A program made the position numbers and the translations under genes. A stretch of DNA of 64,000 nt from assembly GCA_038396605.1 (NCBI GenBank), contig CP121690.1, positions 248,001 to 312,000 of the forward strand, written 5' to 3'. Positions within the stretch are counted from its first letter, which is position 1. Each line of letters opens with the position of its first letter. This document shows positions 1 through 64,000 of the stretch, one piece after another. This DNA is from Eubacteriales bacterium mix99. GTDB taxonomy: Bacteria > Bacillota > Clostridia > Caldicoprobacterales > DTU083. A model generated the notes under the pieces. That model was not told the origin of the DNA. It did not search any database and saw nothing but the letters and a program-made list of their open reading frames with translations.

Positions 1-58
1 ATTTTCTCTGTATGTATTTCGGCAATTCCGCTCTGCCGCGCTTCCCTCTGAATCCCAT
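1..58 (-). CDS. Possible 5' end of a further gene in the dgoD-eda operon (partial)
   Basis: An ATG on the minus strand at position 58 lies 30 nt downstream of the eda stop. It has a GAGG Shine-Dalgarno-like match five bases before it and stays open to the window edge. Only about 19 very basic residues can be read (MGFRGKRG...), too few to assign a family. The 2-keto-3-deoxy sugar-acid kinase missing from this pathway could lie further left, but these residues do not show it. The reading could also be non-coding. Confidence 0.3.
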   Translation of the reverse strand, partial: MGFRGKRGRAELPKYIQRK

Positions 59-88
59 AACAACCTCTGGCTTTTATTCGGCAACTGT

Positions 89-742
89 CTATATTACAGT
101 CACTCCGTTTACGATCTTTACAAATGTTGCAGCAGCCTGCGTAATCTTTTCAAATTCGCCCTGCTCCGTCCATTCCGGATTGACCAGTGCAGATCCGATG
201 CCCAGGGCATAGGCGCCGTTTTTCATAAAGTCTGCCGCATTCTTCAGGGAAACTCCGCCCACCGGCATGATCTCCACCTGAAGCAACGGCTTTTTTATAT
301 CCTGAATATACTTTGGTCCAAACACCCGGGCGGGGAATATCTTGACCAGCTGCGCGCCTGCCTCCCAGGCAGTCAGAATTTCCGTCGGTGTCAGCACTCC
401 CGGAACAGCCAGCCTGCTGTAGCGGTTGCAGGCCTCGATTACCCTGACGGACAAAGTCGGGGAAAGGACAAAATCCGCTCCTGCCTGAATGGCATGGACA
501 GCATTTTCGGGATCCAATACCGTTCCGGCCCCTACAAGCATCTTATCCCCATAAGCCTTCTTGATATTTTCCAGCATCCGAAGAGCCCCTGAAGTATTCA
601 TGGTGATCTCCACGGCACGGATGCCGCCGCGATACAATGCTTCCATCGTGTGCAGCGCTTTGTCTTCCTTCACTCCCCGAACAACGGATACCAGCCTGTA
701 TTCCCCTAACTTCTGCAAAATGTCGGTTGCATTTTTTACCAC
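89..742 (-). CDS. eda: KDPG/KDPGal aldolase (Eda/DgoA family)
   Basis: Class I aldolase of the KDPG family, which cleaves 2-keto-3-deoxy-6-phosphogluconate or its galacto isomer to pyruvate and glyceraldehyde 3-phosphate. The 217-residue length is normal. The strand motif VEITMN carries the catalytic Glu, GAGTVL is present, and the Schiff-base Lys lies in LVKIFPA. The start is a GTG that overlaps the end of dgoD by 7 nt, so the genes are probably translationally coupled; a GGAGGG lies upstream inside dgoD. Next to a galactonate dehydratase the physiological substrate is plausibly 2-keto-3-deoxy-6-phosphogalactonate (the DgoA reaction). Sequence alone does not separate the two activities. The kinase needed between DgoD and this enzyme is not visible in the window. 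Confidence 0.93.
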   Translation of the reverse strand: MVKNATDILQKLGEYRLVSVVRGVKEDKALHTMEALYRGGIRAVEITMNTSGALRMLENIKKAYGDKMLVGAGTVLDPENAVHAIQAGADFVLSPTLSVRVIEACNRYSRLAVPGVLTPTEILTAWEAGAQLVKIFPARVFGPKYIQDIKKPLLQVEIMPVGGVSLKNAADFMKNGAYALGIGSALVNPEWTEQGEFEKITQAAATFVKIVNGVTVI

Positions 743-1884
743 TCCGTTATCCCTCCATCCTCAGTGCGCCATACCGGATTTCTCCATCGACGATCCGGAT
801 CCGCCATTTCCCTGACTTTGTCTTCATTGATTTCTATTCCCAGTCCCGGTGCGGTAAGGCGCTTTACATAACTGTTTTCATAGGCAAAGACTCCCGGATC
901 CATCAGGTAGTCTAGCAAATCGGATCCCCTGTTGTAATGAATGCCCAGGCTTTGCTCCTGAAGAAAGGCATTGGGGGTGCAGAAGTCCAGCTGGAAACAT
1001 GCCGCCAGGGCAATCGGGCCCAGGGGACAATGGGGAGCCACCGCCATATCATAGGCTTCCGCCATGGCAGCGATCTTCCTGGTTTCCCATATCCCACCTG
1101 CATGACTCAAATCCGGCTGGATGATATCCACTGCTCCATCCTGCAAAATGTCCTTGAAATCCCAACGGGTGTACATCCGTTCCCCGGTGGCAATGGGAAT
1201 AACTGTGTGGGTACGCAGCTCCTTCAGCGCTTCGTTGTTCTGGGGAAGCACCGGTTCCTCCACAAACAGGGGCCTGTATGGCTCCAGCTCTTTCATCAGG
1301 ATTCTTGACATGGTCTTATGAACCCGGCCATGAAAATCGATCCCAACGTCCACATCATATCCGACTTTCTCCCGGATCGCTGCAAGACGTGCCACCGCCG
1401 CATCGATCCTTGAAAAGGAATCGATCCAGCTCATGCCATCTGTCCCGTTCATCTTCAAAGCCGTATAGCCTGCCTCTGTTTTCTCCGCTGCATCAGCAGC
1501 CACATTGGATGGCTTGTCGCCGCCGATCCAGCAGTAAACCCGGAGTTTATCCCGGACCGCACCACCCATCAGCTCATAAACCGGTACGCCCAGCTTCTTG
1601 CCCTTCATGTCCCATAAAGCCTGCTCAATACCGGAAATGGCGCTGGTCAGAACCGGACCTCCCCGGTAAAATCCACCCCGATACAATGCCTGCCAAAGAT
1701 CCTCAATGTTTCCGGCTTCCTTCCCGATCAGATAATCACTCATCTCCTCCACAGCTGTCCGGACGGTATCCGCCTTGCCTTCCAAGATGGGCTCGCCCCA
1801 ACCCACTATGCCGTCCTCCGACGTCACTTTGAGAAAAAGCCATCGCGGCGGTACCTGATACAGCGTCATGTCCCTGATTTTCAT
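736..1884 (-). CDS. dgoD: D-galactonate dehydratase (enolase superfamily)
   Basis: Mandelate racemase/muconate lactonizing subgroup of the enolase superfamily, 382 residues. The N-terminal cap is followed by a TIM barrel. Visible motifs include DFHGR, VEEPV and ATGER (the three acidic metal-ligand regions) and the APHCPLGP segment with a catalytic His, all typical of DgoD. It would dehydrate D-galactonate to 2-keto-3-deoxygalactonate. It sits directly upstream of the aldolase gene and downstream of a DUF2264 gene and an ABC importer on the same strand. Other sugar-acid dehydratases of the subgroup (gluconate, arabinonate) are related, so substrate is inferred mainly from overall resemblance to DgoD. 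Confidence 0.9.
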   Translation of the reverse strand: MKIRDMTLYQVPPRWLFLKVTSEDGIVGWGEPILEGKADTVRTAVEEMSDYLIGKEAGNIEDLWQALYRGGFYRGGPVLTSAISGIEQALWDMKGKKLGVPVYELMGGAVRDKLRVYCWIGGDKPSNVAADAAEKTEAGYTALKMNGTDGMSWIDSFSRIDAAVARLAAIREKVGYDVDVGIDFHGRVHKTMSRILMKELEPYRPLFVEEPVLPQNNEALKELRTHTVIPIATGERMYTRWDFKDILQDGAVDIIQPDLSHAGGIWETRKIAAMAEAYDMAVAPHCPLGPIALAACFQLDFCTPNAFLQEQSLGIHYNRGSDLLDYLMDPGVFAYENSYVKRLTAPGLGIEINEDKVREMADPDRRWRNPVWRTEDGGITEW

Positions 1885-2070
1885 GTTGCTCCCTCCTCAG
1901 GCTTTTTTTCTCCTGCCCTGTCCCGACAGGTGACAGGATGTTGTGCTGGTGAAAAGTCTTTGCTCCTATATTATACTCCTCCAGCCTGGCAATATAATCT
2001 TCCGCAGGATTTTTATATTTCAGGACTTTGGCAGCAGCAAGACAATCCACATTCCATAGACTCCGAAGTT

Positions 2071-3264
2071 CTAATCAATGGCATGATCCCTGCAAATCTG
2101 TCCGCCGCTCCAAACTTTACGGCTGCTCCATGCTTCTTCTTCCCTGCTCCAGAATTCGTCGTCCGCCGGCAGGCCCAGCGGAAGAAACAGGGCAGTACAC
2201 AGGTAAAGGCTTCCTGTGTTGATATATCCTTCCGCAAGCTCCGGCTGACAGCCATATACTCCGGGCTGCAGCCATCCGTCCGCATCAAATATATCCGGTG
2301 CCTCCATCACCTTCTCCAGAACGGCCGTAAGGGCACAGCGAACCTGAGCGGGATGCAGGCCTTCCGGCAGCCGATGCTGCAAAGCTGCCTGGGCAAGCAT
2401 CTGAAAGGCTCCGAAACGATAGCAGATGGATCGTCCGAGGACCGGCCAGGTTCCGTCCGGTGCAATCATTCTCTCCAGAATGGCTGCATACCGGGCCGCC
2501 CTTTTCAGCACCTTTGGTTTCAGCATCCGGAACTCATCTGACATGTCCCCGAATAAGTTCATAAGATCCACGTACATGGGCTGAATCACAAAACTGTTGT
2601 AATAATCCCAGTGAAATGCCGCCCCGTCTCCATAGACACCGTCCCCTTTATACCAGTCATTATAGATACGCAGTGCGTATACGATGCACATTTTATCAAA
2701 ATCCGCCTCGCCCAGCACATACAGTCCTGCTTCCACCATGGCAGAAAAGAAGATCCAGTTGGATTCCCCGGGAATAAAGTCCCTCGTGCTTTTCAACGCC
2801 CGGATCAGGTTGTTCCTGGCCGCACCCGGCAACGCACCCGCCAGATGCCTGGGTGCACGCACCAGGGCATGGGACAGGAAAGCCGCATCCACCAGATTCT
2901 GTTCCCCTTTTGTAAATCCCATATAATCCGGGGAACCGGGATCGACTGCCCTGTCCATGCAGCGAATGGCAAGCCCTCGGTATTTTTCCTGCAGCCCTTT
3001 CTCTTTCCCGCAGACTCCTTCCGCCTCCAGCCACGGCGCAAGGCCCAGCATGCTTCTGCCGAAGGCCTCCAGCGGAGCGTACTCTTTCCGATCTTCATGA
3101 AAGTCCAGCGGCATCTGCTTTTTCAGTTCTCCCCTGCCCAGAGATTCCATCACCGGAGCAACAATGCGCAGCAAGGCATTCAGCCATTCCTCCCTAGTCT
3201 TGTCTCCGGTTTTGCTCTCGGACTCCTTCCCGATCCTGTTTCCCATCTTTGTGATATCCCCCAT
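2071..3264 (-). CDS. DUF2264 domain protein
   Basis: About 397 residues, resembling the DUF2264 family over its whole length, including the characteristic C-terminal WSGGQICRDHAID end. It is probably an alpha/alpha-barrel protein rich in Trp and aromatic motifs such as ESNWIFF and DGAAFHWDYYNSF, as in six-hairpin glycosidase-like folds. The function of DUF2264 is not established. Members often sit in polysaccharide or uronate utilisation loci, which fits the ABC importer upstream and dgoD-eda downstream. No signal peptide is visible, so it should be cytoplasmic. The start is uncertain: ATG at 3264, or a TTG six bases earlier that is nearer an AGGA motif. Confidence 0.85.
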   Translation of the reverse strand: MGDITKMGNRIGKESESKTGDKTREEWLNALLRIVAPVMESLGRGELKKQMPLDFHEDRKEYAPLEAFGRSMLGLAPWLEAEGVCGKEKGLQEKYRGLAIRCMDRAVDPGSPDYMGFTKGEQNLVDAAFLSHALVRAPRHLAGALPGAARNNLIRALKSTRDFIPGESNWIFFSAMVEAGLYVLGEADFDKMCIVYALRIYNDWYKGDGVYGDGAAFHWDYYNSFVIQPMYVDLMNLFGDMSDEFRMLKPKVLKRAARYAAILERMIAPDGTWPVLGRSICYRFGAFQMLAQAALQHRLPEGLHPAQVRCALTAVLEKVMEAPDIFDADGWLQPGVYGCQPELAEGYINTGSLYLCTALFLPLGLPADDEFWSREEEAWSSRKVWSGGQICRDHAID

Positions 3265-3291
3265 GCCCAATGAATTCCTGTCAGTTATACT

Positions 3292-4170
3292 TTATCCTTT
3301 TATGCCGGTACTCGCAATCCCTTCCACAAAATATTTCTGGAGAATCAAAAACACAATTAAAACAGGAATCAAAACCACTACAGAGCCGGCCATGATCAGG
3401 CCATATTCTGCTGTATACTGTCCCATAAACATCTTTAATCCAATCTGTACTGTCTTTTTGGTTTCGGTCTTCAAATAAATCAGGGGGCCCAAATAATCGT
3501 TCCAGGTGGCTACGAAGGTAAAGATGGTAAGGGTCGAAAGCGCCGGCTTGGACAGCGGAATCATGATCCTCGCCCAGATCCGGTATTCGCTCATTCCGTC
3601 AATTCTGGCGGCTTCGCAAAGGGAGTCCGGTATGCCCTCATAAAACTGTTTCATCATGAATACCCCAAAAGCTGAGAATGCCTGCAGGCATACCATAGCC
3701 AGCAGTTTATCGTTCAGCCCCATTCTCCGCATCATGATGAACTGTGGGACCATATAAACCTGCCATGGCAAGGCGATCGTCGCTACGTACCCCATAAACA
3801 GGGCGTTTTTGAACCGAAACTCCAGCTTGGCAAACGCATAGGCCGCGAAACTGCTGGTGAGCAGCTGCAAAAACGTGACCACAACTGTGAGTATCGTTGT
3901 GTTTTCAATAAACTTCAATAAGGGGATGCGTGTCCATATCTCCTTATAGTTGCTCCACCTCGGCACTTCCGGAATTAATCGGAACGGCTCCATGATGAAA
4001 ACTTCATCACTGGTCTTGATGGAAGCGGACAACATCCATATAAACGGTATCATCATAAGCAAAGTCATGAGAACCAGTATCAGATACAAAAAGAATCTGC
4101 CTGTTTTTCGCTTTTTTGCGGCACTCAATTTATCTTTCCCCCTATTTTTCCTTCCCTTGTACTCTCTCAC
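3292..4170 (-). CDS. Carbohydrate ABC transporter permease (MalG type)
   Basis: Inner-membrane permease of the binding-protein-dependent CUT1 family, about 292 residues. It has a basic N-terminus, six predicted membrane helices and the cytoplasmic EAA loop (EAARIDGMSEYRIWARIMIP) that contacts the ATPase. It ends in the usual GIASTGIKG tail. The GTG start used here overlaps the upstream permease gene by 29 nt. A TTG at 4128 preceded by AGGGGGAAA is an alternative that would avoid the overlap. It works with the next two genes as one importer. No dedicated ATPase is encoded nearby, so a shared MsmX-like ATPase is expected. Confidence 0.93.
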   Translation of the reverse strand: MREYKGRKNRGKDKLSAAKKRKTGRFFLYLILVLMTLLMMIPFIWMLSASIKTSDEVFIMEPFRLIPEVPRWSNYKEIWTRIPLLKFIENTTILTVVVTFLQLLTSSFAAYAFAKLEFRFKNALFMGYVATIALPWQVYMVPQFIMMRRMGLNDKLLAMVCLQAFSAFGVFMMKQFYEGIPDSLCEAARIDGMSEYRIWARIMIPLSKPALSTLTIFTFVATWNDYLGPLIYLKTETKKTVQIGLKMFMGQYTAEYGLIMAGSVVVLIPVLIVFLILQKYFVEGIASTGIKG

Positions 4171-5059
4171 CTTTGAACTGAACGAGCGTCACAGTCAGAA
4201 CCAGTGCAAACAGAACCATAGCCACCGCGCTGGCGTAGCCAAGATCCCAGTTGATAAACGCTTTCTGGTATATATAGTAGACAAGTACCGTAGACGATGT
4301 CCCCAGTCTGCCGTCCCCGCCTCCGGCAATCATGATAGCAATGTCATATACCTTGAAACAGGTAATGGTAAGCATGATCACAACAAAGAATGTGGTGGAA
4401 TGAAGCTGCGGCCAGGTGATATATCGAAACTTCTGCCAGGTGCCGGCTCCGTCCAGGCTCCCCGCATCGTACAGCTCTCCTGAGATTCCCTGCAGTCCGG
4501 CAAGATAGATTACCATATAATATCCCGTATATTTCCATACACTGAACAGGATCATCGTCAGCAAAATCAGATCCTTGCCGAACCAGTTGGGCGGATTCGC
4601 CACCTGAAACACATTCTGAAGGATCCAGTTCACCGGCCCTCTTGTAGGGTGAAACAGCATATTCCACACGGAAGTCACCGCCACAAGGGATGCCACATAG
4701 GGAAAAAAGGAAACCGTTCGAAAAAAGCCCCTGAATTTTACCTTCTGATTCAGAACAACCGCCAGTACCAGAGACGCAACCATCGTCAGGGGAACCGTCC
4801 CAATACAGTATAGAATGGTGTTCTTCAGGGCGGCCAGAAACATCCTGTCCTGAAATAATTTTATGAAATTTTGAAAGCCCACAAATTCCATCGGATTATT
4901 CCCATCCCATTTGGTAAATCCCAATACGAAAGCATATATTACAGGGATCAGAGTAAACACTGCAAATCCGATGAAATTGGGGGCAATGAAAGAATAAGCG
5001 ATCAAATCTCGCTTTCTCTCTTTCCGACGCATCCTTTTTTTAAGTGTCATTTCAGCCAT
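4142..5059 (-). CDS. Carbohydrate ABC transporter permease (MalF type)
   Basis: Partner permease of the CUT1 importer, about 305 residues, with six predicted membrane helices and an EAA loop (ELYDAGSLDGAGTWQKFRYI). The N-terminus is strongly basic (KKRMRRKERKR), typical of LplB/MalF-like proteins of Firmicutes. The start was set at ATG 5059 because GGGAGG lies six bases before it; the ATG at 5065 abuts the Shine-Dalgarno sequence. A hairpin terminator separates this gene from the solute-binding protein gene upstream, which probably lowers permease expression relative to the binding protein. Confidence 0.93.
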   Translation of the reverse strand: MAEMTLKKRMRRKERKRDLIAYSFIAPNFIGFAVFTLIPVIYAFVLGFTKWDGNNPMEFVGFQNFIKLFQDRMFLAALKNTILYCIGTVPLTMVASLVLAVVLNQKVKFRGFFRTVSFFPYVASLVAVTSVWNMLFHPTRGPVNWILQNVFQVANPPNWFGKDLILLTMILFSVWKYTGYYMVIYLAGLQGISGELYDAGSLDGAGTWQKFRYITWPQLHSTTFFVVIMLTITCFKVYDIAIMIAGGGDGRLGTSSTVLVYYIYQKAFINWDLGYASAVAMVLFALVLTVTLVQFKGERVQGKEK

Positions 5060-5086
5060 GTTCATCCTCCCGGAACTCTTTTCTAT

Positions 5087-5110
5087 AAAAAGGCCGGAAT
5101 TTCACCGGCC
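5087..5110 (-). terminator. Intrinsic terminator between binding-protein and permease genes
   Basis: On the minus strand GGCCGG-(7 nt)-CCGGCC is followed immediately by TTTTTAT. It lies between the solute-binding protein stop (5140) and the permease start (5059). A leaky terminator here would give excess binding protein over permease, a common arrangement in ABC sugar importers. Confidence 0.75.
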
Positions 5111-5139
5111 CCTGATGTCCTTGCCTAAAGCAAACCAGG

Positions 5140-6468
5140 CTAATCCAAAGCGGAAACCTCTTCATCCATTTGATTGATTCCCTCATTAACAGAGATGTCC
5201 CCGTTCATGATGTCCTTATGATACGTATCCAGAATGGCATTGATATCTGCCACATTCCCGGCATAAGGTGCCTCAAGGTAAATTTTATTTGTCTTCAATG
5301 CTTCTTTGGAAGCCTCATCCTGAGGGAATCCTTCCACAGACGTAATAATATCAAGTGCATCATCATTCATGGCTGCGGGGAAATTCCCCAATTCCGCCAG
5401 AATCTTTGCCCCTTCTTCTCCGCTGACAAACTTGATAAAGTCCCAGGCTATATCCTTATTCTTTCCGCTGGTCGGTATCGAAAGTCCTGTAATAGTCCCC
5501 AGGGTACTTCCGGCTTTCGCTCCTTCCGGATGCGGATAGGAAGCGATACCCCAGTTCCCGCATTTTTCCTTGTCATATTCCCCGGATTGAAGACTGGTTA
5601 CTAATTGACCGATATACCAGGATCCCATGTTCATCGTCGCTGTATCCCCTTCGGCAAACGCCGCGGAATAATGCAGCTGGGATGCGTTGGTATCACTGTA
5701 GCTTCTGCAGATTCCATCCTTCTGCTGATTCAATACCATCTCATAATACGGCTTTGTAAATTCATATTTTCCATCCAGAATGGAGTGTTTTCCATCCAGT
5801 ATGCCAAACAGCTGCACCGCACTTCTCCATGTATGATAGTGGGATCCGTAAACCCCGTCTCCGGCGACGCTTCTTGCCAATTTGTCATACTCCTTTACCG
5901 TCATATCGTTGTTTGGGTAATCCACTTTCGCCTTATCGAACAAATCCTTATTGTAAAACAGCAACCAAAAATCCGTCCGGAAGGGCAGCTCATATAATTT
6001 ATCGTCCACCGTTACCTGTTCTGTGGTTCCGGCAAACTTGCCTAAGTCGATATTGTCTTCCCTGATCCGGTCATTCAGAGGCTCCAGCACCCCTTTTGAA
6101 ATCAGCGTGGCATATCCGGGAACATCCTTTATGGTTACAATATCAAAGTCCGAACCGCCACCGGATAAATCCGTCCCCAGAACGGTCTGATAATCCTGGG
6201 ATCCCAGATCCACCAATTCGATTTTCACATCTTTGTTTTTTCCCATATAGGCGTCCGCCAGCTGATCCCAATACGGCGTTGTCTTTTGATCCCATACGGA
6301 CCACTTCAAAGTCTTTGTTTCCTTGCTTTCCGCTTTGTCTGTCTCCGCTTTGCCTGTCCCGGTTTCGGAACTGCTCCCTTTTTCCGCATCCTTCCCTGTA
6401 CTGCAGCCAGTGAAGATTGCAATGACCAGGGCCAAACACATAAGCACATTTAAGAACTTCCTTTTCAT
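5140..6468 (-). CDS. ABC transporter sugar-binding lipoprotein
   Basis: Extracellular solute-binding protein (SBP_bac_1 family), 442 residues. The signal peptide ends in a lipobox-like AIFTGC with the lipidated Cys near residue 22, followed by a Ser/Lys/Glu-rich linker. The mature domain shows features of oligosaccharide-binding CUT1 proteins (SVWDQKTTPYWDQLADAY, later MNMGSWYIGQL). It begins an importer operon whose two permeases follow after a terminator. A GGGGAGG ribosome binding site lies about ten bases before the ATG. The substrate is unknown. The linked dehydratase and aldolase suggest a galactonate- or galacturonate-containing saccharide. It is divergent from a YesM-type sensor kinase, the usual arrangement for kinase-controlled importers. 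Confidence 0.93.
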   Translation of the reverse strand: MKRKFLNVLMCLALVIAIFTGCSTGKDAEKGSSSETGTGKAETDKAESKETKTLKWSVWDQKTTPYWDQLADAYMGKNKDVKIELVDLGSQDYQTVLGTDLSGGGSDFDIVTIKDVPGYATLISKGVLEPLNDRIREDNIDLGKFAGTTEQVTVDDKLYELPFRTDFWLLFYNKDLFDKAKVDYPNNDMTVKEYDKLARSVAGDGVYGSHYHTWRSAVQLFGILDGKHSILDGKYEFTKPYYEMVLNQQKDGICRSYSDTNASQLHYSAAFAEGDTATMNMGSWYIGQLVTSLQSGEYDKEKCGNWGIASYPHPEGAKAGSTLGTITGLSIPTSGKNKDIAWDFIKFVSGEEGAKILAELGNFPAAMNDDALDIITSVEGFPQDEASKEALKTNKIYLEAPYAGNVADINAILDTYHKDIMNGDISVNEGINQMDEEVSALD

Positions 6469-6591
6469 GAATCCGCTACCTCCCCTAATCGTTATATATT
6501 CATTTTAAACAGAAACCCCTGGAAAAGCCATGGAGAGTTTCCGTGTTTCATTTACTTTTCCATTTCCATCAAACCTGTGCATGCAATATTC

Positions 6592-6620
6592 TTTACTTTC
6601 CTGCACTATTTTGATATACT
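6592..6620 (+). promoter_or_regulatory. Sigma-A-type promoter of the YesM/YesN genes
   Basis: TTTACT at 6592-6597 and TATACT at 6615-6620 are separated by 17 bp. The -10 lies 24 bp before the proposed kinase ATG at 6645, which has AGGAGG six bases before it. Confidence 0.55.
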
Positions 6621-6644
6621 TTGAGCGTGATCAGGAGGGTTTGT

Positions 6645-8474
6645 ATGAATTACCCGATATATAAAACCATAAAAGGGCGTTTTCTTATCACAATTTCCAT
6701 TTTAATGCTTGTCATAGGTGCCGGTGTTGTATTTTTCAGCTTCACTATGAACAACCGAATCCTCCGTTCCAACGAAATCCGGTCCAATGTCACCAACATC
6801 CGATTGCTGTCCGACACAATGAACCAACGTCTTTCCAATATTGTCTCTTTCAGTCAGTGGGCACAGCGTACGCATGACATTGCGGATTACCTGACCCATC
6901 CGGACAGCAACATGTCCAGGGCTAAGGATTTACTGGTGGAACGCTACATCAACAATGACACCGGCAACCGCTACATTCAGCGGGTCGTCATTGGCAGCCC
7001 GGATCGCCGGGACTACATCCAATATATCAACAATACCAGTTTTTCTGTGGATATACCTGTTGTAAAAACGATTACCAACCTGCCCTGTTTCAGGGACATG
7101 TTCGCCGACAATACTTTCACCTTTTCCGATGGATTCCAGAGCGACCCGTTTCTTCCAAAACAATATCAGTCCCTGATCGCCATTCAGCCGATTTACCATC
7201 CGTACAGGCAGGATAAAATAGGATTTGTATACCTGGGAATCTCGCCGGAGCTCTTTCTGGATACCACAAAAAACCTCAAAGAGAAAGACAACATGGACAT
7301 TCTGCTTCATATCGGAACACACTATTACCGGATTAACGAAGATTCCTATAAGGAAATAGGAAAGCCGGTTCCAGTCAGAGAAGCGGTCTTCCCGGAGCAG
7401 CGGGAAGAGGAGCTTTCCATAAATTGTGGGTTTCTGGATGGGAAGGAGCGGATCCTTTACCAATTGCCCCTGGTCACGGCCAACTGCGAGCTCATCCTTT
7501 CCACATCGGACAGCCTGGTTCAAAAGCAGATGCATAGCTACTCCTATATTCTCCTTGGAATCGTCGGCTGTGTTCTGATAGTCGGAATACTGCTGTATTA
7601 CAGCCTGACAAAATCGATTACCAGGCCCCTCGCCATGCTGAGCAACCGGTTGAAAAAGATATCCACCGGAGACTTTTCAACGGATCCCTCCATCGAGTGG
7701 GACAATGAGCTGGGATACATGGGCAGGACGGTGAATGCCCTGGCTACAGATATTGAAAAACTGATGCGGCAGCAGATTGCTGATGAGCATCAAAAACAGG
7801 ACTACCGCTATCAAATCCTTCAAAGCCAGATCAGGCCCCATTTTATTTACAATACACTGAATACGATCAAATGGATGGCAACCGTGCAGCAAGCGCCCGG
7901 GATTTCAGAGATCGTTGTGGCATTGTCGCATTTGCTGAAAAATGTTTCCAAAGGGACACAGACGATCATTCCGATCCGGGATGAACTTGCCCTTCTGGAG
8001 GATTACTTTACGATTCAGAAATACAAATACGGCGGAAGCATCACCCTGGCCTATGAATTGGAAGACGAAGCGATAAAGGACAATGTCATTCTGCGTTTTA
8101 CCCTGCAGCCGCTGGTGGAAAACGCCATCCTTCACGGGATCGAACCAACCGGAAAGCAGGGCAGCATCCGGATCTCCATGGAGTATGCTGCCGAAGACGA
8201 TATCCTGATTTCCATCACCGACAACGGGATGGGAATGGACGAGAATACGATTCAGAAAGTAATGTCGGAACGTGGGAAGAACCGTTCCCAGACTTTCCGT
8301 GACATGGGAATATTAAGTGTAAACAAGCAGATTCAGTATGTCTTCGGAGAGAAGTATGGGATCTCCATCGACAGTGTCGTAAACCAGTATACAACCATTC
8401 AAATTCGATTGCCAAAAATAAGCCATGCGGAATATGAGGGGAAAGAGAATGAGATTATTGATCGTAGAGGATGA
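6645..8474 (+). CDS. Sensor histidine kinase, YesM family
   Basis: Membrane sensor kinase of about 609 residues. TM helix 1 (about residues 11-33) is followed by a roughly 280-residue extracellular Cache-like sensor, then TM helix 2 near 310-332, a HAMP linker and a His_kinase domain with the phosphoacceptor His in RPHFIYNTLN. The HATPase_c N box is LVENAILHG and the G box DNGMGM. The ATG at 6645 was preferred over an upstream in-frame TTG at 6621 because AGGAGG lies six bases before it. The gene overlaps the start of the YesN regulator by 26 nt. The divergent ABC importer is its probable target. If the broken regulator is inactive, this kinase has lost its partner. Confidence 0.92.
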   Translation: MNYPIYKTIKGRFLITISILMLVIGAGVVFFSFTMNNRILRSNEIRSNVTNIRLLSDTMNQRLSNIVSFSQWAQRTHDIADYLTHPDSNMSRAKDLLVERYINNDTGNRYIQRVVIGSPDRRDYIQYINNTSFSVDIPVVKTITNLPCFRDMFADNTFTFSDGFQSDPFLPKQYQSLIAIQPIYHPYRQDKIGFVYLGISPELFLDTTKNLKEKDNMDILLHIGTHYYRINEDSYKEIGKPVPVREAVFPEQREEELSINCGFLDGKERILYQLPLVTANCELILSTSDSLVQKQMHSYSYILLGIVGCVLIVGILLYYSLTKSITRPLAMLSNRLKKISTGDFSTDPSIEWDNELGYMGRTVNALATDIEKLMRQQIADEHQKQDYRYQILQSQIRPHFIYNTLNTIKWMATVQQAPGISEIVVALSHLLKNVSKGTQTIIPIRDELALLEDYFTIQKYKYGGSITLAYELEDEAIKDNVILRFTLQPLVENAILHGIEPTGKQGSIRISMEYAAEDDILISITDNGMGMDENTIQKVMSERGKNRSQTFRDMGILSVNKQIQYVFGEKYGISIDSVVNQYTTIQIRLPKISHAEYEGKENEIIDRRG

Positions 8475-9696
8475 ACCTCTTGTCCAGGTCGGGATTTAAT
8501 CCATGATTGACTGGAAGAGGCTTGATATCGAAATCTGTGGGGTTGCGGCAAACGGGAAAACAGGCCTGGATGAGATCGAAAAGTTTCATCCGGAAATCGT
8601 GATTGCCGATATTCAGATGCCTGTCATGGACGGATTGACCCTTATGAAAAAGTCTTTTGAACAATATGGCGAACTTCCCGTGTTTATCCTGCTGACTGGT
8701 TACAAGGAATTCGACTATTTAAAAACAGCGATCCAATATCAGGTGATTGATTACCTGGTCAAGCTGGACCTGACTCCGGAGAGTCTGGAATCCGCCATCG
8801 TCAAAGCACAAAAAAAGGTGCTTTCCCATAGGAAGAATCAATCCTCCATAACAAAGGACAGCCAAAACCTGTTATTGCTGCAGGACCGTTTCTTTTCAAA
8901 ACTGCTGAATAACCGTTTTCGGAAAGATGAAATGCAGGAGGATATCAAATATCTGAATCTGAGCCTGGAGTATGCCGGTTATGTGGCTGCACAGGCCGAA
9001 GTGATTCTGCATCATCAAAATGGAAGCAAGAAAGATTTACAGATTTTCAGCAGTACGCTCCGGCTGTTTCAGGAATTGATTCAAAAGTACATCCCCTGCC
9101 GGGTGGCACTTCTTGATACCCATTATTTTGCAGTCCTCTTTTATTTTTCGGAAAAGGAATGCAAACACTGGAGGAAGCAATTAACGGATAGCCTCCGGCA
9201 GGTGGACAACATGATTTTCAACTACTACAATGTACACCTTTTCTTTTGCGTTGGCCGCATGGTAAGTAAAATAGAAGACGTTCATTTGTCCTATGATGAT
9301 GCAAAGCAGCTGCTGTCGTGCGAAATAAAGGAGAATGGGACTCTCTTTTATGACGAGCAAACCGCTGGCAGTGTCAGCAGCAGCTATCTGATCAGTCAGG
9401 TTAAAAAATATATCCACGATAACCGGGAGAAAAAACTGTCCCTGCAGGAGATCTCTTCCCATTTTGAAGTAAGCGCAAATTACCTGAGCCAGCTTTTTAA
9501 AAAGGCAACCGGCACGGGGATAACGGACTATATCACCAAGCTCAAAATCGAAGCGGCAATGGATCTCCTCCTGACCGGCAATCAAAAAATCTACGAAATC
9601 TCTGACGAAGTAGGGTACGACAGCGCATTTTATTTCAGCAAAGTTTTTAAAAAATACACGGGAATGTCGCCAAAGGAATTCCGCAACAGGCAGTAA
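8449..9696 (+). pseudogene. YesN-type response regulator (receiver + AraC HTH) interrupted by an in-frame TAA
   Basis: The frame opens with ATG at 8449 and reads the normal receiver start (MRLLIVEDEPLVQVGI), including the acidic pocket. It then hits TAA at 8497-8499 and continues in the same frame with SMIDWKRLDIEI, the usual sequence after that point. YesN proteins normally have a Lys codon here, so one AAA-to-TAA change explains it. Downstream the phosphoacceptor Asp (IVIADIQMP), the conserved Lys and a C-terminal AraC HTH with a final FSKVFKKYTGMSPKEFR are intact. An ATG at 8503, three bases after the stop, could allow reinitiation. The product would lack beta strand 1 and the acidic residues needed for Mg2+ binding and phosphorylation. 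A sequencing or assembly error is the alternative. Confidence 0.85.
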
Positions 9697-9715
9697 ATGC
9701 GAAATTCCTTTGGCG
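9668..9715. repeat. 13-bp perfect inverted repeat across a convergent gene boundary
   Basis: CGCCAAAGGAATT (9668-9680) is repeated inverted at 9703-9715 with a 22-nt loop. The left arm lies within the last codons of the YesN gene and the right arm just before the end of the convergent sensor kinase gene. No T-run follows on either strand. It probably acts as a 3' end or termination hairpin for both convergent transcripts. Confidence 0.7.
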
Positions 9716-9729
9716 GCAGGCGGTTACCG

Positions 9730-10812
9730 TTAGATTGGCACTTTTACTTCCATTGTCGTTCCTTTTCCCTTTTCGCTGATACATATGATCTTTCCTCCCA
9801 GTAAATCAACGATTCTTTTTACAATGGAAAGTCCTAACCCGCTTCCATCTTTCTTGCGGGAGGCATCACACTGATAGAACTTCTCAAAGATCCTGGATCG
9901 CTGTTCCTCACGGATCCCTTCTCCTTCATTATGGATGGTTACAGCCAGGGAATCCCCCTCTTTCCTGCCGGATATGGTAATCGTGCTGCCATCCGGCGAA
10001 TATTTGATTGCATTATCAATCAGATTGGTCCATACCTGCATCAAAAGGTCCGCGTCACTCTGTATTTCAAGACTCTCCAGATTCAATTCGTAGTTTCCGG
10101 ATGAATCCGGCCATTTCTCAGACAACATGATAATGCACTTGCGGATCTGTTCATCCACACGCACCTTGTCTTTTTTCCGGACAATCTTTTGATAGTCCAG
10201 CCGTGACATGCGCAGCATGTTCTCACATAAATGAGACAACCTGACGGATTCCTGATTGACAAGCAGCAGATATTCCTGCTGTTCTTCCGGACTCAGGTCA
10301 TTCTCCATAAGGATATCCGTAAAACCTGTAATGGCAGCCACCGGAGTCTTGACTTCATGCGATACATTGCTCATGAAATCCTTTCGCATGTAGTCCATGC
10401 CGCTTAATTCAGAAGTCATGGTATTGAAGTTTTCAGATAATTCATCGATTTCATCATGGACTTCATGATGGCCAAAATGTCTTGTTTTTTGGGTGATATG
10501 AACACTGAAATCACCGTTTGCCACTTTCTTTACGGCTTTGCTTACTTCCTCAATCGGCTTTACAAAATGTTGGGATGCAAACCAAAGCATAATTCCGCCA
10601 ATCAGGATGCACAGACCGCAAACCAGGAGACCCATCCCAATAATGAAAGGCCTTGTGATGGGACCCTCATGGAACAGGGTCACCCCTGCTGAAACAAGGA
10701 GAAAAGAGATAATGCACGCTGCACACAAAGAGGAGATGGAAATCAACAGAAAATAGATACGTACAGGGAGATGCAGCCGTCCGCTTTCCTTTTTATCGTT
10801 GTGCTTTCGCAT
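9730..10812 (-). CDS. Sensor histidine kinase with short extracellular loop
   Basis: Membrane histidine kinase of 360 residues. Two TM helices (about 17-45 and 55-79) are separated by only about nine residues (FHEGPITRP). This is the layout of intramembrane-sensing kinases that detect cell-envelope or transporter signals. A HAMP domain follows, then the H box SHEVKTPVAAITGF, the N box DNAIKYSPDG and the G box GLGLSIVKRIVDLLGGK. It follows its OmpR-type regulator gene after a 12-nt gap, so they form an operon. No ABC exporter of the Bce type is adjacent, so the signal is unknown. Confidence 0.92.
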   Translation of the reverse strand: MRKHNDKKESGRLHLPVRIYFLLISISSLCAACIISFLLVSAGVTLFHEGPITRPFIIGMGLLVCGLCILIGGIMLWFASQHFVKPIEEVSKAVKKVANGDFSVHITQKTRHFGHHEVHDEIDELSENFNTMTSELSGMDYMRKDFMSNVSHEVKTPVAAITGFTDILMENDLSPEEQQEYLLLVNQESVRLSHLCENMLRMSRLDYQKIVRKKDKVRVDEQIRKCIIMLSEKWPDSSGNYELNLESLEIQSDADLLMQVWTNLIDNAIKYSPDGSTITISGRKEGDSLAVTIHNEGEGIREEQRSRIFEKFYQCDASRKKDGSGLGLSIVKRIVDLLGGKIICISEKGKGTTMEVKVPI

Positions 10813-10824
10813 AATACCTGCCTT

Positions 10825-11505
10825 TCATACGGAGGATTCATATTTGGCTTTATAACCAAGACCCCTTACGGTAATAATTTCAAAATCAGGGTAATTTTCA
10901 AACTTGCGCCGGAGCTTTTTGATGTGGGAATCCACTGCGCGTTCATCCGCTTCCGTATCCATCCCCCATATTTCATCCATTAATTCCAGCCGGGTAAAAA
11001 TTTTATCCGGGTTGCTCAGAAGCTTAAACAACAGAAAAAATTCCTTTGGCGGCATCTCAAAACGGTCATCACCAATGTGTACCGTCAGGGCATCGGCATC
11101 CAGCACGGCCCTGCCGACTGTCAGCTTCCTGTCATTGGCAATCCGGGCACGCCGCAGCAAAGCATTCACCCGAAGAATCATTTCCTTCATCCGGATAGGC
11201 TTTACCATATAATCATCCGTTCCTGCCTGAAAGCCCTTCTCCAGATCTTCCATCTGACCCCTGGCGGTAATCATCAGAATCGGAAGTTTATAGGACGCGT
11301 CGCGCAGCTCCTTTGTAAGCACATATCCGTCCATTTTCGGCATCATGATATCGCAGATGATCAGGTCAACATATTCCCTGTCCAGTATCTGCAACGCTTC
11401 TTCTCCGTCAAATGCCGGAACGGGTCTAAAATGCTCCTGTCTGAGCTTTGCACATATCATTTTGTTTAATGTGGCGTCGTCTTCCACCACCAGTATGGAA
11501 AACAT
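10825..11505 (-). CDS. OmpR/PhoB-family response regulator
   Basis: About 226 residues. The N-terminal receiver has the acidic pair in LVVEDDA, the phosphoacceptor Asp in DLIICDIMMPKMDG and the conserved Lys in DYMVKPIRM. The C-terminal winged helix ends in the usual RGLGYKAKY. The start at 11505 (MFSILVVEDD) matches family length and has GGAAAGG upstream. An in-frame ATG at 11538 would add eleven unusual residues. It is the first gene of the two-component operon. Direct repeats with 11-bp phasing in the adjacent intergenic region resemble sites for this family, so autoregulation or control of the divergent DtxR gene is possible. Confidence 0.92.
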   Translation of the reverse strand: MFSILVVEDDATLNKMICAKLRQEHFRPVPAFDGEEALQILDREYVDLIICDIMMPKMDGYVLTKELRDASYKLPILMITARGQMEDLEKGFQAGTDDYMVKPIRMKEMILRVNALLRRARIANDRKLTVGRAVLDADALTVHIGDDRFEMPPKEFFLLFKLLSNPDKIFTRLELMDEIWGMDTEADERAVDSHIKKLRRKFENYPDFEIITVRGLGYKAKYESSV

Positions 11506-11617
11506 TCTTCCGTCTGCCTTTCCGTCAAAAATCAACACATCAAATTTTGACTGTCCCCTGTTCCGGACGACAAATGTCGGATCACCTGTTGGCTACCCTT
11601 ATTATATCATCATTTGG

Positions 11618-11685
11618 TTATCCTTATCGATCCGTCATCCTTATCAATCCTCCATTTTTATCGATCCTCCGTCTTTGGCGATCCT
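11618..11685. repeat. Four degenerate 17-bp tandem repeats
   Basis: Four abutting 17-bp units occupy 11618-11634, 11635-11651, 11652-11668 and 11669-11685. They share the core TTATCGATCC, clearest in units 1-3 and diverged in unit 4. They lie about 115 bp upstream of the response regulator gene, in the gap shared with the divergent DtxR-like gene. They may be a binding-site array or a simple tandem expansion. Confidence 0.7.
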
Positions 11686-11773
11686 CTTTACCGGTCAAAA
11701 TCAGCATTATGGTATTGCTGCCGGCACGCCGGAAATCAACTGTTTATTTTGGACAACAAAAAAGTATCATACA

Positions 11774-11870
11774 AATATGGCCTCAATATGGCCCTGATCC
11801 CATTTTGCCTGACTGTTGGAATTTGTTTTTCCTGTATCAATATTGAGCTTGGGCACATTGAGGGCACATT
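11774..11870. promoter_or_regulatory. Two pairs of 11-bp-phased direct repeats upstream of the DtxR-like gene
   Basis: AATATGGCC occurs at 11774-11782 and 11785-11793, and GGGCACATT at 11851-11859 and 11862-11870. Each pair has exactly 11-bp spacing. OmpR/PhoB regulators typically bind such helically phased direct repeats, and one is encoded next door. No clear sigma-A promoter for the DtxR-like gene was found. The rest of the 11539-11949 gap holds only the 17-bp array and AT-rich sequence. Confidence 0.4.
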
Positions 11871-11949
11871 TCCTCTTTATACTGTGTTCATGGTACCATT
11901 TTACCGGTATCAGACAATCTTTATCATGAACGAAACGGAGGGATAACAT

Positions 11950-12483
11950 TTGCAGCAGGAAAAAGAAATCAGGCGTCAAAGATATAAGCCATTAAGCGCT
12001 GCCAGCGAGGACTACCTGAAAACTGTATACTATTTCTCACAAATAACAGAGAACGTGCGATCTGCGGACATTGCAGAGTTTCTTGGCGTAACAAAGCCCA
12101 GCGTGCATCACGCTATGGAACTATTACAGGAGGCAGGCATGATCGTAAAGCCCTTATACGGTGAAATATCACTGACTGAATACGGGCGTCAGCGGGCGAA
12201 GAAGCTTACATGCAAATACAATCTTCTGAAAGAACTGTTGGTATCCATTCAAGTGGATGAGAAAACGGCAGAACAGGATGCTTGCCGGATGGAACATACC
12301 ATCAGTGATAAAACACTGTCCCATCTGCTGCACCATTTCAATGGGGATCCATCTCATGGTGGCAATCTGATTCATCCTGCCTGTTGGGATAAAAATGAGA
12401 GACGCGTGTGTCTTCTTATGCGGGAAGAAAAATACAGGTCATCGGGTCGTGTGGAATCCATTCATACAAGAGGAGGAAATTGA
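11950..12483 (+). CDS. DtxR/MntR-family metal-dependent regulator
   Basis: About 177 residues. An N-terminal winged helix (ASEDYLKTVYYFSQITENVRS, then ADIAEFLGVTKPSVHHAMELL) is followed by a dimerisation region with potential metal-ligand residues (EQDACRMEHTISDKTLSHLLHH). The SH3-like third domain is absent, so it is MntR-length. The start is TTG at 11950 with GGAGGG seven bases before it. The stop is six bases before the start of a radical SAM gene, so the two are co-transcribed. The pair probably controls, or responds to, iron or manganese. The C-terminal 25 residues are poorly conserved in appearance. Confidence 0.85.
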   Translation: MQQEKEIRRQRYKPLSAASEDYLKTVYYFSQITENVRSADIAEFLGVTKPSVHHAMELLQEAGMIVKPLYGEISLTEYGRQRAKKLTCKYNLLKELLVSIQVDEKTAEQDACRMEHTISDKTLSHLLHHFNGDPSHGGNLIHPACWDKNERRVCLLMREEKYRSSGRVESIHTRGGN

Positions 12484-12489
12484 GAAGTC

Positions 12490-13602
12490 GTGGGAGAGAA
12501 GAATTTTCAAATTGAATTATCCGGGTATATGGGCAGCCGAATCGGAAACATTGTAAAGGGGGCCGTTCAGTCTTCGATTACCAGGCCGAAAGAGGCGGCC
12601 ATTATCATGAAATATCTGATGACCGGAAAGAACGCAAAAATGAAACGGGAGCATTATGAAAAAAATGGCGAACATATCCCGTCGTTTCTGATTGCAAGCA
12701 TCACCGGCAGTTGTAATCTGCATTGCAAAGGCTGTTATGCACGGGCAAATCATACCTGCGGGGAAGAGAGGACCATCGATTCGATGTCCGCCGAAAAGTG
12801 GGATGATATTTTCACACAGGCGGAAGCACTGGGGGTGTTGTTTGTTTTGCTGGCCGGGGGTGAACCGCTGCTTCGCAGGGATGTTCTAAGAATTGCGGCA
12901 AAGCATGACAGGCTTTTATTTCCGGTATTTACAAATGGAACACTGATGGACAGTGAATATAGGAAACTATTTGATAAAAGCCGCAATATGGTACCGGTTC
13001 TGAGTCTGGAGGGAAACCAGCAGCAGACGGATGACCGCCGCGGCACTGGTACCTATCAAAACCTTGTTAACCGGATGGATCGTCTGAAATCGAATGACAT
13101 TCTATTTGGAGCATCCGTCACCGTGACAACGGAAAATCTGCAGACCGTCACCGGAACCGACTTTGTGAATTGGCTTTCTTCCAAAGGCTGCCGGGTCCTG
13201 TTGTTTGTAGAGTATGTGCCAATCGATAAACAAACAAGACATCTTGCGCTCACAGAAGCGGATCGGGCGGCCCTTGAGCAGTCCAGGGAGAATCTGCGAA
13301 CTGCCTTTGAACAGATGATCTTTCTCTCATTCCCCGGAGATGAGAAATACACAGGAGGCTGCCTTGCCGCCGGCAGAAGTTTCTTTCACATTAACGCAAA
13401 CGGCAACGCAGAGCCCTGCCCTTTTTCGCCTTATTCTGATATCAACCTGAAGAATCATACCTTGCTGGAAGCCATCCACTCCCATTTCTTTGAAAAATTA
13501 AAAGAGAACGGGCTTTTGGACGGAGAACAGGAAGGAGGCTGCCTTTTATTTGAACGGGAGCATGAAGTTGCCCGACTGCTGGCAGGCTGCGAGCAATCGT
13601 AA
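12490..13602 (+). CDS. Radical SAM protein with SPASM-like C-terminal cysteines
   Basis: About 370 residues. The radical SAM cluster motif is CNLHCKGCY near residue 75, followed by the GGEP SAM-binding motif (LLAGGEPLLRRDV). The C-terminal third contains Cys residues in GGCLAAGRSFF, AEPCPFSPYSD and EGGCLLF, suggesting an auxiliary iron-sulfur cluster as in SPASM proteins. It starts with GTG, with AGGAGG about 13 bases upstream inside the end of the DtxR-like gene. The substrate is unknown. No precursor peptide gene was seen in the flanks. Co-transcription with a metal regulator suggests a role in metal or cofactor homeostasis (inference). Confidence 0.85.
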   Translation: MGEKNFQIELSGYMGSRIGNIVKGAVQSSITRPKEAAIIMKYLMTGKNAKMKREHYEKNGEHIPSFLIASITGSCNLHCKGCYARANHTCGEERTIDSMSAEKWDDIFTQAEALGVLFVLLAGGEPLLRRDVLRIAAKHDRLLFPVFTNGTLMDSEYRKLFDKSRNMVPVLSLEGNQQQTDDRRGTGTYQNLVNRMDRLKSNDILFGASVTVTTENLQTVTGTDFVNWLSSKGCRVLLFVEYVPIDKQTRHLALTEADRAALEQSRENLRTAFEQMIFLSFPGDEKYTGGCLAAGRSFFHINANGNAEPCPFSPYSDINLKNHTLLEAIHSHFFEKLKENGLLDGEQEGGCLLFEREHEVARLLAGCEQS

Positions 13603-13678
13603 ATGCAGCCGAACGGGCATCATAAAAAATGCTCTTTGGCGGGAACCGCCTGACCCACAAGGAATCTGGACAGAAAAA

Positions 13679-13717
13679 GACGGAGAGGTTCAGGAAACAG
13701 ACGTCAACCTCTCCGTC
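13679..13717. terminator. Strong hairpin terminator after the radical SAM gene
   Basis: GACGGAGAGGTT at 13679-13690 pairs perfectly with AACCTCTCCGTC at 13706-13717. Flanking AAA and TTT extend the stem to 15 bp, and a run of A on the left and TTT on the right suit termination in both directions. Confidence 0.8.
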
Positions 13718-13747
13718 TTTCATTTGTCAATGCGGCAGGGATGTTTT

Positions 13748-13905
13748 TAAGTCATGGAGGGCTGCCTGGCTTTAATATACAAACTAATGTCATCTACAAT
13801 ATACTGTCCGTCGGTAATATGCAGGGCTTCATAATAATCCCGGATATAGTCAATCACACGATAGCGGTTAAACAAACGGTCAAGTGATTTCAAATGATAC
13901 AGGGT
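13748..13905 (-). pseudogene. Coding remnant of an unidentified protein
   Basis: The minus strand reads about 50 residues of protein-like sequence (for example YRVIDYIRDYYEALHITDGQ then YIVDDISLYIKARQ) ending in TAA at 13748-13750. There is no ATG and no ribosome binding site. An in-frame stop lies just upstream, next to the isomerase gene end. It is probably the C-terminal piece of a lost gene. The family was not recognised. The remainder of 13603-13916 holds only the terminator. Confidence 0.35.
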
Positions 13906-13916
13906 CAGTCATTCAT

Positions 13917-14678
13917 TCAGTCTTTCCTATAGATCCGCTTAAAGCTTTCCAGGCTTTCCACGCTGCCCAGTGTAGGATTGTATTCCAGTCCGCATGCGCC
14001 CTGATACCCTGCCTTGTCCACTGCATCAAAAATAACATGGTAGTCATTTTCACCGAATTGCAGCTCAATTCGCCCCGGATGCCCTGCGGCGTGCAGATGG
14101 GCAATGCAATCCAGATTGTTGGTTATGTTGGGAATGATGTTGCCTTCCATCACCTGCTGATGATAAATATCATACACCACTTTCACCAAAGGATGATCCA
14201 CCTCATGGATGATGTCAAAAGCTTCCTTTGCCTTCCACAAATAGTAGCCCGGATGATTGACAAGGGTATTCAGGGGTTCAATCATGATTGTTACCCCTGT
14301 ATCCTCCAATATGGGGCGGGCTGCCCTGAGCGCATTCACAATGCTTTCATGCTGCAGCCCACGTTCCGCACCGGTATCCCTGCCAACCTGTGTAATCAGG
14401 TGCTTCACGCCGGCAAGTCCGGCTGCCCGGCAGCTTTCTTTCAGGCCTTTCAGCCATTTTTGGCGCATTTCCGGGTTGGTCATATTGAATTCGGTGGTGC
14501 ACATGCTGATCAGTTCCACATTTGCCTCTTCACAGGCATTGCGCACCGCTTCCAGGTCCAGGCCCTTCCAGTTGTAGGTTTCTGCCGCGTCAAATCCAAG
14601 TTCTCCTACTTTATGTATGGCGCTTACAAAATCCATGTCCGGAAAGAAACAAGGTATGGGAATACAGATCCTCATCAT
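13917..14678 (-). CDS. Hydroxypyruvate isomerase-like sugar isomerase (TIM barrel)
   Basis: A 253-residue AP_endonuc_2-family barrel closest in appearance to hydroxypyruvate isomerase Hyi and related ketose epimerases. Metal-site residues can be seen in MIEPLN (Glu), VVYDIYHQQVMEG (Asp, His), ELQFGEND and CGLEYNP (Glu). Its ATG overlaps the stop of the dehydrogenase gene (ATGA), so the two are translationally coupled. Together they look like a sugar oxidation/isomerisation pair, for example for inositol-like or keto-sugar compounds. The actual substrate cannot be read from sequence. Confidence 0.85.
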   Translation of the reverse strand: MMRICIPIPCFFPDMDFVSAIHKVGELGFDAAETYNWKGLDLEAVRNACEEANVELISMCTTEFNMTNPEMRQKWLKGLKESCRAAGLAGVKHLITQVGRDTGAERGLQHESIVNALRAARPILEDTGVTIMIEPLNTLVNHPGYYLWKAKEAFDIIHEVDHPLVKVVYDIYHQQVMEGNIIPNITNNLDCIAHLHAAGHPGRIELQFGENDYHVIFDAVDKAGYQGACGLEYNPTLGSVESLESFKRIYRKD

Positions 14679-15685
14679 TCATCCTCCTTCAAGCAGACGA
14701 CTTCACCGGTTTCCATCGAACGATTGGCTGCAAAGGCAACCTTGAGGGACCGCAGGGCATCTTCATAGGGAGAACGTATCTGCGTTCCGTCTCCGGACTT
14801 CACCGCGTCAATAAAAGCCCGGTCCAGATCATAGGTTTGATCGTTCCCCCTCCTGATATCCAGGGTTTGGCCCTTCGTTTTCATAATTAGATTGTTCCGC
14901 AGCCGATAATCCAAAACGATGTCATTCAGTATGACCACCAAACCGTTATTCGGCCCCGCTCCCCTGCAGTAACATCCGCTCTCCAGGGTGGCAGTGATGT
15001 TGTTTTGGAACCGGAACAGGCAGACAGAGTAATCATCCGTATCATACTCCGGACTGGCATCCACACCCGGCTGAATCATGCCAGTGGCATTTACCGCATA
15101 TACGGAGAGCGGCTCACCGAACAGCCAACGTAATCCATCCACCAAATGAATATTCTGCTCCACCAGCTGTCCGCCGCAGGTGGATTTTTTCTGCCACCAC
15201 CATACAGGGGGGATACCTCCAATCCAGGACCCGTTTACAATTCCGCCTTTTTTGTGCTTTGGAATCTCTTCTTTCATTCTTTCCATCAGATCCAGATAGC
15301 GATCCTGGAACCCTACGGCGGTAATCAAATTTCTCTTACGGATCATGGAGGCAATGGAATCCGCCTGCTGCAGGTCCAAATTCATCGGCTTTTCAACCAG
15401 GAATGGAATCCCCAGTTCAATGGCCCTGATTTCGATATGATCATGCGCAGTAGGTTCCACGGCAATAAAAATGGCATCCACACTTTCTCGGTTTTCCTTC
15501 TCATAGAATTCCGAATGGTTATCATATTGCCGCTTTGCTCCTGTAGTCTCAGCCGCCTTCGCCCTTCTTTCCTCCACCGGCTCAGCAACCGCCACAATTT
15601 CCACATCCTTCATTTGAAGAAGTGCATCCATGTGTGCGTTTTGCCTGCCTCCGCAGCCAATCAGTCCGACACGTACTTTTTTCAT
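14675..15685 (-). CDS. Gfo/Idh/MocA-family oxidoreductase
   Basis: NAD(P)-dependent sugar dehydrogenase of about 336 residues. The N-terminal Rossmann motif is GLIGCGGRQ, the catalytic EKP motif is in FLVEKPMNL, and a C-terminal beta-sheet substrate domain follows. The start at 15685 has AGAGGG six bases before it; an upstream in-frame ATG at 15712 would add nine residues. It is divergent from an AraC regulator across an AT-rich gap with an inverted repeat, so it is probably controlled by that regulator. Confidence 0.9.
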   Translation of the reverse strand: MKKVRVGLIGCGGRQNAHMDALLQMKDVEIVAVAEPVEERRAKAAETTGAKRQYDNHSEFYEKENRESVDAIFIAVEPTAHDHIEIRAIELGIPFLVEKPMNLDLQQADSIASMIRKRNLITAVGFQDRYLDLMERMKEEIPKHKKGGIVNGSWIGGIPPVWWWQKKSTCGGQLVEQNIHLVDGLRWLFGEPLSVYAVNATGMIQPGVDASPEYDTDDYSVCLFRFQNNITATLESGCYCRGAGPNNGLVVILNDIVLDYRLRNNLIMKTKGQTLDIRRGNDQTYDLDRAFIDAVKSGDGTQIRSPYEDALRSLKVAFAANRSMETGEVVCLKEDE

Positions 15686-15764
15686 GGCCTTCCCTCTTTT
15701 CATTTTGATCATGGCTTGACAAGGACTTGCTGTTGACTTTTATCTCACCAATTAATATAATTAT

Positions 15765-15805
15765 ATTGCAATTATATCCGGTTATCAATAATATATAATT
15801 GTAAT
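15765..15805. promoter_or_regulatory. Inverted repeat in the AraC/dehydrogenase divergent promoter region
   Basis: A 13-bp arm (ATTGCAATTATAT, 15765-15777) is repeated inverted at 15793-15805 with one mismatch and a 15-nt spacer. It sits between divergent start codons in very AT-rich DNA. Its position suits an operator of the adjacent AraC regulator. Confidence 0.4.
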
Positions 15806-15824
15806 AAATATAAGGATATTGCAT

Positions 15825-16610
15825 ATGCTCTCAGAGGATTTTAAACAGAGCAAAGACAGTCTTCCATTCATTCCGGTTACCATCGGCGTATCCGAAAAAC
15901 AGGGACGCACGGACCGCCCCAATGGATTTGATGTGCATCAGTTCCTGTGGGTGATCGGAGGAGAGGGAATATTCACCACGGAAGGCAATACCGTAAAGCT
16001 GACACAAGGCCATGGCTTTTTCTCCCGGAAAAATGTACCTCATTGCTATCAAAGCAGCGGCGGTGCCTTCGACACCATGTGGGTAACCTTTCAAAATGGC
16101 GAGTACCTGTTGGATTACTACCATATTGGAGACTTTTTCTTCTTTGACGCGCCGGATTTTTTAACCGCTTCCACAGAGCATCTTATGGAGATGTGCAACC
16201 GTTCCTCCTCCAGGGCAATCCTTTCCGCTCATGGATATGCCTGGGCGGCAGAACTGCTGGACGCTCTTTTTCAAAAGCCCCTTTCCGGATCGGAAAAGGT
16301 GACCCTGTTCCTGCAGCATAATTATGGCAAGCCCCTCACTCTGTCCACGATCGCAGAACATGCTGGTATGGACAGGTTCAGCCTTTGCCGGTCTTATGCG
16401 AAAGATACGGGCGGGACCGTGATCCAGGCTCTCAAAAAGATCCGCATGCAAAAAGCGAAGGATTTCCTGCGCTACAGTTCCTATTCTGTAGAGCAAATCG
16501 GCAGAATATGCGGCTATGAAAGTCCCAGCTATTTTATAAAAATCTTCCGGGAAGATACAGACTGCACCCCACTGCAGTATCGTCTGAACCGATGGCAACA
16601 TAATCCTTAA
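15825..16610 (+). CDS. AraC-family transcriptional regulator
   Basis: About 261 residues. An N-terminal cupin-like effector domain (HQFLWVIGGEGIFTTEG, HGFFSRKNVPHCY) precedes a C-terminal double HTH whose second helix pair reads VEQIGRICGYESPSYFIKIF. ATG 15825 has AAGGA eight bases before it; the upstream TTG at 15819 is less likely. It is divergent from the dehydrogenase/isomerase pair, its likely target. Downstream lies debris of two genes rather than an intact neighbour. Confidence 0.9.
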   Translation: MLSEDFKQSKDSLPFIPVTIGVSEKQGRTDRPNGFDVHQFLWVIGGEGIFTTEGNTVKLTQGHGFFSRKNVPHCYQSSGGAFDTMWVTFQNGEYLLDYYHIGDFFFFDAPDFLTASTEHLMEMCNRSSSRAILSAHGYAWAAELLDALFQKPLSGSEKVTLFLQHNYGKPLTLSTIAEHAGMDRFSLCRSYAKDTGGTVIQALKKIRMQKAKDFLRYSSYSVEQIGRICGYESPSYFIKIFREDTDCTPLQYRLNRWQHNP

Positions 16611-16737
16611 CAGGATGATAAAGTACCTGGGTAAATTCTCCTTTATCAGATTCCACCAGCCCGGACACCATATAATCCTTGGTACGATAGGTAGCACAAT
16701 TTACTGCGGCTTCCCCTTTGTAGGAAAATAATCCCAT
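16611..16737 (-). pseudogene. Short remnant of an unidentified, possibly hydrolase, C-terminal region
   Basis: Between the AraC stop and the truncated DUF4256 gene the minus strand reads NCATYRTKDYMVSGLVESDK and continues into the AraC gene antisense. The TYRTKDYMVS stretch is reminiscent of C-terminal parts of heparinase or six-hairpin-type proteins, but the match is from memory and short. It may be chance. Confidence 0.22.
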
Positions 16738-16934
16738 TCTCCGGTTTTTTCCATTTCATTGAGTGACCACAGTTTTTCAGCATTAGCTGTTAGCTTTGCC
16801 TGTACTCCATTCCATTCTAAATCTATATGACGGTTCCTATTTTTCTCAAAACGGACTTTCAACACATTGAGTAGTTCTTCGCGTTGTTCCGGTGACAAAC
16901 CTTTTTGTTCATTTTTCATAACGAAACCATTCAT
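16701..16934 (-). pseudogene. Truncated DUF4256 protein
   Basis: The first 60 or so of 77 residues look like the N-terminus of DUF4256 proteins (LSPEQREELLNVLKVRFEKN, then NRHIDLEWNGVQAKL and LWSLNEMEKTGE). Full members are roughly 180-190 residues. Here the similarity stops after NEMEKTG and the frame ends within about ten unrelated residues. The rest of the gene has been lost at a junction near 16740. The ATG overlaps the ABC-F stop, so it was probably the second gene of that operon. A second ATG at 16919 is also possible. Confidence 0.65.
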
Positions 16935-18856
16935 TCCTTTCCCTTCTCTATCCTTTCTGCCAATTCGTTGAGATAAACCCAGCGATCCATCTTCTCTGCA
17001 AGCTGCTGCTCTGCCTCCTCTTTCTCAGCCATCAACTGCTGAAGCAGGGAATAATCGGTAGAAGCCTGAGCCATCTTTTCTTCCATTTCAAGGATGTTCT
17101 CTTCCAATTCTTGAATCACACTGTCGATGGTTTCATATTCCTTCATCTCTTTAAAGGTAAATTTCTGAATCCTACTCTTTGATTTTTGAAGATTATATTG
17201 CTCTTGCCCATCAGAATTTTTAGGAGATGCTTTTTTTCCCTCTTCAGACAGTTGAGTCAAAATACCATTCTCCCGGTTTTCTTGCACACTCTGTATAAAG
17301 TCTGTATAATTCCCCGGATATTGCTTGATTTTTCCGTCTTCTTCGAAAGAGAATATTTTTCCTGCGATTCGATCGAGGAAATAACGGTCATGAGATACAG
17401 CCATAACGGCTCCCGGAAAATCATCGATATAATCCTCGAGAATGGTTAAGGTTTCAATATCCAGATCGTTGGTCGGCTCATCCAGCAGCAGTACATTGGG
17501 CGCAGTCATTAGAATCCTGAGGAGGTATAGCCTTCTTTTCTCTCCCCCTGAGAGCATACCGATGGGTGTCCATTGCAAAGCCGATGTGAATAAAAAGCGC
17601 TCCATCATCTGAGATGCACTGACTTGGATTCCTTCTGCATTGGTCAAATATTCTGCCCCATCCCGAATATATTCGATGGCTCTCTGCTCACCGTTCATTG
17701 GGTCGGTTTCCTGAGAGAAGTATCCGATTCTGACAGTCTCTCCGACCTCTACCTTCCCGGTATCCGGTTGTAGTCTACCGGAGATGATATTTAAAAGAGT
17801 CGATTTTCCGATTCCATTTGGTCCTACAACGCCTACCCTGTCATCCCTCAAGAGGATATAGTCAAATGAATCAATGACCTTCCTATTATCAAAGGATTTG
17901 CTGACCTGCTCCAATGCAATCACTTTTTTACCAAGGCGGCTGCCTGCCATTGAAATACTCAGCTTTTCCTGTGGCAGATTCATTGTTTGCTCCTTTAAAG
18001 CTTCAAACCGGTCGATTCTGGCTTTTTGTTTGGTGGTTCTGGCCTTTGCACCTCGTTTCATCCAAGCCAGCTCTTTCTTTAACAAGCTCTCCCGCTTTTT
18101 CTCGCTAGATCTGGCCATGTCTTCCCGTTCCAGCTTTTTCTCAAGAAAAAAACTATAGTTTCCCTGGTATTCGTATAAATCACCCTGATCCAATTCAATG
18201 ATCTCATTAGCTACCCGGTCAAGAAAATACCGGTCATGGGTGACCATCAGCAATGTACCTTTTCTTTTGGTCAGATATTCTTCCAGCCAGTCAATGGAGT
18301 GATTGTCCAAATGGTTGGTCGGTTCATCCAGAATTAATAAGTCCGAAGGATGAATGAGTGCTGTGGCCAAAGCCACCCTCTTCTTCTGACCTCCCGATAG
18401 GGTTTCCACCTTTGCATAAAAATCAAGAATCCCCAGTTTGGTCAGGATGGTTTTGGCATCACTCTCCACACTCCAGGCATCCAAGTCATCCATCTCACGA
18501 GTGAGACGGATCATTTCTTCGGCGGATATATCGGGGTTACTGAGAGCCCTTTCATATGCCCGAATTAGCACCATAAGCGGTGAGTCCCCCATAAAGACTT
18601 GGTCCAGAACTGTAGCCTCCGAGTTAAAAAGGGGATTTTGAGACAAATAAGCCGTACGAACGGAGCTGCCTTTGATGAGTCTCCCCTCATCCTGCTGTTC
18701 CAATCCGACGATAATTTTCAACAAGGTCGTCTTACCGATTCCATTGATCCCGATGATCCCTATTTTATCTCCCTCGTTAATCCCAAAACTTATATTATGA
18801 AATAGCGGCTTTTCTCCGTAGCTTTTCGAGATGTTTTCTATGCTTAGCAAATTCAT
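16931..18856 (-). CDS. ABC-F family ATP-binding protein
   Basis: About 641 residues without membrane helices, with two ABC cassettes. The first has Walker A GINGIGKTT, signature LSGGQKKRVALA and Walker B LLILDEPTNHLD. The second has GPNGIGKST, LSGGEKRRLY and LLLDEPTNDLD. A charged interdomain linker (KKELAWMKRGAKARTTKQKA) and a C-terminal coiled coil like that of Uup follow the ABC-F pattern. Such proteins act on the ribosome (translation factors or antibiotic resistance). The start at 18856 has GGAAGG nine bases upstream. Which ABC-F subtype this is cannot be decided; a housekeeping role is as likely as resistance. Confidence 0.92.
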   Translation of the reverse strand: MNLLSIENISKSYGEKPLFHNISFGINEGDKIGIIGINGIGKTTLLKIIVGLEQQDEGRLIKGSSVRTAYLSQNPLFNSEATVLDQVFMGDSPLMVLIRAYERALSNPDISAEEMIRLTREMDDLDAWSVESDAKTILTKLGILDFYAKVETLSGGQKKRVALATALIHPSDLLILDEPTNHLDNHSIDWLEEYLTKRKGTLLMVTHDRYFLDRVANEIIELDQGDLYEYQGNYSFFLEKKLEREDMARSSEKKRESLLKKELAWMKRGAKARTTKQKARIDRFEALKEQTMNLPQEKLSISMAGSRLGKKVIALEQVSKSFDNRKVIDSFDYILLRDDRVGVVGPNGIGKSTLLNIISGRLQPDTGKVEVGETVRIGYFSQETDPMNGEQRAIEYIRDGAEYLTNAEGIQVSASQMMERFLFTSALQWTPIGMLSGGEKRRLYLLRILMTAPNVLLLDEPTNDLDIETLTILEDYIDDFPGAVMAVSHDRYFLDRIAGKIFSFEEDGKIKQYPGNYTDFIQSVQENRENGILTQLSEEGKKASPKNSDGQEQYNLQKSKSRIQKFTFKEMKEYETIDSVIQELEENILEMEEKMAQASTDYSLLQQLMAEKEEAEQQLAEKMDRWVYLNELAERIEKGKE

Positions 18857-19052
18857 GCAGTATATCCTTCCTGTAGTGATATGGTACAAGCAAACCTTTA
18901 ACATTTCCTTTATAGCATATCACAGGAGAAAGCGCAAGTGAACTCGTTTTGTCCCTGGCAAAACAATGAGGATTCAGATGAAGACGTAACGTAACATGAA
19001 TTCATAAGAGTGAACGGGCCACTTATTGAAGTAGGCGTCTGGGCACAGCAAC

Positions 19053-19175
19053 CTATCCTCTATTATCTAAAAATTTTTTCAATTTACAAAGCAGCTTATC
19101 AATCACACCTGCATACTCTGTGTGATTAATAAGATTATTCATAAACTCTCGGCAATTACCGGAGGATGCCTATAC
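19053..19175 (-). pseudogene. Remnant of a sulfatase C-terminus
   Basis: Minus-strand frame ending in TAG at 19053-19055 reads CREFMNNLINHTEYAGVIDK and on to LKKFLDNRG. This resembles the end of arylsulfatase-family proteins (ExxNLxxxPEYAxVxxxLxxxL). It is blocked upstream by a stop and has no start. It belongs to a row of fragments between the ABC-F and YdcF genes. Confidence 0.45.
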
Positions 19176-19264
19176 CGTACTGTCCTGTCTTTTGTCAGCG
19201 AAGCAATCGGACTGCCCTGCAGGTGAGTAGTAGATGGTAATACATATGCTGTCTAAGATATTCT

Positions 19265-19392
19265 TCATTTCGTTTCCCTGCTATTGTTTCGATACTTAAT
19301 TGGAGTTGTTCCTTTTACCTTCTTAAAGACTTTATTAAAATAAAAGTAATCCCGGAATCCTACTTTTTCCGATATTTCGTTGACAGACAACG
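19265..19392 (-). pseudogene. Remnant of an AraC regulator C-terminal HTH
   Basis: Minus-strand frame reading LSVNEISEKVGFRDYFYFNK, then VFKKVKGTTPIKYRNN, and ending in TGA at 19265-19267. This is the canonical last helix pair of an AraC/XylS DNA-binding domain. About 42 residues remain; everything N-terminal is missing and replaced by an unrelated reading frame. Confidence 0.7.
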
Positions 19393-19500
19393 TATATCAT
19401 AGAGAACCTCACCGTTGGCATCCAGTGTACCCCGCCCGTATATTTTCATATTGGACGCACCCTCAGCAAAATGAAGAAAGGTCGTAATGGATTGACGTCT
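19393..19500 (-). pseudogene. Remnant of a beta-helix glycosidase
   Basis: Minus-strand frame reads FLHFAEGASNMKIYGRGTLD and ANG before sliding into the AraC remnant in another frame. The GASNxKIYGRGTLDANG pattern is typical of pectinase/dextranase-like beta-helix glycosidases. Only about 30 residues survive. It abuts the end of the YdcF gene. Confidence 0.45.
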
Positions 19501-19501
19501 T

Positions 19502-20101
19502 TTAAGGCAGCTTATCATATCTCTTTATGATATCAACGAACTGACTTCCGCACTTCGTCAGTTCCCCCATGACCTTTTCTATGCCAAATTCGGAATGAAG
19601 CCAGTTCTGTTTGTTTATGCCCTGCGTGTTGGATGGACAGAGGATGAACTCCGTCTGCGGATAAACAGCTTGATAGTACATGGAACAGCGGCGCGCATGA
19701 AAGGCCTGACAGCACAAAATGGCTTTTTGGATATCAAGTTTCAATTGATCCGTTATCTGCCTGGAGCAGACAGCATTCTCATATGTGTTGGTGGATTGGT
19801 CCTCCCGCAGGATGGCACCTTCCTCCACCCCGTTTGAAATCAGCACATCCTTCAGGAACTCCCACTCCGTACGATAATCCTTATTATAAACCTCTGCTTT
19901 GGACAGCGGCCCCCGGAAATGCCCCCATTTCATGCTGTACCTGCCAGATGGGAGAATATAGGAAGCAAGCCCCTGCTTCCATAGATCCGCAGCCCTTTCG
20001 GCGATCTCAGGACAGGGTCCGCCCGGAATGAAAATGATGTCGGCAGGCCGGGGTTCAGCCTCCAAAAAGATAAATTCTGAAATGTCGCTGACGAATCTCA
20101 T
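19502..20101 (-). CDS. YdcF/ElyC/SanA-family (DUF218) protein
   Basis: 199 residues with DUF218 signatures: ADIIFIPGGPCPEIAERAAD, SGRYS, and the ILREDQSTNTYENA motif with its conserved Ser-Thr-Asn-Thr-x-Glu-Asn. Members bind nucleotides or act on envelope or carrier-linked substrates; no role is established for this one. No signal peptide or membrane helix is visible. TAGGAG lies a few bases before the ATG. It is the last gene of a loose minus-strand set with a 2H phosphoesterase and a cytidine deaminase. Confidence 0.82.
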   Translation of the reverse strand: MRFVSDISEFIFLEAEPRPADIIFIPGGPCPEIAERAADLWKQGLASYILPSGRYSMKWGHFRGPLSKAEVYNKDYRTEWEFLKDVLISNGVEEGAILREDQSTNTYENAVCSRQITDQLKLDIQKAILCCQAFHARRCSMYYQAVYPQTEFILCPSNTQGINKQNWLHSEFGIEKVMGELTKCGSQFVDIIKRYDKLP

Positions 20102-20191
20102 GTTGTCTCCTATCCGGATCCTTCGATAATGAAAGGTTCAGGCAGATCCATTGTTTTTCCCATTATACCACAGGAATTGAAGAAACCAAAA

Positions 20192-20719
20192 TTACGACAG
20201 ATCAAAGGACAGGTATTTCGTCCATTTATTTTCGGACAAATGGAACATATCCACAGAACCTGTCTCAAACCGCAAGGCCTCATATCCAAAGGTCTCCAGA
20301 TATTCCTTTATAATATCGTTCATTTTCTTTTTTGGATTTCCAAGGGCAATGGTCATATGATAGGTGGAAAAGCCGCAGAAATCCGTATGATATTCAGGGA
20401 ACGTATCGTACAATACCTGAGTCATGGCTTCCACCGGAGCCAGCGGGCTGGGCGTCAGATACAGAACATTGCTGGTGGGAAAGCAGGACAGCGGTTTTGC
20501 CCAGAATTCAAATCTTTGGGTTCTGCCGGCGATGGCCTTTAGTTTGTTAACGATTTCTGCATTCATTGCGCCCGGCAGGAAAAAACGATTCAGCAACGTG
20601 ATATGCATTGGAACCACTTTGGACGGATCATTGATATATTTCTGCCGGAAGACTTCCAGTTTGTCATTGTTGACGCCGGGCATCAGACACAGCCCGGTGA
20701 GTTCCCTGTATTTCTCCAT
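20192..20719 (-). CDS. 2H phosphoesterase (2'-5' RNA ligase-like)
   Basis: About 175 residues with the two HxT motifs of the 2H superfamily: PMHITLLNRF near residue 38 and YHMTIALG near residue 120. Such enzymes hydrolyse or form cyclic or 2'-5' phosphodiesters of RNA or nucleotides. The start at 20719 has GAGGAA eight bases upstream; an in-frame ATG at 20767 would add a basic extension that overlaps nothing. It follows the cytidine deaminase gene closely, so a nucleotide-related task is plausible. Confidence 0.8.
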   Translation of the reverse strand: MEKYRELTGLCLMPGVNNDKLEVFRQKYINDPSKVVPMHITLLNRFFLPGAMNAEIVNKLKAIAGRTQRFEFWAKPLSCFPTSNVLYLTPSPLAPVEAMTQVLYDTFPEYHTDFCGFSTYHMTIALGNPKKKMNDIIKEYLETFGYEALRFETGSVDMFHLSENKWTKYLSFDLS

Positions 20720-20782
20720 GCGGCTCTTCCTCTCTGCCTTTTGCTTTCCTGTATTTGTTTCCCGCAATCCTTCCCAGGATGA

Positions 20783-21205
20783 TTATTGATCCCCATCATC
20801 ATGCGCAGATGCCGTTTCCTCCTCTGTTCTGCGCCAGTCATGAGGCAGGAGATTTCCCAGAGTCCACACCACATCCTTTCGGACCATGACCCTGGTATTT
20901 ACATTCTCATCATTAAGCTGGCTGATAAACTCCCGACAGCGGCCGCATGGCGGCATAATATGTCCGTCCCAGCCTACTGCTATCATCTTCACGACCCGGC
21001 TTTCCCCCGCTGTCACCATTGCCGCTGCAGCGGCATGCTCTGCGCAAAACCCCATGGAACAGGCAGTATCAATACAAACACCCACATATACACTCCCTTT
21101 GTCCGTGAGGAGAGCTGCGCCGACTCCCCCGGCTTCCGCATCCCCGGATAGCTTTCGCGGATTCAGAACGGAATATGCGCGCTGATAAAGTTCTTCAAAT
21201 GTCAT
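20783..21205 (-). CDS. Cytidine deaminase-like protein
   Basis: About 140 residues, the usual length of homotetrameric CDA. Zinc-site motifs are present: CAEHAAAAAM (Cys-Ala-Glu) and PPCGRCREF (two Cys). GVCIDTACSMGFCAEH matches the substrate region. The start at 21205 (MTFEELY) follows a GGGGGG ribosome binding site; the longer upstream frame has no coding character. It could act on cytidine, deoxycytidine or, as for blasticidin-S deaminase relatives, a nucleoside antibiotic. Confidence 0.85.
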   Translation of the reverse strand: MTFEELYQRAYSVLNPRKLSGDAEAGGVGAALLTDKGSVYVGVCIDTACSMGFCAEHAAAAAMVTAGESRVVKMIAVGWDGHIMPPCGRCREFISQLNDENVNTRVMVRKDVVWTLGNLLPHDWRRTEEETASAHDDGDQ

Positions 21206-21339
21206 ACCGTATCCCCCCTGGCTGAAACATTCCTGCTTTCGCCTTTTTTCTACAAAATCATTATAGATAAATACCGGGAAAAAAGCAAATGGAAAGTCCG
21301 CATGCAGATGCCAGATGTCTGGCATCCGGAAGGAGGAAA

Positions 21340-21375
21340 GCAGCCCGGAAACCCGGGCCGGGCAATCCAGGCTGC
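21340..21375 (-). terminator. Terminator of the GH76 gene
   Basis: Read on the minus strand, GCAGCC...GGCTGC encloses a CCGGG-TTT-CCCGG type inner stem and is followed by TTTCCTCCTT, 14 bases after the GH76 stop. A further perfect palindrome, GATGCCAGA-TG-TCTGGCATC, lies at 21307-21326. Confidence 0.55.
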
Positions 21376-21388
21376 TCCATCTCATTTT

Positions 21389-24300
21389 TCAAATATCTCC
21401 GTTCCCAAATAGCAAATGATCCATATTACAGATCTCAGATGCTCCATGATACACAAGATAAATATCCTTTATTCCGGCTATCGGTTCGACTTCATATCCG
21501 GTTTCGGTAAATGCCCAGAAATCACCGGTATTTTTAAGGAGACAGGTAGCAAGCAGCTTCCCATCCATACTGCCCTCCCGGATTTCGATCGTTGCATCCT
21601 CCGCAGGCGAAGCGTATCGCAGAATGATCTTTCCGGCTCCTTTTTTTCCAAAGTCCAGGTTTCTGTATTCTGACCAGGCGCCGTTCTGAATCCCTGCCAG
21701 ATAAGTGACTCCGTCCCTGGTTTCCGTCCCGCAGCCTTTTTTCCTGTCGCAGTGCTCCGCTTCCACCATCGCATAAGGATCCCGGATTTCTCCGGTCAGC
21801 TCGGTAAACACGAGATGATCCAGATTACATATCCCATCTCCGCCCCTGAACACAAGATAGATATCCTGTCTTCCAAGAGGTCTTTCCACCGTAACGGTCG
21901 TCTCGGTGAAGTTCTCCCATCCTCCGGTGTTTTCAAGCCGGCAGATTCCAAGCAATTCCCCGTCTGCACTGTCCTGATGTATTTCCACAGAGGCATCCTT
22001 AACCGGTGTTGCATACCGCAAAGTTGCCTTTACCGCGCCTCTTTCACCGAATCTCAGATTTTTGAATGCAGCATAAGCGCCATTTTGCATATCCGTTAGG
22101 TATTTCTCTCCTGCCGTCATGCCGGATACTTCGTCCGCATCTTCTCCTTCCATGGTTTGATAAGGATTCCTTGCAGCGGCTTCTTCTTCATCAAAGACAA
22201 AGCTGTCCACATTGCATAATAAATCAGCAGAGCCATGAAACACAAGGCAGATATCCTGTCTGCCCGTTATGTCAGCTGTTTCAACTTCTGCCGTCTTCCA
22301 GGCGTCCCAACCGCCTGTGCCCGGAAGCTTACAGGTCCCAAGAAGTTTTCCTCCGGCACTACCCAGCCGGATTTCCACTGCTGCATCCTCTGCAGATGTG
22401 GCATAATGGAAACGGACAAGACTGCTTCCTTTTTCTCCAAACAACAGATTCCGGTAAACAGCAGAATGCCCATTTTTGATACCGGTCAGACAGCCCGGAT
22501 CAGCTTTCGGTCCTTCCAGCCGATCCGCGCTTTCCGCTTCGATTGTGCCATAGGGATCGCGCAGGTCGTCCGCCGGAAGATCCACGACTGCCTCCGTTTC
22601 TTTGCTGATTACGGTTCCGATATATTCGCCTTCTCCAATCGCCGTTACCGTTAAGGTTTTCCCGATGTCCGCTTCCTTCACTTCATAGTTTTTACCGGTA
22701 CCAACCTGTTTCCCGCCCGATTCCCAGATATAGGTCACCGTTGCGTCCGAAGGGGTCACCGCAGCTGTCAGAACATCCCGGTATGCCGGTTTTACCGGAT
22801 CAATTGTTACTCCTTCGACTGCTTTCTCCGATCCTATCATAAAGCGGAAGGAATTCAGCCGGAATGGATCCTGCTGCCCTGTCCGATAAACCAGGCATAG
22901 ATCCTTAAGACCGGTAACCTCCTCCGTAAGCTCCATAACCTGGCTGTTCCAGGCACTCCGCAGGCCAATGTTTTCCACATCAAGGGAACCAATCACCTTT
23001 CCATCCGGACCACCAATCCGAATTTCAATGGTTCCTCCTTCTGTCATGGGGGTAACCCGGAATTCCGCGTATCCGGGTGCCACATCACCGAAGTCCACAT
23101 TACGATACATGATATAGGCTCCGTCTTCGATATTGCCTATGTATTTCGTTCCGTCCCCTGCCTTTTTGACAAGTATGGCCTTACAGGAATCAAAGTCCTT
23201 TGCCCCGAGGGTATGATAGGCATCCTTGATCAAATTTCCGGACGGCGGCGTATTCTGGTATAATGCAACGGCAGCGGAAGCGCTCCAATCTGTTGGTTTG
23301 TCGCTGTCCTCGGTTTTTTTACCCCATCTTGTGCCGGTGATGCCCTCTGAATTTCTGTTATTCCATGCTGTCCAGGCATTGTACTGCATCCAGTCGATAT
23401 ACTGCGGCTGATTGTGGTTCACAATCAGATAATTCAGCCATCTGGTCAAGATCCCTTTAAACCCCGGTAAATCGGCGCCACCGTCTTCGTTGCTCATCAC
23501 GCCGTAGCCATACATGTCAATCATTGCATAATCTGCAGCCGAAATCGCATCACTTAAATATCTTTCATCGCCGTAATGCTCATACAACATGCAATTGGCA
23601 CCGATGAAGGTTCCCTGATTATAGGTGGAAGCCCATGTGCTTTTGACGCCATCCATCCCGATACAGTCATCAACATGTCCTGTCTCCGGATCAAACAGGA
23701 CTTCTCTTTCCCAATCCATCATGGCCTTTGCTTTTTCAAAGTAACTTTCGTCTCCGAGAGCAGTACCCAGCAGGCAGGCTGCAATGGCACCCGGCCCGTT
23801 CACACAGGCGTTTTTTGATTGATTGTCCGCACGCCAGAACAATCCGCCTCCCAGATCATCACTCCAGGCTCTTTTATAGGTGTTATCAAAGTTGATCCTG
23901 GCAGTTTCCAGATATTTTGTATCCCCGGTTGCCAGGTAGGACCTTGCACATGCGATGACAATCCACATAATATCATCATTATAGTCATTTTTCCCCCACC
24001 AGCCATCCACTTCATAACCTTTTTGGTCCACCAGGAAGCCTTCATGGATTTGATCCATCATTTCTTTGTAACGTGCTTCCCCGGTATGACTGTATGCGTC
24101 AACGACAATTTCAAATATTTCCGCACCCGTCCAGAACCCCCCGAAGCGATGGATATCTTTCTCTTCGTCATACTGATAGTATTTATCAATAAATGCCGTA
24201 AACCCATCGTATGCCATCTCTTTGAAGTCGACACCGTAATCCGGAGCCTGAACCGGATGGGTCCTGTTGCTTGTTTTGGTTCCTTTGTAATCCCCAATAC

Positions 24301-25360
24301 CTGTAACTTCCAATTCTATTTTTTTCCCGATGTCCCCTACAGACACCTTATAATGATCGTTGTAGCCAACTTCTTTTCCGTCTGCTTTCCAGACATAACG
24401 GACCATGGCGTCTTCCGGTGTCAGGGTTCCATGCAGCGTATCCCCTGCCACCGGACTGTCCTTGTCAAGACGCACACTGCGAATGTTCCTGGTTGGGTGA
24501 GTGAAAAACTGAATCCAGTTCAGGTTGATCAGATAGTCTTTTCCCCGGAATACCAGGAAGAAATCCTGTATCCCTTTCACTTTTTCAATTTTGGTATGAA
24601 AGGTCTGATAATCCTCCCAGGAGCCGGTAGAAGGAATGCTGCAGCTGCCAAGAAGTCTTCCGTCCGGACCGTCCAGCCGAACTTCCACGGTTCCGCCGGA
24701 ACTGGAGGAGGCCCGGAACATCACGGATTCGGCTGCCTTATATCTGAAATTTACATTGCGGTAGCCGGTATAATAGCCGTCCTTAATACCGCCTATGTTT
24801 TTTCCTCCATCAATACAGTCCTCCACCACCATGCCTTCGCCGAAGCTTTCGTCAAAACTTTCTGCTTCGATTCTGTCATAAGGATCTTTTGAAGGATATT
24901 CCGCCCCGGCTGTTACCTTTTCTGTCTGATCCGTACGGATACCCAAGGTATGACCGGTTCCCGAGACAATCAAACGAATCCTTTTTCCCTTCAGCGCAGA
25001 AGAAACCCGGCATTCCTGATCCCTGCTTATTTCCTTCGAGCCGGATCTCCAGCTGTACCGTACCGTTGCATCCTCCGGTTCGATATCTGCAGTCAGGACA
25101 TCTCCTACAGAAGGCTTCTTATTGCTGATCTCTGCCTTCTTCAAAATCCTGATCCGGGGGAAATGAGCTCTCTCCGCTTCTGCGGCAGCGGAGGCTTCTT
25201 CCCCAAAGGTCTCCGCTCCGGAAGTCTGCGACTCCAAAGTTTCCGTTTCCGCTGCTGCCTGTGTTGCCATCGGTGTCAACAAAGTCATCAGCATGGTCAT
25301 GATCAGCACCGCCGCCAGCATTCCTTTGCCGCATAGCTTGAATTTCCGCTTCTTTTGCAT
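21389..25360 (-). CDS. Secreted multimodular GH76 enzyme with five CBM6-like modules
   Basis: About 1323 residues. The signal peptide (residues 1-36) has a long hydrophobic core and ends ATQAAA. Three Ig-like segments (about 74-150, 292-371, 845-926) share the pattern TPEDATVxYxW...GIGDYxGT. The GH76 catalytic domain (about 374-705) has the diagnostic Asp-Asp pair in NDYNDDIMWIVIACAR. Five CBM6-like modules (about 160-286, 712-841, 932-1056, 1064-1186, 1193-1320) each carry YRNxxFG and an IxLVFRG or IYLVYHG strand. GH76 enzymes are endo-alpha-1,6-mannanases, so yeast mannan or a related cell-wall glycan is the likely target. No LPXTG or S-layer anchor is seen at the C-terminus. AGGAGG precedes ATG 25360. 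The first Ig and CBM repeats look more diverged than the last three. Confidence 0.9.
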   Translation of the reverse strand: MQKKRKFKLCGKGMLAAVLIMTMLMTLLTPMATQAAAETETLESQTSGAETFGEEASAAAEAERAHFPRIRILKKAEISNKKPSVGDVLTADIEPEDATVRYSWRSGSKEISRDQECRVSSALKGKRIRLIVSGTGHTLGIRTDQTEKVTAGAEYPSKDPYDRIEAESFDESFGEGMVVEDCIDGGKNIGGIKDGYYTGYRNVNFRYKAAESVMFRASSSSGGTVEVRLDGPDGRLLGSCSIPSTGSWEDYQTFHTKIEKVKGIQDFFLVFRGKDYLINLNWIQFFTHPTRNIRSVRLDKDSPVAGDTLHGTLTPEDAMVRYVWKADGKEVGYNDHYKVSVGDIGKKIELEVTGIGDYKGTKTSNRTHPVQAPDYGVDFKEMAYDGFTAFIDKYYQYDEEKDIHRFGGFWTGAEIFEIVVDAYSHTGEARYKEMMDQIHEGFLVDQKGYEVDGWWGKNDYNDDIMWIVIACARSYLATGDTKYLETARINFDNTYKRAWSDDLGGGLFWRADNQSKNACVNGPGAIAACLLGTALGDESYFEKAKAMMDWEREVLFDPETGHVDDCIGMDGVKSTWASTYNQGTFIGANCMLYEHYGDERYLSDAISAADYAMIDMYGYGVMSNEDGGADLPGFKGILTRWLNYLIVNHNQPQYIDWMQYNAWTAWNNRNSEGITGTRWGKKTEDSDKPTDWSASAAVALYQNTPPSGNLIKDAYHTLGAKDFDSCKAILVKKAGDGTKYIGNIEDGAYIMYRNVDFGDVAPGYAEFRVTPMTEGGTIEIRIGGPDGKVIGSLDVENIGLRSAWNSQVMELTEEVTGLKDLCLVYRTGQQDPFRLNSFRFMIGSEKAVEGVTIDPVKPAYRDVLTAAVTPSDATVTYIWESGGKQVGTGKNYEVKEADIGKTLTVTAIGEGEYIGTVISKETEAVVDLPADDLRDPYGTIEAESADRLEGPKADPGCLTGIKNGHSAVYRNLLFGEKGSSLVRFHYATSAEDAAVEIRLGSAGGKLLGTCKLPGTGGWDAWKTAEVETADITGRQDICLVFHGSADLLCNVDSFVFDEEEAAARNPYQTMEGEDADEVSGMTAGEKYLTDMQNGAYAAFKNLRFGERGAVKATLRYATPVKDASVEIHQDSADGELLGICRLENTGGWENFTETTVTVERPLGRQDIYLVFRGGDGICNLDHLVFTELTGEIRDPYAMVEAEHCDRKKGCGTETRDGVTYLAGIQNGAWSEYRNLDFGKKGAGKIILRYASPAEDATIEIREGSMDGKLLATCLLKNTGDFWAFTETGYEVEPIAGIKDIYLVYHGASEICNMDHLLFGNGDI

Positions 25361-25486
25361 TCCTTCTCCTCCTCTCATTTGTACGTACCTCCCGTTCTCC
25401 GGTTAATCTTCTTCATTTAATATACCATTTCGCCACTCATCTCCCTTCTTTATATATCATTCATATAATTGATATATCCATTTTTA

Positions 25487-25515
25487 ATTATATAGATACA
25501 ATAACAGCGTGTCAA
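25487..25515 (-). promoter_or_regulatory. Consensus sigma-A promoter of the GH76 gene
   Basis: On the minus strand TTGACA (25510-25515) and TATAAT (25487-25492) are separated by exactly 17 bp. The -10 is about 127 bp from the start codon, leaving an AT-rich leader. The remainder of the 25361-25788 gap is AT-rich, and nothing else was recognised. Confidence 0.8.
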
Positions 25516-25788
25516 TATACTTGTATAATGTCTATATATTTTCTTTCTGAATCTGCATAATTTAAGGATTAGCTGCTTAATTGTTTTGACAAAATGATAT
25601 GTAATATTTCAAATATCTATCTTTTACGACCTCATCTGTGCTATTTAGCATAACATTATATACTATTTACAGTATGGTCTGCACGAAGGAACTCAAACTG
25701 ATTTTATGCAATAAAAAACAGCAGACCCTGTTCTCAGGAGACTACTATTTCAATGATACAGAATATTAGAAGATATTCATGTTGATAT

Positions 25789-26175
25789 TCATTTTACCTC
25801 AGCCTGAAGTTTTTTTAAAATTGCCTGATCTGCCGGGCAGAAATCATATTGTGAAATTTCCGTCACCGGAATCCAGCGAATATCGTTGTGCTCCAGCTTT
25901 TGCGGTACGCCTTCTGCAATCGAAGCATGAAACAGGGTCAGATGTACCATGATGTCCGGATATTCATACACTACGTCCATAAACACATCGCCGACCGAAA
26001 CGGTAATGTCCAGCTCTTCCCGGCATTCGCGGATAAGCGCCTGTTCCTTTGTCTCTCCCGGTTCCACCTTTCCTCCGACAAACTCCCACAATAAGCCGCG
26101 TGCCTTGTTTGCCGGCCGCTGGCAGATCATAAACCTGTTGTCCTTCCAAATCAAAGCTGCCACTACTTCTGTCAT
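25789..26175 (-). CDS. NUDIX hydrolase, MutT-like
   Basis: About 128 residues. The Nudix box reads GKVEPGETKEQALIRECREE followed by LDI, with an Asp where the consensus has Gly, as in several MutT proteins. The preceding GLLWEFVGG is typical of 8-oxo-dGTP diphosphatases. It would hydrolyse oxidised or damaged nucleoside triphosphates. ATG 26175 has GGGAGGG six bases upstream. It stands alone, downstream of a repeat element carrying a possible -10 sequence. Confidence 0.88.
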   Translation of the reverse strand: MTEVVAALIWKDNRFMICQRPANKARGLLWEFVGGKVEPGETKEQALIRECREELDITVSVGDVFMDVVYEYPDIMVHLTLFHASIAEGVPQKLEHNDIRWIPVTEISQYDFCPADQAILKKLQAEVK

Positions 26176-26364
26176 GCAGGACCCTCCCACTCATCTTCCT
26201 CTTATCATTTCCCTCTTATTATACTTTTTTCAACAATCTGCGTCAAAATCATATAGAGATAACTCCTGCTTTCCTGCTTAATGAAGGTTGTTGTCCAGCT
26301 TTTGCCCTTCCAATTGATAAGCAGATGAGCCCGACAATTCCATGCTCCGGAGCAGACTTCAAGT

Positions 26365-26417
26365 AACAATTATAAAGGAAACCGGACAGGCTTTTTCCCG
26401 TAAATCACGGGAAAATC
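26365..26417. repeat. 53-bp dispersed hairpin element, copy A
   Basis: This stretch matches 53526-53578 at 41 of 53 positions. It contains the hairpin TTTTCCCGT-(5 nt)-ACGGGAAAA and an ATTATA block (TATAAT on the minus strand) 17 bp from the hairpin. It overlaps the stop codon of the HTH gene and lies upstream of the NUDIX gene. Confidence 0.6.
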
Positions 26418-26868
26418 AGCCGGAGCTGCGGGTAAGCTCTGCTTCCCCCTTTTCCTTCAGATATTCGTTTACATCATCCACTGAGGACATCCCTTTGTTG
26501 AAAGCAATAATCAGCATAGCGTCCCTTTTTTTCTTTGCATACAGTCGCGGCATACCATAAAGGGACAATGCCCTTTGTGTTTCCTTCAGTGTCATATTCA
26601 TCGCAATGAAAATCCGCAGCAGCTTATCCCGGTCCGTGGTGTGTGTCTCGCCGCTCAGCAGCTTATATCCATACTTTTGCGGCAAATCTGCCTTTTGAAA
26701 AATATCCTGCCGCTTCAGCTTTTTCCGTTTGATAATGGATTCCATATATGCGGGAAATCCGCCGCATTGTTCTTTCAGATATTTCCTGCTGAACTCATCA
26801 ATATCTTCTTTTTCAGCGTTTTTCAGCACATTCATAAGATACCCGGTGCTTTCCTGTTCCCGTCCCAT
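26416..26868 (-). CDS. Small HTH-type protein divergent from a Ser/Thr kinase
   Basis: 150 residues; the family was recognised only as XRE-like. The segment AYMESIIKRKKLKRQDIFQK followed by ADLPQKYGYKLLSGETHTTD has the helix pattern of a lambda-repressor-type HTH. A second helical region (TLKETQRALSLYGMPRLYAK) and an acidic tail follow. The start at 26868 has GGGAGG six bases upstream; the longer frame to 27090 is not coding-like. A TTGTTT-N17-TATAAT promoter lies before it. It probably binds DNA or its own promoter region and may be a phosphorylation target of the kinase (inference). Confidence 0.72.
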   Translation of the reverse strand: MGREQESTGYLMNVLKNAEKEDIDEFSRKYLKEQCGGFPAYMESIIKRKKLKRQDIFQKADLPQKYGYKLLSGETHTTDRDKLLRIFIAMNMTLKETQRALSLYGMPRLYAKKKRDAMLIIAFNKGMSSVDDVNEYLKEKGEAELTRSSG

Positions 26869-26911
26869 AAAAATCCTCCCCATCTTACAAATATATGAAC
26901 GATATGATAAA

Positions 26912-26940
26912 ATTATAGTATATATTTGTCGCGGAAACAA
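26912..26940 (-). promoter_or_regulatory. Promoter of the HTH gene
   Basis: TTGTTT (26935-26940) and TATAAT (26912-26917) on the minus strand are 17 bp apart. The -10 lies 44 bp before the start codon. Confidence 0.6.
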
Positions 26941-27062
26941 GTAAATGCAGGATGGATTGGAATCGAAAGGGTTTCCTGCATAATGTATGTATGATATAGG
27001 AAACAAGCAAAACCGAATGAATTGGGATGTGCAGAGCGAACATGGAAATGGAAGGCAGAAAG

Positions 27063-28208
27063 ATGGAAGCAGGCAGAAAGCAGAGAGCAAACATGAAAAC
27101 AGAAGTAGACAGAAAGCTGAATACCAAATTGAAATTGTCTTATTACCGGAAAATTGCTTATGTGGATGACCGGCATAAGGCGCAGCTGGTGCAGCATACG
27201 GTAACCGGCAAAATATTCGTATTGAAGTCTCTTAAAATATACGACATGCAGGTGTTTTCATATCTGGCAGAGCGTCGCTTAAAGGGAATGCCAAAGATCA
27301 TCGAGCTCATCGAGGAGGATGACAGACTCTGCGTCATAGAGGAATATATCTCAGGTACTTCCCTGCGTGAGCTGCTGGAGTCCAACGGCCCGATGACGGA
27401 ACAGGAAGCGGCGGCTTATATCGATCAGCTGTGCGATATCCTCCTTCCGCTTCATCAGCTCCATCCGCCCATAGTACACAGGGATATCAAGCCTTCCAAT
27501 CTGATTGTGACCTACGACGGGTCACTGGTCCTGGTGGACTTCAATTCTGCAAAGGAATCCACAGGAGACAAGAGTCAGGACACCGTTTTATTCGGGACCG
27601 TCGGGTATGCGGCGCCGGAGCAGTTTGGCTTTTCTGCATCCAGGCCCACAACGGATATTTATGAAATTGGAGTGCTTTTAAACGAGCTGCTGACAGGCGA
27701 ATTGCCAAAAGATAAGAAATACGAAGGCCCGTTGACATCGGTGATTGCAAAGTGCACCGAAATGGATCCACGAAAGTGCTATCCGGATGTGGATAAATTG
27801 CAGAAGGCAATGCATCGCAAATTACCAGGCGAGAAACCGGAATCGGAGCCGGACGGCAAAGCGCAGCAGTCCGGACTTCGCAGCTGGCTGCCGCCGGGCT
27901 TTCGGGGTCATAATCGGGGCATCCTAGTAATGTCAATATTTTTATATGTCTTATTGTTTGCCGCAGGCCTGTTACTGGACGTGGAAAATGCAAACAGTTA
28001 CCAATTAGTACTCAATCGGTTTTTCTTTCTTCTGATTTTTCTCTCTGAGATATTTTTTATCGGGAACTACCGAAACGTCTGGACATGGTTCCCGCTTACA
28101 AACAGCAAGTACCTCCTGATCAGAATATTCGGCGTTGTACTCGGCGCGCTTCTTATTTTTTCTGGTGGGATGATTCTTCTCGGGATTCTGGAAGGAGCCT
28201 TTTCCTGA
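27063..28208 (+). CDS. Membrane-anchored serine/threonine protein kinase
   Basis: About 381 residues. A Hanks-type kinase domain occupies roughly residues 25-260: ATP-binding Lys in IFVLKSLK, catalytic loop HRDIKPSN, activation segment GTVGYAAPEQ, and DIYEIGVLLNELLTG. The glycine-rich loop is not recognisable and the DFG motif reads DFN, so activity may be unusual. A linker follows, then three membrane helices (MSIFLYVLLFAAGLLL; RFFFLLIFLSEIFFIG; LIRIFGVVLGALLIFSGG). There is no PASTA or other extracellular sensor. The start is uncertain: ATG 27063 has GGAAGG seven bases upstream; 27027 and 27093 are alternatives. It is divergent from the HTH gene and converges on the GH30 gene with only five bases between the stops. 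Confidence 0.85.
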   Translation: MEAGRKQRANMKTEVDRKLNTKLKLSYYRKIAYVDDRHKAQLVQHTVTGKIFVLKSLKIYDMQVFSYLAERRLKGMPKIIELIEEDDRLCVIEEYISGTSLRELLESNGPMTEQEAAAYIDQLCDILLPLHQLHPPIVHRDIKPSNLIVTYDGSLVLVDFNSAKESTGDKSQDTVLFGTVGYAAPEQFGFSASRPTTDIYEIGVLLNELLTGELPKDKKYEGPLTSVIAKCTEMDPRKCYPDVDKLQKAMHRKLPGEKPESEPDGKAQQSGLRSWLPPGFRGHNRGILVMSIFLYVLLFAAGLLLDVENANSYQLVLNRFFFLLIFLSEIFFIGNYRNVWTWFPLTNSKYLLIRIFGVVLGALLIFSGGMILLGILEGAFS

Positions 28209-28213
28209 TCCCA

Positions 28214-29584
28214 TCATGCCTTTTCCCCCACAAAGGTCACAACACTTTTTGGAGGCAGCGCCGTTTGGAACTTTCCATCCACAGAAACAAGATCATGCCC
28301 CTGCTTCATATTGAGACTGTCATTTGTAATATAGGGAGTAAGGTGACCGGAAGCAAAGCCGTCCGGGAGAATATTCAGCGCTGCCGCACTGTCGCGGTCA
28401 TTGACTGCAACAATGGTAAATTCACCGGTGTCCCGGTTTTTATATGCGGAGATATATACTCCCTTCATCGGGCTGTCCGTTGCTCCGATCCTCACATATC
28501 CGGGTCGGATATACCTGCTGTAGTTTCCGAAGGTATAATATCTTTTCGTAAGCTGATAGGTGTTGCTGTCTTTATAGACATTGATCAGCCCTTCATCATT
28601 GCTTCCGGGGATTGCTCCGGTCCAGTACAGCCAGGCATTGACACTGGCATCGGTCATAAAGTGATGGACCTGCTTTGCAAACTTCAGCCCGGATGTCATT
28701 CCCACATCATAGGAGTCCACCTGGGACACCTCTGTCATCCACACCTTTTTCCCATTGGCGGAAGCCATTGTAAAGGGTTTCGTCGGAAGCTCCCGGTTCA
28801 CGATGGGAACAGGATAATTGTGGGCGGCAACGATGTCGATCCTCCCGCTGGATTCCGGATCACTCAAGGCATCCTTCATCAGATTCTCCGACCACCAGAA
28901 AGGCTCCGCAGCAATCACTTTGGTATCTGCCACTCCCTGATCGATCATTTCCTGTTTCAGATAATCCCGGAGAAAGACACGAATATTTTTTGCATTCCAT
29001 TGACAGGAATCCCATGAGAGAAATTTCATGGAGTTTGGTTCATTGCACATGGATATGGCGTACAGATCAATGCCGAAGCGTTTACGGTATTCCCGGATAA
29101 ACCCGGACAGAAGACATGCATGGTCTGCATAGCATTCCGGCTTCAGGTATCCGCCATGGGTTGTGCTGTGGTTGGTTTTCATCCAGGCCGGCGGGCTCCA
29201 GTTCGTCGCAATGATTTTGTCAACGCCCCTTGCCTGGGCCTGCTGCATGACCCATACCTGGTCGGGCCTTGTATTGAAATCATACTCGCCCGGTGCAGGA
29301 TTGAAGTCCGCAAATATGGATCCCCGGAATATGGATGCGCCAATGCCTGTTTCCAAATCAAAGAGCAGATCCATTATCTCATCCCGTACCGGTCCCTGCA
29401 TATCATAAATTGCATGGGACCAGTCTGCCTGGGATACTCCAAAGCCGTCGATTTCCTGTTTTACGTCATTCCAATGAATTGTGACATCCGATGCGGCACG
29501 GACTTCCGCGGACATGCCAATCGGCATTGTCCATGCTGCCGCACCGGCGCCAGAGCAGATCGCTCTTTTTACTATGCTCCCCAT
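28214..29584 (-). CDS. Secreted GH30 glycoside hydrolase
   Basis: About 456 residues from ATG 29584 (AGAAGG seven bases before). An earlier in-frame ATG at 29623 would add 13 residues. An N-terminal signal peptide (KRAICSGAGAAAWTMPIGMS...) precedes the GH30 barrel: IDGFGVSQADW, ATNWSPPAWMKTN, acid/base Glu in SMCNEPN, and nucleophile Glu in VWMTEVS. A C-terminal beta domain (SAYKNRDTGEFTIVAVNDRD) follows. It looks most like the xylanase/endoglycanase type (GH30_8-like), so glucuronoxylan or another beta-glycan is a reasonable substrate; subfamily is not certain. It is the distal gene of the GH4-GH2-GH30 set. Confidence 0.87.
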   Translation of the reverse strand: MGSIVKRAICSGAGAAAWTMPIGMSAEVRAASDVTIHWNDVKQEIDGFGVSQADWSHAIYDMQGPVRDEIMDLLFDLETGIGASIFRGSIFADFNPAPGEYDFNTRPDQVWVMQQAQARGVDKIIATNWSPPAWMKTNHSTTHGGYLKPECYADHACLLSGFIREYRKRFGIDLYAISMCNEPNSMKFLSWDSCQWNAKNIRVFLRDYLKQEMIDQGVADTKVIAAEPFWWSENLMKDALSDPESSGRIDIVAAHNYPVPIVNRELPTKPFTMASANGKKVWMTEVSQVDSYDVGMTSGLKFAKQVHHFMTDASVNAWLYWTGAIPGSNDEGLINVYKDSNTYQLTKRYYTFGNYSRYIRPGYVRIGATDSPMKGVYISAYKNRDTGEFTIVAVNDRDSAAALNILPDGFASGHLTPYITNDSLNMKQGHDLVSVDGKFQTALPPKSVVTFVGEKA

Positions 29585-29932
29585 TCTGCAACCTTCTTTC
29601 CCTGCACCACTCTTTCTTTTCATGATCCTTATTATATCATCCGGATTCTTCTGTTGGTACAGAAAGCTATAGAGCGCCGGAGTGGATCCGGGAAAAATCG
29701 TCCTGGGAATCGCTTTCTACGGCCGGGGCTGGTCCTCCACATTGACAATAAAAAAATGGATATCCTGAAACAGACAACAGAAGTCAAATCAAATGATGTT
29801 CCAGCTATGTTGATTTTTAAAAAAGGCCCCCGAATAAGACAAAGAAAGAGGGCTCTCCAAATGCAGATTGATTTGGCGGGAAGCCGCCTTCCCGGCGACC
29901 TCCTGCCATTAGGCAGCTTTAATAATTTTAAT
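29585..29932. other. Gap between GH30 and GH2 genes
   Basis: No gene was recognised. Near 29875-29898 an imperfect inverted repeat (GGCGGGAAG / CTTCCCGGC) lies just after the GH2 stop and could terminate that transcript. The 310-bp gap suggests GH30 may have its own promoter, but none is clear. Confidence 0.4.
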
Positions 29933-32284
29933 TCAACGAGAATACGATGATTTTACCCAGGGCCTCCGTTTGACTTCCTTCAATTCCATATCCAGCCTTG
30001 CAGGCAATAATCCTTCTGCCTGCGCGTAAACCCGGAGTGTACCAGACTGATCGCCAACTTTTACTGCAACCGAGCATAAGCCGGCGCGCATTTTCCGATC
30101 CGGGCAGTCAACCGGAACCCTATCGCAAACATCCGATCCGGTTCCGACGATCCGGCCGTACCGATTGGTATAAAAATAGATATACGGCGCCGCATCCGGA
30201 ACCATCCGCCCATCCTTATCCACACACCAGCAAGTCAGAATTGCCATATCTTCATTGTCTGCCCGTAGACCACCATCCTCCAAACGCAGTTTCAATGCAA
30301 CTGCAGATCCTGTCGTTCTTACCGTTTCAGAAACGATGACGTTTCCGTCCTCCCGACCCTCTGCCCTCAGTTCCCCCGGGTGATATTCCACCTTCCATTC
30401 CGCATGAGTACAGGAATCCGTTTTTTGTATCCCAAGACTTTGACCGTCCTGAAACAATTCCACTTCTTCGCAATTCGTATAGGTCCACACGGACAGGGCC
30501 TCCCCTTCCCGACCCGGATGGTTCCAGTGAGGCAGGATATGGATCATGGGTTTGTTGGTCCAATGGGATATGTTCTGATAATAGGCATCCTTTGGCTGCA
30601 GAAATAAATCCAGAGCACCCGACTGCGAGCAGAGCCTCGGCCACACGGTCTCTCCACGATGCTCGATTCCAGCCCATTGAAATCCTCCTGCAACCCAGTC
30701 CCTTGCCATAATGTGCTTCCACGTTTGTTCCCGATTGGCGGAAAAGCCGTCTGTCGCATGGTCATAGGCAGAAAGATATCCGCGATTCCTGTCATCATCC
30801 AGATACCAGCCCCGGGTCGTTCCAACCGCACAGCATTCTGATGCGATCACCGGCTGATGCGGATATTTTGCATGTATACCATCATATTGGTCCAGGTGAT
30901 AGTTGATGCCAATGACTTCCGATACCTCCGCAGCCGGCGCATCCATTGGATCATGTGAAATTGCCGTTGTTACCGGCCGGGAAGAATCATATCGTTTTAC
31001 AAAGGCTGTCATGGTCTGCATGATTCGCTTTCCTTGTTCTTTTGCATGCAGAGGCTCTTCGTTTCCCACGGACCAAAGAATCACCGATGGATGGTTACGA
31101 TCTCTCTTCAGCATCATTTCGAGCTGTTCCAGCCCGGCTTTTGTGGACTCGAACCACCTTGTCTCATCCATCACAAGGAACCCAATTTCGTCCAGAGCAT
31201 CCATTGTTGCCTCCGCCGGCGGATAATGAGACGCACGGTATGCATTGGCTCCCATTTCCTTCAGCCTTTTCAGACGATAACGGTGCACTCTGTCCGGCAT
31301 GGCTTTGCCCGTCAGCCCATAATCCTGATGACAGCAAACACCTTTCAGCTTTATATTTTTATCATTGAGATAAAATCCCTTTTCCGCATCAAACCGGATG
31401 GTCCGAAAGCCAAACTTTGTATCCACGCTGTCCACCTGGGACCCCTTCCATCGAACGATGGTCCTCATCGTATACAGGACCGGATGTTCCACATCCCATA
31501 ATCCGGGTTTGTGAACCTGTAACAGCTGATGCATCACGCCTTTGTTCTTCGCAGATACCCCGATTCGCTGCGTTGTTTCCGTCACCCGATTTCCTTCCCC
31601 ATCCAAGATGCAGGAAGTAATTTTTGCCTCAGCGGCATCCAGAGAATCATTCCGCAATATCGTCTCGACAGGTACCTCCCAATTTTCACCGTCCGTCCTT
31701 TGCGGATTCACCCATATCCCCCACAGATCCACGGACACCGGCTCTGTTTTAATCAGCCAGACATGACGGTAAATCCCCGCTCCTTCATACCACCATCCTT
31801 CATGATCGGAAGCATCCACATGGACCGCTATGACGTTATCTTCCTGAAAGCGTGCCACATCCGTGATATCCACCTCAAACGAAGTGTATCCGCAAAAGTT
31901 GCGGGCCATCAGACAGCCATTCACATATACCGTCGCGTGAACCGCTACGCCCTCAAACAATATCGTGATCCGTTTTCCTCTGTCCTGATCCTCCAGCCGG
32001 AACCGATTGCGATACCAGGCATTCGGATATTGGAAATAGCCCAATGTGTTGTTGTTTTCCGGACCTGGCTCCTGACGGATGATATAGTCATGGGGCAGAT
32101 CCACTGTCGTCCAGGACTCTGTGCAAAATGGGGCGCTTTCATTATAATGGCAGGAAGCAGGTCCCCACTGGGCACGCTCTGTCTTTGCATGAAGATACAA
32201 AGGCGTTTTCGTTACCGGCATCGGTATGTCAATATCCCCTTCATGAAACTTCCATCCGAAGTCAAATAATAATTTCTCCCGCAT
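29933..32284 (-). CDS. GH2 beta-glycosidase (beta-galactosidase/glucuronidase-like)
   Basis: 783 residues with the GH2 order. The N-terminal sugar-binding domain (DLPHDYIIRQE, WYRNRF, VYVNG) is followed by an Ig-like domain, the TIM barrel with acid/base Glu in WSVGNEE and nucleophile Glu in VIASECC, and a C-terminal Ig-like/DUF4982-type region (WTYTNCEEVELFQDGQSLG). No signal peptide, so cytoplasmic. DLPHDYI and the DUF4982-type tail are common in clostridial beta-galactosidases, but beta-glucuronidase or other GH2 activities cannot be excluded. It lies 18 bp after the GH4 gene. Confidence 0.9.
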   Translation of the reverse strand: MREKLLFDFGWKFHEGDIDIPMPVTKTPLYLHAKTERAQWGPASCHYNESAPFCTESWTTVDLPHDYIIRQEPGPENNNTLGYFQYPNAWYRNRFRLEDQDRGKRITILFEGVAVHATVYVNGCLMARNFCGYTSFEVDITDVARFQEDNVIAVHVDASDHEGWWYEGAGIYRHVWLIKTEPVSVDLWGIWVNPQRTDGENWEVPVETILRNDSLDAAEAKITSCILDGEGNRVTETTQRIGVSAKNKGVMHQLLQVHKPGLWDVEHPVLYTMRTIVRWKGSQVDSVDTKFGFRTIRFDAEKGFYLNDKNIKLKGVCCHQDYGLTGKAMPDRVHRYRLKRLKEMGANAYRASHYPPAEATMDALDEIGFLVMDETRWFESTKAGLEQLEMMLKRDRNHPSVILWSVGNEEPLHAKEQGKRIMQTMTAFVKRYDSSRPVTTAISHDPMDAPAAEVSEVIGINYHLDQYDGIHAKYPHQPVIASECCAVGTTRGWYLDDDRNRGYLSAYDHATDGFSANREQTWKHIMARDWVAGGFQWAGIEHRGETVWPRLCSQSGALDLFLQPKDAYYQNISHWTNKPMIHILPHWNHPGREGEALSVWTYTNCEEVELFQDGQSLGIQKTDSCTHAEWKVEYHPGELRAEGREDGNVIVSETVRTTGSAVALKLRLEDGGLRADNEDMAILTCWCVDKDGRMVPDAAPYIYFYTNRYGRIVGTGSDVCDRVPVDCPDRKMRAGLCSVAVKVGDQSGTLRVYAQAEGLLPARLDMELKEVKRRPWVKSSYSR

Positions 32285-32302
32285 TTTATCGTTTCACCTC
32301 AT

Positions 32303-33610
32303 TTATCGGAAATTCAGTGCCTTCAAGGATTCCTGATTTTCTTCAAACATTTCATCCACCATGGCCCGTATTTCAGCCAGGCTGCATACTGCGCCCGTAA
32401 GAGGATCGCAGACCGCTGCCAGATAAATTTTGTTGCGGTCTCCTTCGATACATCCTTCCACTGCGAGTTCTTCGGCCTGGGCATTCTGATTATTCAGCGC
32501 AGCCAGATGCCTGGGCAAATTGCCGATTCCATAGGGCCTTAGCCCAGCCTTCGATGCCGTCACGGGAACTTCCACCGTTGCTCCCTCCGGCAGATTGGTT
32601 ATGAGTCCTTTGTTTTCCACATTTCCATTGAATTCGAACAGCGTTCCGTCCCCCAGCAGGGCATTGAGGATGGAAGCGGCGTATTCTTTCCCACGACTGA
32701 GATCCATCCCATCACTGTCAACGATCTGTTTCATCTTTTCATCCCGCGTTTTTTCCCGCTCGGTAATAATCCGGACCGAACTTGCATAGGAATCGGGACA
32801 ATACTTTTCAATCAGGTTCGGACGCTTTCGAAACCACGCATTGTATTCGGAATTATGTCCGGACGATTCGGTGGGGTAGTAGCCAAGGGCACGAAACATT
32901 TCGTTGCGCACCATCTCCTTTTTGTATATTTCTTCTTTCTTTATGGCTTCTTTGATATCGGGATAGGCATTCCGGCCCTTCCACTTGTATTCCAGGAAGA
33001 ACGCCTGGTGGTTGATCCCCGCACAAAGATAGGTGATATCACGGATATCAGCTTCAATCCATTGTGCCAGCATGGACGCCGTGCCCTGAACACTGTGGCA
33101 GAGACCTGTAATATTGAGATGAGTCATTTTTCGGATATAACTGCAGATCATATCCATGGGGTTGGTATAATTGAGCACTGCCGCCTCCGGAGCATACTTC
33201 TCAATATCGCGGCAGATATCGAGCAGTGCGGAAGCGGAACGGAGAAATCGGAAAATGCCTGAAGGGCCTCTGGTATCTCCGATTACGGTATCCACTCCGT
33301 ATTTCTTCGGAATGGCAAGGTCGCGGCTCCAGGCATCAATGGTCAGATCGTTTCGGATGGTAATCATCACGGCGTCCGCACCTGCCAGCGCCTCGCTCCG
33401 GTTGAAGGTTGCATAAACCGATCCGGGATATCCGCCTTTTTGTATGGTCTTTTCAATGACAATCCGCGCTGCTTCCATTCGATCCACACCCTCCGGAATA
33501 TCGACCAGAACAATGTTTGAATCGGCCAGCGCAGGAAACGTAAAGATATCGCGGGAAATTGCACAGGTAAAATTAAAGCTCCCTGCACCGATGATCACTA
33601 TTTTTCTCAC
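32303..33610 (-). CDS. GH4 alpha-glycosidase (MelA-like)
   Basis: 435 residues. NAD+- and Mn2+-dependent GH4 family with Rossmann motif IIGAGSFNF, GDTRGPSGIFR, NYTNPMDM, metal-site Cys in LCHSVQGT and His in GINHQAF, as in alpha-galactosidase MelA and alpha-glucuronidase relatives. It begins with GTG. It is the first gene of the GH operon under a TTGCTT-N17-TATACT promoter and divergent from an AraC regulator. Whether it is alpha-galactosidase or alpha-glucuronidase is open; the xylan-type GH30 downstream makes the latter attractive. Confidence 0.88.
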   Translation of the reverse strand: MRKIVIIGAGSFNFTCAISRDIFTFPALADSNIVLVDIPEGVDRMEAARIVIEKTIQKGGYPGSVYATFNRSEALAGADAVMITIRNDLTIDAWSRDLAIPKKYGVDTVIGDTRGPSGIFRFLRSASALLDICRDIEKYAPEAAVLNYTNPMDMICSYIRKMTHLNITGLCHSVQGTASMLAQWIEADIRDITYLCAGINHQAFFLEYKWKGRNAYPDIKEAIKKEEIYKKEMVRNEMFRALGYYPTESSGHNSEYNAWFRKRPNLIEKYCPDSYASSVRIITEREKTRDEKMKQIVDSDGMDLSRGKEYAASILNALLGDGTLFEFNGNVENKGLITNLPEGATVEVPVTASKAGLRPYGIGNLPRHLAALNNQNAQAEELAVEGCIEGDRNKIYLAAVCDPLTGAVCSLAEIRAMVDEMFEENQESLKALNFR

Positions 33611-33647
33611 TGTTTCACAACCTTTCCGTTATTGTGAGTTCAGGTTA

Positions 33648-33676
33648 AGTATAAAATACCGACTGAGAGGAAGCAA
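33648..33676 (-). promoter_or_regulatory. Promoter of the GH4-GH2 operon
   Basis: TTGCTT (33671-33676) and TATACT (33648-33653) on the minus strand with 17-bp spacing, 38 bp before the GH4 GTG. Confidence 0.6.
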
Positions 33677-33706
33677 TGATGATAAGTGCCACATTTATTA
33701 GGAATA

Positions 33707-33735
33707 TTGACATTATGAGAAAACAGCAATATAAT
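33707..33735 (+). promoter_or_regulatory. Consensus promoter of the AraC gene
   Basis: TTGACA (33707-33712) and TATAAT (33730-33735) with 17-bp spacing. The -10 is only 22 bp from the ATG at 33758, so the leader is very short. Confidence 0.8.
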
Positions 33736-33757
33736 TTTGCAGGTGGGGGGAAAGAAA

Positions 33758-34552
33758 ATGTCGTTCAACGAGCGCTTTTTTGTCAACACGCATAGTGAGA
33801 ATCCGATTTGCTACCTGCCCAGTTCCGGTATTGTCTATCCGGACGAAAAGTATTCTCTGAACAGGCGGGTTGGAAAACATCTTTGGGAATATGTAATAAG
33901 CGGGGAAGGACACATCATCCATAACGGAATGGAATATCATTTAACCGCCGGAGATTTTTGCTATGTGAAAAAGGGACTTCATGTCCGTTACTTTTCCGAC
34001 GGAAACAACCCGTATCATAAGTTGTGGTTCGGTGCGGACGGACAGCTGGTGGAAAAACTGGCGCAGATCTATCTGCCGGATGTCAGCGTGACGGTTCAAA
34101 AGGCGGATGTCAGTGACCCATTCCGCAGGTTGATAACTATGCTGAAGGAAGGCTGTTATGACGAGGGCCTGGCGTGCCACGCGCTTCTTGATATCTTTAT
34201 GACTGTTTCCCGTGCAAGCACCTGCCCCATGCCGGCCTCCCTCGCAGAGCGCATCAAAAAATACATCGATGATCACATTTTTGAGAATCCCTCTCTCAAC
34301 AATCTGGGAGAAACGTTCAACATATCCGGACGGCATCTGATTCGCGTGTTCAAAGCCCGGTATGGGATTCCCCCCGGTGCTTATATGATCAATAAAAAGC
34401 TCAACCTGGCCTGCCGTTACCTTGTGGAAACGGAATTCGGGATAGGCCAGATTGCGCAAATCCTTGGCTATTGCGACCAAAGCTATTTTTCCAGTGAATT
34501 CAAAAAACATTATGGGATATACCCCACGGTATATCGGAACAGAGGCCGGTAA
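33758..34552 (+). CDS. AraC-family regulator of the GH operon
   Basis: About 264 residues. An N-terminal cupin-type effector domain (HLWEYVISGEGHIIHNGMEY, FCYVKKGLHVRYFSD) precedes a C-terminal AraC HTH (NLGETFNISGRHLIRVFKAR, then GIGQIAQILGYCDQSYFSSE). ATG 33758 follows a GGGGGG ribosome binding site. It is divergent from GH4-GH2-GH30 and is their probable activator. The consensus promoter suggests constitutive production. Confidence 0.9.
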   Translation: MSFNERFFVNTHSENPICYLPSSGIVYPDEKYSLNRRVGKHLWEYVISGEGHIIHNGMEYHLTAGDFCYVKKGLHVRYFSDGNNPYHKLWFGADGQLVEKLAQIYLPDVSVTVQKADVSDPFRRLITMLKEGCYDEGLACHALLDIFMTVSRASTCPMPASLAERIKKYIDDHIFENPSLNNLGETFNISGRHLIRVFKARYGIPPGAYMINKKLNLACRYLVETEFGIGQIAQILGYCDQSYFSSEFKKHYGIYPTVYRNRGR

Positions 34553-34750
34553 CCCATAATTTATTACTCATAAGCCTTACGAAACTTTGCAACGTCCGTG
34601 CAATCTTAGCATGCGATGCTATATATCCTGAAGACTTATTTGATCGGATGTGAACCATTCCATTTGAGCGATATGACGCTGCGGTTCAAAAACTGACCAG
34701 AAATATATACAGAAAGAGTGTTTGATTACGGATACGAACCGGATGAAAAA
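34553..34750. other. Gap after the AraC gene
   Basis: No intact gene was found. A short plus-strand stretch (IPFERYDAAVQKLTRNIYRK, preceded and followed by stops) has protein-like composition and may be a decayed fragment, but no family was recognised. Confidence 0.3.
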
Positions 34751-34774
34751 AAGTCGGGAGCAACTTCCCGGCTT
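34751..34774 (+). terminator. Hairpin terminator between AraC and IclR genes
   Basis: AAGTCGGGA (34751-34759) pairs with TCCCGGCTT (34766-34774) with one G-T pair. A run of A precedes it and TCTCTTCTC follows. Confidence 0.5.
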
Positions 34775-34863
34775 TCTCTTCTCAGTCGGACAACTTTTTC
34801 ATTTCATGACGGATACTGTACACCATCGTTATTTCTGATATAATAGATATCGGTGATGAAACG

Positions 34864-35598
34864 TTGGCAAATCGATATGATGATAAGGTAATGTCTGTAA
34901 CAAAGGCACTATATATATTGGAAGAACTGATTGTTGACCCGGAAGGTTTGGGGCTTATTGATCTGAGCAACAGAGTCTCAATGAACAAAACTACAGTTTA
35001 CAGAATTCTGACTTCTTTAATGGAGAGAGATTTCGTAGAGCAAGACAATATAACCGGTAAATATAAACTTGGCATGAAAATATTAAGCCTTGCCCATACT
35101 TTTTATGATCGGCTTGATTTACGGGGATTGATTCGTCAATTTTTCGATACTTCGAATGAGGAAGAATCCATTGTCGTTGTGAAACCATACTCAAATAATT
35201 GTTCCCTGATAGATGTGATTGGAAACCAGGAAATGATCCGAAATTCAGACATAAATGATTGTCTGAAAAATTATATCTCAATAAAAGAAGTATATTACAC
35301 AAATTATTTGAAATGGAAAAATATTGATACCTTTTATATGGGAGATTTATCCAAACAAGATCAGAAGGAATTACGTCAGAAAATGAGGCTGATAGCCATT
35401 CAAGGTTACGATTATGTGGAGGCCGATTATAATGACTATCCTTCTCTGTGTATCCCCATCTATAATTATGCCAGAGAACTTGCCGCGATGGTTTGTCTTT
35501 TCTCTAAACAACTTCTGGATAAGAATTATTTATCTGAAAAAATATTGGAGTATACGGATAAGGGCAATTTGATTTCAAGAAACCTGGGGCTTCCATAA
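34864..35598 (+). CDS. IclR-family transcriptional regulator
   Basis: 244 residues. The N-terminal winged helix (KALYILEELIVDPEGLGLID, then LSNRVSMNKTTVYRILTSLM) is characteristic of IclR, followed by KYKLGMKILSLA. The C-terminal effector domain is diverged but ends with CIPIYNYARELAAMVCLF. The start is TTG at 34864; ATG 34891 is possible. A TATAAT lies at 34839-34844. It converges on module A (HExxH, HyuA-like, permease, FAD oxidoreductase), whose promoter carries a palindrome suited to an IclR dimer. It is the likely repressor of that module. Confidence 0.88.
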   Translation: MANRYDDKVMSVTKALYILEELIVDPEGLGLIDLSNRVSMNKTTVYRILTSLMERDFVEQDNITGKYKLGMKILSLAHTFYDRLDLRGLIRQFFDTSNEEESIVVVKPYSNNCSLIDVIGNQEMIRNSDINDCLKNYISIKEVYYTNYLKWKNIDTFYMGDLSKQDQKELRQKMRLIAIQGYDYVEADYNDYPSLCIPIYNYARELAAMVCLFSKQLLDKNYLSEKILEYTDKGNLISRNLGLP

Positions 35599-35612
35599 AA
35601 ACAAATTGCCCT
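35561..35612. repeat. 11-bp inverted repeat spanning the IclR gene end
   Basis: AGGGCAATTTG (35561-35571, inside the coding end) pairs with CAAATTGCCCT (35602-35612), followed by ATCTTT. It probably serves as terminator for the convergent IclR gene, overlapping its last codons. Confidence 0.55.
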
Positions 35613-35626
35613 ATCTTTAGTCATCT

Positions 35627-36172
35627 TTAATCAATATTGGAAAAATATGCATTCTCCAAATTCGCCGCACTAATGGCAGTATTATTCAGGGTTTGGGCAA
35701 ATGCATCCGCTGCTATCTCGGATGCAGCAAGAACAGGTCGCCCAATTCGGAACAAACCAAAATATACTACTGGGACTTTGAATTTTTTGGATGTCAGTCC
35801 CCAACGTGAGACTTCAAAATGATGGAACAATTCATGAGTGAGGATTAAGTTTTCAACCACACCCTTATCATAGCTTTTCGCTATGATTTCAATACTTTTT
35901 TCATTCAGGACAATGTTCTTTTTCTTTGCGTGGTATTCTGCAAACTTAACATAATCCGCATTCACATCATCATGCACATCAAAAGTAATGGAAACCTGTT
36001 CCTGATGTGCGATATAAAAGGGATCCCGGCTTCCGAATTCATTATAAATCCTGGAGGCGTTGTTTTCACCTATGTTTTTTGCTTCCGCAAAAACCAATTC
36101 CCTTTTCTGTTGATCCAGCAATTTCGAATAGGGGTATTGGTTAAATCTCTCAAGATCTTCGTTCATCGGCAT
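35627..36172 (-). CDS. HExxH protein of module A, M78/ImmA-like
   Basis: 181 residues, no signal peptide or membrane helix. A zinc-binding-type motif HELFH (His113, Glu114, His117) is followed 35 residues later by SEIAADAFAQT (Glu152). This is the HExxH...ExxAxxFA arrangement of ImmA/IrrE (M78) peptidases, but overall similarity is low and the family could not be named. A distant paralogue with identical spacing occurs at 45609-46319. It is the last gene of module A, ten bases after the HyuA-like gene, with GAGGG eight bases before the ATG. It may cleave a regulator or module enzyme (inference). A metal-binding non-protease is the alternative. Confidence 0.65.
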   Translation of the reverse strand: MPMNEDLERFNQYPYSKLLDQQKRELVFAEAKNIGENNASRIYNEFGSRDPFYIAHQEQVSITFDVHDDVNADYVKFAEYHAKKKNIVLNEKSIEIIAKSYDKGVVENLILTHELFHHFEVSRWGLTSKKFKVPVVYFGLFRIGRPVLAASEIAADAFAQTLNNTAISAANLENAYFSNID

Positions 36173-36182
36173 GATGATTCCC

Positions 36183-38330
36183 TCATCGCTTTCTGGTAAT
36201 CAAGATATAGTCCTCATTTTCATTCAACTCCGACAGCTCAACATCAATCAGCGACGTTACCTGCTCTATGTTCTCCAGACCGGACAAGTCCGAAACCTTC
36301 GCATTGACAATCAGATGGATCTCCGGCATGGTTTTGCCGGCCTCATCAAATTTCGTATCGCTTTCAATGCAGTTGATGAGCCCACTCTTATCCTTTTTCC
36401 CTAGGATATGGTAATTTGCATTTTCTATATTCAGTTTTATGACACCATTTCTATCAATCAGGCACAGCAGGCGGGACTTCTTTTTAAAGAAAAAAAGTTT
36501 GGGCTTGGTGGTGTAAGTTACTTCAAAAAGAGAATAGATGCCGTTTTCACTTACCTTGGAAACAGACAAATCTGAAAAATTGTCAAAGGATTTGTCTACA
36601 ATTTTTTGGATCTCCTCATCACTCAGTTTCTTCCCTGCTTTTTTCTGCGCGCTTAATTCTGTTGTTCCAACCGCTGTTGCCTTAACCACGTTTTTAGTGG
36701 CATCAATATCAATGGTAACTTCAATGGAGCCTGGAGAGGCACCGGATTCCATCGCTCTTTGCGCAGCATCTTTCCGGATTTCGAGAATATCATTTTGAGT
36801 CGGATTCACGATGGTTCGCTCCACCGAGTCTCTTACCATGGCAAGCGCGGCGCCAATGGTTGCGATGATAGGTGCATTATCTGCAATCTTGTATTTTAAT
36901 CCCATACTTTTGGCAAGTGCCGGCACAACAACACTCGCACCGCCGCCGCCACCATTTAGCTCTAAGTAATTCCGCGACAGGTTATATTGTTTTATAAACT
37001 CTTCCACTGCGGGTCTTACTTTCGAGACTGCGATTGCCATGATCTCCTCCTCTACTTTCTTTCCGCTTCTGTTAAAATAGCTTTCCAGAATTTCGGTTAT
37101 GCGGGCGACCACATCGTCCTGTGCTTTTGCATAGTCCTCCGCATCGATTAAGCCAAGAATGTTTGCAATACATGTTAAAGTAACCGCAAACTTCTTCCCT
37201 TCACTGTTTTCGATTGCCAGATAATTATCTGTATAATCCGCTGCTATTCTTACACTGGTAACGTGCGCATCCTTTAAATCCTTTAGATCAGCAAAGCAGG
37301 CATATTCAAGCCCCGCAATATGTGCACTTCTCGGCCCTACATCCTTAATCACCTTATCCGTGCATCGTATCATACTTCCGCCGGCAATGCCAACCGTATG
37401 AATATCCAATGAATTGACATAAGTCTTATGACCGCCAATTGTGGCATATTTGGTGATCACTTTGCCGTTCTGAATAGCAGAGATATCAGTGGACGTTCCT
37501 CCCACTTCAAGAAATATGCCATCTGATATTTTTTCATACATCAAAGCACCTGCCACCCCTGCTGCCGGACCGGATAATACCGTTAAAATAGGCCGCTTCT
37601 TGATCTCATCAATCTGCATGACCCCGCCATCCGATCTCATAATCATGAGAGGCGCCTTGATTTCAGCAGTTTTCACCGCATTGCCCGTCATCGTTGCCGT
37701 TTGAACCATTTTTGGCAGAATGGAACCGTTGATTACACTCGTTTTCGTCCTTGCTTTCAGCCCATACAATTTGGAAAGCTCATGTGTTGCAGTTGCCAAC
37801 AGACCTCTTTCCCTTACAAGACCTGCAACGTTCTTTTCATTATCCGGGTTATCAACAGAAAACGCTTCACTGATAACCGCGACTTCAACTCCTTCGTCTT
37901 TGAATCGGTCAACGATCCCATTTACCCTGTCCGTAAAATCCCCGGAAGAAGTATCGATAAACTCATATTCCGTGTTGATCTCTTTCCCATCTTCCAACGG
38001 TACATTGCCAAGCCGTGTATCATTTTTGATTTTGGAAACCCCGATTCCTGAGCCCATTCCAATGATTCCTATTTTGGCCACATCACCTTCCAGCAAAGCA
38101 TTTGTAGCCTGTGTTGTCCCGTGCGCAATAAAGACAACATCGCTGGGCTGATAACCAATTTCCTCCAGCAGAAGGTTTAATATTTTGATTACTCCACTGG
38201 CAACGCCTTCCCTTGCATTATGCGTCGTCGGAAGTTTATTCTGTGCAATTATCTCATAGGTATCATTATCAAGGGCAACAGCATCGGTAAAAGTCCCCCC
38301 AACATCGATGCCAATTCTTATTTTTCTCAT
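36183..38330 (-). CDS. HyuA-like hydantoinase/oxoprolinase family protein (module A)
   Basis: 715 residues with the ASKHA-type ATP-binding folds of HyuA: N-terminal GIDVGGTFTDAV, HGTTQATNALLEG, central MRSDGG, LSGPAAGVAG, VGGTSTDIS, and C-terminal LNGGGGGASVVVPALAKSMG. HyuA proteins use ATP to open lactam or hydantoin rings, normally with a HyuB subunit. No HyuB gene exists in this window. A C-terminal region of about 200 residues (from DILEIRKDAAQRAMESG) is shared with the module B paralogue and seems not to belong to canonical HyuA. It is co-oriented with a permease and FAD oxidoreductase upstream. The substrate is unknown. Confidence 0.85.
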   Translation of the reverse strand: MRKIRIGIDVGGTFTDAVALDNDTYEIIAQNKLPTTHNAREGVASGVIKILNLLLEEIGYQPSDVVFIAHGTTQATNALLEGDVAKIGIIGMGSGIGVSKIKNDTRLGNVPLEDGKEINTEYEFIDTSSGDFTDRVNGIVDRFKDEGVEVAVISEAFSVDNPDNEKNVAGLVRERGLLATATHELSKLYGLKARTKTSVINGSILPKMVQTATMTGNAVKTAEIKAPLMIMRSDGGVMQIDEIKKRPILTVLSGPAAGVAGALMYEKISDGIFLEVGGTSTDISAIQNGKVITKYATIGGHKTYVNSLDIHTVGIAGGSMIRCTDKVIKDVGPRSAHIAGLEYACFADLKDLKDAHVTSVRIAADYTDNYLAIENSEGKKFAVTLTCIANILGLIDAEDYAKAQDDVVARITEILESYFNRSGKKVEEEIMAIAVSKVRPAVEEFIKQYNLSRNYLELNGGGGGASVVVPALAKSMGLKYKIADNAPIIATIGAALAMVRDSVERTIVNPTQNDILEIRKDAAQRAMESGASPGSIEVTIDIDATKNVVKATAVGTTELSAQKKAGKKLSDEEIQKIVDKSFDNFSDLSVSKVSENGIYSLFEVTYTTKPKLFFFKKKSRLLCLIDRNGVIKLNIENANYHILGKKDKSGLINCIESDTKFDEAGKTMPEIHLIVNAKVSDLSGLENIEQVTSLIDVELSELNENEDYILITRKR

Positions 38331-38356
38331 CCAGCTTCCAGCTCCTTGCAGTATAT

Positions 38357-39640
38357 TTACATAAACACGATAACGCCAACAATGACACCCATTAAGACGA
38401 CAAGGGCATCCACCAGGAAGGTACCGCGTGTGTACTTCCCGACCTTAAGCTGCAGATAGCCGCACGCCCAGGTAACCTGCGATGCTGTTGGGTCATTCAC
38501 TCCTACATAGTAATCATACAACCAGGCCAGACAAATAATCAGGCCAATTGGCAAAGCCGTATTTAATAAGATTCCGATTAATGCAGCTCCCAATCCCCAG
38601 GGATTCAGCGGACCACGATACATGGTAAGAAATGGACCAATGAGACCGAAGACCAGAATGATTGGCAACGCTTTGGTGGGGACTATGCCGGTCAACATTT
38701 TCTGCATGGGTGCCAGCAACGCTTCCTGTTTCGCAGCTGCCAATACCATGCCAATGCCCATCATGATCAGAATGGTCACCGCGACGTTTGCAAATCCGTC
38801 AAAGGAAGAACGATTGATTAAATCAAGGGAACCTTTAAATTTCTTCTTCCATCCCGTAGAAAGAATCGCGTAAATAATGCCGGCAATCAGAGCAGCATTC
38901 ACATTCCAATCGAACAAGAATACCGTGATCAACGGTATGATTGGAGCAATCACTGCATAAAGAGGAACATCGTCCTTGTCTTCCTTTTTCTTCTTCGGGT
39001 TTTTCGCAGCCCATGAAAACACCGGCCCGCTTACCTTAATTCCAACAATGATAAAGACGATGCTGACAATGATTGCGATAATTGCCAAAAAAACTGCCGT
39101 TTGTTTTATAAGAGGGTCCGTTGCATCCAGACCTGCCAGGCCGCCGATAAAGGCCCACCTGGATACATTAAAGAAATATCCCAATTGTGTGGAAGCCAGC
39201 ATCACAAAAGCAGCTATTACCTTAGGCACTCCAACGGATAGCATAATTGGAAAAACAATAATGCCAAGCATAATTTTTGCACCGACTCCATTTAAGCCGA
39301 CAAAGCAAAATCCGCAGGCGAAAAAGCAAAGAATAGCTATGAAATACGGATTGTCGCCGCCTAATTCAGCGGCAGTCCGAATGAGCTTTTCCGCAATTCC
39401 AGTCTTTTTTATGATTTCTCCCAAAACAGCTGCCACAAGGGTGGAGAATATCGCCTCTGACATTCCGCTTAGTCCAGTACCTACCACATCATTGATGATT
39501 GTTTTAAATGGAAGCCCAACGGCGCAGCAAAGCAATACGGCCATTAAAGGAAGAGCGACAACGGCATTAATTTTATCCGATACCATCAGCCCAACAATCA
39601 CAATAAATATAGCAAGGATTAAGATAATCTGTAAAGTCAT
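38357..39640 (-). CDS. Multispanning organic-anion permease (module A)
   Basis: 427 residues, about 11-12 hydrophobic helices, with an internal hydrophilic loop rich in Lys and Asp (KNPKKKKEDKDD). It has the look of the ion-transporter superfamily (GntP/DcuC/CitMHS-like), for example GGDNPYFIAILCFFACGFCF and MYRGPLNPWGLGAALIG. It likely imports an organic anion with a cation. A counterpart with the same GxNPxGxG-like re-entrant motif (FFRGPTNLVGCG) is encoded in module B. It lies between the FAD oxidoreductase and HyuA-like genes. Confidence 0.8.
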   Translation of the reverse strand: MTLQIILILAIFIVIVGLMVSDKINAVVALPLMAVLLCCAVGLPFKTIINDVVGTGLSGMSEAIFSTLVAAVLGEIIKKTGIAEKLIRTAAELGGDNPYFIAILCFFACGFCFVGLNGVGAKIMLGIIVFPIMLSVGVPKVIAAFVMLASTQLGYFFNVSRWAFIGGLAGLDATDPLIKQTAVFLAIIAIIVSIVFIIVGIKVSGPVFSWAAKNPKKKKEDKDDVPLYAVIAPIIPLITVFLFDWNVNAALIAGIIYAILSTGWKKKFKGSLDLINRSSFDGFANVAVTILIMMGIGMVLAAAKQEALLAPMQKMLTGIVPTKALPIILVFGLIGPFLTMYRGPLNPWGLGAALIGILLNTALPIGLIICLAWLYDYYVGVNDPTASQVTWACGYLQLKVGKYTRGTFLVDALVVLMGVIVGVIVFM

Positions 39641-39661
39641 GATTCCGATTCCTGCTCCTCT

Positions 39662-41008
39662 CTAGTTGTAATTCAACACTTGCCCGTTATGAATAAGTGT
39701 TTCCTGTAATTTAGGAATACAAACATCTTTCGGATTTACTTCGTCTGCCACTGCCAGACCCGCTGCGGTTCCTGCAGCTTCACCCATGGCAAATACAGAC
39801 GGCATAATCCGGATTGCGCCAAGTGCTTCATGAGTCGCTGAGACACACTTTCCAGCCACAAGCAAATTGTCTATCTTTTGAGGCAATAGAATCCTGTAGG
39901 GAACCCTGTAAACATCAGCAACATTCGTATTCTCTTTTTTATAGCTTGTACCTGTCAGGGCACCTTTGGAAGGATGCAAATCAACGGGATAGCTACACAA
40001 TGAGATCGTATCATTATATTCAGTATTTTTAATCAGATCATTTTCTGTCAGCGTATATAAACCCTGGATTCTTCGGGACTCCCTTATTCCCACAATGGAG
40101 CCGGTCTGCGCAATTCTCGCGTTTTCCAGCCCCGGCAATCTTTTAAGGAAATCCATTAGGAACTGAACTTGTTTCATCCCTTCCAGATAAGCCTGATTCA
40201 TACTTTGCTGATCCGTTGGATCATAGCCTTGAAGTCGGGTGGTGTTCAGTCTCCACTCTCCTGACTTCACCATATGATATAATCCTATTTTGTTACGATT
40301 GATTTGAAATTCTCCATTTTCTCTGGCTTCTTCGATGATATCATGATAGGGTAAATATTTTGTTTCTTCCTTTTGGTTCAGGAATCTTACGATCTTGTCA
40401 TCGTCGGCATTATAAATCCAAAAAAACAATGTCATGGGCTGCAATTCATTCTCAACATCAGCAATAACACATGGAACCCCTGACTTACAGCTCAGCAGTG
40501 CATCTCCGGTAGCGTCTATAAAAACTTTTGCCGAATAGTTCACATAACGATTTCCATCATAAGCTTTTAATTCTTTAATGGTATTGTTTTCCACAGCCAC
40601 ATCGGTCAAAACAGTATTCAGATGAACTGTCACACCTGCTTCAGCAAGCAGCTCAGTTAAAACCATCTTTAAACATTCCGGCTCAAACGGAGTTACGTTG
40701 TTATGCCTTAATTTAATCCAGCAACCATATTCACTCACCATTCCGGTCTTTGAGGGATGTATCGCTCCCCCTCTCTTCTCCATCCTGCGAACAATTTCAT
40801 CAAAAATGCCCTTTATAATCTGATGTTTCCCTTTTGGATCAAAACATGTCATAAACGGTCCTACCAGGCCATTGGTCGCAGTACCTCCCACAACACCTGT
40901 CTTCTCTATCAACAATGTTTCAGCCCCGGATCTTGCAGAAGCAATCGCTGCCACAACACCTGCACAACCGCCTCCGACAATCACAACATCACCCGAAAAC
41001 CTGTCCAT
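39662..41008 (-). CDS. FAD-dependent oxidoreductase (FAD_oxidored family)
   Basis: 448 residues. N-terminal dinucleotide-binding motif VVIVGGGCAGVVAAIASARSG is followed by LIEKTGVVGGTATNGLVGPF, typical of the FAD_oxidored (PF12831-like) family. AKVFIDATGDALL and the C-terminal MPSVFAMGEAAGTAAGLA also match. These enzymes oxidise or reduce small organic acids or act with sugar-acid pathways; substrate unknown. It is the first gene of module A, with AAGGAGG about ten bases before the ATG and a promoter/operator upstream. Confidence 0.87.
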   Translation of the reverse strand: MDRFSGDVVIVGGGCAGVVAAIASARSGAETLLIEKTGVVGGTATNGLVGPFMTCFDPKGKHQIIKGIFDEIVRRMEKRGGAIHPSKTGMVSEYGCWIKLRHNNVTPFEPECLKMVLTELLAEAGVTVHLNTVLTDVAVENNTIKELKAYDGNRYVNYSAKVFIDATGDALLSCKSGVPCVIADVENELQPMTLFFWIYNADDDKIVRFLNQKEETKYLPYHDIIEEARENGEFQINRNKIGLYHMVKSGEWRLNTTRLQGYDPTDQQSMNQAYLEGMKQVQFLMDFLKRLPGLENARIAQTGSIVGIRESRRIQGLYTLTENDLIKNTEYNDTISLCSYPVDLHPSKGALTGTSYKKENTNVADVYRVPYRILLPQKIDNLLVAGKCVSATHEALGAIRIMPSVFAMGEAAGTAAGLAVADEVNPKDVCIPKLQETLIHNGQVLNYN

Positions 41009-41048
41009 CCTTTACCAGCCTCCTTTATCCGAATATCCCGAAATCTAG

Positions 41049-41094
41049 TTTCGTATTACGAAATTACTATATAACAAAAATCAATTTCTGTCAA
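41049..41094 (-). promoter_or_regulatory. Module A promoter with palindromic operator
   Basis: Minus-strand TTGACA (41089-41094) and TATAGT (41066-41071) are 17 bp apart. Immediately downstream, where transcription would start, is the palindrome TTTCGTA-T-TACGAAA (41049-41063). The position fits repression by the IclR regulator encoded at the far end of the module. Confidence 0.7.
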
Positions 41095-41307
41095 TATGTA
41101 ACATAAAATAATTTTAAAAGTTGTGTTGTAATGACCGGTTGTCGAATTTCTAAAGACGAAAAAGGTAATGAATGACTCCAAAATGGGTTAAAAAAAATAT
41201 GACTGACGTTGCAAAGGACAATTATGGCAGCAGCCTGAGGCCAGGAACATCTGGATGACCTCAAAATGCCGCCTTTTAAATTGGCACAAAAATTCCGATC
41301 AGATAGT

Positions 41308-42423
41308 TCAGATGGTCTCTATATCTGTAATCGATGAAGCGTCAAAATAATCATTTATATCAACATGCTGCTCTTTGGCAATTTTCTGCATTTCCTGGAA
41401 AGTTTTTTTGTTTACCGGGATACCGATTTTCTTTTTCTTCTGTTCCTCTTCCAGCTCCTTTTCGCCATGGATAAAGATTCTGTCTTCCCCCGTTGCCTTG
41501 GGCGAATTCCTAATTTCACGAAGGTAATCCGAGAAACGACTCCTGATCTCCTTCTTTCCCCCAAAAATGCCGTAATCTACTGCCCAGAAACAATGTGAAA
41601 TCCCTGAATAGGAACCCGAACTGGAAATATGGTTGGCAGTAGGCCCACCGGATAATATGCCCGTACACAGTTCACAAATCAGCGCAAGGCCATATCCTTT
41701 ATAGCCTGAGTGCAATTCGCCTTCCCCACCCAGAGGCAGGATCCCTCCGCCTATTCGGTGAATGATATTATACAGCACCCTTTTGGGATCATTGCTTCCC
41801 GTTCCGTCTTCATCCAGTACCCACCCGTCAGGAAGCGGACGCTCCGTTTTATTGTAAACTTCCAGCTTACCACGGGGAACCACCGTTGTCGCCGCATCAA
41901 AAAGGAAAGGGATTGGGTCAGCCGGCATTGCCAGTGAGATCGGGTCCGTCCCCAGCATTGGTTGTTTGCCAAAGGTGGGAAGCATGATAGCCTCCGTATT
42001 CGTCATGCAGATACCTATCATGTCTTCCTCAACGGCCATTTTGGCATAATAACCTGCAATACCAAAGTGGTTGGAATTGCACACCTGTATCATTCCAATG
42101 CCGTTCTTATGAGCTTTTTTTATTGCCAGCTGCATACCATGTACTCCGGACAACTGGCCCATGGCTCTGTCCGCATCGATTACAGCAGACACCGGTGTTT
42201 CATGAATGACTTTCGGTACGGCATGGATAGAGACCATCCCTCTGCCAATTTCCCGGTCATATCTGACCAATCGCTGCACCCCGTGCGATTCGATCCCATA
42301 AAGATCTGCCCGCAAAAGTACATCTGTAATAACATGACTCTGCTCATTTGTAAATCCATAGCTTGTAAAAATTTCTTCACAGAATGTAATCATTTTATCA
42401 TATGGTAATGTTATGTAGTCCAC
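41308..42423 (-). CDS. Malate/L-lactate dehydrogenase-type (Ldh2) oxidoreductase
   Basis: About 371 residues from a GTG at 42423, chosen because AGGAGG lies seven bases before it; the longer frame to 42492 runs through the promoter region. Family motifs are RADLYGIESHGVQRL, SNHFGIAGYYA, TDPISLAMP and SGYKGYGLALICELCTGIL. Ldh2/AllD/YlbC enzymes reduce or oxidise 2-keto acids with NAD(P)H. A Lys/Glu-rich insertion (EKELEEEQKKKKIG) precedes the C-terminus. It sits upstream of module A on the same strand but is separated by 299 bp and the module promoter, so it is a separate transcript. Confidence 0.87.
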   Translation of the reverse strand: MDYITLPYDKMITFCEEIFTSYGFTNEQSHVITDVLLRADLYGIESHGVQRLVRYDREIGRGMVSIHAVPKVIHETPVSAVIDADRAMGQLSGVHGMQLAIKKAHKNGIGMIQVCNSNHFGIAGYYAKMAVEEDMIGICMTNTEAIMLPTFGKQPMLGTDPISLAMPADPIPFLFDAATTVVPRGKLEVYNKTERPLPDGWVLDEDGTGSNDPKRVLYNIIHRIGGGILPLGGEGELHSGYKGYGLALICELCTGILSGGPTANHISSSGSYSGISHCFWAVDYGIFGGKKEIRSRFSDYLREIRNSPKATGEDRIFIHGEKELEEEQKKKKIGIPVNKKTFQEMQKIAKEQHVDINDYFDASSITDIETI

Positions 42424-42445
42424 TATATTGCCTCCTCTTCCTATC

Positions 42446-42465
42446 ATCACAGCTATCTGTGTGAT
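42446..42465. promoter_or_regulatory. Inverted repeat before the Ldh2 gene
   Basis: CACAG-ctat-CTGTG (42448-42461) is enclosed in ATCACA...TGTGAT (42446-42465), 23 bp upstream of the start codon. It may be an operator; the regulator is not known. Confidence 0.35.
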
Positions 42466-42555
42466 AGAGACAGCTGTATCATTCAATAGCAAATCTGTGG
42501 TTTATCCAATGCTTATACATTCCTATAAATTGTAACGATGGATCGCGACAGCATC

Positions 42556-43008
42556 CTAATCATCGTCGTCATCAAAGTCTTCCTCGTACTCCTCTTCGTA
42601 TTCATCATAATATTGTTCGGGTGCCTCTCCTTTTGAGCGGATCACCTCCGGCTTTTTTGTTTCTTCCTCCAGTATCCTGAGAACTTTACAGTTAAAGGTC
42701 CAATCCTCACCAAAGTCAAACAGATATAGAAACTTTTTGCCTGCCGTCAAGCCGACTTGCTTCAGCTTATAATGGGTGGCCAGTCTGTCAGCAGAGTCTG
42801 CGTTGTCGCTGTAATAAGCATCTCCATTGTCCCATCGTTTATTATTTAAAAAGAACGCATACAAATGATCATTATCGAATTCGAATGCATCAAGAACAGC
42901 CTGAGCAAAACAATCCAATGTTGCGTTTGAGGATATCTTAATATGCCGGTAACAACCAGTACCGAGCGAAACGCTGATGACGTAGCTAACCTCTTTTTCC
43001 CTTTTCAT
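42556..43008 (-). CDS. PRiA4b ORF-3-like protein with acidic tail
   Basis: 150 residues. Similar to the plasmid pRiA4b ORF-3 family: YVISVSLGTGCYRHIKISSN, then LDAFEFDNDHLYAFFLNNKR and FLYLFDFGEDWTFNCKVL. The function of the family is unknown. The last 20 residues are almost all Asp, Glu and Tyr. GGGGAG precedes the ATG. It is monocistronic, with its own promoter and a strong dyad upstream, and is not obviously tied to the flanking catabolic modules. Confidence 0.85.
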   Translation of the reverse strand: MKREKEVSYVISVSLGTGCYRHIKISSNATLDCFAQAVLDAFEFDNDHLYAFFLNNKRWDNGDAYYSDNADSADRLATHYKLKQVGLTAGKKFLYLFDFGEDWTFNCKVLRILEEETKKPEVIRSKGEAPEQYYDEYEEEYEEDFDDDDD

Positions 43009-43058
43009 ATCTGAACTCCCCTTTTCATTCTTCTAAATTTCAGAGTGCCGGATTCCTC

Positions 43059-43111
43059 ACACTTTTCTTATTCCACTTCCGGAATATAAAAGTGTAAATA
43101 TATTCTATCAA
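43059..43111 (-). promoter_or_regulatory. Promoter and long dyad before the PRiA4-like gene
   Basis: TTGATA (43106-43111) and TATATT (43083-43088) on the minus strand have 17-bp spacing. The -10 is embedded in an imperfect dyad of about 15-bp arms, ACACTTTTCTTATTCC (43059-43074) and GGAATATAAAAGTGT (43081-43095). It could be an operator or an RNA hairpin at the transcript start. Confidence 0.5.
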
Positions 43112-43132
43112 ATTTCAGCGGTTTTGTCTCAG

Positions 43133-43170
43133 AAAAAAGCATTGGCCTCTCCCTTAAGGTGAGGCCAATG
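43133..43170 (-). terminator. Terminator of the module B operon
   Basis: CATTGGCCTC and GAGGCCAATG (43140-43149, 43161-43170) form a perfect 10-bp stem with an 11-nt loop. On the minus strand it is followed by CTTTTTTCT. It lies 74 bp after the SDR stop and closes the operon. Confidence 0.85.
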
Positions 43171-43243
43171 TTGCTGCAAAGCAACCAATGCTATTGCAAA
43201 ATGAACATGTGAGTAAAACTATATTTTCAGCTCGCCTGAAATT

Positions 43244-44023
43244 TTACTCGGGTTGCCTGCCAATATAAGCGAGAATCCCGCCATCGACATAAAGAATATG
43301 ACCGTTGACAAAATCAGAGGCTGGCGAGGAAAGAAAGACAGCGGGGCCCACCAGGTCCTGTGGCGTACCCCAACGCGCCGCCGGAGTCCTGGAGATAATA
43401 AAGCTGTTGAAAGGATGTCCATCGGTACGCAGGGGAGCAGTCTGGGGCGTAGCAATATAACCCGGACCGATACCATTGCACTGAATGTTGTATTTACCGT
43501 ATTCTGAAGCAATGTTTTTGGTAAGCATTTTAAGGCCACCTTTGCCCGCCGCATACGCCGAAACGGTTTCCCGACCGAGTTCGCTCATCATCGAACAAAT
43601 GTTAATGATTTTACCGCCTCCCTTTTTGATCATAGCAGGAAGGACCGCCTTGGAGACAATGAATGGCGCATTCAGGTTCACGTCGACAACCTGTCGGAAT
43701 TCGGCTGCTGTCATATCACACATGGGGATTCGCTTAATGATTCCTGCGTTATTAAAAAGAATATCAATGATACCGACATCCTTCTCTATCTGCGATACCA
43801 TATCATTTACCTGCTCTTCGCTGGTCACATCACATACATATCCATGTACATCAATACCAGCTTGCCGGTATGCCTCGAGCCCTTTATCCACCCGATCCTG
43901 CCGGATATCGTTGAATACCAGCTTTGCACCCGCTTTTGCCAAACCGCTTGCGATTGCAAACCCGATTCCGTACGACCCTCCTGTCACCAAAGCTACTTTG
44001 CCATCCAATCGGAATGCATCCAT
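43244..44023 (-). CDS. kduD: SDR-family dehydrogenase, KduD/gluconate 5-dehydrogenase-like
   Basis: About 259 residues. Short-chain dehydrogenase with cofactor motif TGGSYGIGFAIA, NNAG, and catalytic Tyr/Lys in VSAYAAGKGGL. It is similar to 2-deoxy-D-gluconate 3-dehydrogenase KduD, which reduces 2,5-diketo-3-deoxygluconate to 2-keto-3-deoxygluconate. Placement directly after KduI supports that role over gluconate 5-dehydrogenase. ATG 44023 has GGGGAG about eight bases upstream; the longer frame is not supported. It is the last gene of module B before the terminator. Confidence 0.85.
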   Translation of the reverse strand: MDAFRLDGKVALVTGGSYGIGFAIASGLAKAGAKLVFNDIRQDRVDKGLEAYRQAGIDVHGYVCDVTSEEQVNDMVSQIEKDVGIIDILFNNAGIIKRIPMCDMTAAEFRQVVDVNLNAPFIVSKAVLPAMIKKGGGKIINICSMMSELGRETVSAYAAGKGGLKMLTKNIASEYGKYNIQCNGIGPGYIATPQTAPLRTDGHPFNSFIISRTPAARWGTPQDLVGPAVFLSSPASDFVNGHILYVDGGILAYIGRQPE

Positions 44024-44069
44024 AAGATTTCTCCCCTTTCTCATAATTATGCTAAGGTAAAAGCTGAAT

Positions 44070-44912
44070 TTAACGCAGATCCATATTGGCAATGCCATCC
44101 ATATCGTCAAACTCCTTATTTTCTCCGCACATTGCCCAGACAAAGGAATAGTTTGCGGTGCCGCATCCGGAATGAATCGACCAGGATGGATTGATTACTG
44201 CCTGCTCGTTGGTCATGACAATATGACGGGTTTCCTGAGGCTGCCCCATCAAATGAAACACAACATTGTCCTGTGGGATGTCAAAGTACATATACACCTC
44301 CATACGACGTTCGTGTGTATGAGCTGGCATCGTGTTCCAGACACTGCCCGGTTTGAGAATGGTGCAGCCCATTGACAGCTGGCAGGTCTCAAGCACATCG
44401 GGATGAATGAATTGGTTTATGGTGCGCTCATTTGCCGTTTCCGCTGCACCCTGATCCCGGTGGATTGCCATTTTAAAAGGAATATAGGTTGTAGGACAGG
44501 GCTTATGTGCGGGTACCGAACACATATAGAATTTAGGAGGATGATCAGGATTTTTTGCACCCAGGGTAACCTGGCGGGTACCCATTGACACGTACAATCC
44601 CTCTATATGCCCCAACTCAAACGTATCATCATCAGCTGTGACAATCCCATCGCCACCAATATTGATGATTCCAAGTTCGCGCCGTTCTAGAAAATAACGT
44701 ACACCGAAGTTTTTCCGACAGTCGATATTTTTTTCAATAGCCAGGGTTTCCCGCACTGGCATTGCTCCCATTACTACAATTCGGTCCACATGGGAATACA
44801 TGGCAGTTACGTCATCCGGGAGAAACAATTTTTCCATAAGAAATTCCTCCCGTAGTTCCTGGGTTGTGTACCGTTTAAAATCTTTTTGATTTGCGCTATA
44901 ACGAATATCCAT
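44070..44912 (-). CDS. kduI: 5-keto-4-deoxyuronate isomerase
   Basis: 280 residues, normal for KduI. Zinc-cupin ligands are visible in AHTHERRMEVYMYFD (two His and a Glu) and WSIHSGCGT (His). Other hallmarks are RYSANQKDFKRYTTQELREE and RYFLERRELGIINIGGDG. It converts 5-keto-4-deoxyuronate, from unsaturated uronate released by pectin or glycosaminoglycan lyases, to 2,5-diketo-3-deoxygluconate. AAGGAGG precedes ATG 44912. This identifies module B as connected to unsaturated uronate catabolism. Confidence 0.95.
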   Translation of the reverse strand: MDIRYSANQKDFKRYTTQELREEFLMEKLFLPDDVTAMYSHVDRIVVMGAMPVRETLAIEKNIDCRKNFGVRYFLERRELGIINIGGDGIVTADDDTFELGHIEGLYVSMGTRQVTLGAKNPDHPPKFYMCSVPAHKPCPTTYIPFKMAIHRDQGAAETANERTINQFIHPDVLETCQLSMGCTILKPGSVWNTMPAHTHERRMEVYMYFDIPQDNVVFHLMGQPQETRHIVMTNEQAVINPSWSIHSGCGTANYSFVWAMCGENKEFDDMDGIANMDLR

Positions 44913-44946
44913 TGATATACCTCCTTTTATCACTTTCCTGATTCCA

Positions 44947-45609
44947 TTATTCTGTAAAATAATTGGGATAAAGCCTGGGTAATCCCACAATATTCTCCTG
45001 CCCTTTGCTCAGGTGCTTGCTCAGTACTTTGCGCATTCCGTCTTCATCACGTTGTCTGGCAGCATACATAATCGCCTCATCATCCTGCAAAACTTTCGGA
45101 TCAAAGCCATAGTGCCTGAGTGACAAATAACGTAAACGACTGTAATGGGAATTGGAAGATTCAATTATTTTCCAGGCAAGACGCTGCCCTGCCGTCTCAA
45201 ACAGAATCCGTTGAAACCGATTTCCCATATCAAAAAACTCCCGGAACTTCTGACGCTCCATGGCACGATGCTGAATACCGATAACATTTTCCAACGTATC
45301 AACCACCAACGGACTGCAGTTTTTAATGAAGCTGTCAACCATGGACAATTCAAGGGAATTACAAATAAAGCGCTCTTCCTGAATACGGTCCATGCTGATA
45401 AGAGAAACAGCAGTGCGGGCTTGTGGGTAAATATGCACCAAATCCTCCTGCTGCAGTCGGACAACTGCCTCCCGTACCGGTGTACGGCTTGAGCCATAGG
45501 TATCTGCCAGTTTTTGCACACTGACGGCAAGTCCTGGTTCCAGTACAAGATACATGATGTCGTCTTTTATTTTCCGGTACACTCGGTCATTCAAAGTAAC
45601 ATTTGGCAT
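44947..45609 (-). CDS. GntR-family regulator (FadR/FCD type)
   Basis: 220 residues. An N-terminal winged helix (VYRKIKDDIMYLVLEPG, then LADTYGSSRTPVREAVVRLQ) precedes an all-helical FCD-type ligand domain (HRAMERQKFREFFDMGNRFQ). Its ATG overlaps the stop of the HExxH gene (TAATG). It sits inside the operon it probably represses; twin palindromes overlap the operon promoter at 50131-50164. The ligand may be a uronate-derived keto acid. Confidence 0.9.
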   Translation of the reverse strand: MPNVTLNDRVYRKIKDDIMYLVLEPGLAVSVQKLADTYGSSRTPVREAVVRLQQEDLVHIYPQARTAVSLISMDRIQEERFICNSLELSMVDSFIKNCSPLVVDTLENVIGIQHRAMERQKFREFFDMGNRFQRILFETAGQRLAWKIIESSNSHYSRLRYLSLRHYGFDPKVLQDDEAIMYAARQRDEDGMRKVLSKHLSKGQENIVGLPRLYPNYFTE

Positions 45610-46319
45610 TAATTGGTTTCCACTTTCTCTTGAATTTTTGCGCTGGACAGAATCTCCATCACATCCGCATAAATACTTCTGGCACCCATCGGATTACGGC
45701 CGAAAAATAACAGCACATCCAGTATGAAAGGATTGCAATCTATTTTGGTGAACGTCCTTGCAAAGCTCATGGACGCAATTTCACTGACAGCACGAATAGT
45801 AGAATCATTTTTAAAACACAAAACCTTCCATAAACGGATCGTCTCATTACGTGTATAAATATCGCCGGCATGAACCTCCTCCACGTAATGGAAAATCTCA
45901 TGTGCCAGCAACAGCGCACGCACTTCCCCGGGTGTTGGAAAGAGTACAGCCCGCTTATTGGCTGTCTGTTTCTGATAAAGATCGGCGTAAGCATCCAGCG
46001 TATCACTCATAATCTCAATACGTTTGTCCGGCACGAACTGTGCAAACACCACTCTCCCCCCGGTCATGGACCGGTCACTCTCCACTGCCTCCAGATCCAA
46101 ATCCCTTGCCAACGTAAAAGGGTCGGATGTACCAGTTCGTGCCCGCATTTGCTCAGCCCACTGTGCGCCACAGTCAAAGGACTTGCGAATCATCTCATCC
46201 CGCCCTTCCGGAGTGACACGATCCCGCAGGATATCACGTGAAAAAGCATAGCGGCCCCAGGTCATATCATCCACAGTACGCATGTTTCGCATCATCGTCT
46301 CCAACGTTATTTCTTCCAT
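45609..46319 (-). CDS. HExxH protein of module B, M78/ImmA-like
   Basis: 236 residues, soluble. AHEIFHYVEE gives HExxH (His140, Glu141, His144), and 36 residues later VSEIASMSFARTF supplies Glu180 in an ExxAxxFA context. This is the same pattern as the module A protein at 35627-36172, although the rest is poorly conserved and this copy has a longer N-terminus. Its stop codon overlaps the GntR start, so protease-like protein and repressor are made from coupled cistrons, as in ImmA/ImmR pairs. Regulated cleavage of the repressor is an attractive but untested reading. Confidence 0.65.
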   Translation of the reverse strand: MEEITLETMMRNMRTVDDMTWGRYAFSRDILRDRVTPEGRDEMIRKSFDCGAQWAEQMRARTGTSDPFTLARDLDLEAVESDRSMTGGRVVFAQFVPDKRIEIMSDTLDAYADLYQKQTANKRAVLFPTPGEVRALLLAHEIFHYVEEVHAGDIYTRNETIRLWKVLCFKNDSTIRAVSEIASMSFARTFTKIDCNPFILDVLLFFGRNPMGARSIYADVMEILSSAKIQEKVETN

Positions 46320-46392
46320 ATAAATATAGCACCCTTCTGCAGAGGATACAGGCTGTTTTCGCGTGTTGCATCCGAAACTCGCCGATCCCCGG

Positions 46393-48528
46393 TTAGTTCT
46401 GCCGGGTGTTCGCCGCCACCACCATTACCTCATCTCCGGGGTTCAGGTTATTCACCTCAAGCTCGATCAACAGCTTAAGCTGCTCAAATTCCATACTGGA
46501 AAAATCCACCACACGAGCTCCCATGCAAATATAGTAATCCGGACGAATAATAACTTCACTCTTATATTCCGCCATATCATCCCATAGCTGTCGGATCGCA
46601 CCTTCGAAGCTTTCTGCCGTGGTGCGCAGAGCCATGCCGCAACTGCGCTGTACTTTAATGAATCCCTTGGTATCCAGAATGCGTATAGGGCTGGCCTTGC
46701 CGGCATCCACACAATTTTTATCCCCATATATATAGAAATATTGGGTCTTTTCAATCAGCTTGACCTGAGTGACAGGCAAACGCATATCCTCAGCAGCCAG
46801 TCTGCAGGCTTCGCCTTCGTCACACTCTGTAAGTAGATCAGTAGTCCGGACCTCCGTCGAGCCTGTGGCAGTTGCCCGGACTTTGGAGGTTTGTGCGTCA
46901 ATTTCAATATGCACTTCGACACTTTCAGGGGTGGCTCCACTTTCAATGGCTTTATTGATTGCCTCGGTTTTAATGGCGCGGATATCATTTTGACTGGGGG
47001 ATGGGATAATACGTTCCACAACGTCATGCACCATGGCCAGTGCCACACCAATGGAAGAAATAACCTCAGCATTTTCAGGAATGGAGTATCGGACTCCCAG
47101 CTTGTTGGCAAAATACACAATCAGAGATGCCGCGCCACCGCCAACTCCCACCAGGGAAAGCTGATCTTTTTCCAGCTTGTACTTATCAGCCAGAGAAAGA
47201 ATAATCGGTTCTATTTTTGCATAGGCATGCTCCATAATCTGCGCAGCAATGTCTTCCACACTGGTTCCGCAGTAATCTGCCAATGCCTGCATGGCCTTAC
47301 GGGCAGCTTCAGCGCTGCCATAGGAAAAGTGCTCCGGTTTTACAAGCCCCAGTACATTGGCTGCACAGGAATTGGTAATGGCGACCCGCTTACCATTGGC
47401 AAAGCGGACAGCCACATAATCCGATGGATCGCCAGGTTTCGGACTGAAGAACTCGATCTTTGGGCCCTCCATCTCTTCAGGATTGCTGTAAACTGAGTAT
47501 TCCAGGCCTGCAATGTGGGCAGAACGCGGGCCTATATCAACAACTCCTTTCCTGTTGGCCCGCACCATGCTGCCACCAGCACAGCCCAGAACACGCACAT
47601 CCAGACTGGTAATGTAGGTGGAATGGCCTCCTACAATGGAGTAATCAATGGCCGGGCGCCCGTTTTTAATGACGCCGATATTGGTGGTGGTGCCACCCAC
47701 CTCAAAATACACACCATTGGAGGCACGCAGGTACATCAGACTGCCCATGACGGAAGCCGCCGGACCGGATAACATAGTCAGCACCGGACGCTTCTTCATC
47801 TCATTGATCGCCATAACACCGCCATCACCACGCATAATCATCAAAGGTACCATAACACCCGCTTCATGTATCGAAGCCTCGGTGGAGTTGGCAGTGTCCA
47901 GCATTTTGGGTAAAATGGATGCATTGATAGCCGCAGTGCGGGTACGGCGAGTCAGACCATACAGTTTGGTGATATCCGAAGCCATAGTGGTGGGCAGGCC
48001 CTTCTCACTGCACACCTGATATACGAGTTGCTCCGGTTCGCTGTTGTCCACACCAAATGCCATGGAGGCTACAATGACCTGTGCGCCTTGATCTACCAAT
48101 TCATCCACAGCCTGTTCCACCGTCCGTCTGTCAAAATGTTTGGCACTGATGAAGGTATTTACAATATGAATACTCTTGCCATTGCCAAGATCAATATCAT
48201 CAAGACACACCTGACGCCTGGCAAGAAACCCTTCCACGCCACCCCTGGCCATGCCCAGAATGCCCACCACAGCCACATCGCCTTCGATAAGGGCATTGGT
48301 TGCCTGGGTAGTACTGTGGGCCACGAAAACAACTTCTGAAGTGTCAATGTTATTTTCGTGCAGACAATTTTCAAAGCTCTCCACGACACCTGCCGCAACA
48401 CCACGAGGATCACTATGTGTGGTCTTGACGCTGGATTTTCCAATGATTTCATGGGTGTCATTGTCAATCGCAACAGCTTTGGTATAGGTACCGCCGACAT
48501 CAATACCCATTCTCACTGTTCTCGCCAT
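46393..48528 (-). CDS. HyuA-like hydantoinase/oxoprolinase family protein (module B)
   Basis: About 711 residues from ATG 48528 (GAGGT eight bases before). It is a paralogue of the module A protein along its entire length: GIDVGGTYTKAVAIDNDTHE, HSTTQATNALIEGDVAVVG, IMRGDGGVMAINEMKKRP, GGTTTNIG and VGVGGGAASLIVYFANKLG. It has the same C-terminal extension beginning NDIRAIKTEAINKAIESGA and ending in a small domain (VEVNNLNPGDEVMVVA). No HyuB partner is present. In this operon it may activate or ring-open a uronate-derived lactone or lactam (inference). Confidence 0.85.
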   Translation of the reverse strand: MARTVRMGIDVGGTYTKAVAIDNDTHEIIGKSSVKTTHSDPRGVAAGVVESFENCLHENNIDTSEVVFVAHSTTQATNALIEGDVAVVGILGMARGGVEGFLARRQVCLDDIDLGNGKSIHIVNTFISAKHFDRRTVEQAVDELVDQGAQVIVASMAFGVDNSEPEQLVYQVCSEKGLPTTMASDITKLYGLTRRTRTAAINASILPKMLDTANSTEASIHEAGVMVPLMIMRGDGGVMAINEMKKRPVLTMLSGPAASVMGSLMYLRASNGVYFEVGGTTTNIGVIKNGRPAIDYSIVGGHSTYITSLDVRVLGCAGGSMVRANRKGVVDIGPRSAHIAGLEYSVYSNPEEMEGPKIEFFSPKPGDPSDYVAVRFANGKRVAITNSCAANVLGLVKPEHFSYGSAEAARKAMQALADYCGTSVEDIAAQIMEHAYAKIEPIILSLADKYKLEKDQLSLVGVGGGAASLIVYFANKLGVRYSIPENAEVISSIGVALAMVHDVVERIIPSPSQNDIRAIKTEAINKAIESGATPESVEVHIEIDAQTSKVRATATGSTEVRTTDLLTECDEGEACRLAAEDMRLPVTQVKLIEKTQYFYIYGDKNCVDAGKASPIRILDTKGFIKVQRSCGMALRTTAESFEGAIRQLWDDMAEYKSEVIIRPDYYICMGARVVDFSSMEFEQLKLLIELEVNNLNPGDEVMVVAANTRQN

Positions 48529-48674
48529 TATTTCTACCTCTTTCAACATATAAATTATAATAAGACCCGCAGGCAATTGCAAGCGGCAGCCCAGGGGCAA
48601 AAAGGTGGACGGGATACAGAATCCTCCGTGCGCACCTTTTCACACCATTCCACGGGATCAATGGACCGGATTCG

Positions 48675-50021
48675 CTAGACCAGATTACCATACAGGAAGA
48701 ATGCCACAAAGCATAGGATTGCCCCGGCAATCCATCCGGTGGGAATCGAGTATTTCATAAAATCCCGGGAGCTTACCTTGGAATATCCAAGGCCCCAGGC
48801 TACCCAGGACTGCGTGATATCAAGATGCTGCGGCACAATGGTCGTAACGGCAAACAGCGGATAAATAAAGGCAACGGGCCATTTTGCCAGGGACAGCACC
48901 ACCGCTGCAATCGCGGTTCCACAACCTACAAGGTTGGTCGGACCACGGAAGAACCCCAATGGGACCAATACCGCAAACAAAGCAGCAATCCCAAACGCAG
49001 TGGTTGGGAAAATACCACCGATAACCGCCTTAAAATAAGGTGCTGCATAAGTGGCTGCATTGTTGAACATGGCAAGTGTCAGCAGAAAACCAATCATCGG
49101 AGCCACATCCACTGCACCGTCGGCAAACTGTTTGGCCAGCATACGGCAAATCCCGGAGAATTTCTGCCTTAATTTGCCACAGGTAAGCAGGGCATACAAA
49201 GCGGACGCAATAAAAGCAAGAATAATCGGGCACTTCGTGGTTACCACCAGAACGACCGGAAGAATGACCGATATCCAGGAATACCACGGGGCGGTTTCCT
49301 CTTTTCCATTGGATGAAACCGCAGCCCAGGCATGGGTGACTTTCTCTTTGTTCAGAGCCAGGCTGGCAACAATCAGTACCACTATCAGGCAGACAACCAT
49401 GGCAATTGCGCCAAAAAGAAAGTAAGCGTTGTAATCATACTGCTGGAGGAAAGCCGGCTCAATACCACCCAGTATTCCCTGATACTGAGTAAAATTTGTG
49501 ATATTAGCGCAGATTCCGGCCATAATAGAGCCCATAAAAGCAAACAGCGCAATAGCAGAGGGAATACCCAATGCCTGCAGAATCGGCATTACAATTACTG
49601 CAATGGAAATAACCGGCCCAATACCGGTCATGGACGTAAAGCAAAGGGAAGTGACGATGCAAAGCAGGACCATGGTAATACGAGGCCTGTCGCCGCCCAA
49701 CTCCACAACCTTGCGGATCAAGGTAGCGGCGATTCCGGTATCTACCAGCACACGACCAAAGAAGGCACCAAAAAATATATTAACTAAAATCGAACTTGCA
49801 TAACCTTCCGGACCGGTCTGGTATACATTTTTAAGTACACTGAGCAGATTCTCATCCTCCATGGCGGGACTGGGACTTATGGCATTGCCAATCAGGGCCA
49901 TAACTGTCCATATCGTAGCCATTGTAAAAAAGCCTACCATCAGGTTATGGCCCTTGACACAGTAGATAATCATGCCAATAAAGGTCAGGATCATCAAAAT
50001 ACCGATGATAATTTCTGCCAT
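48675..50021 (-). CDS. Multispanning organic-anion permease (module B)
   Basis: About 448 residues, 11-12 hydrophobic helices, starting at ATG 50021 (GGAGG ten bases upstream). It resembles ion-transporter superfamily members (GntP/DcuC-like) with VVELGGDRPRITMVLLCIVT and PLGFFRGPTNLVGCGTAIAA. It corresponds to the module A permease in layout (RKVVELGGDRP versus RTAAELGGDNP). It is the first gene of the operon with HyuA-like, HExxH, GntR, KduI and KduD genes, so its cargo is probably an acidic sugar derivative. Confidence 0.8.
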   Translation of the reverse strand: MAEIIIGILMILTFIGMIIYCVKGHNLMVGFFTMATIWTVMALIGNAISPSPAMEDENLLSVLKNVYQTGPEGYASSILVNIFFGAFFGRVLVDTGIAATLIRKVVELGGDRPRITMVLLCIVTSLCFTSMTGIGPVISIAVIVMPILQALGIPSAIALFAFMGSIMAGICANITNFTQYQGILGGIEPAFLQQYDYNAYFLFGAIAMVVCLIVVLIVASLALNKEKVTHAWAAVSSNGKEETAPWYSWISVILPVVLVVTTKCPIILAFIASALYALLTCGKLRQKFSGICRMLAKQFADGAVDVAPMIGFLLTLAMFNNAATYAAPYFKAVIGGIFPTTAFGIAALFAVLVPLGFFRGPTNLVGCGTAIAAVVLSLAKWPVAFIYPLFAVTTIVPQHLDITQSWVAWGLGYSKVSSRDFMKYSIPTGWIAGAILCFVAFFLYGNLV

Positions 50022-50130
50022 TTTTGATCTACCTCCAATCAAAATCTTCGGATATAAGAAACCAGTTGTCTTAAAAACATCTGCTGAATGTTGGAACTGC
50101 CAAACGATGAAAAGTTGTGCGCGCACGAGC

Positions 50131-50186
50131 AACTGACATGTTAGTTGCTTCACTAACATGTTAGCATCTAAATAAATATTTGTCAA
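50131..50186 (-). promoter_or_regulatory. Module B promoter with two GntR-type operators
   Basis: Minus-strand TTGACA (50181-50186) and TAACAT (50158-50163) are 17 bp apart. The -10 lies inside the perfect palindrome CTAACATGTTAG (50153-50164). A second near-perfect copy, AACTGACATGTTAGTT (50131-50146), is centred exactly 20 bp downstream, two helical turns away. Both share the core ACATGT. Confidence 0.75.
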
Positions 50187-50559
50187 TAGAAAATTTCATA
50201 AGATCTACAAAAAATTATATTTATTCGTGAATATTCAACTAGATATATAGATACAAATCTTCCAAAGTTTTAAGCCAATAGACAACAGATATTCCCAGAA
50301 CTTCGTTGATGGGATAATTGATCGGTACCCTTCATTTGTCATGAAATTTATCCCATTGGTATTTCAACGGCCCTGTCATAAAAGGCAGCATGAGTGATAC
50401 CGGGAATTTCTTTGAAAAAGATGAGATTAATATAATTTGAGATGTTTTTAATGAAAAAAGCTCTGATCACTTTGACGGAAGTGCCCGTCAGTGTATTGTT
50501 TGGCATAATTGCAGTACAGGCTGCTGTAGCCTCTTGTTTTTTCATCTGTATGGATATTT
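50187..50559. other. Gap between module B promoter and the rhamnosidase gene
   Basis: AT-rich sequence without a recognised gene. A minus-strand frame of 65 codons at 50348-50545 has no ribosome binding site and no recognised family. No convincing terminator for the rhamnosidase gene was seen. Confidence 0.4.
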
Positions 50560-53397
50560 CTATGCTCCTCCGGAAATCTCCAGACTATGGGTACCGGATC
50601 CCAGCGAAACCATGAGATAGTCCCCGGTTCTGGAAGCTTCCACAGCTTGTCCATCCACAAGGAAGGATGAGCCGGCCCGATCCCCTGCCGGCAGGGAAAC
50701 TTTTGCTTCCGTGTTCACCGGAATGGTTACTTTTGCAGCCAGCCCGTCCTTTTTCTGCCTGTAGGAAACCAGAATCGGTCCTTTTACGCCTGGCGCCTTT
50801 ACCTTGGCTGATGGGATGCCGCCCGGCTGCAGCCTGATGGCAAACTTGTTAAATCCGGGGGTGATTGGAGCAATGCCGAACATGCCCTGCACAATGGCGC
50901 CTCCAGGAGATGAGCCCCAGGGATGAGACAGGGTCATGGCGGTTTTTTGCTTTTCTCCCCATGCCTCCGGGGTAATGGTCGCCTGTAAGTTATCCAGAAC
51001 GGAAGCAAAAGTTTTGACGCCTTCCCCAACCTCAGGGTTGGTTAAAAGCTCCATTGCCTTCGTGCCGTTATTGGAAGAATATAAGCCTCTCAGGATGAAA
51101 TAGGACATATAAATACTTCCTTTAAACTTCCCGTCGTTCCAGACATAGTCCGCCAGCCGGTCCGCCATTTCCTGAGAATCAAACACACCGTAAGCCAGTG
51201 CATATACAGACGGATAGACAGAGCAGTCTTCCGTTCGGACAGGCGTTCCATCAGCATTGAGGGAATCATAAAATTTTCCTTCCTGTTCATGATACATTTT
51301 ACGGATCATGTTTACCCGGACCGTATCTGACAGGCCCTCGTATTTTTGCGCATCCGTCTCATGCCCGGTCACAGTCGCGATTTTGGAAAGGATAGAATAA
51401 ATCCCAACGCATTCTGCATTCCATGGGGTATTGTAAACACCTTTCATAAACCCATCGCATGTACTGTTATCATAATCAATCAGGCCATTCCCGGTTACCA
51501 GACCCATTTCTTTCTGAAACGTTAGGATCTCTGCTTTCTTTACCAGTATGTCATAATTTTCCTTAAGGAAGTCCGGATTCCCTGTGTACAGATAATCCTG
51601 CCACGCTGCTTCTATGGAAAATAGTTTATAATCATCCGGCCAAATCTCATGATCCAGCAGATATCGGCTGGTATGCCGGGCAAGGGTATAATGATCGGAA
51701 ACCGCATAACTCGTATTGGACTGGACCAATAAGTCCCCTTCATAGGCACGTCTCTCCCGGGCCTGCGAATCCGTGTACAGATCCTGATTGGTGGCTTCCA
51801 TCGTGTACTTGCTGAGCTCATAGATACGATTCAGCAAAGCTGAAGCGTCCGTGCCGTCCGTTGCCTGAAAGCAGGAGGCATCCCGGTCAAAAGGCTGATG
51901 CATTGCCCGGCCCATAATTCCATTTTTCTCAATGGTTCCCCTGAACCCAATGATTTCAATATAGCGAAAGTTCTTCATGGTAACGGTTTCAAAAGAATTC
52001 AATCCCTGCTTCAATGTCCAGGTTTCTTCATATATCGGCCCTGCCAGCAATTCGTAGCGAACCGTACCATCTTCATTTCTCTGCTCACCCATACGAACCG
52101 TGATTCGCTGTTCTTTGGGACTGTTCAGGTTGACTTTCAACCCGCCGATAATTTCCTTGCCCAGATCGATCAGAATGCCATTTCTGTTTTGGGATACGGA
52201 CTTTGCTGGTTCGTTCACAAGGGTGCGGATCGTGTTTTCCGAAGGATAGGGAGTCAGAACACGGCCGGTTTTCCCGCGGACCGCATCCGCAACCGGCTTC
52301 CCCCGATCTGCCTTTCCCCATAAGCTGTCATCAAAGTTCACTGTATTCCAGCCTGCCGGATAGCGTCGGACATCCATATCCTCTGCCGGCATTTGAAAAT
52401 AGGACGTTCCTATGGTGCGTCCGGACCTGCCGAAAGCAGCCGTCCCGTCCAGTGCCTTCCAGTTTGAATCCTCCGTACCGCTGTTGGTCAGCACCTCCTT
52501 GCTGCCATCTGTATAAAATACCGTCAATTGCGTCAGAAATCCACGTTTCGAGCGGTCCCTGCCATAGGCAACTGCACTGATTACGTTGTCACTGCCTTCC
52601 TTCCACAGATCCGTGACATCAAAGGAATTATAGTAGGCCTGCGTATAATCTGATGAGCCGCCGTACTTCCCCACATTGCCAAAGTCCCGTGCAGGGCCTG
52701 TACCGACAGACTGCCCATTCACATACAAATCAAATATCTGGGATTTTTCCGACTCGGTATTCCGGGCCGCAGCACTCAAAATTGCTTTTTCCACTGCTTT
52801 ATTCCCTGTACTCTTCAGCCGGGGACTGCGAAAGAACACAAAATTTCCGGATACTGGTTTTGCCAGGTCCCCGCTTTTCCTGGTATTTATATCATTTATG
52901 CCATTTATGTCTTTCCCAAATGGTGTATCTTTCCAGATATCGCTCAGACTCTTCCATCCGGATCCAATATCAGTCATAAAGGGCTGCGGCCTGGAGAAAG
53001 GGCTTTTGGCACCATTCCTGTCTTTTGTCTGTACCTGCCAATAGTACAGTTCATTATCCATCAATTTGCTTTCCAGGCCACTGACATGAACATAGGAACT
53101 CTCATCGGAAGAAATCCAATGGGTATCCAGAATATATTCCCTGCTTTCTCCCTGTTTCAGGGAATCGAATACAACAATACGATAAGCGGTCTGCACTTCG
53201 TTCGCATCCAAATCGTTTACAATCCATGAAAGCGCAGGATTTTTGGTGGAAAGTCCGTAAGCATTCTCCAGCATTTCTGTCCGCAGTCCGGATGGTTCGC
53301 GGGGCGGCGTATTTTCTTCCGATGAAGTTAAAATCCCAGTGCCAAATAAAGTAAACAGGATCAGAACCAATGCCAGAATCAAAGATAATCTTTTCAT
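50560..53397 (-). CDS. Secreted GH78 alpha-L-rhamnosidase
   Basis: 945 residues. A signal peptide (MKRLSLILALVLILFTLFG...) is followed by a fibronectin-like N-terminal domain (TAYRIVVFDS, YYWQVQTKD) and an alpha-L-rhamnosidase N domain (FDLYVNGQSVGTGPARDFGN). The GH78 alpha/alpha barrel carries the acidic motif DSQARERRAYEGDLL, and the C-terminal beta domain contains SHPWGSSPGGAIVQGMFGI. It would release rhamnose from rhamnogalacturonan or other glycans, in keeping with the KduI/KduD genes beside it. No good Shine-Dalgarno sequence is seen directly before the ATG. It may be transcribed from the element at 53526-53578. Confidence 0.92.
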   Translation of the reverse strand: MKRLSLILALVLILFTLFGTGILTSSEENTPPREPSGLRTEMLENAYGLSTKNPALSWIVNDLDANEVQTAYRIVVFDSLKQGESREYILDTHWISSDESSYVHVSGLESKLMDNELYYWQVQTKDRNGAKSPFSRPQPFMTDIGSGWKSLSDIWKDTPFGKDINGINDINTRKSGDLAKPVSGNFVFFRSPRLKSTGNKAVEKAILSAAARNTESEKSQIFDLYVNGQSVGTGPARDFGNVGKYGGSSDYTQAYYNSFDVTDLWKEGSDNVISAVAYGRDRSKRGFLTQLTVFYTDGSKEVLTNSGTEDSNWKALDGTAAFGRSGRTIGTSYFQMPAEDMDVRRYPAGWNTVNFDDSLWGKADRGKPVADAVRGKTGRVLTPYPSENTIRTLVNEPAKSVSQNRNGILIDLGKEIIGGLKVNLNSPKEQRITVRMGEQRNEDGTVRYELLAGPIYEETWTLKQGLNSFETVTMKNFRYIEIIGFRGTIEKNGIMGRAMHQPFDRDASCFQATDGTDASALLNRIYELSKYTMEATNQDLYTDSQARERRAYEGDLLVQSNTSYAVSDHYTLARHTSRYLLDHEIWPDDYKLFSIEAAWQDYLYTGNPDFLKENYDILVKKAEILTFQKEMGLVTGNGLIDYDNSTCDGFMKGVYNTPWNAECVGIYSILSKIATVTGHETDAQKYEGLSDTVRVNMIRKMYHEQEGKFYDSLNADGTPVRTEDCSVYPSVYALAYGVFDSQEMADRLADYVWNDGKFKGSIYMSYFILRGLYSSNNGTKAMELLTNPEVGEGVKTFASVLDNLQATITPEAWGEKQKTAMTLSHPWGSSPGGAIVQGMFGIAPITPGFNKFAIRLQPGGIPSAKVKAPGVKGPILVSYRQKKDGLAAKVTIPVNTEAKVSLPAGDRAGSSFLVDGQAVEASRTGDYLMVSLGSGTHSLEISGGA

Positions 53398-53819
53398 TTG
53401 CTGTAAACTTGCCGAACCCCCCTGTAAATCATGCGATATTGTCCTTGCACAATCTTCTCAAAGGCAATATGCATACCGATAGGAAAAACGGATGCGCAAT
53501 CTCCTGCGCTTCACGCCATTGCACTCCCAATTATAGAGGAGATTCGACAGGATTTTTCCCCTGAATCATGGGAAAGTCGAAAAAAGTCATTTATTTATAT
53601 ATATCGGTTGTTCCATTGGAAAATTTACAAGGAACTTCCCTTTCTTATTTTGATACCGGATGGATGGATGGTGCAGGCAGAATCCATACAATGAAACGCA
53701 GCGGGATCAGGGCATGGGTTAATGCACATGAATCAGAATAAATCGGGCCGCACAGGAGTAGTAATAGGTAGAAGGAACGGCCCTGTGCAGGGGACAGCAT
53801 ATATAGAAAGGTGTATCGT
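53398..53819. other. Gap between GH78 and YibQ-like genes
   Basis: No gene was recognised. It contains dispersed element copy B. An IR of GCACAGG/CCTGTGC lies near 53745-53790, just before the YibQ-like gene. No clear promoter for that gene was found. Confidence 0.4.
53526..53578. repeat. 53-bp dispersed hairpin element, copy B
   Basis: It matches 26365-26417 at 41 of 53 positions, including TTTTTCCC, AATCA, GGGAAA and AATTATA blocks. The minus strand reads a possible -10 TATAAT at 53530-53535, 133 bp before the GH78 start. Confidence 0.6.
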
Positions 53820-54719
53820 ATGAAAGAGCATAAAATAATTATAATCCAAAAAAAAACGGTTCAGGCCGTTTTGGCAGTTTTGCTGGGCATCCTTATCATG
53901 GCGGGGATACTGTATGCTGTATCCCATCATGAGGAATCATCGGCACATACACCCAAAAACGTGCATGGAGCAGTTACGGTAAATGATCCGGAACATAACG
54001 AAGCAGCAGACCGCACTGATAGGAAGGACAGCCCGCCTCCCACTGCAAAACTTGCCATTATTATAGATGATATTGGCTCCACCGATTCGGGCCTGGATAA
54101 GATGCTGGCCATCAAGGAACATCTGACCTTTGCTGTCATGCCTTTTCTGGAAAACACTGAAAGAGATGCCGTGAATGCCTATGAAAACGGTATCGAGGTT
54201 ATCGTCCATTTACCTATGGAAGCGAATGGAGGAAAAATAAGCTGAGTAGGGCCAAGACCAATCATATCCGGGATGACAGGCGATGAAATAAAGAAACTCA
54301 CCGCCGAGGCAATCAGCAGCGTTCCCTATGCGGTAGGGGCCAATATACATATGGGATCGAGGGCAAGCAGCGATAAATCTGTCATGTCGGCTGTATTGGA
54401 CGTTTTAAAGAAAAAGAACATGTACTTTGTGGACAGCCGCACAACAAGGCACCCCATTGGAAAGGAGGTTGCCGACGAACAGGGCGTATTGTGCTATGAC
54501 AGGGATGTGTTCCTGGATGGGAAGCAGCCCAAAAGCTTTGTGGTGAAACGTCTGAAGCAGGCCGGGGAAATTGCCCTGAAGAAGGGATTTGCCGTTGCAA
54601 TCGGCCATGCAGGTATTGAAGGCGGGGATGTCACGGCTGAAGCGATCACTGACATGCTGCCCGAGTTCGGGGAGGAGAATATCCAGCTGGTTTTTGTTTC
54701 GGAATTGGATCAGCGATAA
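53820..54719 (+). pseudogene. YibQ-type divergent polysaccharide deacetylase interrupted by an in-frame TGA
   Basis: One continuous reading frame of about 300 codons with a single TGA at 54243-54245. The N-terminus has a membrane anchor (VLAVLLGILIMAGILYAV) followed by a charged linker. The deacetylase domain starts AKLAIIIDDIGSTDSGLDKM and has PFLENT and VHLPMEANGG. After the TGA the frame resumes with VGPRPIISGMTGDEI, as in the family, where a Trp commonly precedes this position, so TGG-to-TGA is the simplest change. The rest (VGANIHMGSRAS, YFVDSRTT, GHAGIEGGD) is intact. GAAAGG precedes ATG 53820; ATG 54273 could restart translation. Genes elsewhere in the window use TGA as stop, so recoding is unlikely. 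Confidence 0.8.
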
Positions 54720-54787
54720 AGAGGAGAGCCTGCCCGACAGATCATTCCTGAGTTCCACCCGGTATACATACTTCTCTGAAGAGGAAG

Positions 54788-54816
54788 AATGCAGATGACA
54801 TGCTGCATTTATTTTC
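54788..54816 (+). terminator. Weak terminator after the YibQ-like gene
   Basis: AATGCAG (54788-54794) pairs with CTGCATT (54803-54809) and is followed by TATTTTC. It overlaps the stop codon of the convergent GDPD gene. Confidence 0.4.
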
Positions 54817-55624
54817 TGAGATAGCATGACAAAAGCATTGGCCAGTCCGTCTGAATTACATCAAATCCATAACGGACCAGCCATCCCCAGCCGTCCTCCG
54901 GATCCTGAAACATGGAAATCCGGTCATCGTGACCCCCACCCAGCTTTTGCGTATCGTCCAGATTGATGGAATTTGCCCATAATATCCATCCTCTGTCATG
55001 CGCCTTCCGGATGTTTGCCTCCTGCAGCAGCGAACTGTTCTCTTCCTGGAAAACCATCTCCATGCCAATCACGCGGCAATTCAGCGGAAAAGCCCGATCG
55101 ACGTCTTCCTGCCTTGACACAATGGGCATATACATATATTTCGAGCCGATCGATTGCATCACTTCCGTTTCCTTTGGGGAGGAATGTCCTTTCAGGATGA
55201 TCTGATCCTGCATCTGAAAACGGTCCAGGTGTGGAATCAGCTCTTCAAAGAAGCCCCAGCTTCTGTCAATGTTAATCAGGCATCGTCCCTTGAACTGTTC
55301 CAGTACATCATCCAGCCGGTTGACCTTTTGCCTGGTTGGATAATGGATACAGTTATGCAGGGAAAAGCTCAGGATTTGCCCGGAATCCAATGTATTCAGA
55401 CGCTGGGAGGTACCCAGCAGAGCAGGTTCCTGATCCGTATGAAACAAAAAATATTTACCGTCCGTGGAACGGACCACATCCATTTCCAGAATATCGGCGC
55501 CCTGAAGCAGGGCATTTTCAAAAGCAGGAATGGTATTCTGAATGACATTCCCCCCGCTGCATCCCCGATGGGATGCAATCAGTACATTTTTCTTCTCCCT
55601 GGCAACCTTAATTTTTGCGATCAT
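54809..55624 (-). CDS. Glycerophosphodiester phosphodiesterase-family protein
   Basis: 271 residues, soluble. The GDPD barrel start is visible: IASHRGCSGG, NTIPAFENALLQGADILEMD and VVRSTDGKYFLFH. Two usual residues are changed: Gln replaces Glu in the ENT motif and Thr follows the second catalytic-region His where Asp is typical. Activity may therefore be altered. It is the last gene of the LplB/LplC-type importer operon, 39 bp after the AraC sensor gene. Hydrolysis of an imported glycerophosphodiester or a substituted glycan is a possible role. Confidence 0.82.
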   Translation of the reverse strand: MIAKIKVAREKKNVLIASHRGCSGGNVIQNTIPAFENALLQGADILEMDVVRSTDGKYFLFHTDQEPALLGTSQRLNTLDSGQILSFSLHNCIHYPTRQKVNRLDDVLEQFKGRCLINIDRSWGFFEELIPHLDRFQMQDQIILKGHSSPKETEVMQSIGSKYMYMPIVSRQEDVDRAFPLNCRVIGMEMVFQEENSSLLQEANIRKAHDRGWILWANSINLDDTQKLGGGHDDRISMFQDPEDGWGWLVRYGFDVIQTDWPMLLSCYLRK

Positions 55625-55663
55625 AAATCCTTCTTCTTTCTCAGCCTGAAAGCTGTTTTATTC

Positions 55664-58048
55664 TCAGTCACCCAGTTTTTCACTGCTCAACACTGCTCCG
55701 CTCCTGTCCTCCCTGCTGCCTTTTTTCCGATAGGCAGAAGGGCTGAATCCCATGACACGCTTATATGCCCGGCCGAATGAGTTGGATGAAGTATAACCGA
55801 CGGCCTGTGCAATCCCGCTTATGGAACTTTCCCCTTTATCCAGCAGCTCGTTGGCCTTTTTAATCCTGAGGAGCTCCAGATAAGTTGAAAAATTACTCGC
55901 AAACCACTCTTTGATGAAAACAGAAAGATAACTTTCCGTCATATGAAACTCTGTGGAAAGTGAGGTAAGGCTAAGGGAACTGTCGGTAAAATTTTCCTGG
56001 AGGTACAAACGTAGATCCCGATAAAGTAAACTTTGCTGTTTGTTAATTTTTTCCCTGGCATCCCGGCACAGAGTGTGGCATGTCTCCCTTAAAAACTGAA
56101 AAAATTCCGTGTCCGGGACAGCATCTGCATGATAATAGATTTCCTCATCTTCAGGGGAAGGCACATAGCCTGCACGGACCATGGTTTCCAGCATCTTGTA
56201 ATACAGGACTTTTTTCATAAAGGAACTGACATTTCCCGTGATAAAATGATCCCGGTGGATCTGATCCAACAACTGCGCCACATCCCGTTCATTGCCAACA
56301 GATATTAAATTCAGCAGCTTTTCCTCCTGAAAAGAGGAATAAGACAGGGAAGCCATGGAAGAGGGGAAGTCTATGTATTCCAGAATATATCGCTTTCCCT
56401 GCTTATTTTCCGAGAGCATTACCTGCTGTGCCTGGAAAAAGGATTCCGGGACATTTTGCAGCTTTTTCTGGGGAAGTCCAAGGTAAAAGAACGGATCGGC
56501 GCCACAGGTACTTTTTATATGGGAATAGAGATGATAGTACACTTCCAGCGCATCCGGATCCTGTTTCCTTTTTTCCGGAATCTCCTGGTGCATGATTTCA
56601 AGAAGAGCAAAAATGTTCGGCCCGGGAACTTCGATCCAGACAAATTGACGATTGAGTTTCAGATCCCGCAGGGCAGCGTTTAAAACATTTTCGGCATCTC
56701 CCAAACTCTGGATATCCTCAAAAAGGCGAACATAAACTCCACGGAACAGTACGGTATCTCCTATACAGAAAACATCCCCCATGCAGGAAATGTGATAGGA
56801 AGAAAGAAAGTCCGAGGTCTCTTCCATCGTCATGGGCTCACCGCTCAAAAGCTTTGAAGCCATTATTTTTTTCAGGCGCTCACTGCTTGCCGCTACATTC
56901 TGTTCCAGCTCTCTATTTTTGCTGTAAATGTGGGTCATGGCATTGTCAATTGCCCATAAACCGTTACGGATGGCTGAATTCTGCGGAAAATGCAACAGAG
57001 AGGGATCTATTTCAGGAATCCGGTTTACAATTTTACGGAGAGGGCGCTGATTACAATAATAAAGGAAGACAGAAATCATGATTCCTGCCAGAAACAATGC
57101 AGCAAGCACCAAAATGACAACCTTCAACACCTCATTTGCCTGCTGGTTGAATACCTTGTCAGGAACAGCGCCTACCAGGATCATGCCATGATCGCCTATA
57201 TGATATTGATACATTACAAAACCATTATACTGCAGGGTATGGGAAGAGCCGGCACTTTCAAGGGCATTTTCCAAGTCTTCCGAAATGCCCCCGCCATCAT
57301 GCTGAATGGATTCCTTATCCTTTTTCAGAGAGCAAAGAGGGACCCCTTCCTGATTCAATATCCAGACATTGGATGCCCCTGTGGAAAAAATGGGAGAAAG
57401 AAGCTTTTTTATTCCACTCTCCCCGATAAAAAATACGGTTTGTCCCAGTTCCTCCGTACTTTTCAGGTCCAGGAAAGGAATCCGATATATCAAGGAATAA
57501 TCCTGATTCGACCCCAAAGCAACCCATTCGGAAGGCAAAACCTGCTTCCTGTAACTTATGGGGAAAACGGTCTTTATCCAATCCTCAAAATCTGCATCTC
57601 CATATTGAAAATAGCTTCCATAATAGAGCTTAAGCTTAAAAAACGCTTTGTTATGGGAAAGTATCAAATGGTTGAACCGGCTGTATATCATATAGTCATC
57701 AATCAGTCCGTTGGTATCGGGAACCCTGGAAAGGGATAACTCCGCAATATCGGGAACCACTCCGGATATATCGGTCAGGGGATCCATGCAGGTATTCAGG
57801 GTTTCCACCATATTCAGGGTATCGGCAAAATCATCCGCTGCGCAAAGGCTCCGTTCCAGATCTTCGGATGCCGTCCTGATCATCTGGTAATTATACTCAT
57901 CCAGCTGTCTGGAATTGTTTTCAAGCACGAGCAGATAGATGCTGATACCCATGACTGCGGGAATCAGCAGCATGGAAAACCAGGAAACAGTAAATTTCAG
58001 TAAGGAAGGATTTTTCAGATGAAAGTCTTTTTTAATATGATAACCCAT
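55664..58048 (-). CDS. Membrane-anchored AraC-family sensor-regulator
   Basis: About 794 residues. TM helix 1 (FSMLLIPAVMGISIYLLVL, about 24-43), an extracellular sensor of roughly 260 residues, TM helix 2 (VVILVLAALFLAGIMISVFL), a long cytoplasmic linker, and a C-terminal AraC HTH (SLSTEFHMTESYLSVFIKEW, then SGIAQAVGYTSSNSFGRAYK, GFSPSAYRK). It is one-component: sensing and DNA binding occur in the same chain, as in many Firmicute oligosaccharide loci. ATG 58048 has GAGGGGG about six bases upstream. It probably activates the permease operon of which it is the fourth gene. Confidence 0.9.
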   Translation of the reverse strand: MGYHIKKDFHLKNPSLLKFTVSWFSMLLIPAVMGISIYLLVLENNSRQLDEYNYQMIRTASEDLERSLCAADDFADTLNMVETLNTCMDPLTDISGVVPDIAELSLSRVPDTNGLIDDYMIYSRFNHLILSHNKAFFKLKLYYGSYFQYGDADFEDWIKTVFPISYRKQVLPSEWVALGSNQDYSLIYRIPFLDLKSTEELGQTVFFIGESGIKKLLSPIFSTGASNVWILNQEGVPLCSLKKDKESIQHDGGGISEDLENALESAGSSHTLQYNGFVMYQYHIGDHGMILVGAVPDKVFNQQANEVLKVVILVLAALFLAGIMISVFLYYCNQRPLRKIVNRIPEIDPSLLHFPQNSAIRNGLWAIDNAMTHIYSKNRELEQNVAASSERLKKIMASKLLSGEPMTMEETSDFLSSYHISCMGDVFCIGDTVLFRGVYVRLFEDIQSLGDAENVLNAALRDLKLNRQFVWIEVPGPNIFALLEIMHQEIPEKRKQDPDALEVYYHLYSHIKSTCGADPFFYLGLPQKKLQNVPESFFQAQQVMLSENKQGKRYILEYIDFPSSMASLSYSSFQEEKLLNLISVGNERDVAQLLDQIHRDHFITGNVSSFMKKVLYYKMLETMVRAGYVPSPEDEEIYYHADAVPDTEFFQFLRETCHTLCRDAREKINKQQSLLYRDLRLYLQENFTDSSLSLTSLSTEFHMTESYLSVFIKEWFASNFSTYLELLRIKKANELLDKGESSISGIAQAVGYTSSNSFGRAYKRVMGFSPSAYRKKGSREDRSGAVLSSEKLGD

Positions 58049-58073
58049 AGGTTCCCCCTCTTTCATCATAACA

Positions 58074-58104
58074 GGATAGACCATTTTCATGCAATGGTCT
58101 ATCC
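58074..58104. repeat. 11-bp inverted repeat between binding-protein and AraC genes
   Basis: GGATAGACCAT (58074-58084) and ATGGTCTATCC (58094-58104) form a perfect stem with a 9-nt loop, 26 bp before the AraC gene start and after the solute-binding protein stop. There is no T-run. It could stabilise the upstream mRNA end or attenuate the regulator gene. Confidence 0.55.
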
Positions 58105-58127
58105 CCATTTAACCTTTTTTAAAAAAA

Positions 58128-59867
58128 TTATTTTGCCCCGTAATATTTCCTCAATACCGTCAGGTAGTCTTTCAGACCCATATCCTTTAATTCTTTCAGG
58201 TAAGCATCCCAGTCCTTATCCAGGCTGCGGGTTCCCAGAATAAACTCCGTGTTTGCCCTTTTGATATAGTCGTTGAAAAGCCCGGAGTCTTCCGTCATCT
58301 TCGAGATCGTTTCCTTATCACTCCATACAATAGATGGAATATTCAGGGACTGATAATAAGACTCATACATCCTGGCTGCCTGCATCAGAATAAAGGTATT
58401 GTTGGTGTTATAGGTGGATTCGTCGTCCGTTACCGCATAACGAATCTTTTCACTGTCCACTTTCGGCACCATGTTCTCACCAAAGCGGAAATTATCACTG
58501 TAGGAATTCTGAAGAACCTTGACAGACTGATCCGCTCCGGAAAATGCGGGCTTATCCACCATTTCATAGTTCACGCCCTTTTTCATTCCATATGCATTGG
58601 CAAAGGTCCCTTCTTCTCCCGTCCAATAATCCAGCCATTTCATGGCCACCTCCGGGTATTTGCACTGTGAGGAAATGGCAGAGCAAAGCCGGAACACGAT
58701 TCCGTTGTCCGGCACAGCCTGATGACCGGATGGTCCCTTCAGCGGACCAATGGGAACATAATCCGTCCAATTCAGGACGCCTGTGTCAATAAATCTGCCC
58801 TGGAAAAAGGAAGGCACGGCTCCCACCAGAAAATCCTCTCCCTTTTTCTTATTGACAAGAGCTTTCAGGGAATCGCCATCCTGGGTATAGGTCTCTTCTG
58901 CGTAAAACAATCCTTCTTGATACAAATCATTCAGATAACGAAGTCCTTCCTTCCAGTCATCAGTGATGGGGGCAAATACCAGCTTGCCACTGTCATCGAT
59001 ATAGTAATAATTATCTCCTGTCATCTGGAAGCTGTCCATAATATACGGAACAGGATCCCCTTCTGCGCCAAAGGAGATCATAGGGATTTCGTCCTTTTTC
59101 CCATTGCCGTTCAAGTCCTTGTCCCGAATCTGAATCAGATAATCTCTGAATTCCCCTGTTGTTTCAGGAACCTTGCCGCCAAGCTTCTGAAGCCAGTCAT
59201 TATAAAGAAACATCTTATGGGTGTTCCTCATATGAACGCCGACATCCGTTTCCATCAGGGTATAGATATTCCCGTCATGGGAGGTTAAATATTCCTTATA
59301 TTCCGGGTTTTCCTCCAGTACCTTTTTGGTATTGGTTCCCTGGGATTCGATCAGATCGTTAAGCGGCAGTAAAATTTTACTTTCCGTTGCCGTCTGAACC
59401 TGTTCCGGGGTTAAATTGGTCAGATACATATCGGGATATTCCCCACCGGCAAAAGAAAGATTCAGTTGAGTGGAATATTCTTCTCCAGGCACAAACGTCC
59501 ATTTGATATGTACTCCGGTTTTCTTCTCATACTCTGTTATCATGGTGTTTGTCTTCGGATCGGAAATATGTTCCCTTTTGCCGGTCCATGCGGTAAGTGT
59601 CACCGGATTGGTTACAATGGGAAATTCATTGGGATCGGAAACCTTGATTTCTTTTCCGGATGAAGCCTTGCTGCCGGAAGCTGATTCAGTGGCAGAATTT
59701 GGCTTGCCGTTGGAATCCGAGGGCTTCTGTGACTTACCGGAACAGCCTGTGATCAGAATAGCAAGGCACAGAGCTGAAATAAGAGCTGCTGCTTTCTTCT
59801 TCTTCATAACTTTCTTATTCATAACTTTCTTATTCATAACTTTCTTATTCATAACTTTCTTATTCAT
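58128..59867 (-). CDS. ABC transporter solute-binding lipoprotein (LplA type) with repeated N-terminus
   Basis: 579 residues, typical of the large LplA/YtcQ binding proteins. The first 20 residues are four copies of MNKKV followed by MKKKK. Then come a hydrophobic signal (AAALISALCLAILITGC) with lipidated Cys near residue 42, and a Ser/Lys linker. The mature protein includes TAWTGKREHISDPKTN, YPDMYLTNLTPEQVQ and ADRNGNGKKDE-like calcium-site sequence (DKDLNGNGKKDEIP). GAGGGGG lies six bases before the first ATG, so translation should start at repeat 1. It follows the two permease genes. Confidence 0.92.
   Translation of the reverse strand: MNKKVMNKKVMNKKVMNKKVMKKKKAAALISALCLAILITGCSGKSQKPSDSNGKPNSATESASGSKASSGKEIKVSDPNEFPIVTNPVTLTAWTGKREHISDPKTNTMITEYEKKTGVHIKWTFVPGEEYSTQLNLSFAGGEYPDMYLTNLTPEQVQTATESKILLPLNDLIESQGTNTKKVLEENPEYKEYLTSHDGNIYTLMETDVGVHMRNTHKMFLYNDWLQKLGGKVPETTGEFRDYLIQIRDKDLNGNGKKDEIPMISFGAEGDPVPYIMDSFQMTGDNYYYIDDSGKLVFAPITDDWKEGLRYLNDLYQEGLFYAEETYTQDGDSLKALVNKKKGEDFLVGAVPSFFQGRFIDTGVLNWTDYVPIGPLKGPSGHQAVPDNGIVFRLCSAISSQCKYPEVAMKWLDYWTGEEGTFANAYGMKKGVNYEMVDKPAFSGADQSVKVLQNSYSDNFRFGENMVPKVDSEKIRYAVTDDESTYNTNNTFILMQAARMYESYYQSLNIPSIVWSDKETISKMTEDSGLFNDYIKRANTEFILGTRSLDKDWDAYLKELKDMGLKDYLTVLRKYYGAK
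59808..59867. repeat. Four 15-bp tandem repeats that carry the start codon
   Basis: The unit (ATGAATAAGAAAGTT on the minus strand) begins at 59867, 59852, 59837 and 59822. A further ATG lies at 59807. Because the unit is five codons long, copy-number change keeps the frame and only alters the basic N-region of the signal peptide and the number of possible starts. Confidence 0.9.
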
Positions 59868-59936
59868 AATTTACCCCCTCTTTTTTGCATATACTTTTGG
59901 ACTCCGGACATTTATCTGCGCGGCAACGCGTCGCAC

Positions 59937-60833
59937 TCAGCCCTTAACTGCGCCAATCATCACTCCTTTTACAAAATACTTCTGGACAAATGGATAGATT
60001 AGCAGGACAGGGAGCGAAGACACAATAATAACGGAATATTTCATCAGATTCTGCCGTTCCTGTAATGCCATGCTGGTATCCAGATCCATAAATTCCAGTT
60101 TGGCGGAATTGGTAATCAAAATTTCACGTAAAATAATGGACAGCGGAAACTTTTTACGGTCCGTAAGATAGATCAGGGCTGAGAAATACGAGTTCCAGTT
60201 CCCCACCGCGTAAAATAATCCGATTACTGCCAGAATCGCCCCTGAAAGTGGGAGTACAATGGAAAACAGAAACTGTATGTTTCCGCAGCCGTCCAGTTGT
60301 GCGGAATCCCAGAGCTCGTCCGGAATTTGCGTCTGAAAGTAAGTCCGCATTACGATCATGTTATAAACGGACATGGATCCCGGAAGAATAATAGCCCACA
60401 TGCTATTCAGCATTCCCAGTCTGCGGACCGTCAGAAATGTGGGAATCAGCCCACCGCTGAAATACATGGTAATCATGCAAAGCGTCATCATAAAATTGCG
60501 CATGGCAAAATCCCTGCGTGATAGGGGATAGGCACAGCAAACAGTTAAGGTAAGGGAAAGCAGAGTGCCTGCCGCCATGTAAATCAGGGAATTGACGTAT
60601 CCGGTCCAGATATCCTTATATTCAAACACCGCCCGATAGCCGGCCAGGGAAAATTTCCCCGGCAGCAGGGAAAGTCCCATCACCGTGGTATCTGCCGAAA
60701 ATGAAGCGGATACAATAAATAGAAGCGGATACAGCAGGATAATAAATATCATGATCAATAAAAAACCATTTACAACACAAAAGATTCGATCCCCTGATCC
60801 GTAGTTCTGATATTTTTTTGAATTTGTCATCAT
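59937..60833 (-). CDS. ABC transporter permease (LplC/YtcP type)
   Basis: 298 residues, six predicted membrane helices. The EAA loop ELWDSAQLDGCGNIQFLFSI carries the usual Gly, and the C-terminus FVQKYFVKGVMIGAVKG matches LplC-like permeases. AAGGGGG precedes the ATG. The gene begins 10 bp after the LplB-like gene. With that permease and the LplA-type binding protein it forms a complex-oligosaccharide importer; the ATPase is not encoded here. Confidence 0.93.
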   Translation of the reverse strand: MMTNSKKYQNYGSGDRIFCVVNGFLLIMIFIILLYPLLFIVSASFSADTTVMGLSLLPGKFSLAGYRAVFEYKDIWTGYVNSLIYMAAGTLLSLTLTVCCAYPLSRRDFAMRNFMMTLCMITMYFSGGLIPTFLTVRRLGMLNSMWAIILPGSMSVYNMIVMRTYFQTQIPDELWDSAQLDGCGNIQFLFSIVLPLSGAILAVIGLFYAVGNWNSYFSALIYLTDRKKFPLSIILREILITNSAKLEFMDLDTSMALQERQNLMKYSVIIVSSLPVLLIYPFVQKYFVKGVMIGAVKG

Positions 60834-60843
60834 GGTTTCCCCC

Positions 60844-61782
60844 TTACCAAAGACTGCTTTCCGTCAATGCCTTTGTTACCCTGTTTACAAGCAACAGCAT
60901 GACAATATTCAACAGGGAAACGAACAGATCGATAGCTGCACCCATGGAGTATTGAGGCATCGTGCTTGCAATACCCTGCTTGTATACATAGGTACTGATT
61001 ACCTCAGAAACCTTCAGGTTCAGATTATTCTGCATCAGATATATTTTTTCATAGCCTACATTGAAGATACTCCCACAACCCATGATAAACGTGATGGCCA
61101 CCGTTGGCAGGATACCGGGCAGGTCAACATGCCAGATTCGCTTCAATATCCCGGCACCATCCACAATAGCAGCCTCATGCAGCTCAGGTGAAACCCCGGA
61201 AAGGGCAGAAATATAAATGATGGAGTTGTAGCCAATTCCCTGCCATATGCCGGACCACACGTATATATGAGAAAAATATCCCGGTTTTGACATAAACTCG
61301 ATGGGGTTCCCTCCAAAAAGCTGAATGACCTGATTGATCACACCAGTCTGTTTATTCAGAAACTGCATGATGATTCCCACCATAACCACAGTGGAAATGA
61401 AGTGTGGGATATAGCTTACCACCTGGATTGTTTTCTTAAAAGCCGCTGATCTCATATAATTCAGCATCAGTGCAAAGATAATGGGAATTGGGAATACTGC
61501 AAGACTGTATAAATTCAAAACCAGTGTATTTCTCATTATTTCCCAAAAAGAATAGTAGGAAATAAACTTCTTTACATACTTTAATCCAACCCAGGGACTT
61601 GCGGTAATGGACCTGGCCGGCGAATAATCCCGAAAAGCAATCTGTACTCCATAAATAGGAATGTATTTGAAGATGATAAGATATACCAACGGTAATATAA
61701 TCATAATATAAAGTCCGGGATTGGAGCGGATATTGTGTAGATATTTTTGCAGCAAAGCCGGCTGGGCTTCTTTTTTCTGCAT
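60844..61782 (-). CDS. ABC transporter permease (LplB/YtcO type)
   Basis: 312 residues. The N-terminus LPLVYLIIFKYIPIYGVQIA followed by FRDYSP is diagnostic of LplB-like permeases. Other features are WVGLKYVKKFISYYSFWEIM, the EAA loop ELHEAAIVDGAGILKRIWHV, and a final FVSLLNIVMLLLVNRVTK. AAAGGAGG precedes the ATG. It is the first gene of a five-gene operon (permease, permease, binding protein, AraC sensor, GDPD) with a promoter at 61827-61854. Confidence 0.93.
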   Translation of the reverse strand: MQKKEAQPALLQKYLHNIRSNPGLYIMIILPLVYLIIFKYIPIYGVQIAFRDYSPARSITASPWVGLKYVKKFISYYSFWEIMRNTLVLNLYSLAVFPIPIIFALMLNYMRSAAFKKTIQVVSYIPHFISTVVMVGIIMQFLNKQTGVINQVIQLFGGNPIEFMSKPGYFSHIYVWSGIWQGIGYNSIIYISALSGVSPELHEAAIVDGAGILKRIWHVDLPGILPTVAITFIMGCGSIFNVGYEKIYLMQNNLNLKVSEVISTYVYKQGIASTMPQYSMGAAIDLFVSLLNIVMLLLVNRVTKALTESSLW

Positions 61783-61826
61783 GGTAAAACCTCCTTTCAG
61801 TATGTCTGCCTGTTTTACTCACATTC

Positions 61827-61854
61827 ATTATAGGTATCCCCTTTGAAAAATCAA
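61827..61854 (-). promoter_or_regulatory. Promoter of the LplB-LplC operon
   Basis: TTGATT (61849-61854) and TATAAT (61827-61832) on the minus strand with 16-bp spacing, about 45 bp before the permease ATG. Confidence 0.55.
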
Positions 61855-61912
61855 TCTTCAATTCTTTATAAGACTGCAATATTTTAGATTTTCATAGAAA
61901 AGTACAATAGAA

Positions 61913-61956
61913 AAAACCACCGGACAGAAAGAACATGATCTGACCATAGTGGTTTT
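61913..61956 (-). terminator. Terminator after the TetR gene
   Basis: AAAACCAC and GTGGTTTT form a stem with a long loop, and on the minus strand TTCTATT follows. The remaining part of 61883-62125 contains no recognised gene. Confidence 0.4.
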
Positions 61957-62125
61957 CCAATGGTGGCCTGCGCGTCATATCCAGAAAGGCCTGCCATGCA
62001 GATGGTGACAGGCTGATCCTTTGAAAACAGCAAATTTATGGTTAATTGAAATAGCCCCTTGCCTCCTCCAAGGGTGAAGTACAATGAAAACTGCAAACTT
62101 ATTGCCCCGCTCAAAGAGACAGCCT

Positions 62126-62710
62126 TTATATTCTTACGATATCCAAAATGGCTTCGATATCAGGCCTCTCGTTGATATCAGGATGCTGATACATGATCTG
62201 CACAGTATATCCGATCAAGGTGTGCCAGAATATATCTCCCATCTCCTCTGGATTTCCCGGCCGGAACTCTCCTGCATCCTGTCCTTTTTTTATCAAAGGG
62301 CCAAAAAACTTCTGGCCATACTGGTTCAGAAAATAATTCTCCTCCTCATCCATGCCCAGATCCCCATTGATATATCCCATTATCAGAACACGTAACGGGG
62401 GTTGATAACCCGTCACTTCATACTCCAAAAGTAGCCTGGCAGCAAATAAGCGCAAAGATTCGACAGCTGTCGGCATTGTATAGACTTCTTTCTCACATTG
62501 ATGAACAATATCCCGGTAAGCAAGCAGGAGATCTTTTTTTGTATCAAAATATTTATACACCAATCCCTTGCTGATCCCCGCAAGATCAGCAATCTCAGCA
62601 ATTGTGGTATTGGCATAGCCTTTTTTGTCAAACAGCTTCAGAGAGGCATCCAAGATCTGCTTCTTTCGTAGTCGCGCAATTTTTTCTCTTTTTTCAATAG
62701 ACATGGTCAT
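62126..62710 (-). CDS. TetR-family transcriptional regulator
   Basis: About 194 residues. N-terminal HTH ILDASLKLFDKKGYANTTIA followed by EIADLAGISKGLVYKYFDTK is typical TetR; the C-terminal helical domain is ligand-binding (EYEVTGYQPPLRVLIMGYIN). The start at 62710 has GAGGT seven bases before. An in-frame ATG at 62746 is less likely. It is divergent from an Old Yellow Enzyme-type reductase gene, the likely target, with a palindrome in the shared promoter region. Confidence 0.9.
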   Translation of the reverse strand: MTMSIEKREKIARLRKKQILDASLKLFDKKGYANTTIAEIADLAGISKGLVYKYFDTKKDLLLAYRDIVHQCEKEVYTMPTAVESLRLFAARLLLEYEVTGYQPPLRVLIMGYINGDLGMDEEENYFLNQYGQKFFGPLIKKGQDAGEFRPGNPEEMGDIFWHTLIGYTVQIMYQHPDINERPDIEAILDIVRI

Positions 62711-62869
62711 AGCCGATACCTCATTCCGTTTATTTGCTATCAACATTATTTCATAAATATACCGAAAAGTAAATCAACGACGAAAACAGTCCCTTGTCAG
62801 GCCTTGATCACAGGGTAAATTCCAACAGCTGGCGAAGGATATAAGGCATAAATAACCAGCGATTCATCA

Positions 62870-62931
62870 TTGACTTGCCGGTCACCTTTTGATATAATTG
62901 TTATAAATTTGACAAGCATAAATACATGCTT
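62870..62931 (+). promoter_or_regulatory. Promoter and palindromic operator of the OYE gene
   Basis: TTGACT (62870-62875) and TATAAT (62893-62898) are 17 bp apart. AAGCAT-AAATAC-ATGCTT (62914-62931) lies in the early transcribed region and suits binding by the divergent TetR protein. Confidence 0.65.
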
Positions 62932-62985
62932 TCCCTGCTGTGCCTTTGTCAAATGAAAGCAATCAAATTGAAGGAGGAAGTGTCT

Positions 62986-64000
62986 ATGCCATTCAAAACC
63001 TTATTGTCCCCAATCAGGATTGGCAGTATGGAGGTAAAGAACCGCTTTGTCGTTCCGCCCATGGGTACCTGCTTTGCCAACCAGGATGCTACGGTATCCC
63101 AGCGAATGATCGACTATTATTCCGCACGCGCCAAAGGCGGCTTCGGACTGATTACCATTGAGGTCACCGCCGTCGCTCCGGAAGGAGAAGCAATTAAAAC
63201 AGAACCTGGTTTATGGGATGATAAATTTATTCCTCAATACAGGAAACTGATTGATGCCTGTCACAAATATGGAGCAAAGGTTTCCGTCCAGCTGCATCAT
63301 GCAGGAAGACAAACGAATACAGGAATCATGGGCGAACAGCCTGTTTCTTCCTCGCCGTTGCCCTGCCCGATCTGTGCAGAAATCCCCCGGGAATTAACGA
63401 CGGAGGAAGTTTATACACAGATACAAAACTTCATTGATGCTGCGCAAAGGGCCCGTGAGGCGGGCGCAGATGCCGTTGAAATTCACGGTGCCCACGGCTA
63501 TCTGGTTGCTCAGTTTATGTCTCCCTATTCCAACAAGCGCACCGATGAGTTTGGCGGCACCTTTATCAACCGAATGCGCTTCCCCACTCTGATCATCAAA
63601 GGCATCCGGGAACAGGTGGATGCAAACTTCCCCATTATCTTCCGTATCAGCGGTGATGAAAAAATCACCGGAGGAAGAACCATAGCCGAAACCCGGGCCA
63701 TTGCTAGGTTGTTTGAGGAGTTGGGCGTAAATGCCATGCACGTCACAGCCAGCGTATACGGCAGCAGTCAATGGCTTTGGGCTCCAACCGAAATCAAAGC
63801 CGGTTACATTGCGGAACTTGCCGGAGAAGTGAAAAAGTCCGTATCCATACCGGTCATTACCGTAGGGCGTTATACGGATCCTTTTATTGCCGAAGATGTA
63901 TTGCTGACAGGAAAAGCCGACATGGTCTCCTTTGGAAGACAGTCCATCGCCGATCCTGAGATGCCCAACAAAGTAGCCGGAGGCAACCTGGAGGAAATCG
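62986..64000 (+). CDS. NADH:flavin oxidoreductase, Old Yellow Enzyme family (partial)
   Basis: 338 codons are visible before the window edge; the frame is open. The OYE/FadH-type barrel shows LLSPIRIGSMEVKNRFVVPP, VQLHHAGRQ, VEIHGAHGYLVAQFMSPYSN followed by KRTDEFGG, and ITVGRYTDP. The FMN-binding barrel is nearly complete. If the gene continues with an iron-sulfur and NAD-binding part it would be a 2,4-dienoyl-CoA reductase or bile acid/flavin reductase relative. AAGGAGG lies eight bases before ATG 62986. It is regulated, presumably, by the divergent TetR protein. Confidence 0.93.
   Translation, partial: MPFKTLLSPIRIGSMEVKNRFVVPPMGTCFANQDATVSQRMIDYYSARAKGGFGLITIEVTAVAPEGEAIKTEPGLWDDKFIPQYRKLIDACHKYGAKVSVQLHHAGRQTNTGIMGEQPVSSSPLPCPICAEIPRELTTEEVYTQIQNFIDAAQRAREAGADAVEIHGAHGYLVAQFMSPYSNKRTDEFGGTFINRMRFPTLIIKGIREQVDANFPIIFRISGDEKITGGRTIAETRAIARLFEELGVNAMHVTASVYGSSQWLWAPTEIKAGYIAELAGEVKKSVSIPVITVGRYTDPFIAEDVLLTGKADMVSFGRQSIADPEMPNKVAGGNLEEI

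Follow-up and report, generated by a model that had tools for sequence, protein, structure and literature searches.

Two proteins encoded in the window, the whole stretch of 64,000 nucleotides analysed here, belong to a family of M78-like zinc proteins that is tied genomically to a clade of HyuA-type ATPases lacking HyuB. This new family, represented here by HExxH-A and HExxH-B, is probably dedicated to a cassette in which a permease and the HyuB-less HyuA act on substrates of the sugar-acid type. That judgement concerns the partnership with the cassette and not the further step in which the zinc protein would take the place of HyuB. We infer that the partner or target of the family is HyuA or the permease and not a repressor. 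The initial annotation had proposed that both proteins are ImmA-like proteases coupled to neighbouring repressors; the evidence supports an M78-like fold and zinc site but not the coupling to a repressor.

Gene organisation of the two modules

The two genes lie in clusters referred to as modules A and B (Table 1). A HyuA paralogue is found directly upstream of each, at a distance of 10 bases in module A and 73 bases in module B, and a third HExxH copy, at another site in the genome, likewise directly follows a HyuA. No Hydant_A_C domain was detected by Pfam in HyuA-B, and a search for HyuB found none nearby. The type of permease present in module B is retained upstream of HyuA and HExxH in relatives.

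The regulators are arranged differently in the two modules, much as the initial annotation had described. On the minus strand of module B, the stop codon of HExxH-B (TAA) and the start codon of the GntR gene (ATG) have one base in common, forming the TAATG overlap within ...ACCAATTAATGCC... In module A, HExxH-A converges on the IclR gene from the opposite strand across a gap of 28 bases, and the two therefore cannot lie on one common transcript. Upstream of module B is a gene for a large alpha-L-rhamnosidase-like protein (positions 50560-53397, minus strand; match below the NCBIfam cut-off), which suggests the use of pectin-type glycans.

Table 1. Genes in and around modules A and B, with window positions and the basis of each assignment.
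Feature	Position	Strand	Basis
IclR-type regulator, module A	34864-35598	+	Pfam HTH_IclR, E 1e-11
HExxH-A, M78-like zinc protein, 181 aa	35627-36172	-	HELFH 113-117, Glu152
HyuA-A, HyuA-type ATPase	36183-38330	-	Pfam
Permease, DcuC-like, module A	38357-39640	-	NCBIfam DcuC_1, E 5e-12, below cut-off; synteny
FAD-dependent oxidoreductase, module A	39662-41008	-	Pfam FAD_oxidored, E 7e-114
SDR, gluconate 5-dehydrogenase / KduD-like	43244-44023	-	NCBIfam NF005488, E 1e-145, above cut-off
KduI, 5-dehydro-4-deoxy-D-glucuronate isomerase	44070-44915	-	NCBIfam NF002091, E 2e-125, above cut-off
GntR/FCD regulator, module B	44947-45609	-	Pfam GntR, E 1e-14; FCD, E 9e-14
HExxH-B, M78-like zinc protein, 236 aa	45609-46319	-	HEIFH 140-144, Glu180
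HyuA-B, HyuA-type ASKHA ATPase, about 714 aa	46393-48537	-	Pfam Hydant_A_N and Hydantoinase_A
Permease, CitMHS-like, module B	48675-50186	-	Pfam, E 9e-5, weak, below cut-off

An invariant zinc site in a divergent family

The HExxH motif occurs three times in the window (57,211 residues in open frames of at least 60 amino acids), and only in HExxH-A and HExxH-B is it followed, 20-45 residues later, by E[IV][AG]xxxF. The downstream glutamate is located 36 residues past the last histidine of the motif in HExxH-B and 35 residues past the motif in HExxH-A, within the sequence SEIA..(S/A)FA, as had been noted. The two proteins are 22% identical and homologous (pairwise BLASTP E 6e-8). A single-sequence scan of genome contigs returned only one further genome (L003), and whole-genome profile searches were needed to assemble an alignment of 28 homologues. 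Both histidines, the catalytic glutamate, the downstream glutamate and one phenylalanine (H140, E141, H144, E180 and F186 of HExxH-B) are invariant in all 28. Because the two proteins are homologous and these residues are fixed throughout the alignment, a chance origin of the motif is excluded. There is little conservation beyond the zinc site, and the median pairwise identity of 22%, against 46% for HyuA and 33% for the permease, indicates that HExxH diverges faster than its partners.

Relationship to the M78 peptidases

No model in Pfam, NCBIfam or PHROG covers the family, and the Pfam model for M78 (PF06114) matches none of the 28 members; a metallo-protease family of PHROG matches three of them, with a best E of 4e-6. 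Searching the PDB sequences with the family profile gave no meaningful match, and a scan of IMG/VR gave no relatives. The family was also compared with a profile of M78 peptidases drawn from genomes in the same class as that of the window. With hhalign, this comparison returned a probability of 97.1%, a pairwise E of 6e-11 and a score of 70.3, whereas shuffled controls that kept the HExxH and ExxAxxFA columns reached a mean score of 37 and a maximum of 49.8 in 30 trials, and full shuffles scored about 11.

AlphaFold models were obtained with a pLDDT of 84 and a pTM of 0.85 for HExxH-B, and a pLDDT of 78 and a pTM of 0.81 for HExxH-A. Foldseek matches to these models, every one of which carries an E-value above 0.001, include for HExxH-B a viral IrrE protein (probability 1.00, TM 0.54 on the target) and, top-ranked against the PDB, PprI at a weak probability of about 0.6. 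Those for HExxH-A include PprI (8sln, probability 1.00) and IrrE (3dte, probability 0.99, rmsd 3.7), together with minimal gluzincins. The initial annotation had proposed such a comparison and had named a model lacking an M78 zinc site as the contrary outcome, which was not found.

The invariant HExxH...E, the profile-profile similarity and the predicted structures thus support an M78-like fold and zinc site, and we conclude that HExxH-A and HExxH-B are distant M78-like relatives rather than M78 members in the Pfam sense. Like the M78 proteins (ImmA/IrrE, COG2856, PF06114), they combine HExxH with a downstream helix glutamate in E-x-x-A/S-x-x-F-A. In contrast, the span from motif to glutamate, 35-36 residues in the window pair, mostly exceeds the spans found in the M78 comparison set, and a hairpin is predicted between the two elements in the model of HExxH-B. 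The family is also partnered by HyuA and a permease, and no adjacent or fused XRE regulator was seen.

A conserved permease and HyuA cassette

Across 29 HExxH loci, a HyuA gene on the same strand is part of the cluster in 26, a permease in 25 and an FAD oxidoreductase in about 16. HExxH is directly downstream of HyuA in 19 of the 29, and 16 of these 19 have a gap of no more than 40 bases. It comes after a permease instead of HyuA at L060 and L061, and in the L003 genome both HExxH genes likewise come after permeases. A HyuA of that genome, 69% identical to HyuA-B, is located elsewhere, alongside UxuA and what reads from its sequence as a putative LacI-like regulator in a uronate cluster.

Genes neighbouring the cassette encode KduI, KduD-like SDR proteins, UxuA, mannitol and fructuronate dehydrogenases, PfkB kinases, KdgT and glycerate kinase, and on account of these the substrates are likely to be sugar acids or their derivatives. 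At L060 and L061, the cassette is part of a larger cluster with genes for KDPG aldolase-like and PfkB-like proteins, an aldehyde dehydrogenase, a PLP enzyme, an RraA-like protein and an amidohydrolase. A protein of about 225-240 amino acids (MTLIVSLPKNTVEFAEAAVKGGANALKVHANV...) recurs beside the cassette, at L054 (1616-2293, plus strand), L051, L055, L058, L060-L062 and L149-L154; it has no match in Pfam (E up to 0.001) or NCBIfam and looks like a TIM-barrel enzyme. A DUF4127 protein is encoded inside the cassette at two loci (L062, 3383-4882, and L151).

The HExxH frame is broken, at different places, in three relatives: L146 (genome G489), L147 (G501) and L148 (G282). Two of the three breaks fall inside a run of A, and the HyuA genes of the same clusters are free of stops; in G489, a ROK gene is split as well. 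Sequencing or assembly error, decay and slippage are all possible origins of these breaks.

Co-occurrence with HyuA

Whole-genome profile searches of 398 genomes of the phylum found the HyuA clade in 22, of which 20 also have the HExxH family (Fisher 9e-32, a value computed over related genomes that are not independent). Outside the genomes with the HyuA clade, the family is found in none once five weak matches are set aside, a step taken after the data had been seen (G043, G064, G291, G355 and G418). The sequences behind the weak matches in G043, G064, G355 and G418 were considered as family members and rejected: L063 and L065 resemble common M78 proteins, the match of L064 to the refined profile is marginal (E 0.003), and L066 does not match it. 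In a second sample of 37 genomes from one class, to which the refined profile was applied at E 1e-6 and without pruning, HExxH and the HyuA clade were found in the identical 11 genomes; four positives are common to both samples. The pair is patchily distributed within genera of this class.

Two genomes have the permease and HyuA without HExxH. In one of these, G058, HyuA is at a contig end. The other is G347, and HyuA can therefore apparently work without HExxH.

HyuA without HyuB

Hydantoinases and oxoprolinases are alpha-beta complexes (PMC5214803). In caprolactamase the HyuA subunit, CapA, binds ATP and presumably phosphorylates the substrate, and the HyuB subunit, CapB, carries a metal site, modelled as zinc, that is required for activity (PMC8453981). 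The cassette HyuA shares with the HyuA/HyuB hydrolases and carboxylases (hydantoinase, 5-oxoprolinase, caprolactamase, and acetone and acetophenone carboxylase) the Hydant_A_N and Hydantoinase_A domains and the phosphate motifs, with the ATP/phosphate motifs kept in 27 HyuAs, and it too has a metal protein as gene neighbour. It differs in that this metal protein is M78-like, in that Hydant_A_C is absent from all seven cassette-type HyuAs examined, whereas a HyuB-paired HyuA used as a control has it, and in the absence of HyuB. HyuB (PF02538) was not found in 22 of 23 cassette genomes, the source genome included, and in the single exception it is about 1.08 Mb from the cassette. Among the papers searched, none links ImmA/IrrE with hydantoinase or oxoprolinase.

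Possible functions of the zinc protein

In the leading mechanism, whose chances we put a little short of even, HExxH replaces the hydrolytic site of HyuB. The cassette consists of the permease and the HyuA-type ATPase, in places with the FAD oxidoreductase, and HExxH is probably a standing part of it in the use of sugar-acid-type substrates. In this mechanism, HyuA would activate the imported substrate by ATP-dependent phosphorylation, and the zinc protein would supply the metal-dependent hydrolysis step, the part played by HyuB in the known HyuA/HyuB enzymes. The absence of HyuB, the tight co-occurrence and the invariant zinc site support such a replacement. It is weakened by the rapid divergence of HExxH relative to HyuA, by the occurrence of HyuA without HExxH in G347, and by the loci in which a permease precedes HExxH (L003, L060 and L061). 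For an enzyme whose substrate is small and defined, conservation limited to the zinc site would also be unusual. The fuller proposal, that an unrelated M78-like zinc protein has replaced the metal subunit to give a new two-component, ATP-dependent hydrolase of sugar-acid derivatives, is more doubtful.

To our knowledge, all characterised M78 proteins act on proteins, which also counts against the leading mechanism. HExxH may instead be a regulatory or processing protease of the cassette, a reading we consider rather unlikely. In the presence of substrate it would cleave or bind one of three proteins, HyuA, the permease or the FAD oxidoreductase, and so set its activity or turnover. Fast divergence around a fixed zinc site is consistent with it, and the genomes lacking HExxH suggest an accessory role. 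Known M78 relatives are proteases of specific partner proteins, those partners being of the XRE-type HTH class (PMC2701414, PMC7907104). Against a protease of the cassette, neither a cleavage site nor a target is visible in the sequence, and a target that is neither HyuA nor the permease would need to differ between loci.

It is quite improbable that HExxH is a non-catalytic metabolite sensor or assembly factor, perhaps in the manner of the M. tuberculosis transcriptional regulator (6cyy/6cz6) that is matched by the model of HExxH-A at Foldseek probabilities of 0.63-0.93. The full zinc and catalytic set of HExxH...E is invariant across the homologues, which suggests that catalysis has been kept.

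The initial annotation had suggested that HExxH may be an anti-repressor, triggered by a ligand, which cleaves the GntR or IclR protein encoded next to it, as ImmA cleaves ImmR. Besides the M78-like fold and zinc site, the overlap with GntR in module B fits this idea. A regulator is directly downstream of HExxH at five of the 29 loci, namely module B, L052 (also FCD) and L043-L045 (UTRA). The regulators near the 29 loci include a convergent IclR (1), GntR-FCD (2), GntR-UTRA (4), ROK (5), RpiR (2) and PrpR/sigma-54 types (2), and at the remaining loci none was found; the three copies in the source genome lie beside IclR, GntR-FCD and RpiR, respectively. As a general function, one family would thus need at least six unrelated regulator targets, while HyuA and the permease stay constant and the presence of HExxH tracks the HyuA clade and not any regulator. 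Module A, moreover, is convergent and not an operon. Although ImmA-ImmR, IrrE-DdrO and Rir-Crh likewise involve a distantly related zinc protein, those systems target XRE repressors (without cleavage in the case of Rir), whereas the HExxH cassettes have diverse regulators, with no XRE type seen among them; no XRE family with at least two matches is among the best 25 families listed for 98 cassette neighbours. Since HExxH travels with HyuA and a transporter and not with one type of repressor, destruction of a neighbouring repressor is very unlikely. A repressor role local to some clusters is possible, as GntR is directly downstream in the five loci named above.

Implications

The M78-type proteins described to date are switches that inactivate XRE repressors. 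The HExxH family, which is without any curated model, tracks the HyuB-less HyuA clade almost perfectly, and this suggests that the M78-like fold serves in catabolism as well. A further question is how a HyuA ATPase works without HyuB, and whether a zinc protein may stand in HyuB's place.

Follow-up and report, generated by a model that had tools for sequence, protein, structure and literature searches.

A tandem repeat carrying the start codon of a solute-binding lipoprotein gene is probably a recent in-frame duplication, with no sign of a role as a genetic switch

How might a gene come to open with its start codon and the next few codons exactly repeated several times over, and would such a structure do anything for its owner? 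The question is raised by a gene of Eubacteriales bacterium mix99 found in a stretch of 64,000 nucleotides (hereafter the window), whose reading frame begins with a head-to-tail array of a 15-bp unit (Table 1). Sequence and TRF output agree with the original prediction that the array holds four exact units, translated as MNKKV x4, at the coordinates listed there; TRF reports the repeat at 59797-59869, with a period of 15, 4.9 copies, 98% matches and a score of 139. That each unit has its own ATG, and that the copies are in frame with one another, can be read directly from the sequence, and a diverged fifth unit, absent from that prediction, raises the number of in-frame ATGs to five within 63 nt. 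The array is far beyond chance, since the TRF scores of 100 shuffles that preserved the dinucleotides of the window peaked at 63 and none of them reached 139, and it is a single occurrence in the 3.13-Mb, single-contig genome. All four ATGAATAAGAAAGTT units are identical at third codon positions as well, the unit length is a multiple of three, and the ORF of 579 aa stays open throughout. These are two structural properties of a coding minisatellite, namely near-identical head-to-tail units of 3n length inside an ORF.

Table 1. Features of the array-bearing locus and of the other start-codon array of this genome (positions are those of the window unless stated otherwise)
Feature	Position	Strand	Remarks
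Four exact tandem units ATGAATAAGAAAGTT (MNKKV x4)	59808..59867	minus	unit 1 = 59867-59853, unit 4 = 59822-59808
Fifth unit, diverged, ATGAAGAAGAAGAAA (MKKKK)	59793..59807	minus	carries ATG5, the start position of homologues
RBS-like GAGGGGG	59874..59880	minus	GAGG 9 nt upstream of ATG1
Core lipoprotein signal peptide MKKKKAAALISALCLAILITG-C	59742..59807	minus	lipobox Cys = residue 42 of long form
Solute-binding lipoprotein (SBP_bac_1 / SBP_bac_8), 579 aa	58128..59867	minus	profile match
ABC permease (BPD_transp_1), 298 aa	59937..60833	minus	
ABC permease (BPD_transp_1), 312 aa	60844..61782	minus	
AraC-family regulator, long N-terminal part, 814 aa	55664..58108	minus	
Glycerophosphodiester phosphodiesterase-like protein (GDPD + DUF4996)	54809..55624	minus	
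Second start-codon array, 18-bp units, about 3.9 copies	G000:C1:367564-367626, outside the window	minus (L040 about 1465-1527)	pattern search

Judged by profile matches and neighbourhood, the array-bearing gene is a type-1 solute-binding lipoprotein of a sugar-type ABC importer. Its product matches PF01547 with 51.8 bits (curated cut-off 26) and PF13416 with 46.6 bits (cut-off 27), two permease genes adjoin it upstream, and the AraC-family and GDPD-like genes lie downstream, all on one strand. Solved binding proteins, including AlgQ1/AlgQ2, also match it by sequence, so that the importer lipoprotein originally proposed at this locus is borne out by profile, neighbourhood and matches to solved proteins alike; the substrate is likely to be of the oligosaccharide type. 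A basic n-region, a hydrophobic core and a lipobox Cys make up the predicted lipoprotein signal peptide.

The five ATGs (ATG1 to ATG5) precede the lipobox Cys by 41, 36, 31, 26 and 21 residues, and among them only ATG1 is preceded by an SD-like motif. A lipobox was recognisable in 39 of 42 lipoprotein loci, the array gene included (L017, L029 and L253 were dropped); one further locus, L022, was apparently read on the strand opposite to its listed match and is therefore probably a neighbouring binding protein. In the 38 related lipoproteins the closest SD-preceded start lies a median of 23 residues from the Cys, and 19-30 residues in 35 of them, while the tblastn homology of the best relative (G015) to the binding protein starts at residue 21. 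An alignment with only seven homologues also begins at ATG5, its empty N-termini being partly a matter of construction, as each homologue was taken from the closest start that has an SD-like motif before it; it is the lipobox distance and the tblastn start points that provide independent evidence. Because homologues begin at ATG5 and a distance of 21 residues to the Cys is normal, the four units amount to an added n-region of 20 residues, and ATG5 is, on these comparisons, the original start, whereas the start now in use is likely to be ATG1. The claim that the array lengthens the basic n-region thus stands, at 41 residues from ATG1 against 21 from the start of the homologues. In three of the 38 relatives (L018, L019, L024) a repeat-free n-region of 38-41 residues precedes the Cys, and such an extension is therefore probably tolerable. 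No orthologue of the binding protein was found among 99 relatives (best identity 33-35%) or in a search of genome contigs, so the ancestral copy number of the array is not directly visible. For start-site annotation the locus serves as a warning, with an ancestral start at the fifth ATG and a likely used start at the first.

Upstream of the array the sequence reads GAGGGGG TAAATT ATG, i.e. the array adjoins the RBS region. It can be deduced from this arrangement that gain or loss of a unit would leave both the frame and the spacing between RBS and ATG1 constant: the k-th ATG, counted from the 5' end, has the same distance from the RBS at any copy number, and all that changes is how many ATGs there are and how far the old start, ATG5, lies from the RBS. 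The original prediction had copy number altering the distance between the RBS and the ATGs, and here it fares poorly, as the only shift concerns ATG5, which has no SD-like motif; the spacing mechanism is thus a weak proposal. Nor does a change in copy number shift the frame or the promoter/RBS spacing as in a contingency locus, given the 15-bp unit and the constant position of ATG1, and we saw no sign of a genetic-switch role. Predicted RNA folding of the start region revealed nothing notable, being slightly less stable than that of shuffles (z +1.48).

A pattern search of the genome returned a second array of this kind, which opens a gene for a YitT/DUF2179 membrane protein (MKKSKTMKKSKTMNKSKTMNKSVIKEYF) with the unit ATGAA(A/C)AAAAGCAAAACA; its units follow an AAA/AAA/AAC/AAC pattern, that is, they contain internal substitutions. 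The orthologue in the only same-genus genome that we met (G001; 89% identical) has a single copy, MKNRKTINKGIIKEYLL, and so the YitT expansion, which adds about 12 residues, is lineage-specific. Elsewhere, no repeat was present at any readable start of a YitT orthologue among 30 loci examined, with L078, L081, L087 and L095 left out because they were on the wrong strand and L101 because its start was uncovered; L103 and L104 are not clear orthologues. The G001 start does include an imperfect second half-unit, ATAAACAAA, which may plausibly have been a seed for slippage in this gene.

How rare are such arrays? A Lys-rich pattern with three ATGs found matches in 30 of the 391 genomes sampled from the class and in 19 of the 398 sampled from the phylum (the samples overlap, and the two search patterns differ slightly in gap length), which would suggest that start arrays are common. 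Nearly all matches turned out to lie in non-coding repeats or inside genes, or to be acidic proteins read in another frame, and with this Lys-rich pattern no exact start array with at least three ATGs was found in the two samples beyond the two of this genome. Reading frames were inspected at given loci, at least one per matched genome, and at five extra places, and the remainder were judged from the letters alone, by in-frame stops or by overlap with a place already read. Because the search patterns are themselves rich in Lys and take the unit of this genome as their model, these rarity figures are biased towards it. Irregular, non-exact triple starts of exported proteins were seen in two other genomes (L059, L265), and one candidate, L043 (MKKVMKKRIL), was set aside as a two-copy 12-bp case that is too weak. 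Across 84,980 species, a wider scan for repeats of the M[NK]KK-hydrophobic type returned nine stretches; in eight the motif belongs to another reading frame, and the ninth is the start of a SusD-like lipoprotein. When any start-anchored duplication was sought directly, 864 kb of this genome (the window and 40 stretches, each of 20 kb) gave the two arrays and one weak two-copy case, and 1.03 Mb of seven other genomes (G065 with 400 kb, G001 with 227 kb and the remaining five with 400 kb between them) gave one weak two-copy case, the units of the weak cases being 80-83% identical. One genome (G051:C276:2686-2717) has two tandem copies of a 15-bp unit, GGGGTTATGAAAAAA, and with them a duplicated SD-like motif and start codon. 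At the level of titles and the openings of abstracts, start-codon-bearing tandem arrays were not found in the literature, which does not establish their absence from print.

A genome-wide excess of tandem arrays would explain why two start arrays occur in one genome; such an excess is not established. We counted 12 tandem arrays in 800 kb here against none in 400 kb of G065. Five control genomes, at 80 kb each, had five and two arrays in two of them and none in the other three, and TRF densities were 67.5/Mb here, 20.0 in G065 and 77.5 in the five pooled controls. These wider controls show no clear excess, and the idea that the genome is unusually rich in tandem repeats was dropped. The same-genus genome G001 has 11 short arrays in 227 kb once rows made of N runs are removed (in stretches L205, L209, L211, L216, L218, L219 and L220), denser than most controls; its TRF density of 264/Mb still includes N runs.

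Taken together, we consider it probable that the array arose recently, by tandem duplication in frame at the 5' end of the gene's coding sequence, and that it is close to neutral in effect and not an on/off switch. Slipped-strand or similar duplication would have placed four MNKKV units ahead of the original start, now ATG5, with translation presumably beginning mainly at ATG1. With each unit 15 bp long and ATG-initial, and with the array lying at the RBS, gain or loss of units would preserve both frame and spacing, and the product would change only by a longer, Lys-rich n-region (+8 Lys) that would be removed with the signal peptide. Such a change would be nearly neutral and so may have been spared by the selection that purges most insertions at gene starts, and copy number would be able to vary. 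That the expansion is recent is suggested by the perfect identity of the four units, third positions included, and its tolerance by a unit that is a multiple of three and brings its own start codon, and by a position in an n-region that is probably cleaved off and can differ in length. The YitT array supports expansion as an independent second case, single-copy in the same-genus orthologue. What argues against an even neutral rate is that two exact arrays occur here and none in the other sampled genomes, at least with a pattern built on this genome's own unit.

Alternatively, copy number could vary between cells or strains and tune export, membrane targeting or the amount of lipoprotein as the n-region changes in length and charge. 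We regard such a rheostat as unlikely, even though the array is exact, in frame and within the n-region, so that slippage could alter it with function kept, the YitT array likewise precedes a membrane segment, and a SusD-like nutrient-binding lipoprotein of a Chitinophagaceae MAG has a comparable 15-bp start repeat. Against it, the relatives have n-regions of widely varying length (19-41 residues ahead of the Cys), and start arrays are absent from all other lipobox loci examined, i.e. there is no general enrichment at binding proteins. A broader form of the same idea, that minisatellites carrying a start codon form a small, hitherto unnamed class of evolvable elements, which arise independently across phyla and serve exported nutrient-binding proteins and membrane proteins as a safe rheostat, strikes us as improbable; in such elements the units would contain the start codon, lie at the RBS and encode the basic n-region, and slippage would step the length and charge of the signal peptide and never cost the start or the frame.

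Adjacent ATGs might instead raise the rate of initiation, or provide backup starts and signal peptides of mixed length. The crowding of five in-frame ATGs and the irregular MKK-start clusters of other exported proteins (L059, L265) are compatible with redundant initiation of this kind, whereas the confinement of the SD-like motif to ATG1 speaks against it, as do the positions of the later ATGs: spacings of 24 nt and more from GAGG are outside the usual SD range. Here too we think the odds are poor. An artefact of assembly or sequencing is the least probable account, for the array of 60-73 bp lies inside a single-contig genome, the frame is intact through it, and the internal substitutions of the YitT array could hardly be artefact-made. 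The near-neutral duplication that we favour would make the locus a natural example of a gene-start insertion overlooked by selection because the repeat supplies a start codon whose distance from the RBS stays constant. Should copy number vary in populations and change export, the array would represent a new, graded and never-off form of variation in nutrient uptake; at present it is a curiosity that bears on how gene starts grow.

Several known systems resemble the array in part. Bacterial in-frame coding minisatellites (VNTRs) consist of exact head-to-tail 3n units inside ORFs, and in this the array is like them, whereas its unit, unlike theirs, holds the start codon, abuts the RBS and lies in a signal peptide predicted to be cleaved. 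Phase-variable simple-sequence-repeat (contingency) loci, mostly of short units, switch by frameshift or promoter spacing; they share with the array a repeat near the gene start whose copy number slippage could change, but a change by units of 15 bp must leave the frame as it was, and the spacing between RBS and ATG1 is unchanged. The long signal sequences of autotransporters have an extended N-terminal region ahead of a normal signal peptide (PMC2805444), whereas the extension here consists of simple tandem copies of the beginning of a lipoprotein gene. A comparable design is seen in the SusD-like lipoprotein gene of the Chitinophagaceae MAG (CANHEC010000016.1; L113 2701-2754), in which (TTG/ATG)AAAAAGAAACTC occurs once with TTG and twice with ATG, followed by ATGAAAAAG: here too a 15-bp start unit precedes the lipoprotein signal of a nutrient-binding protein, although phylum and protein family are unrelated, ATG copies are fewer and the first codon of the repeat is TTG.
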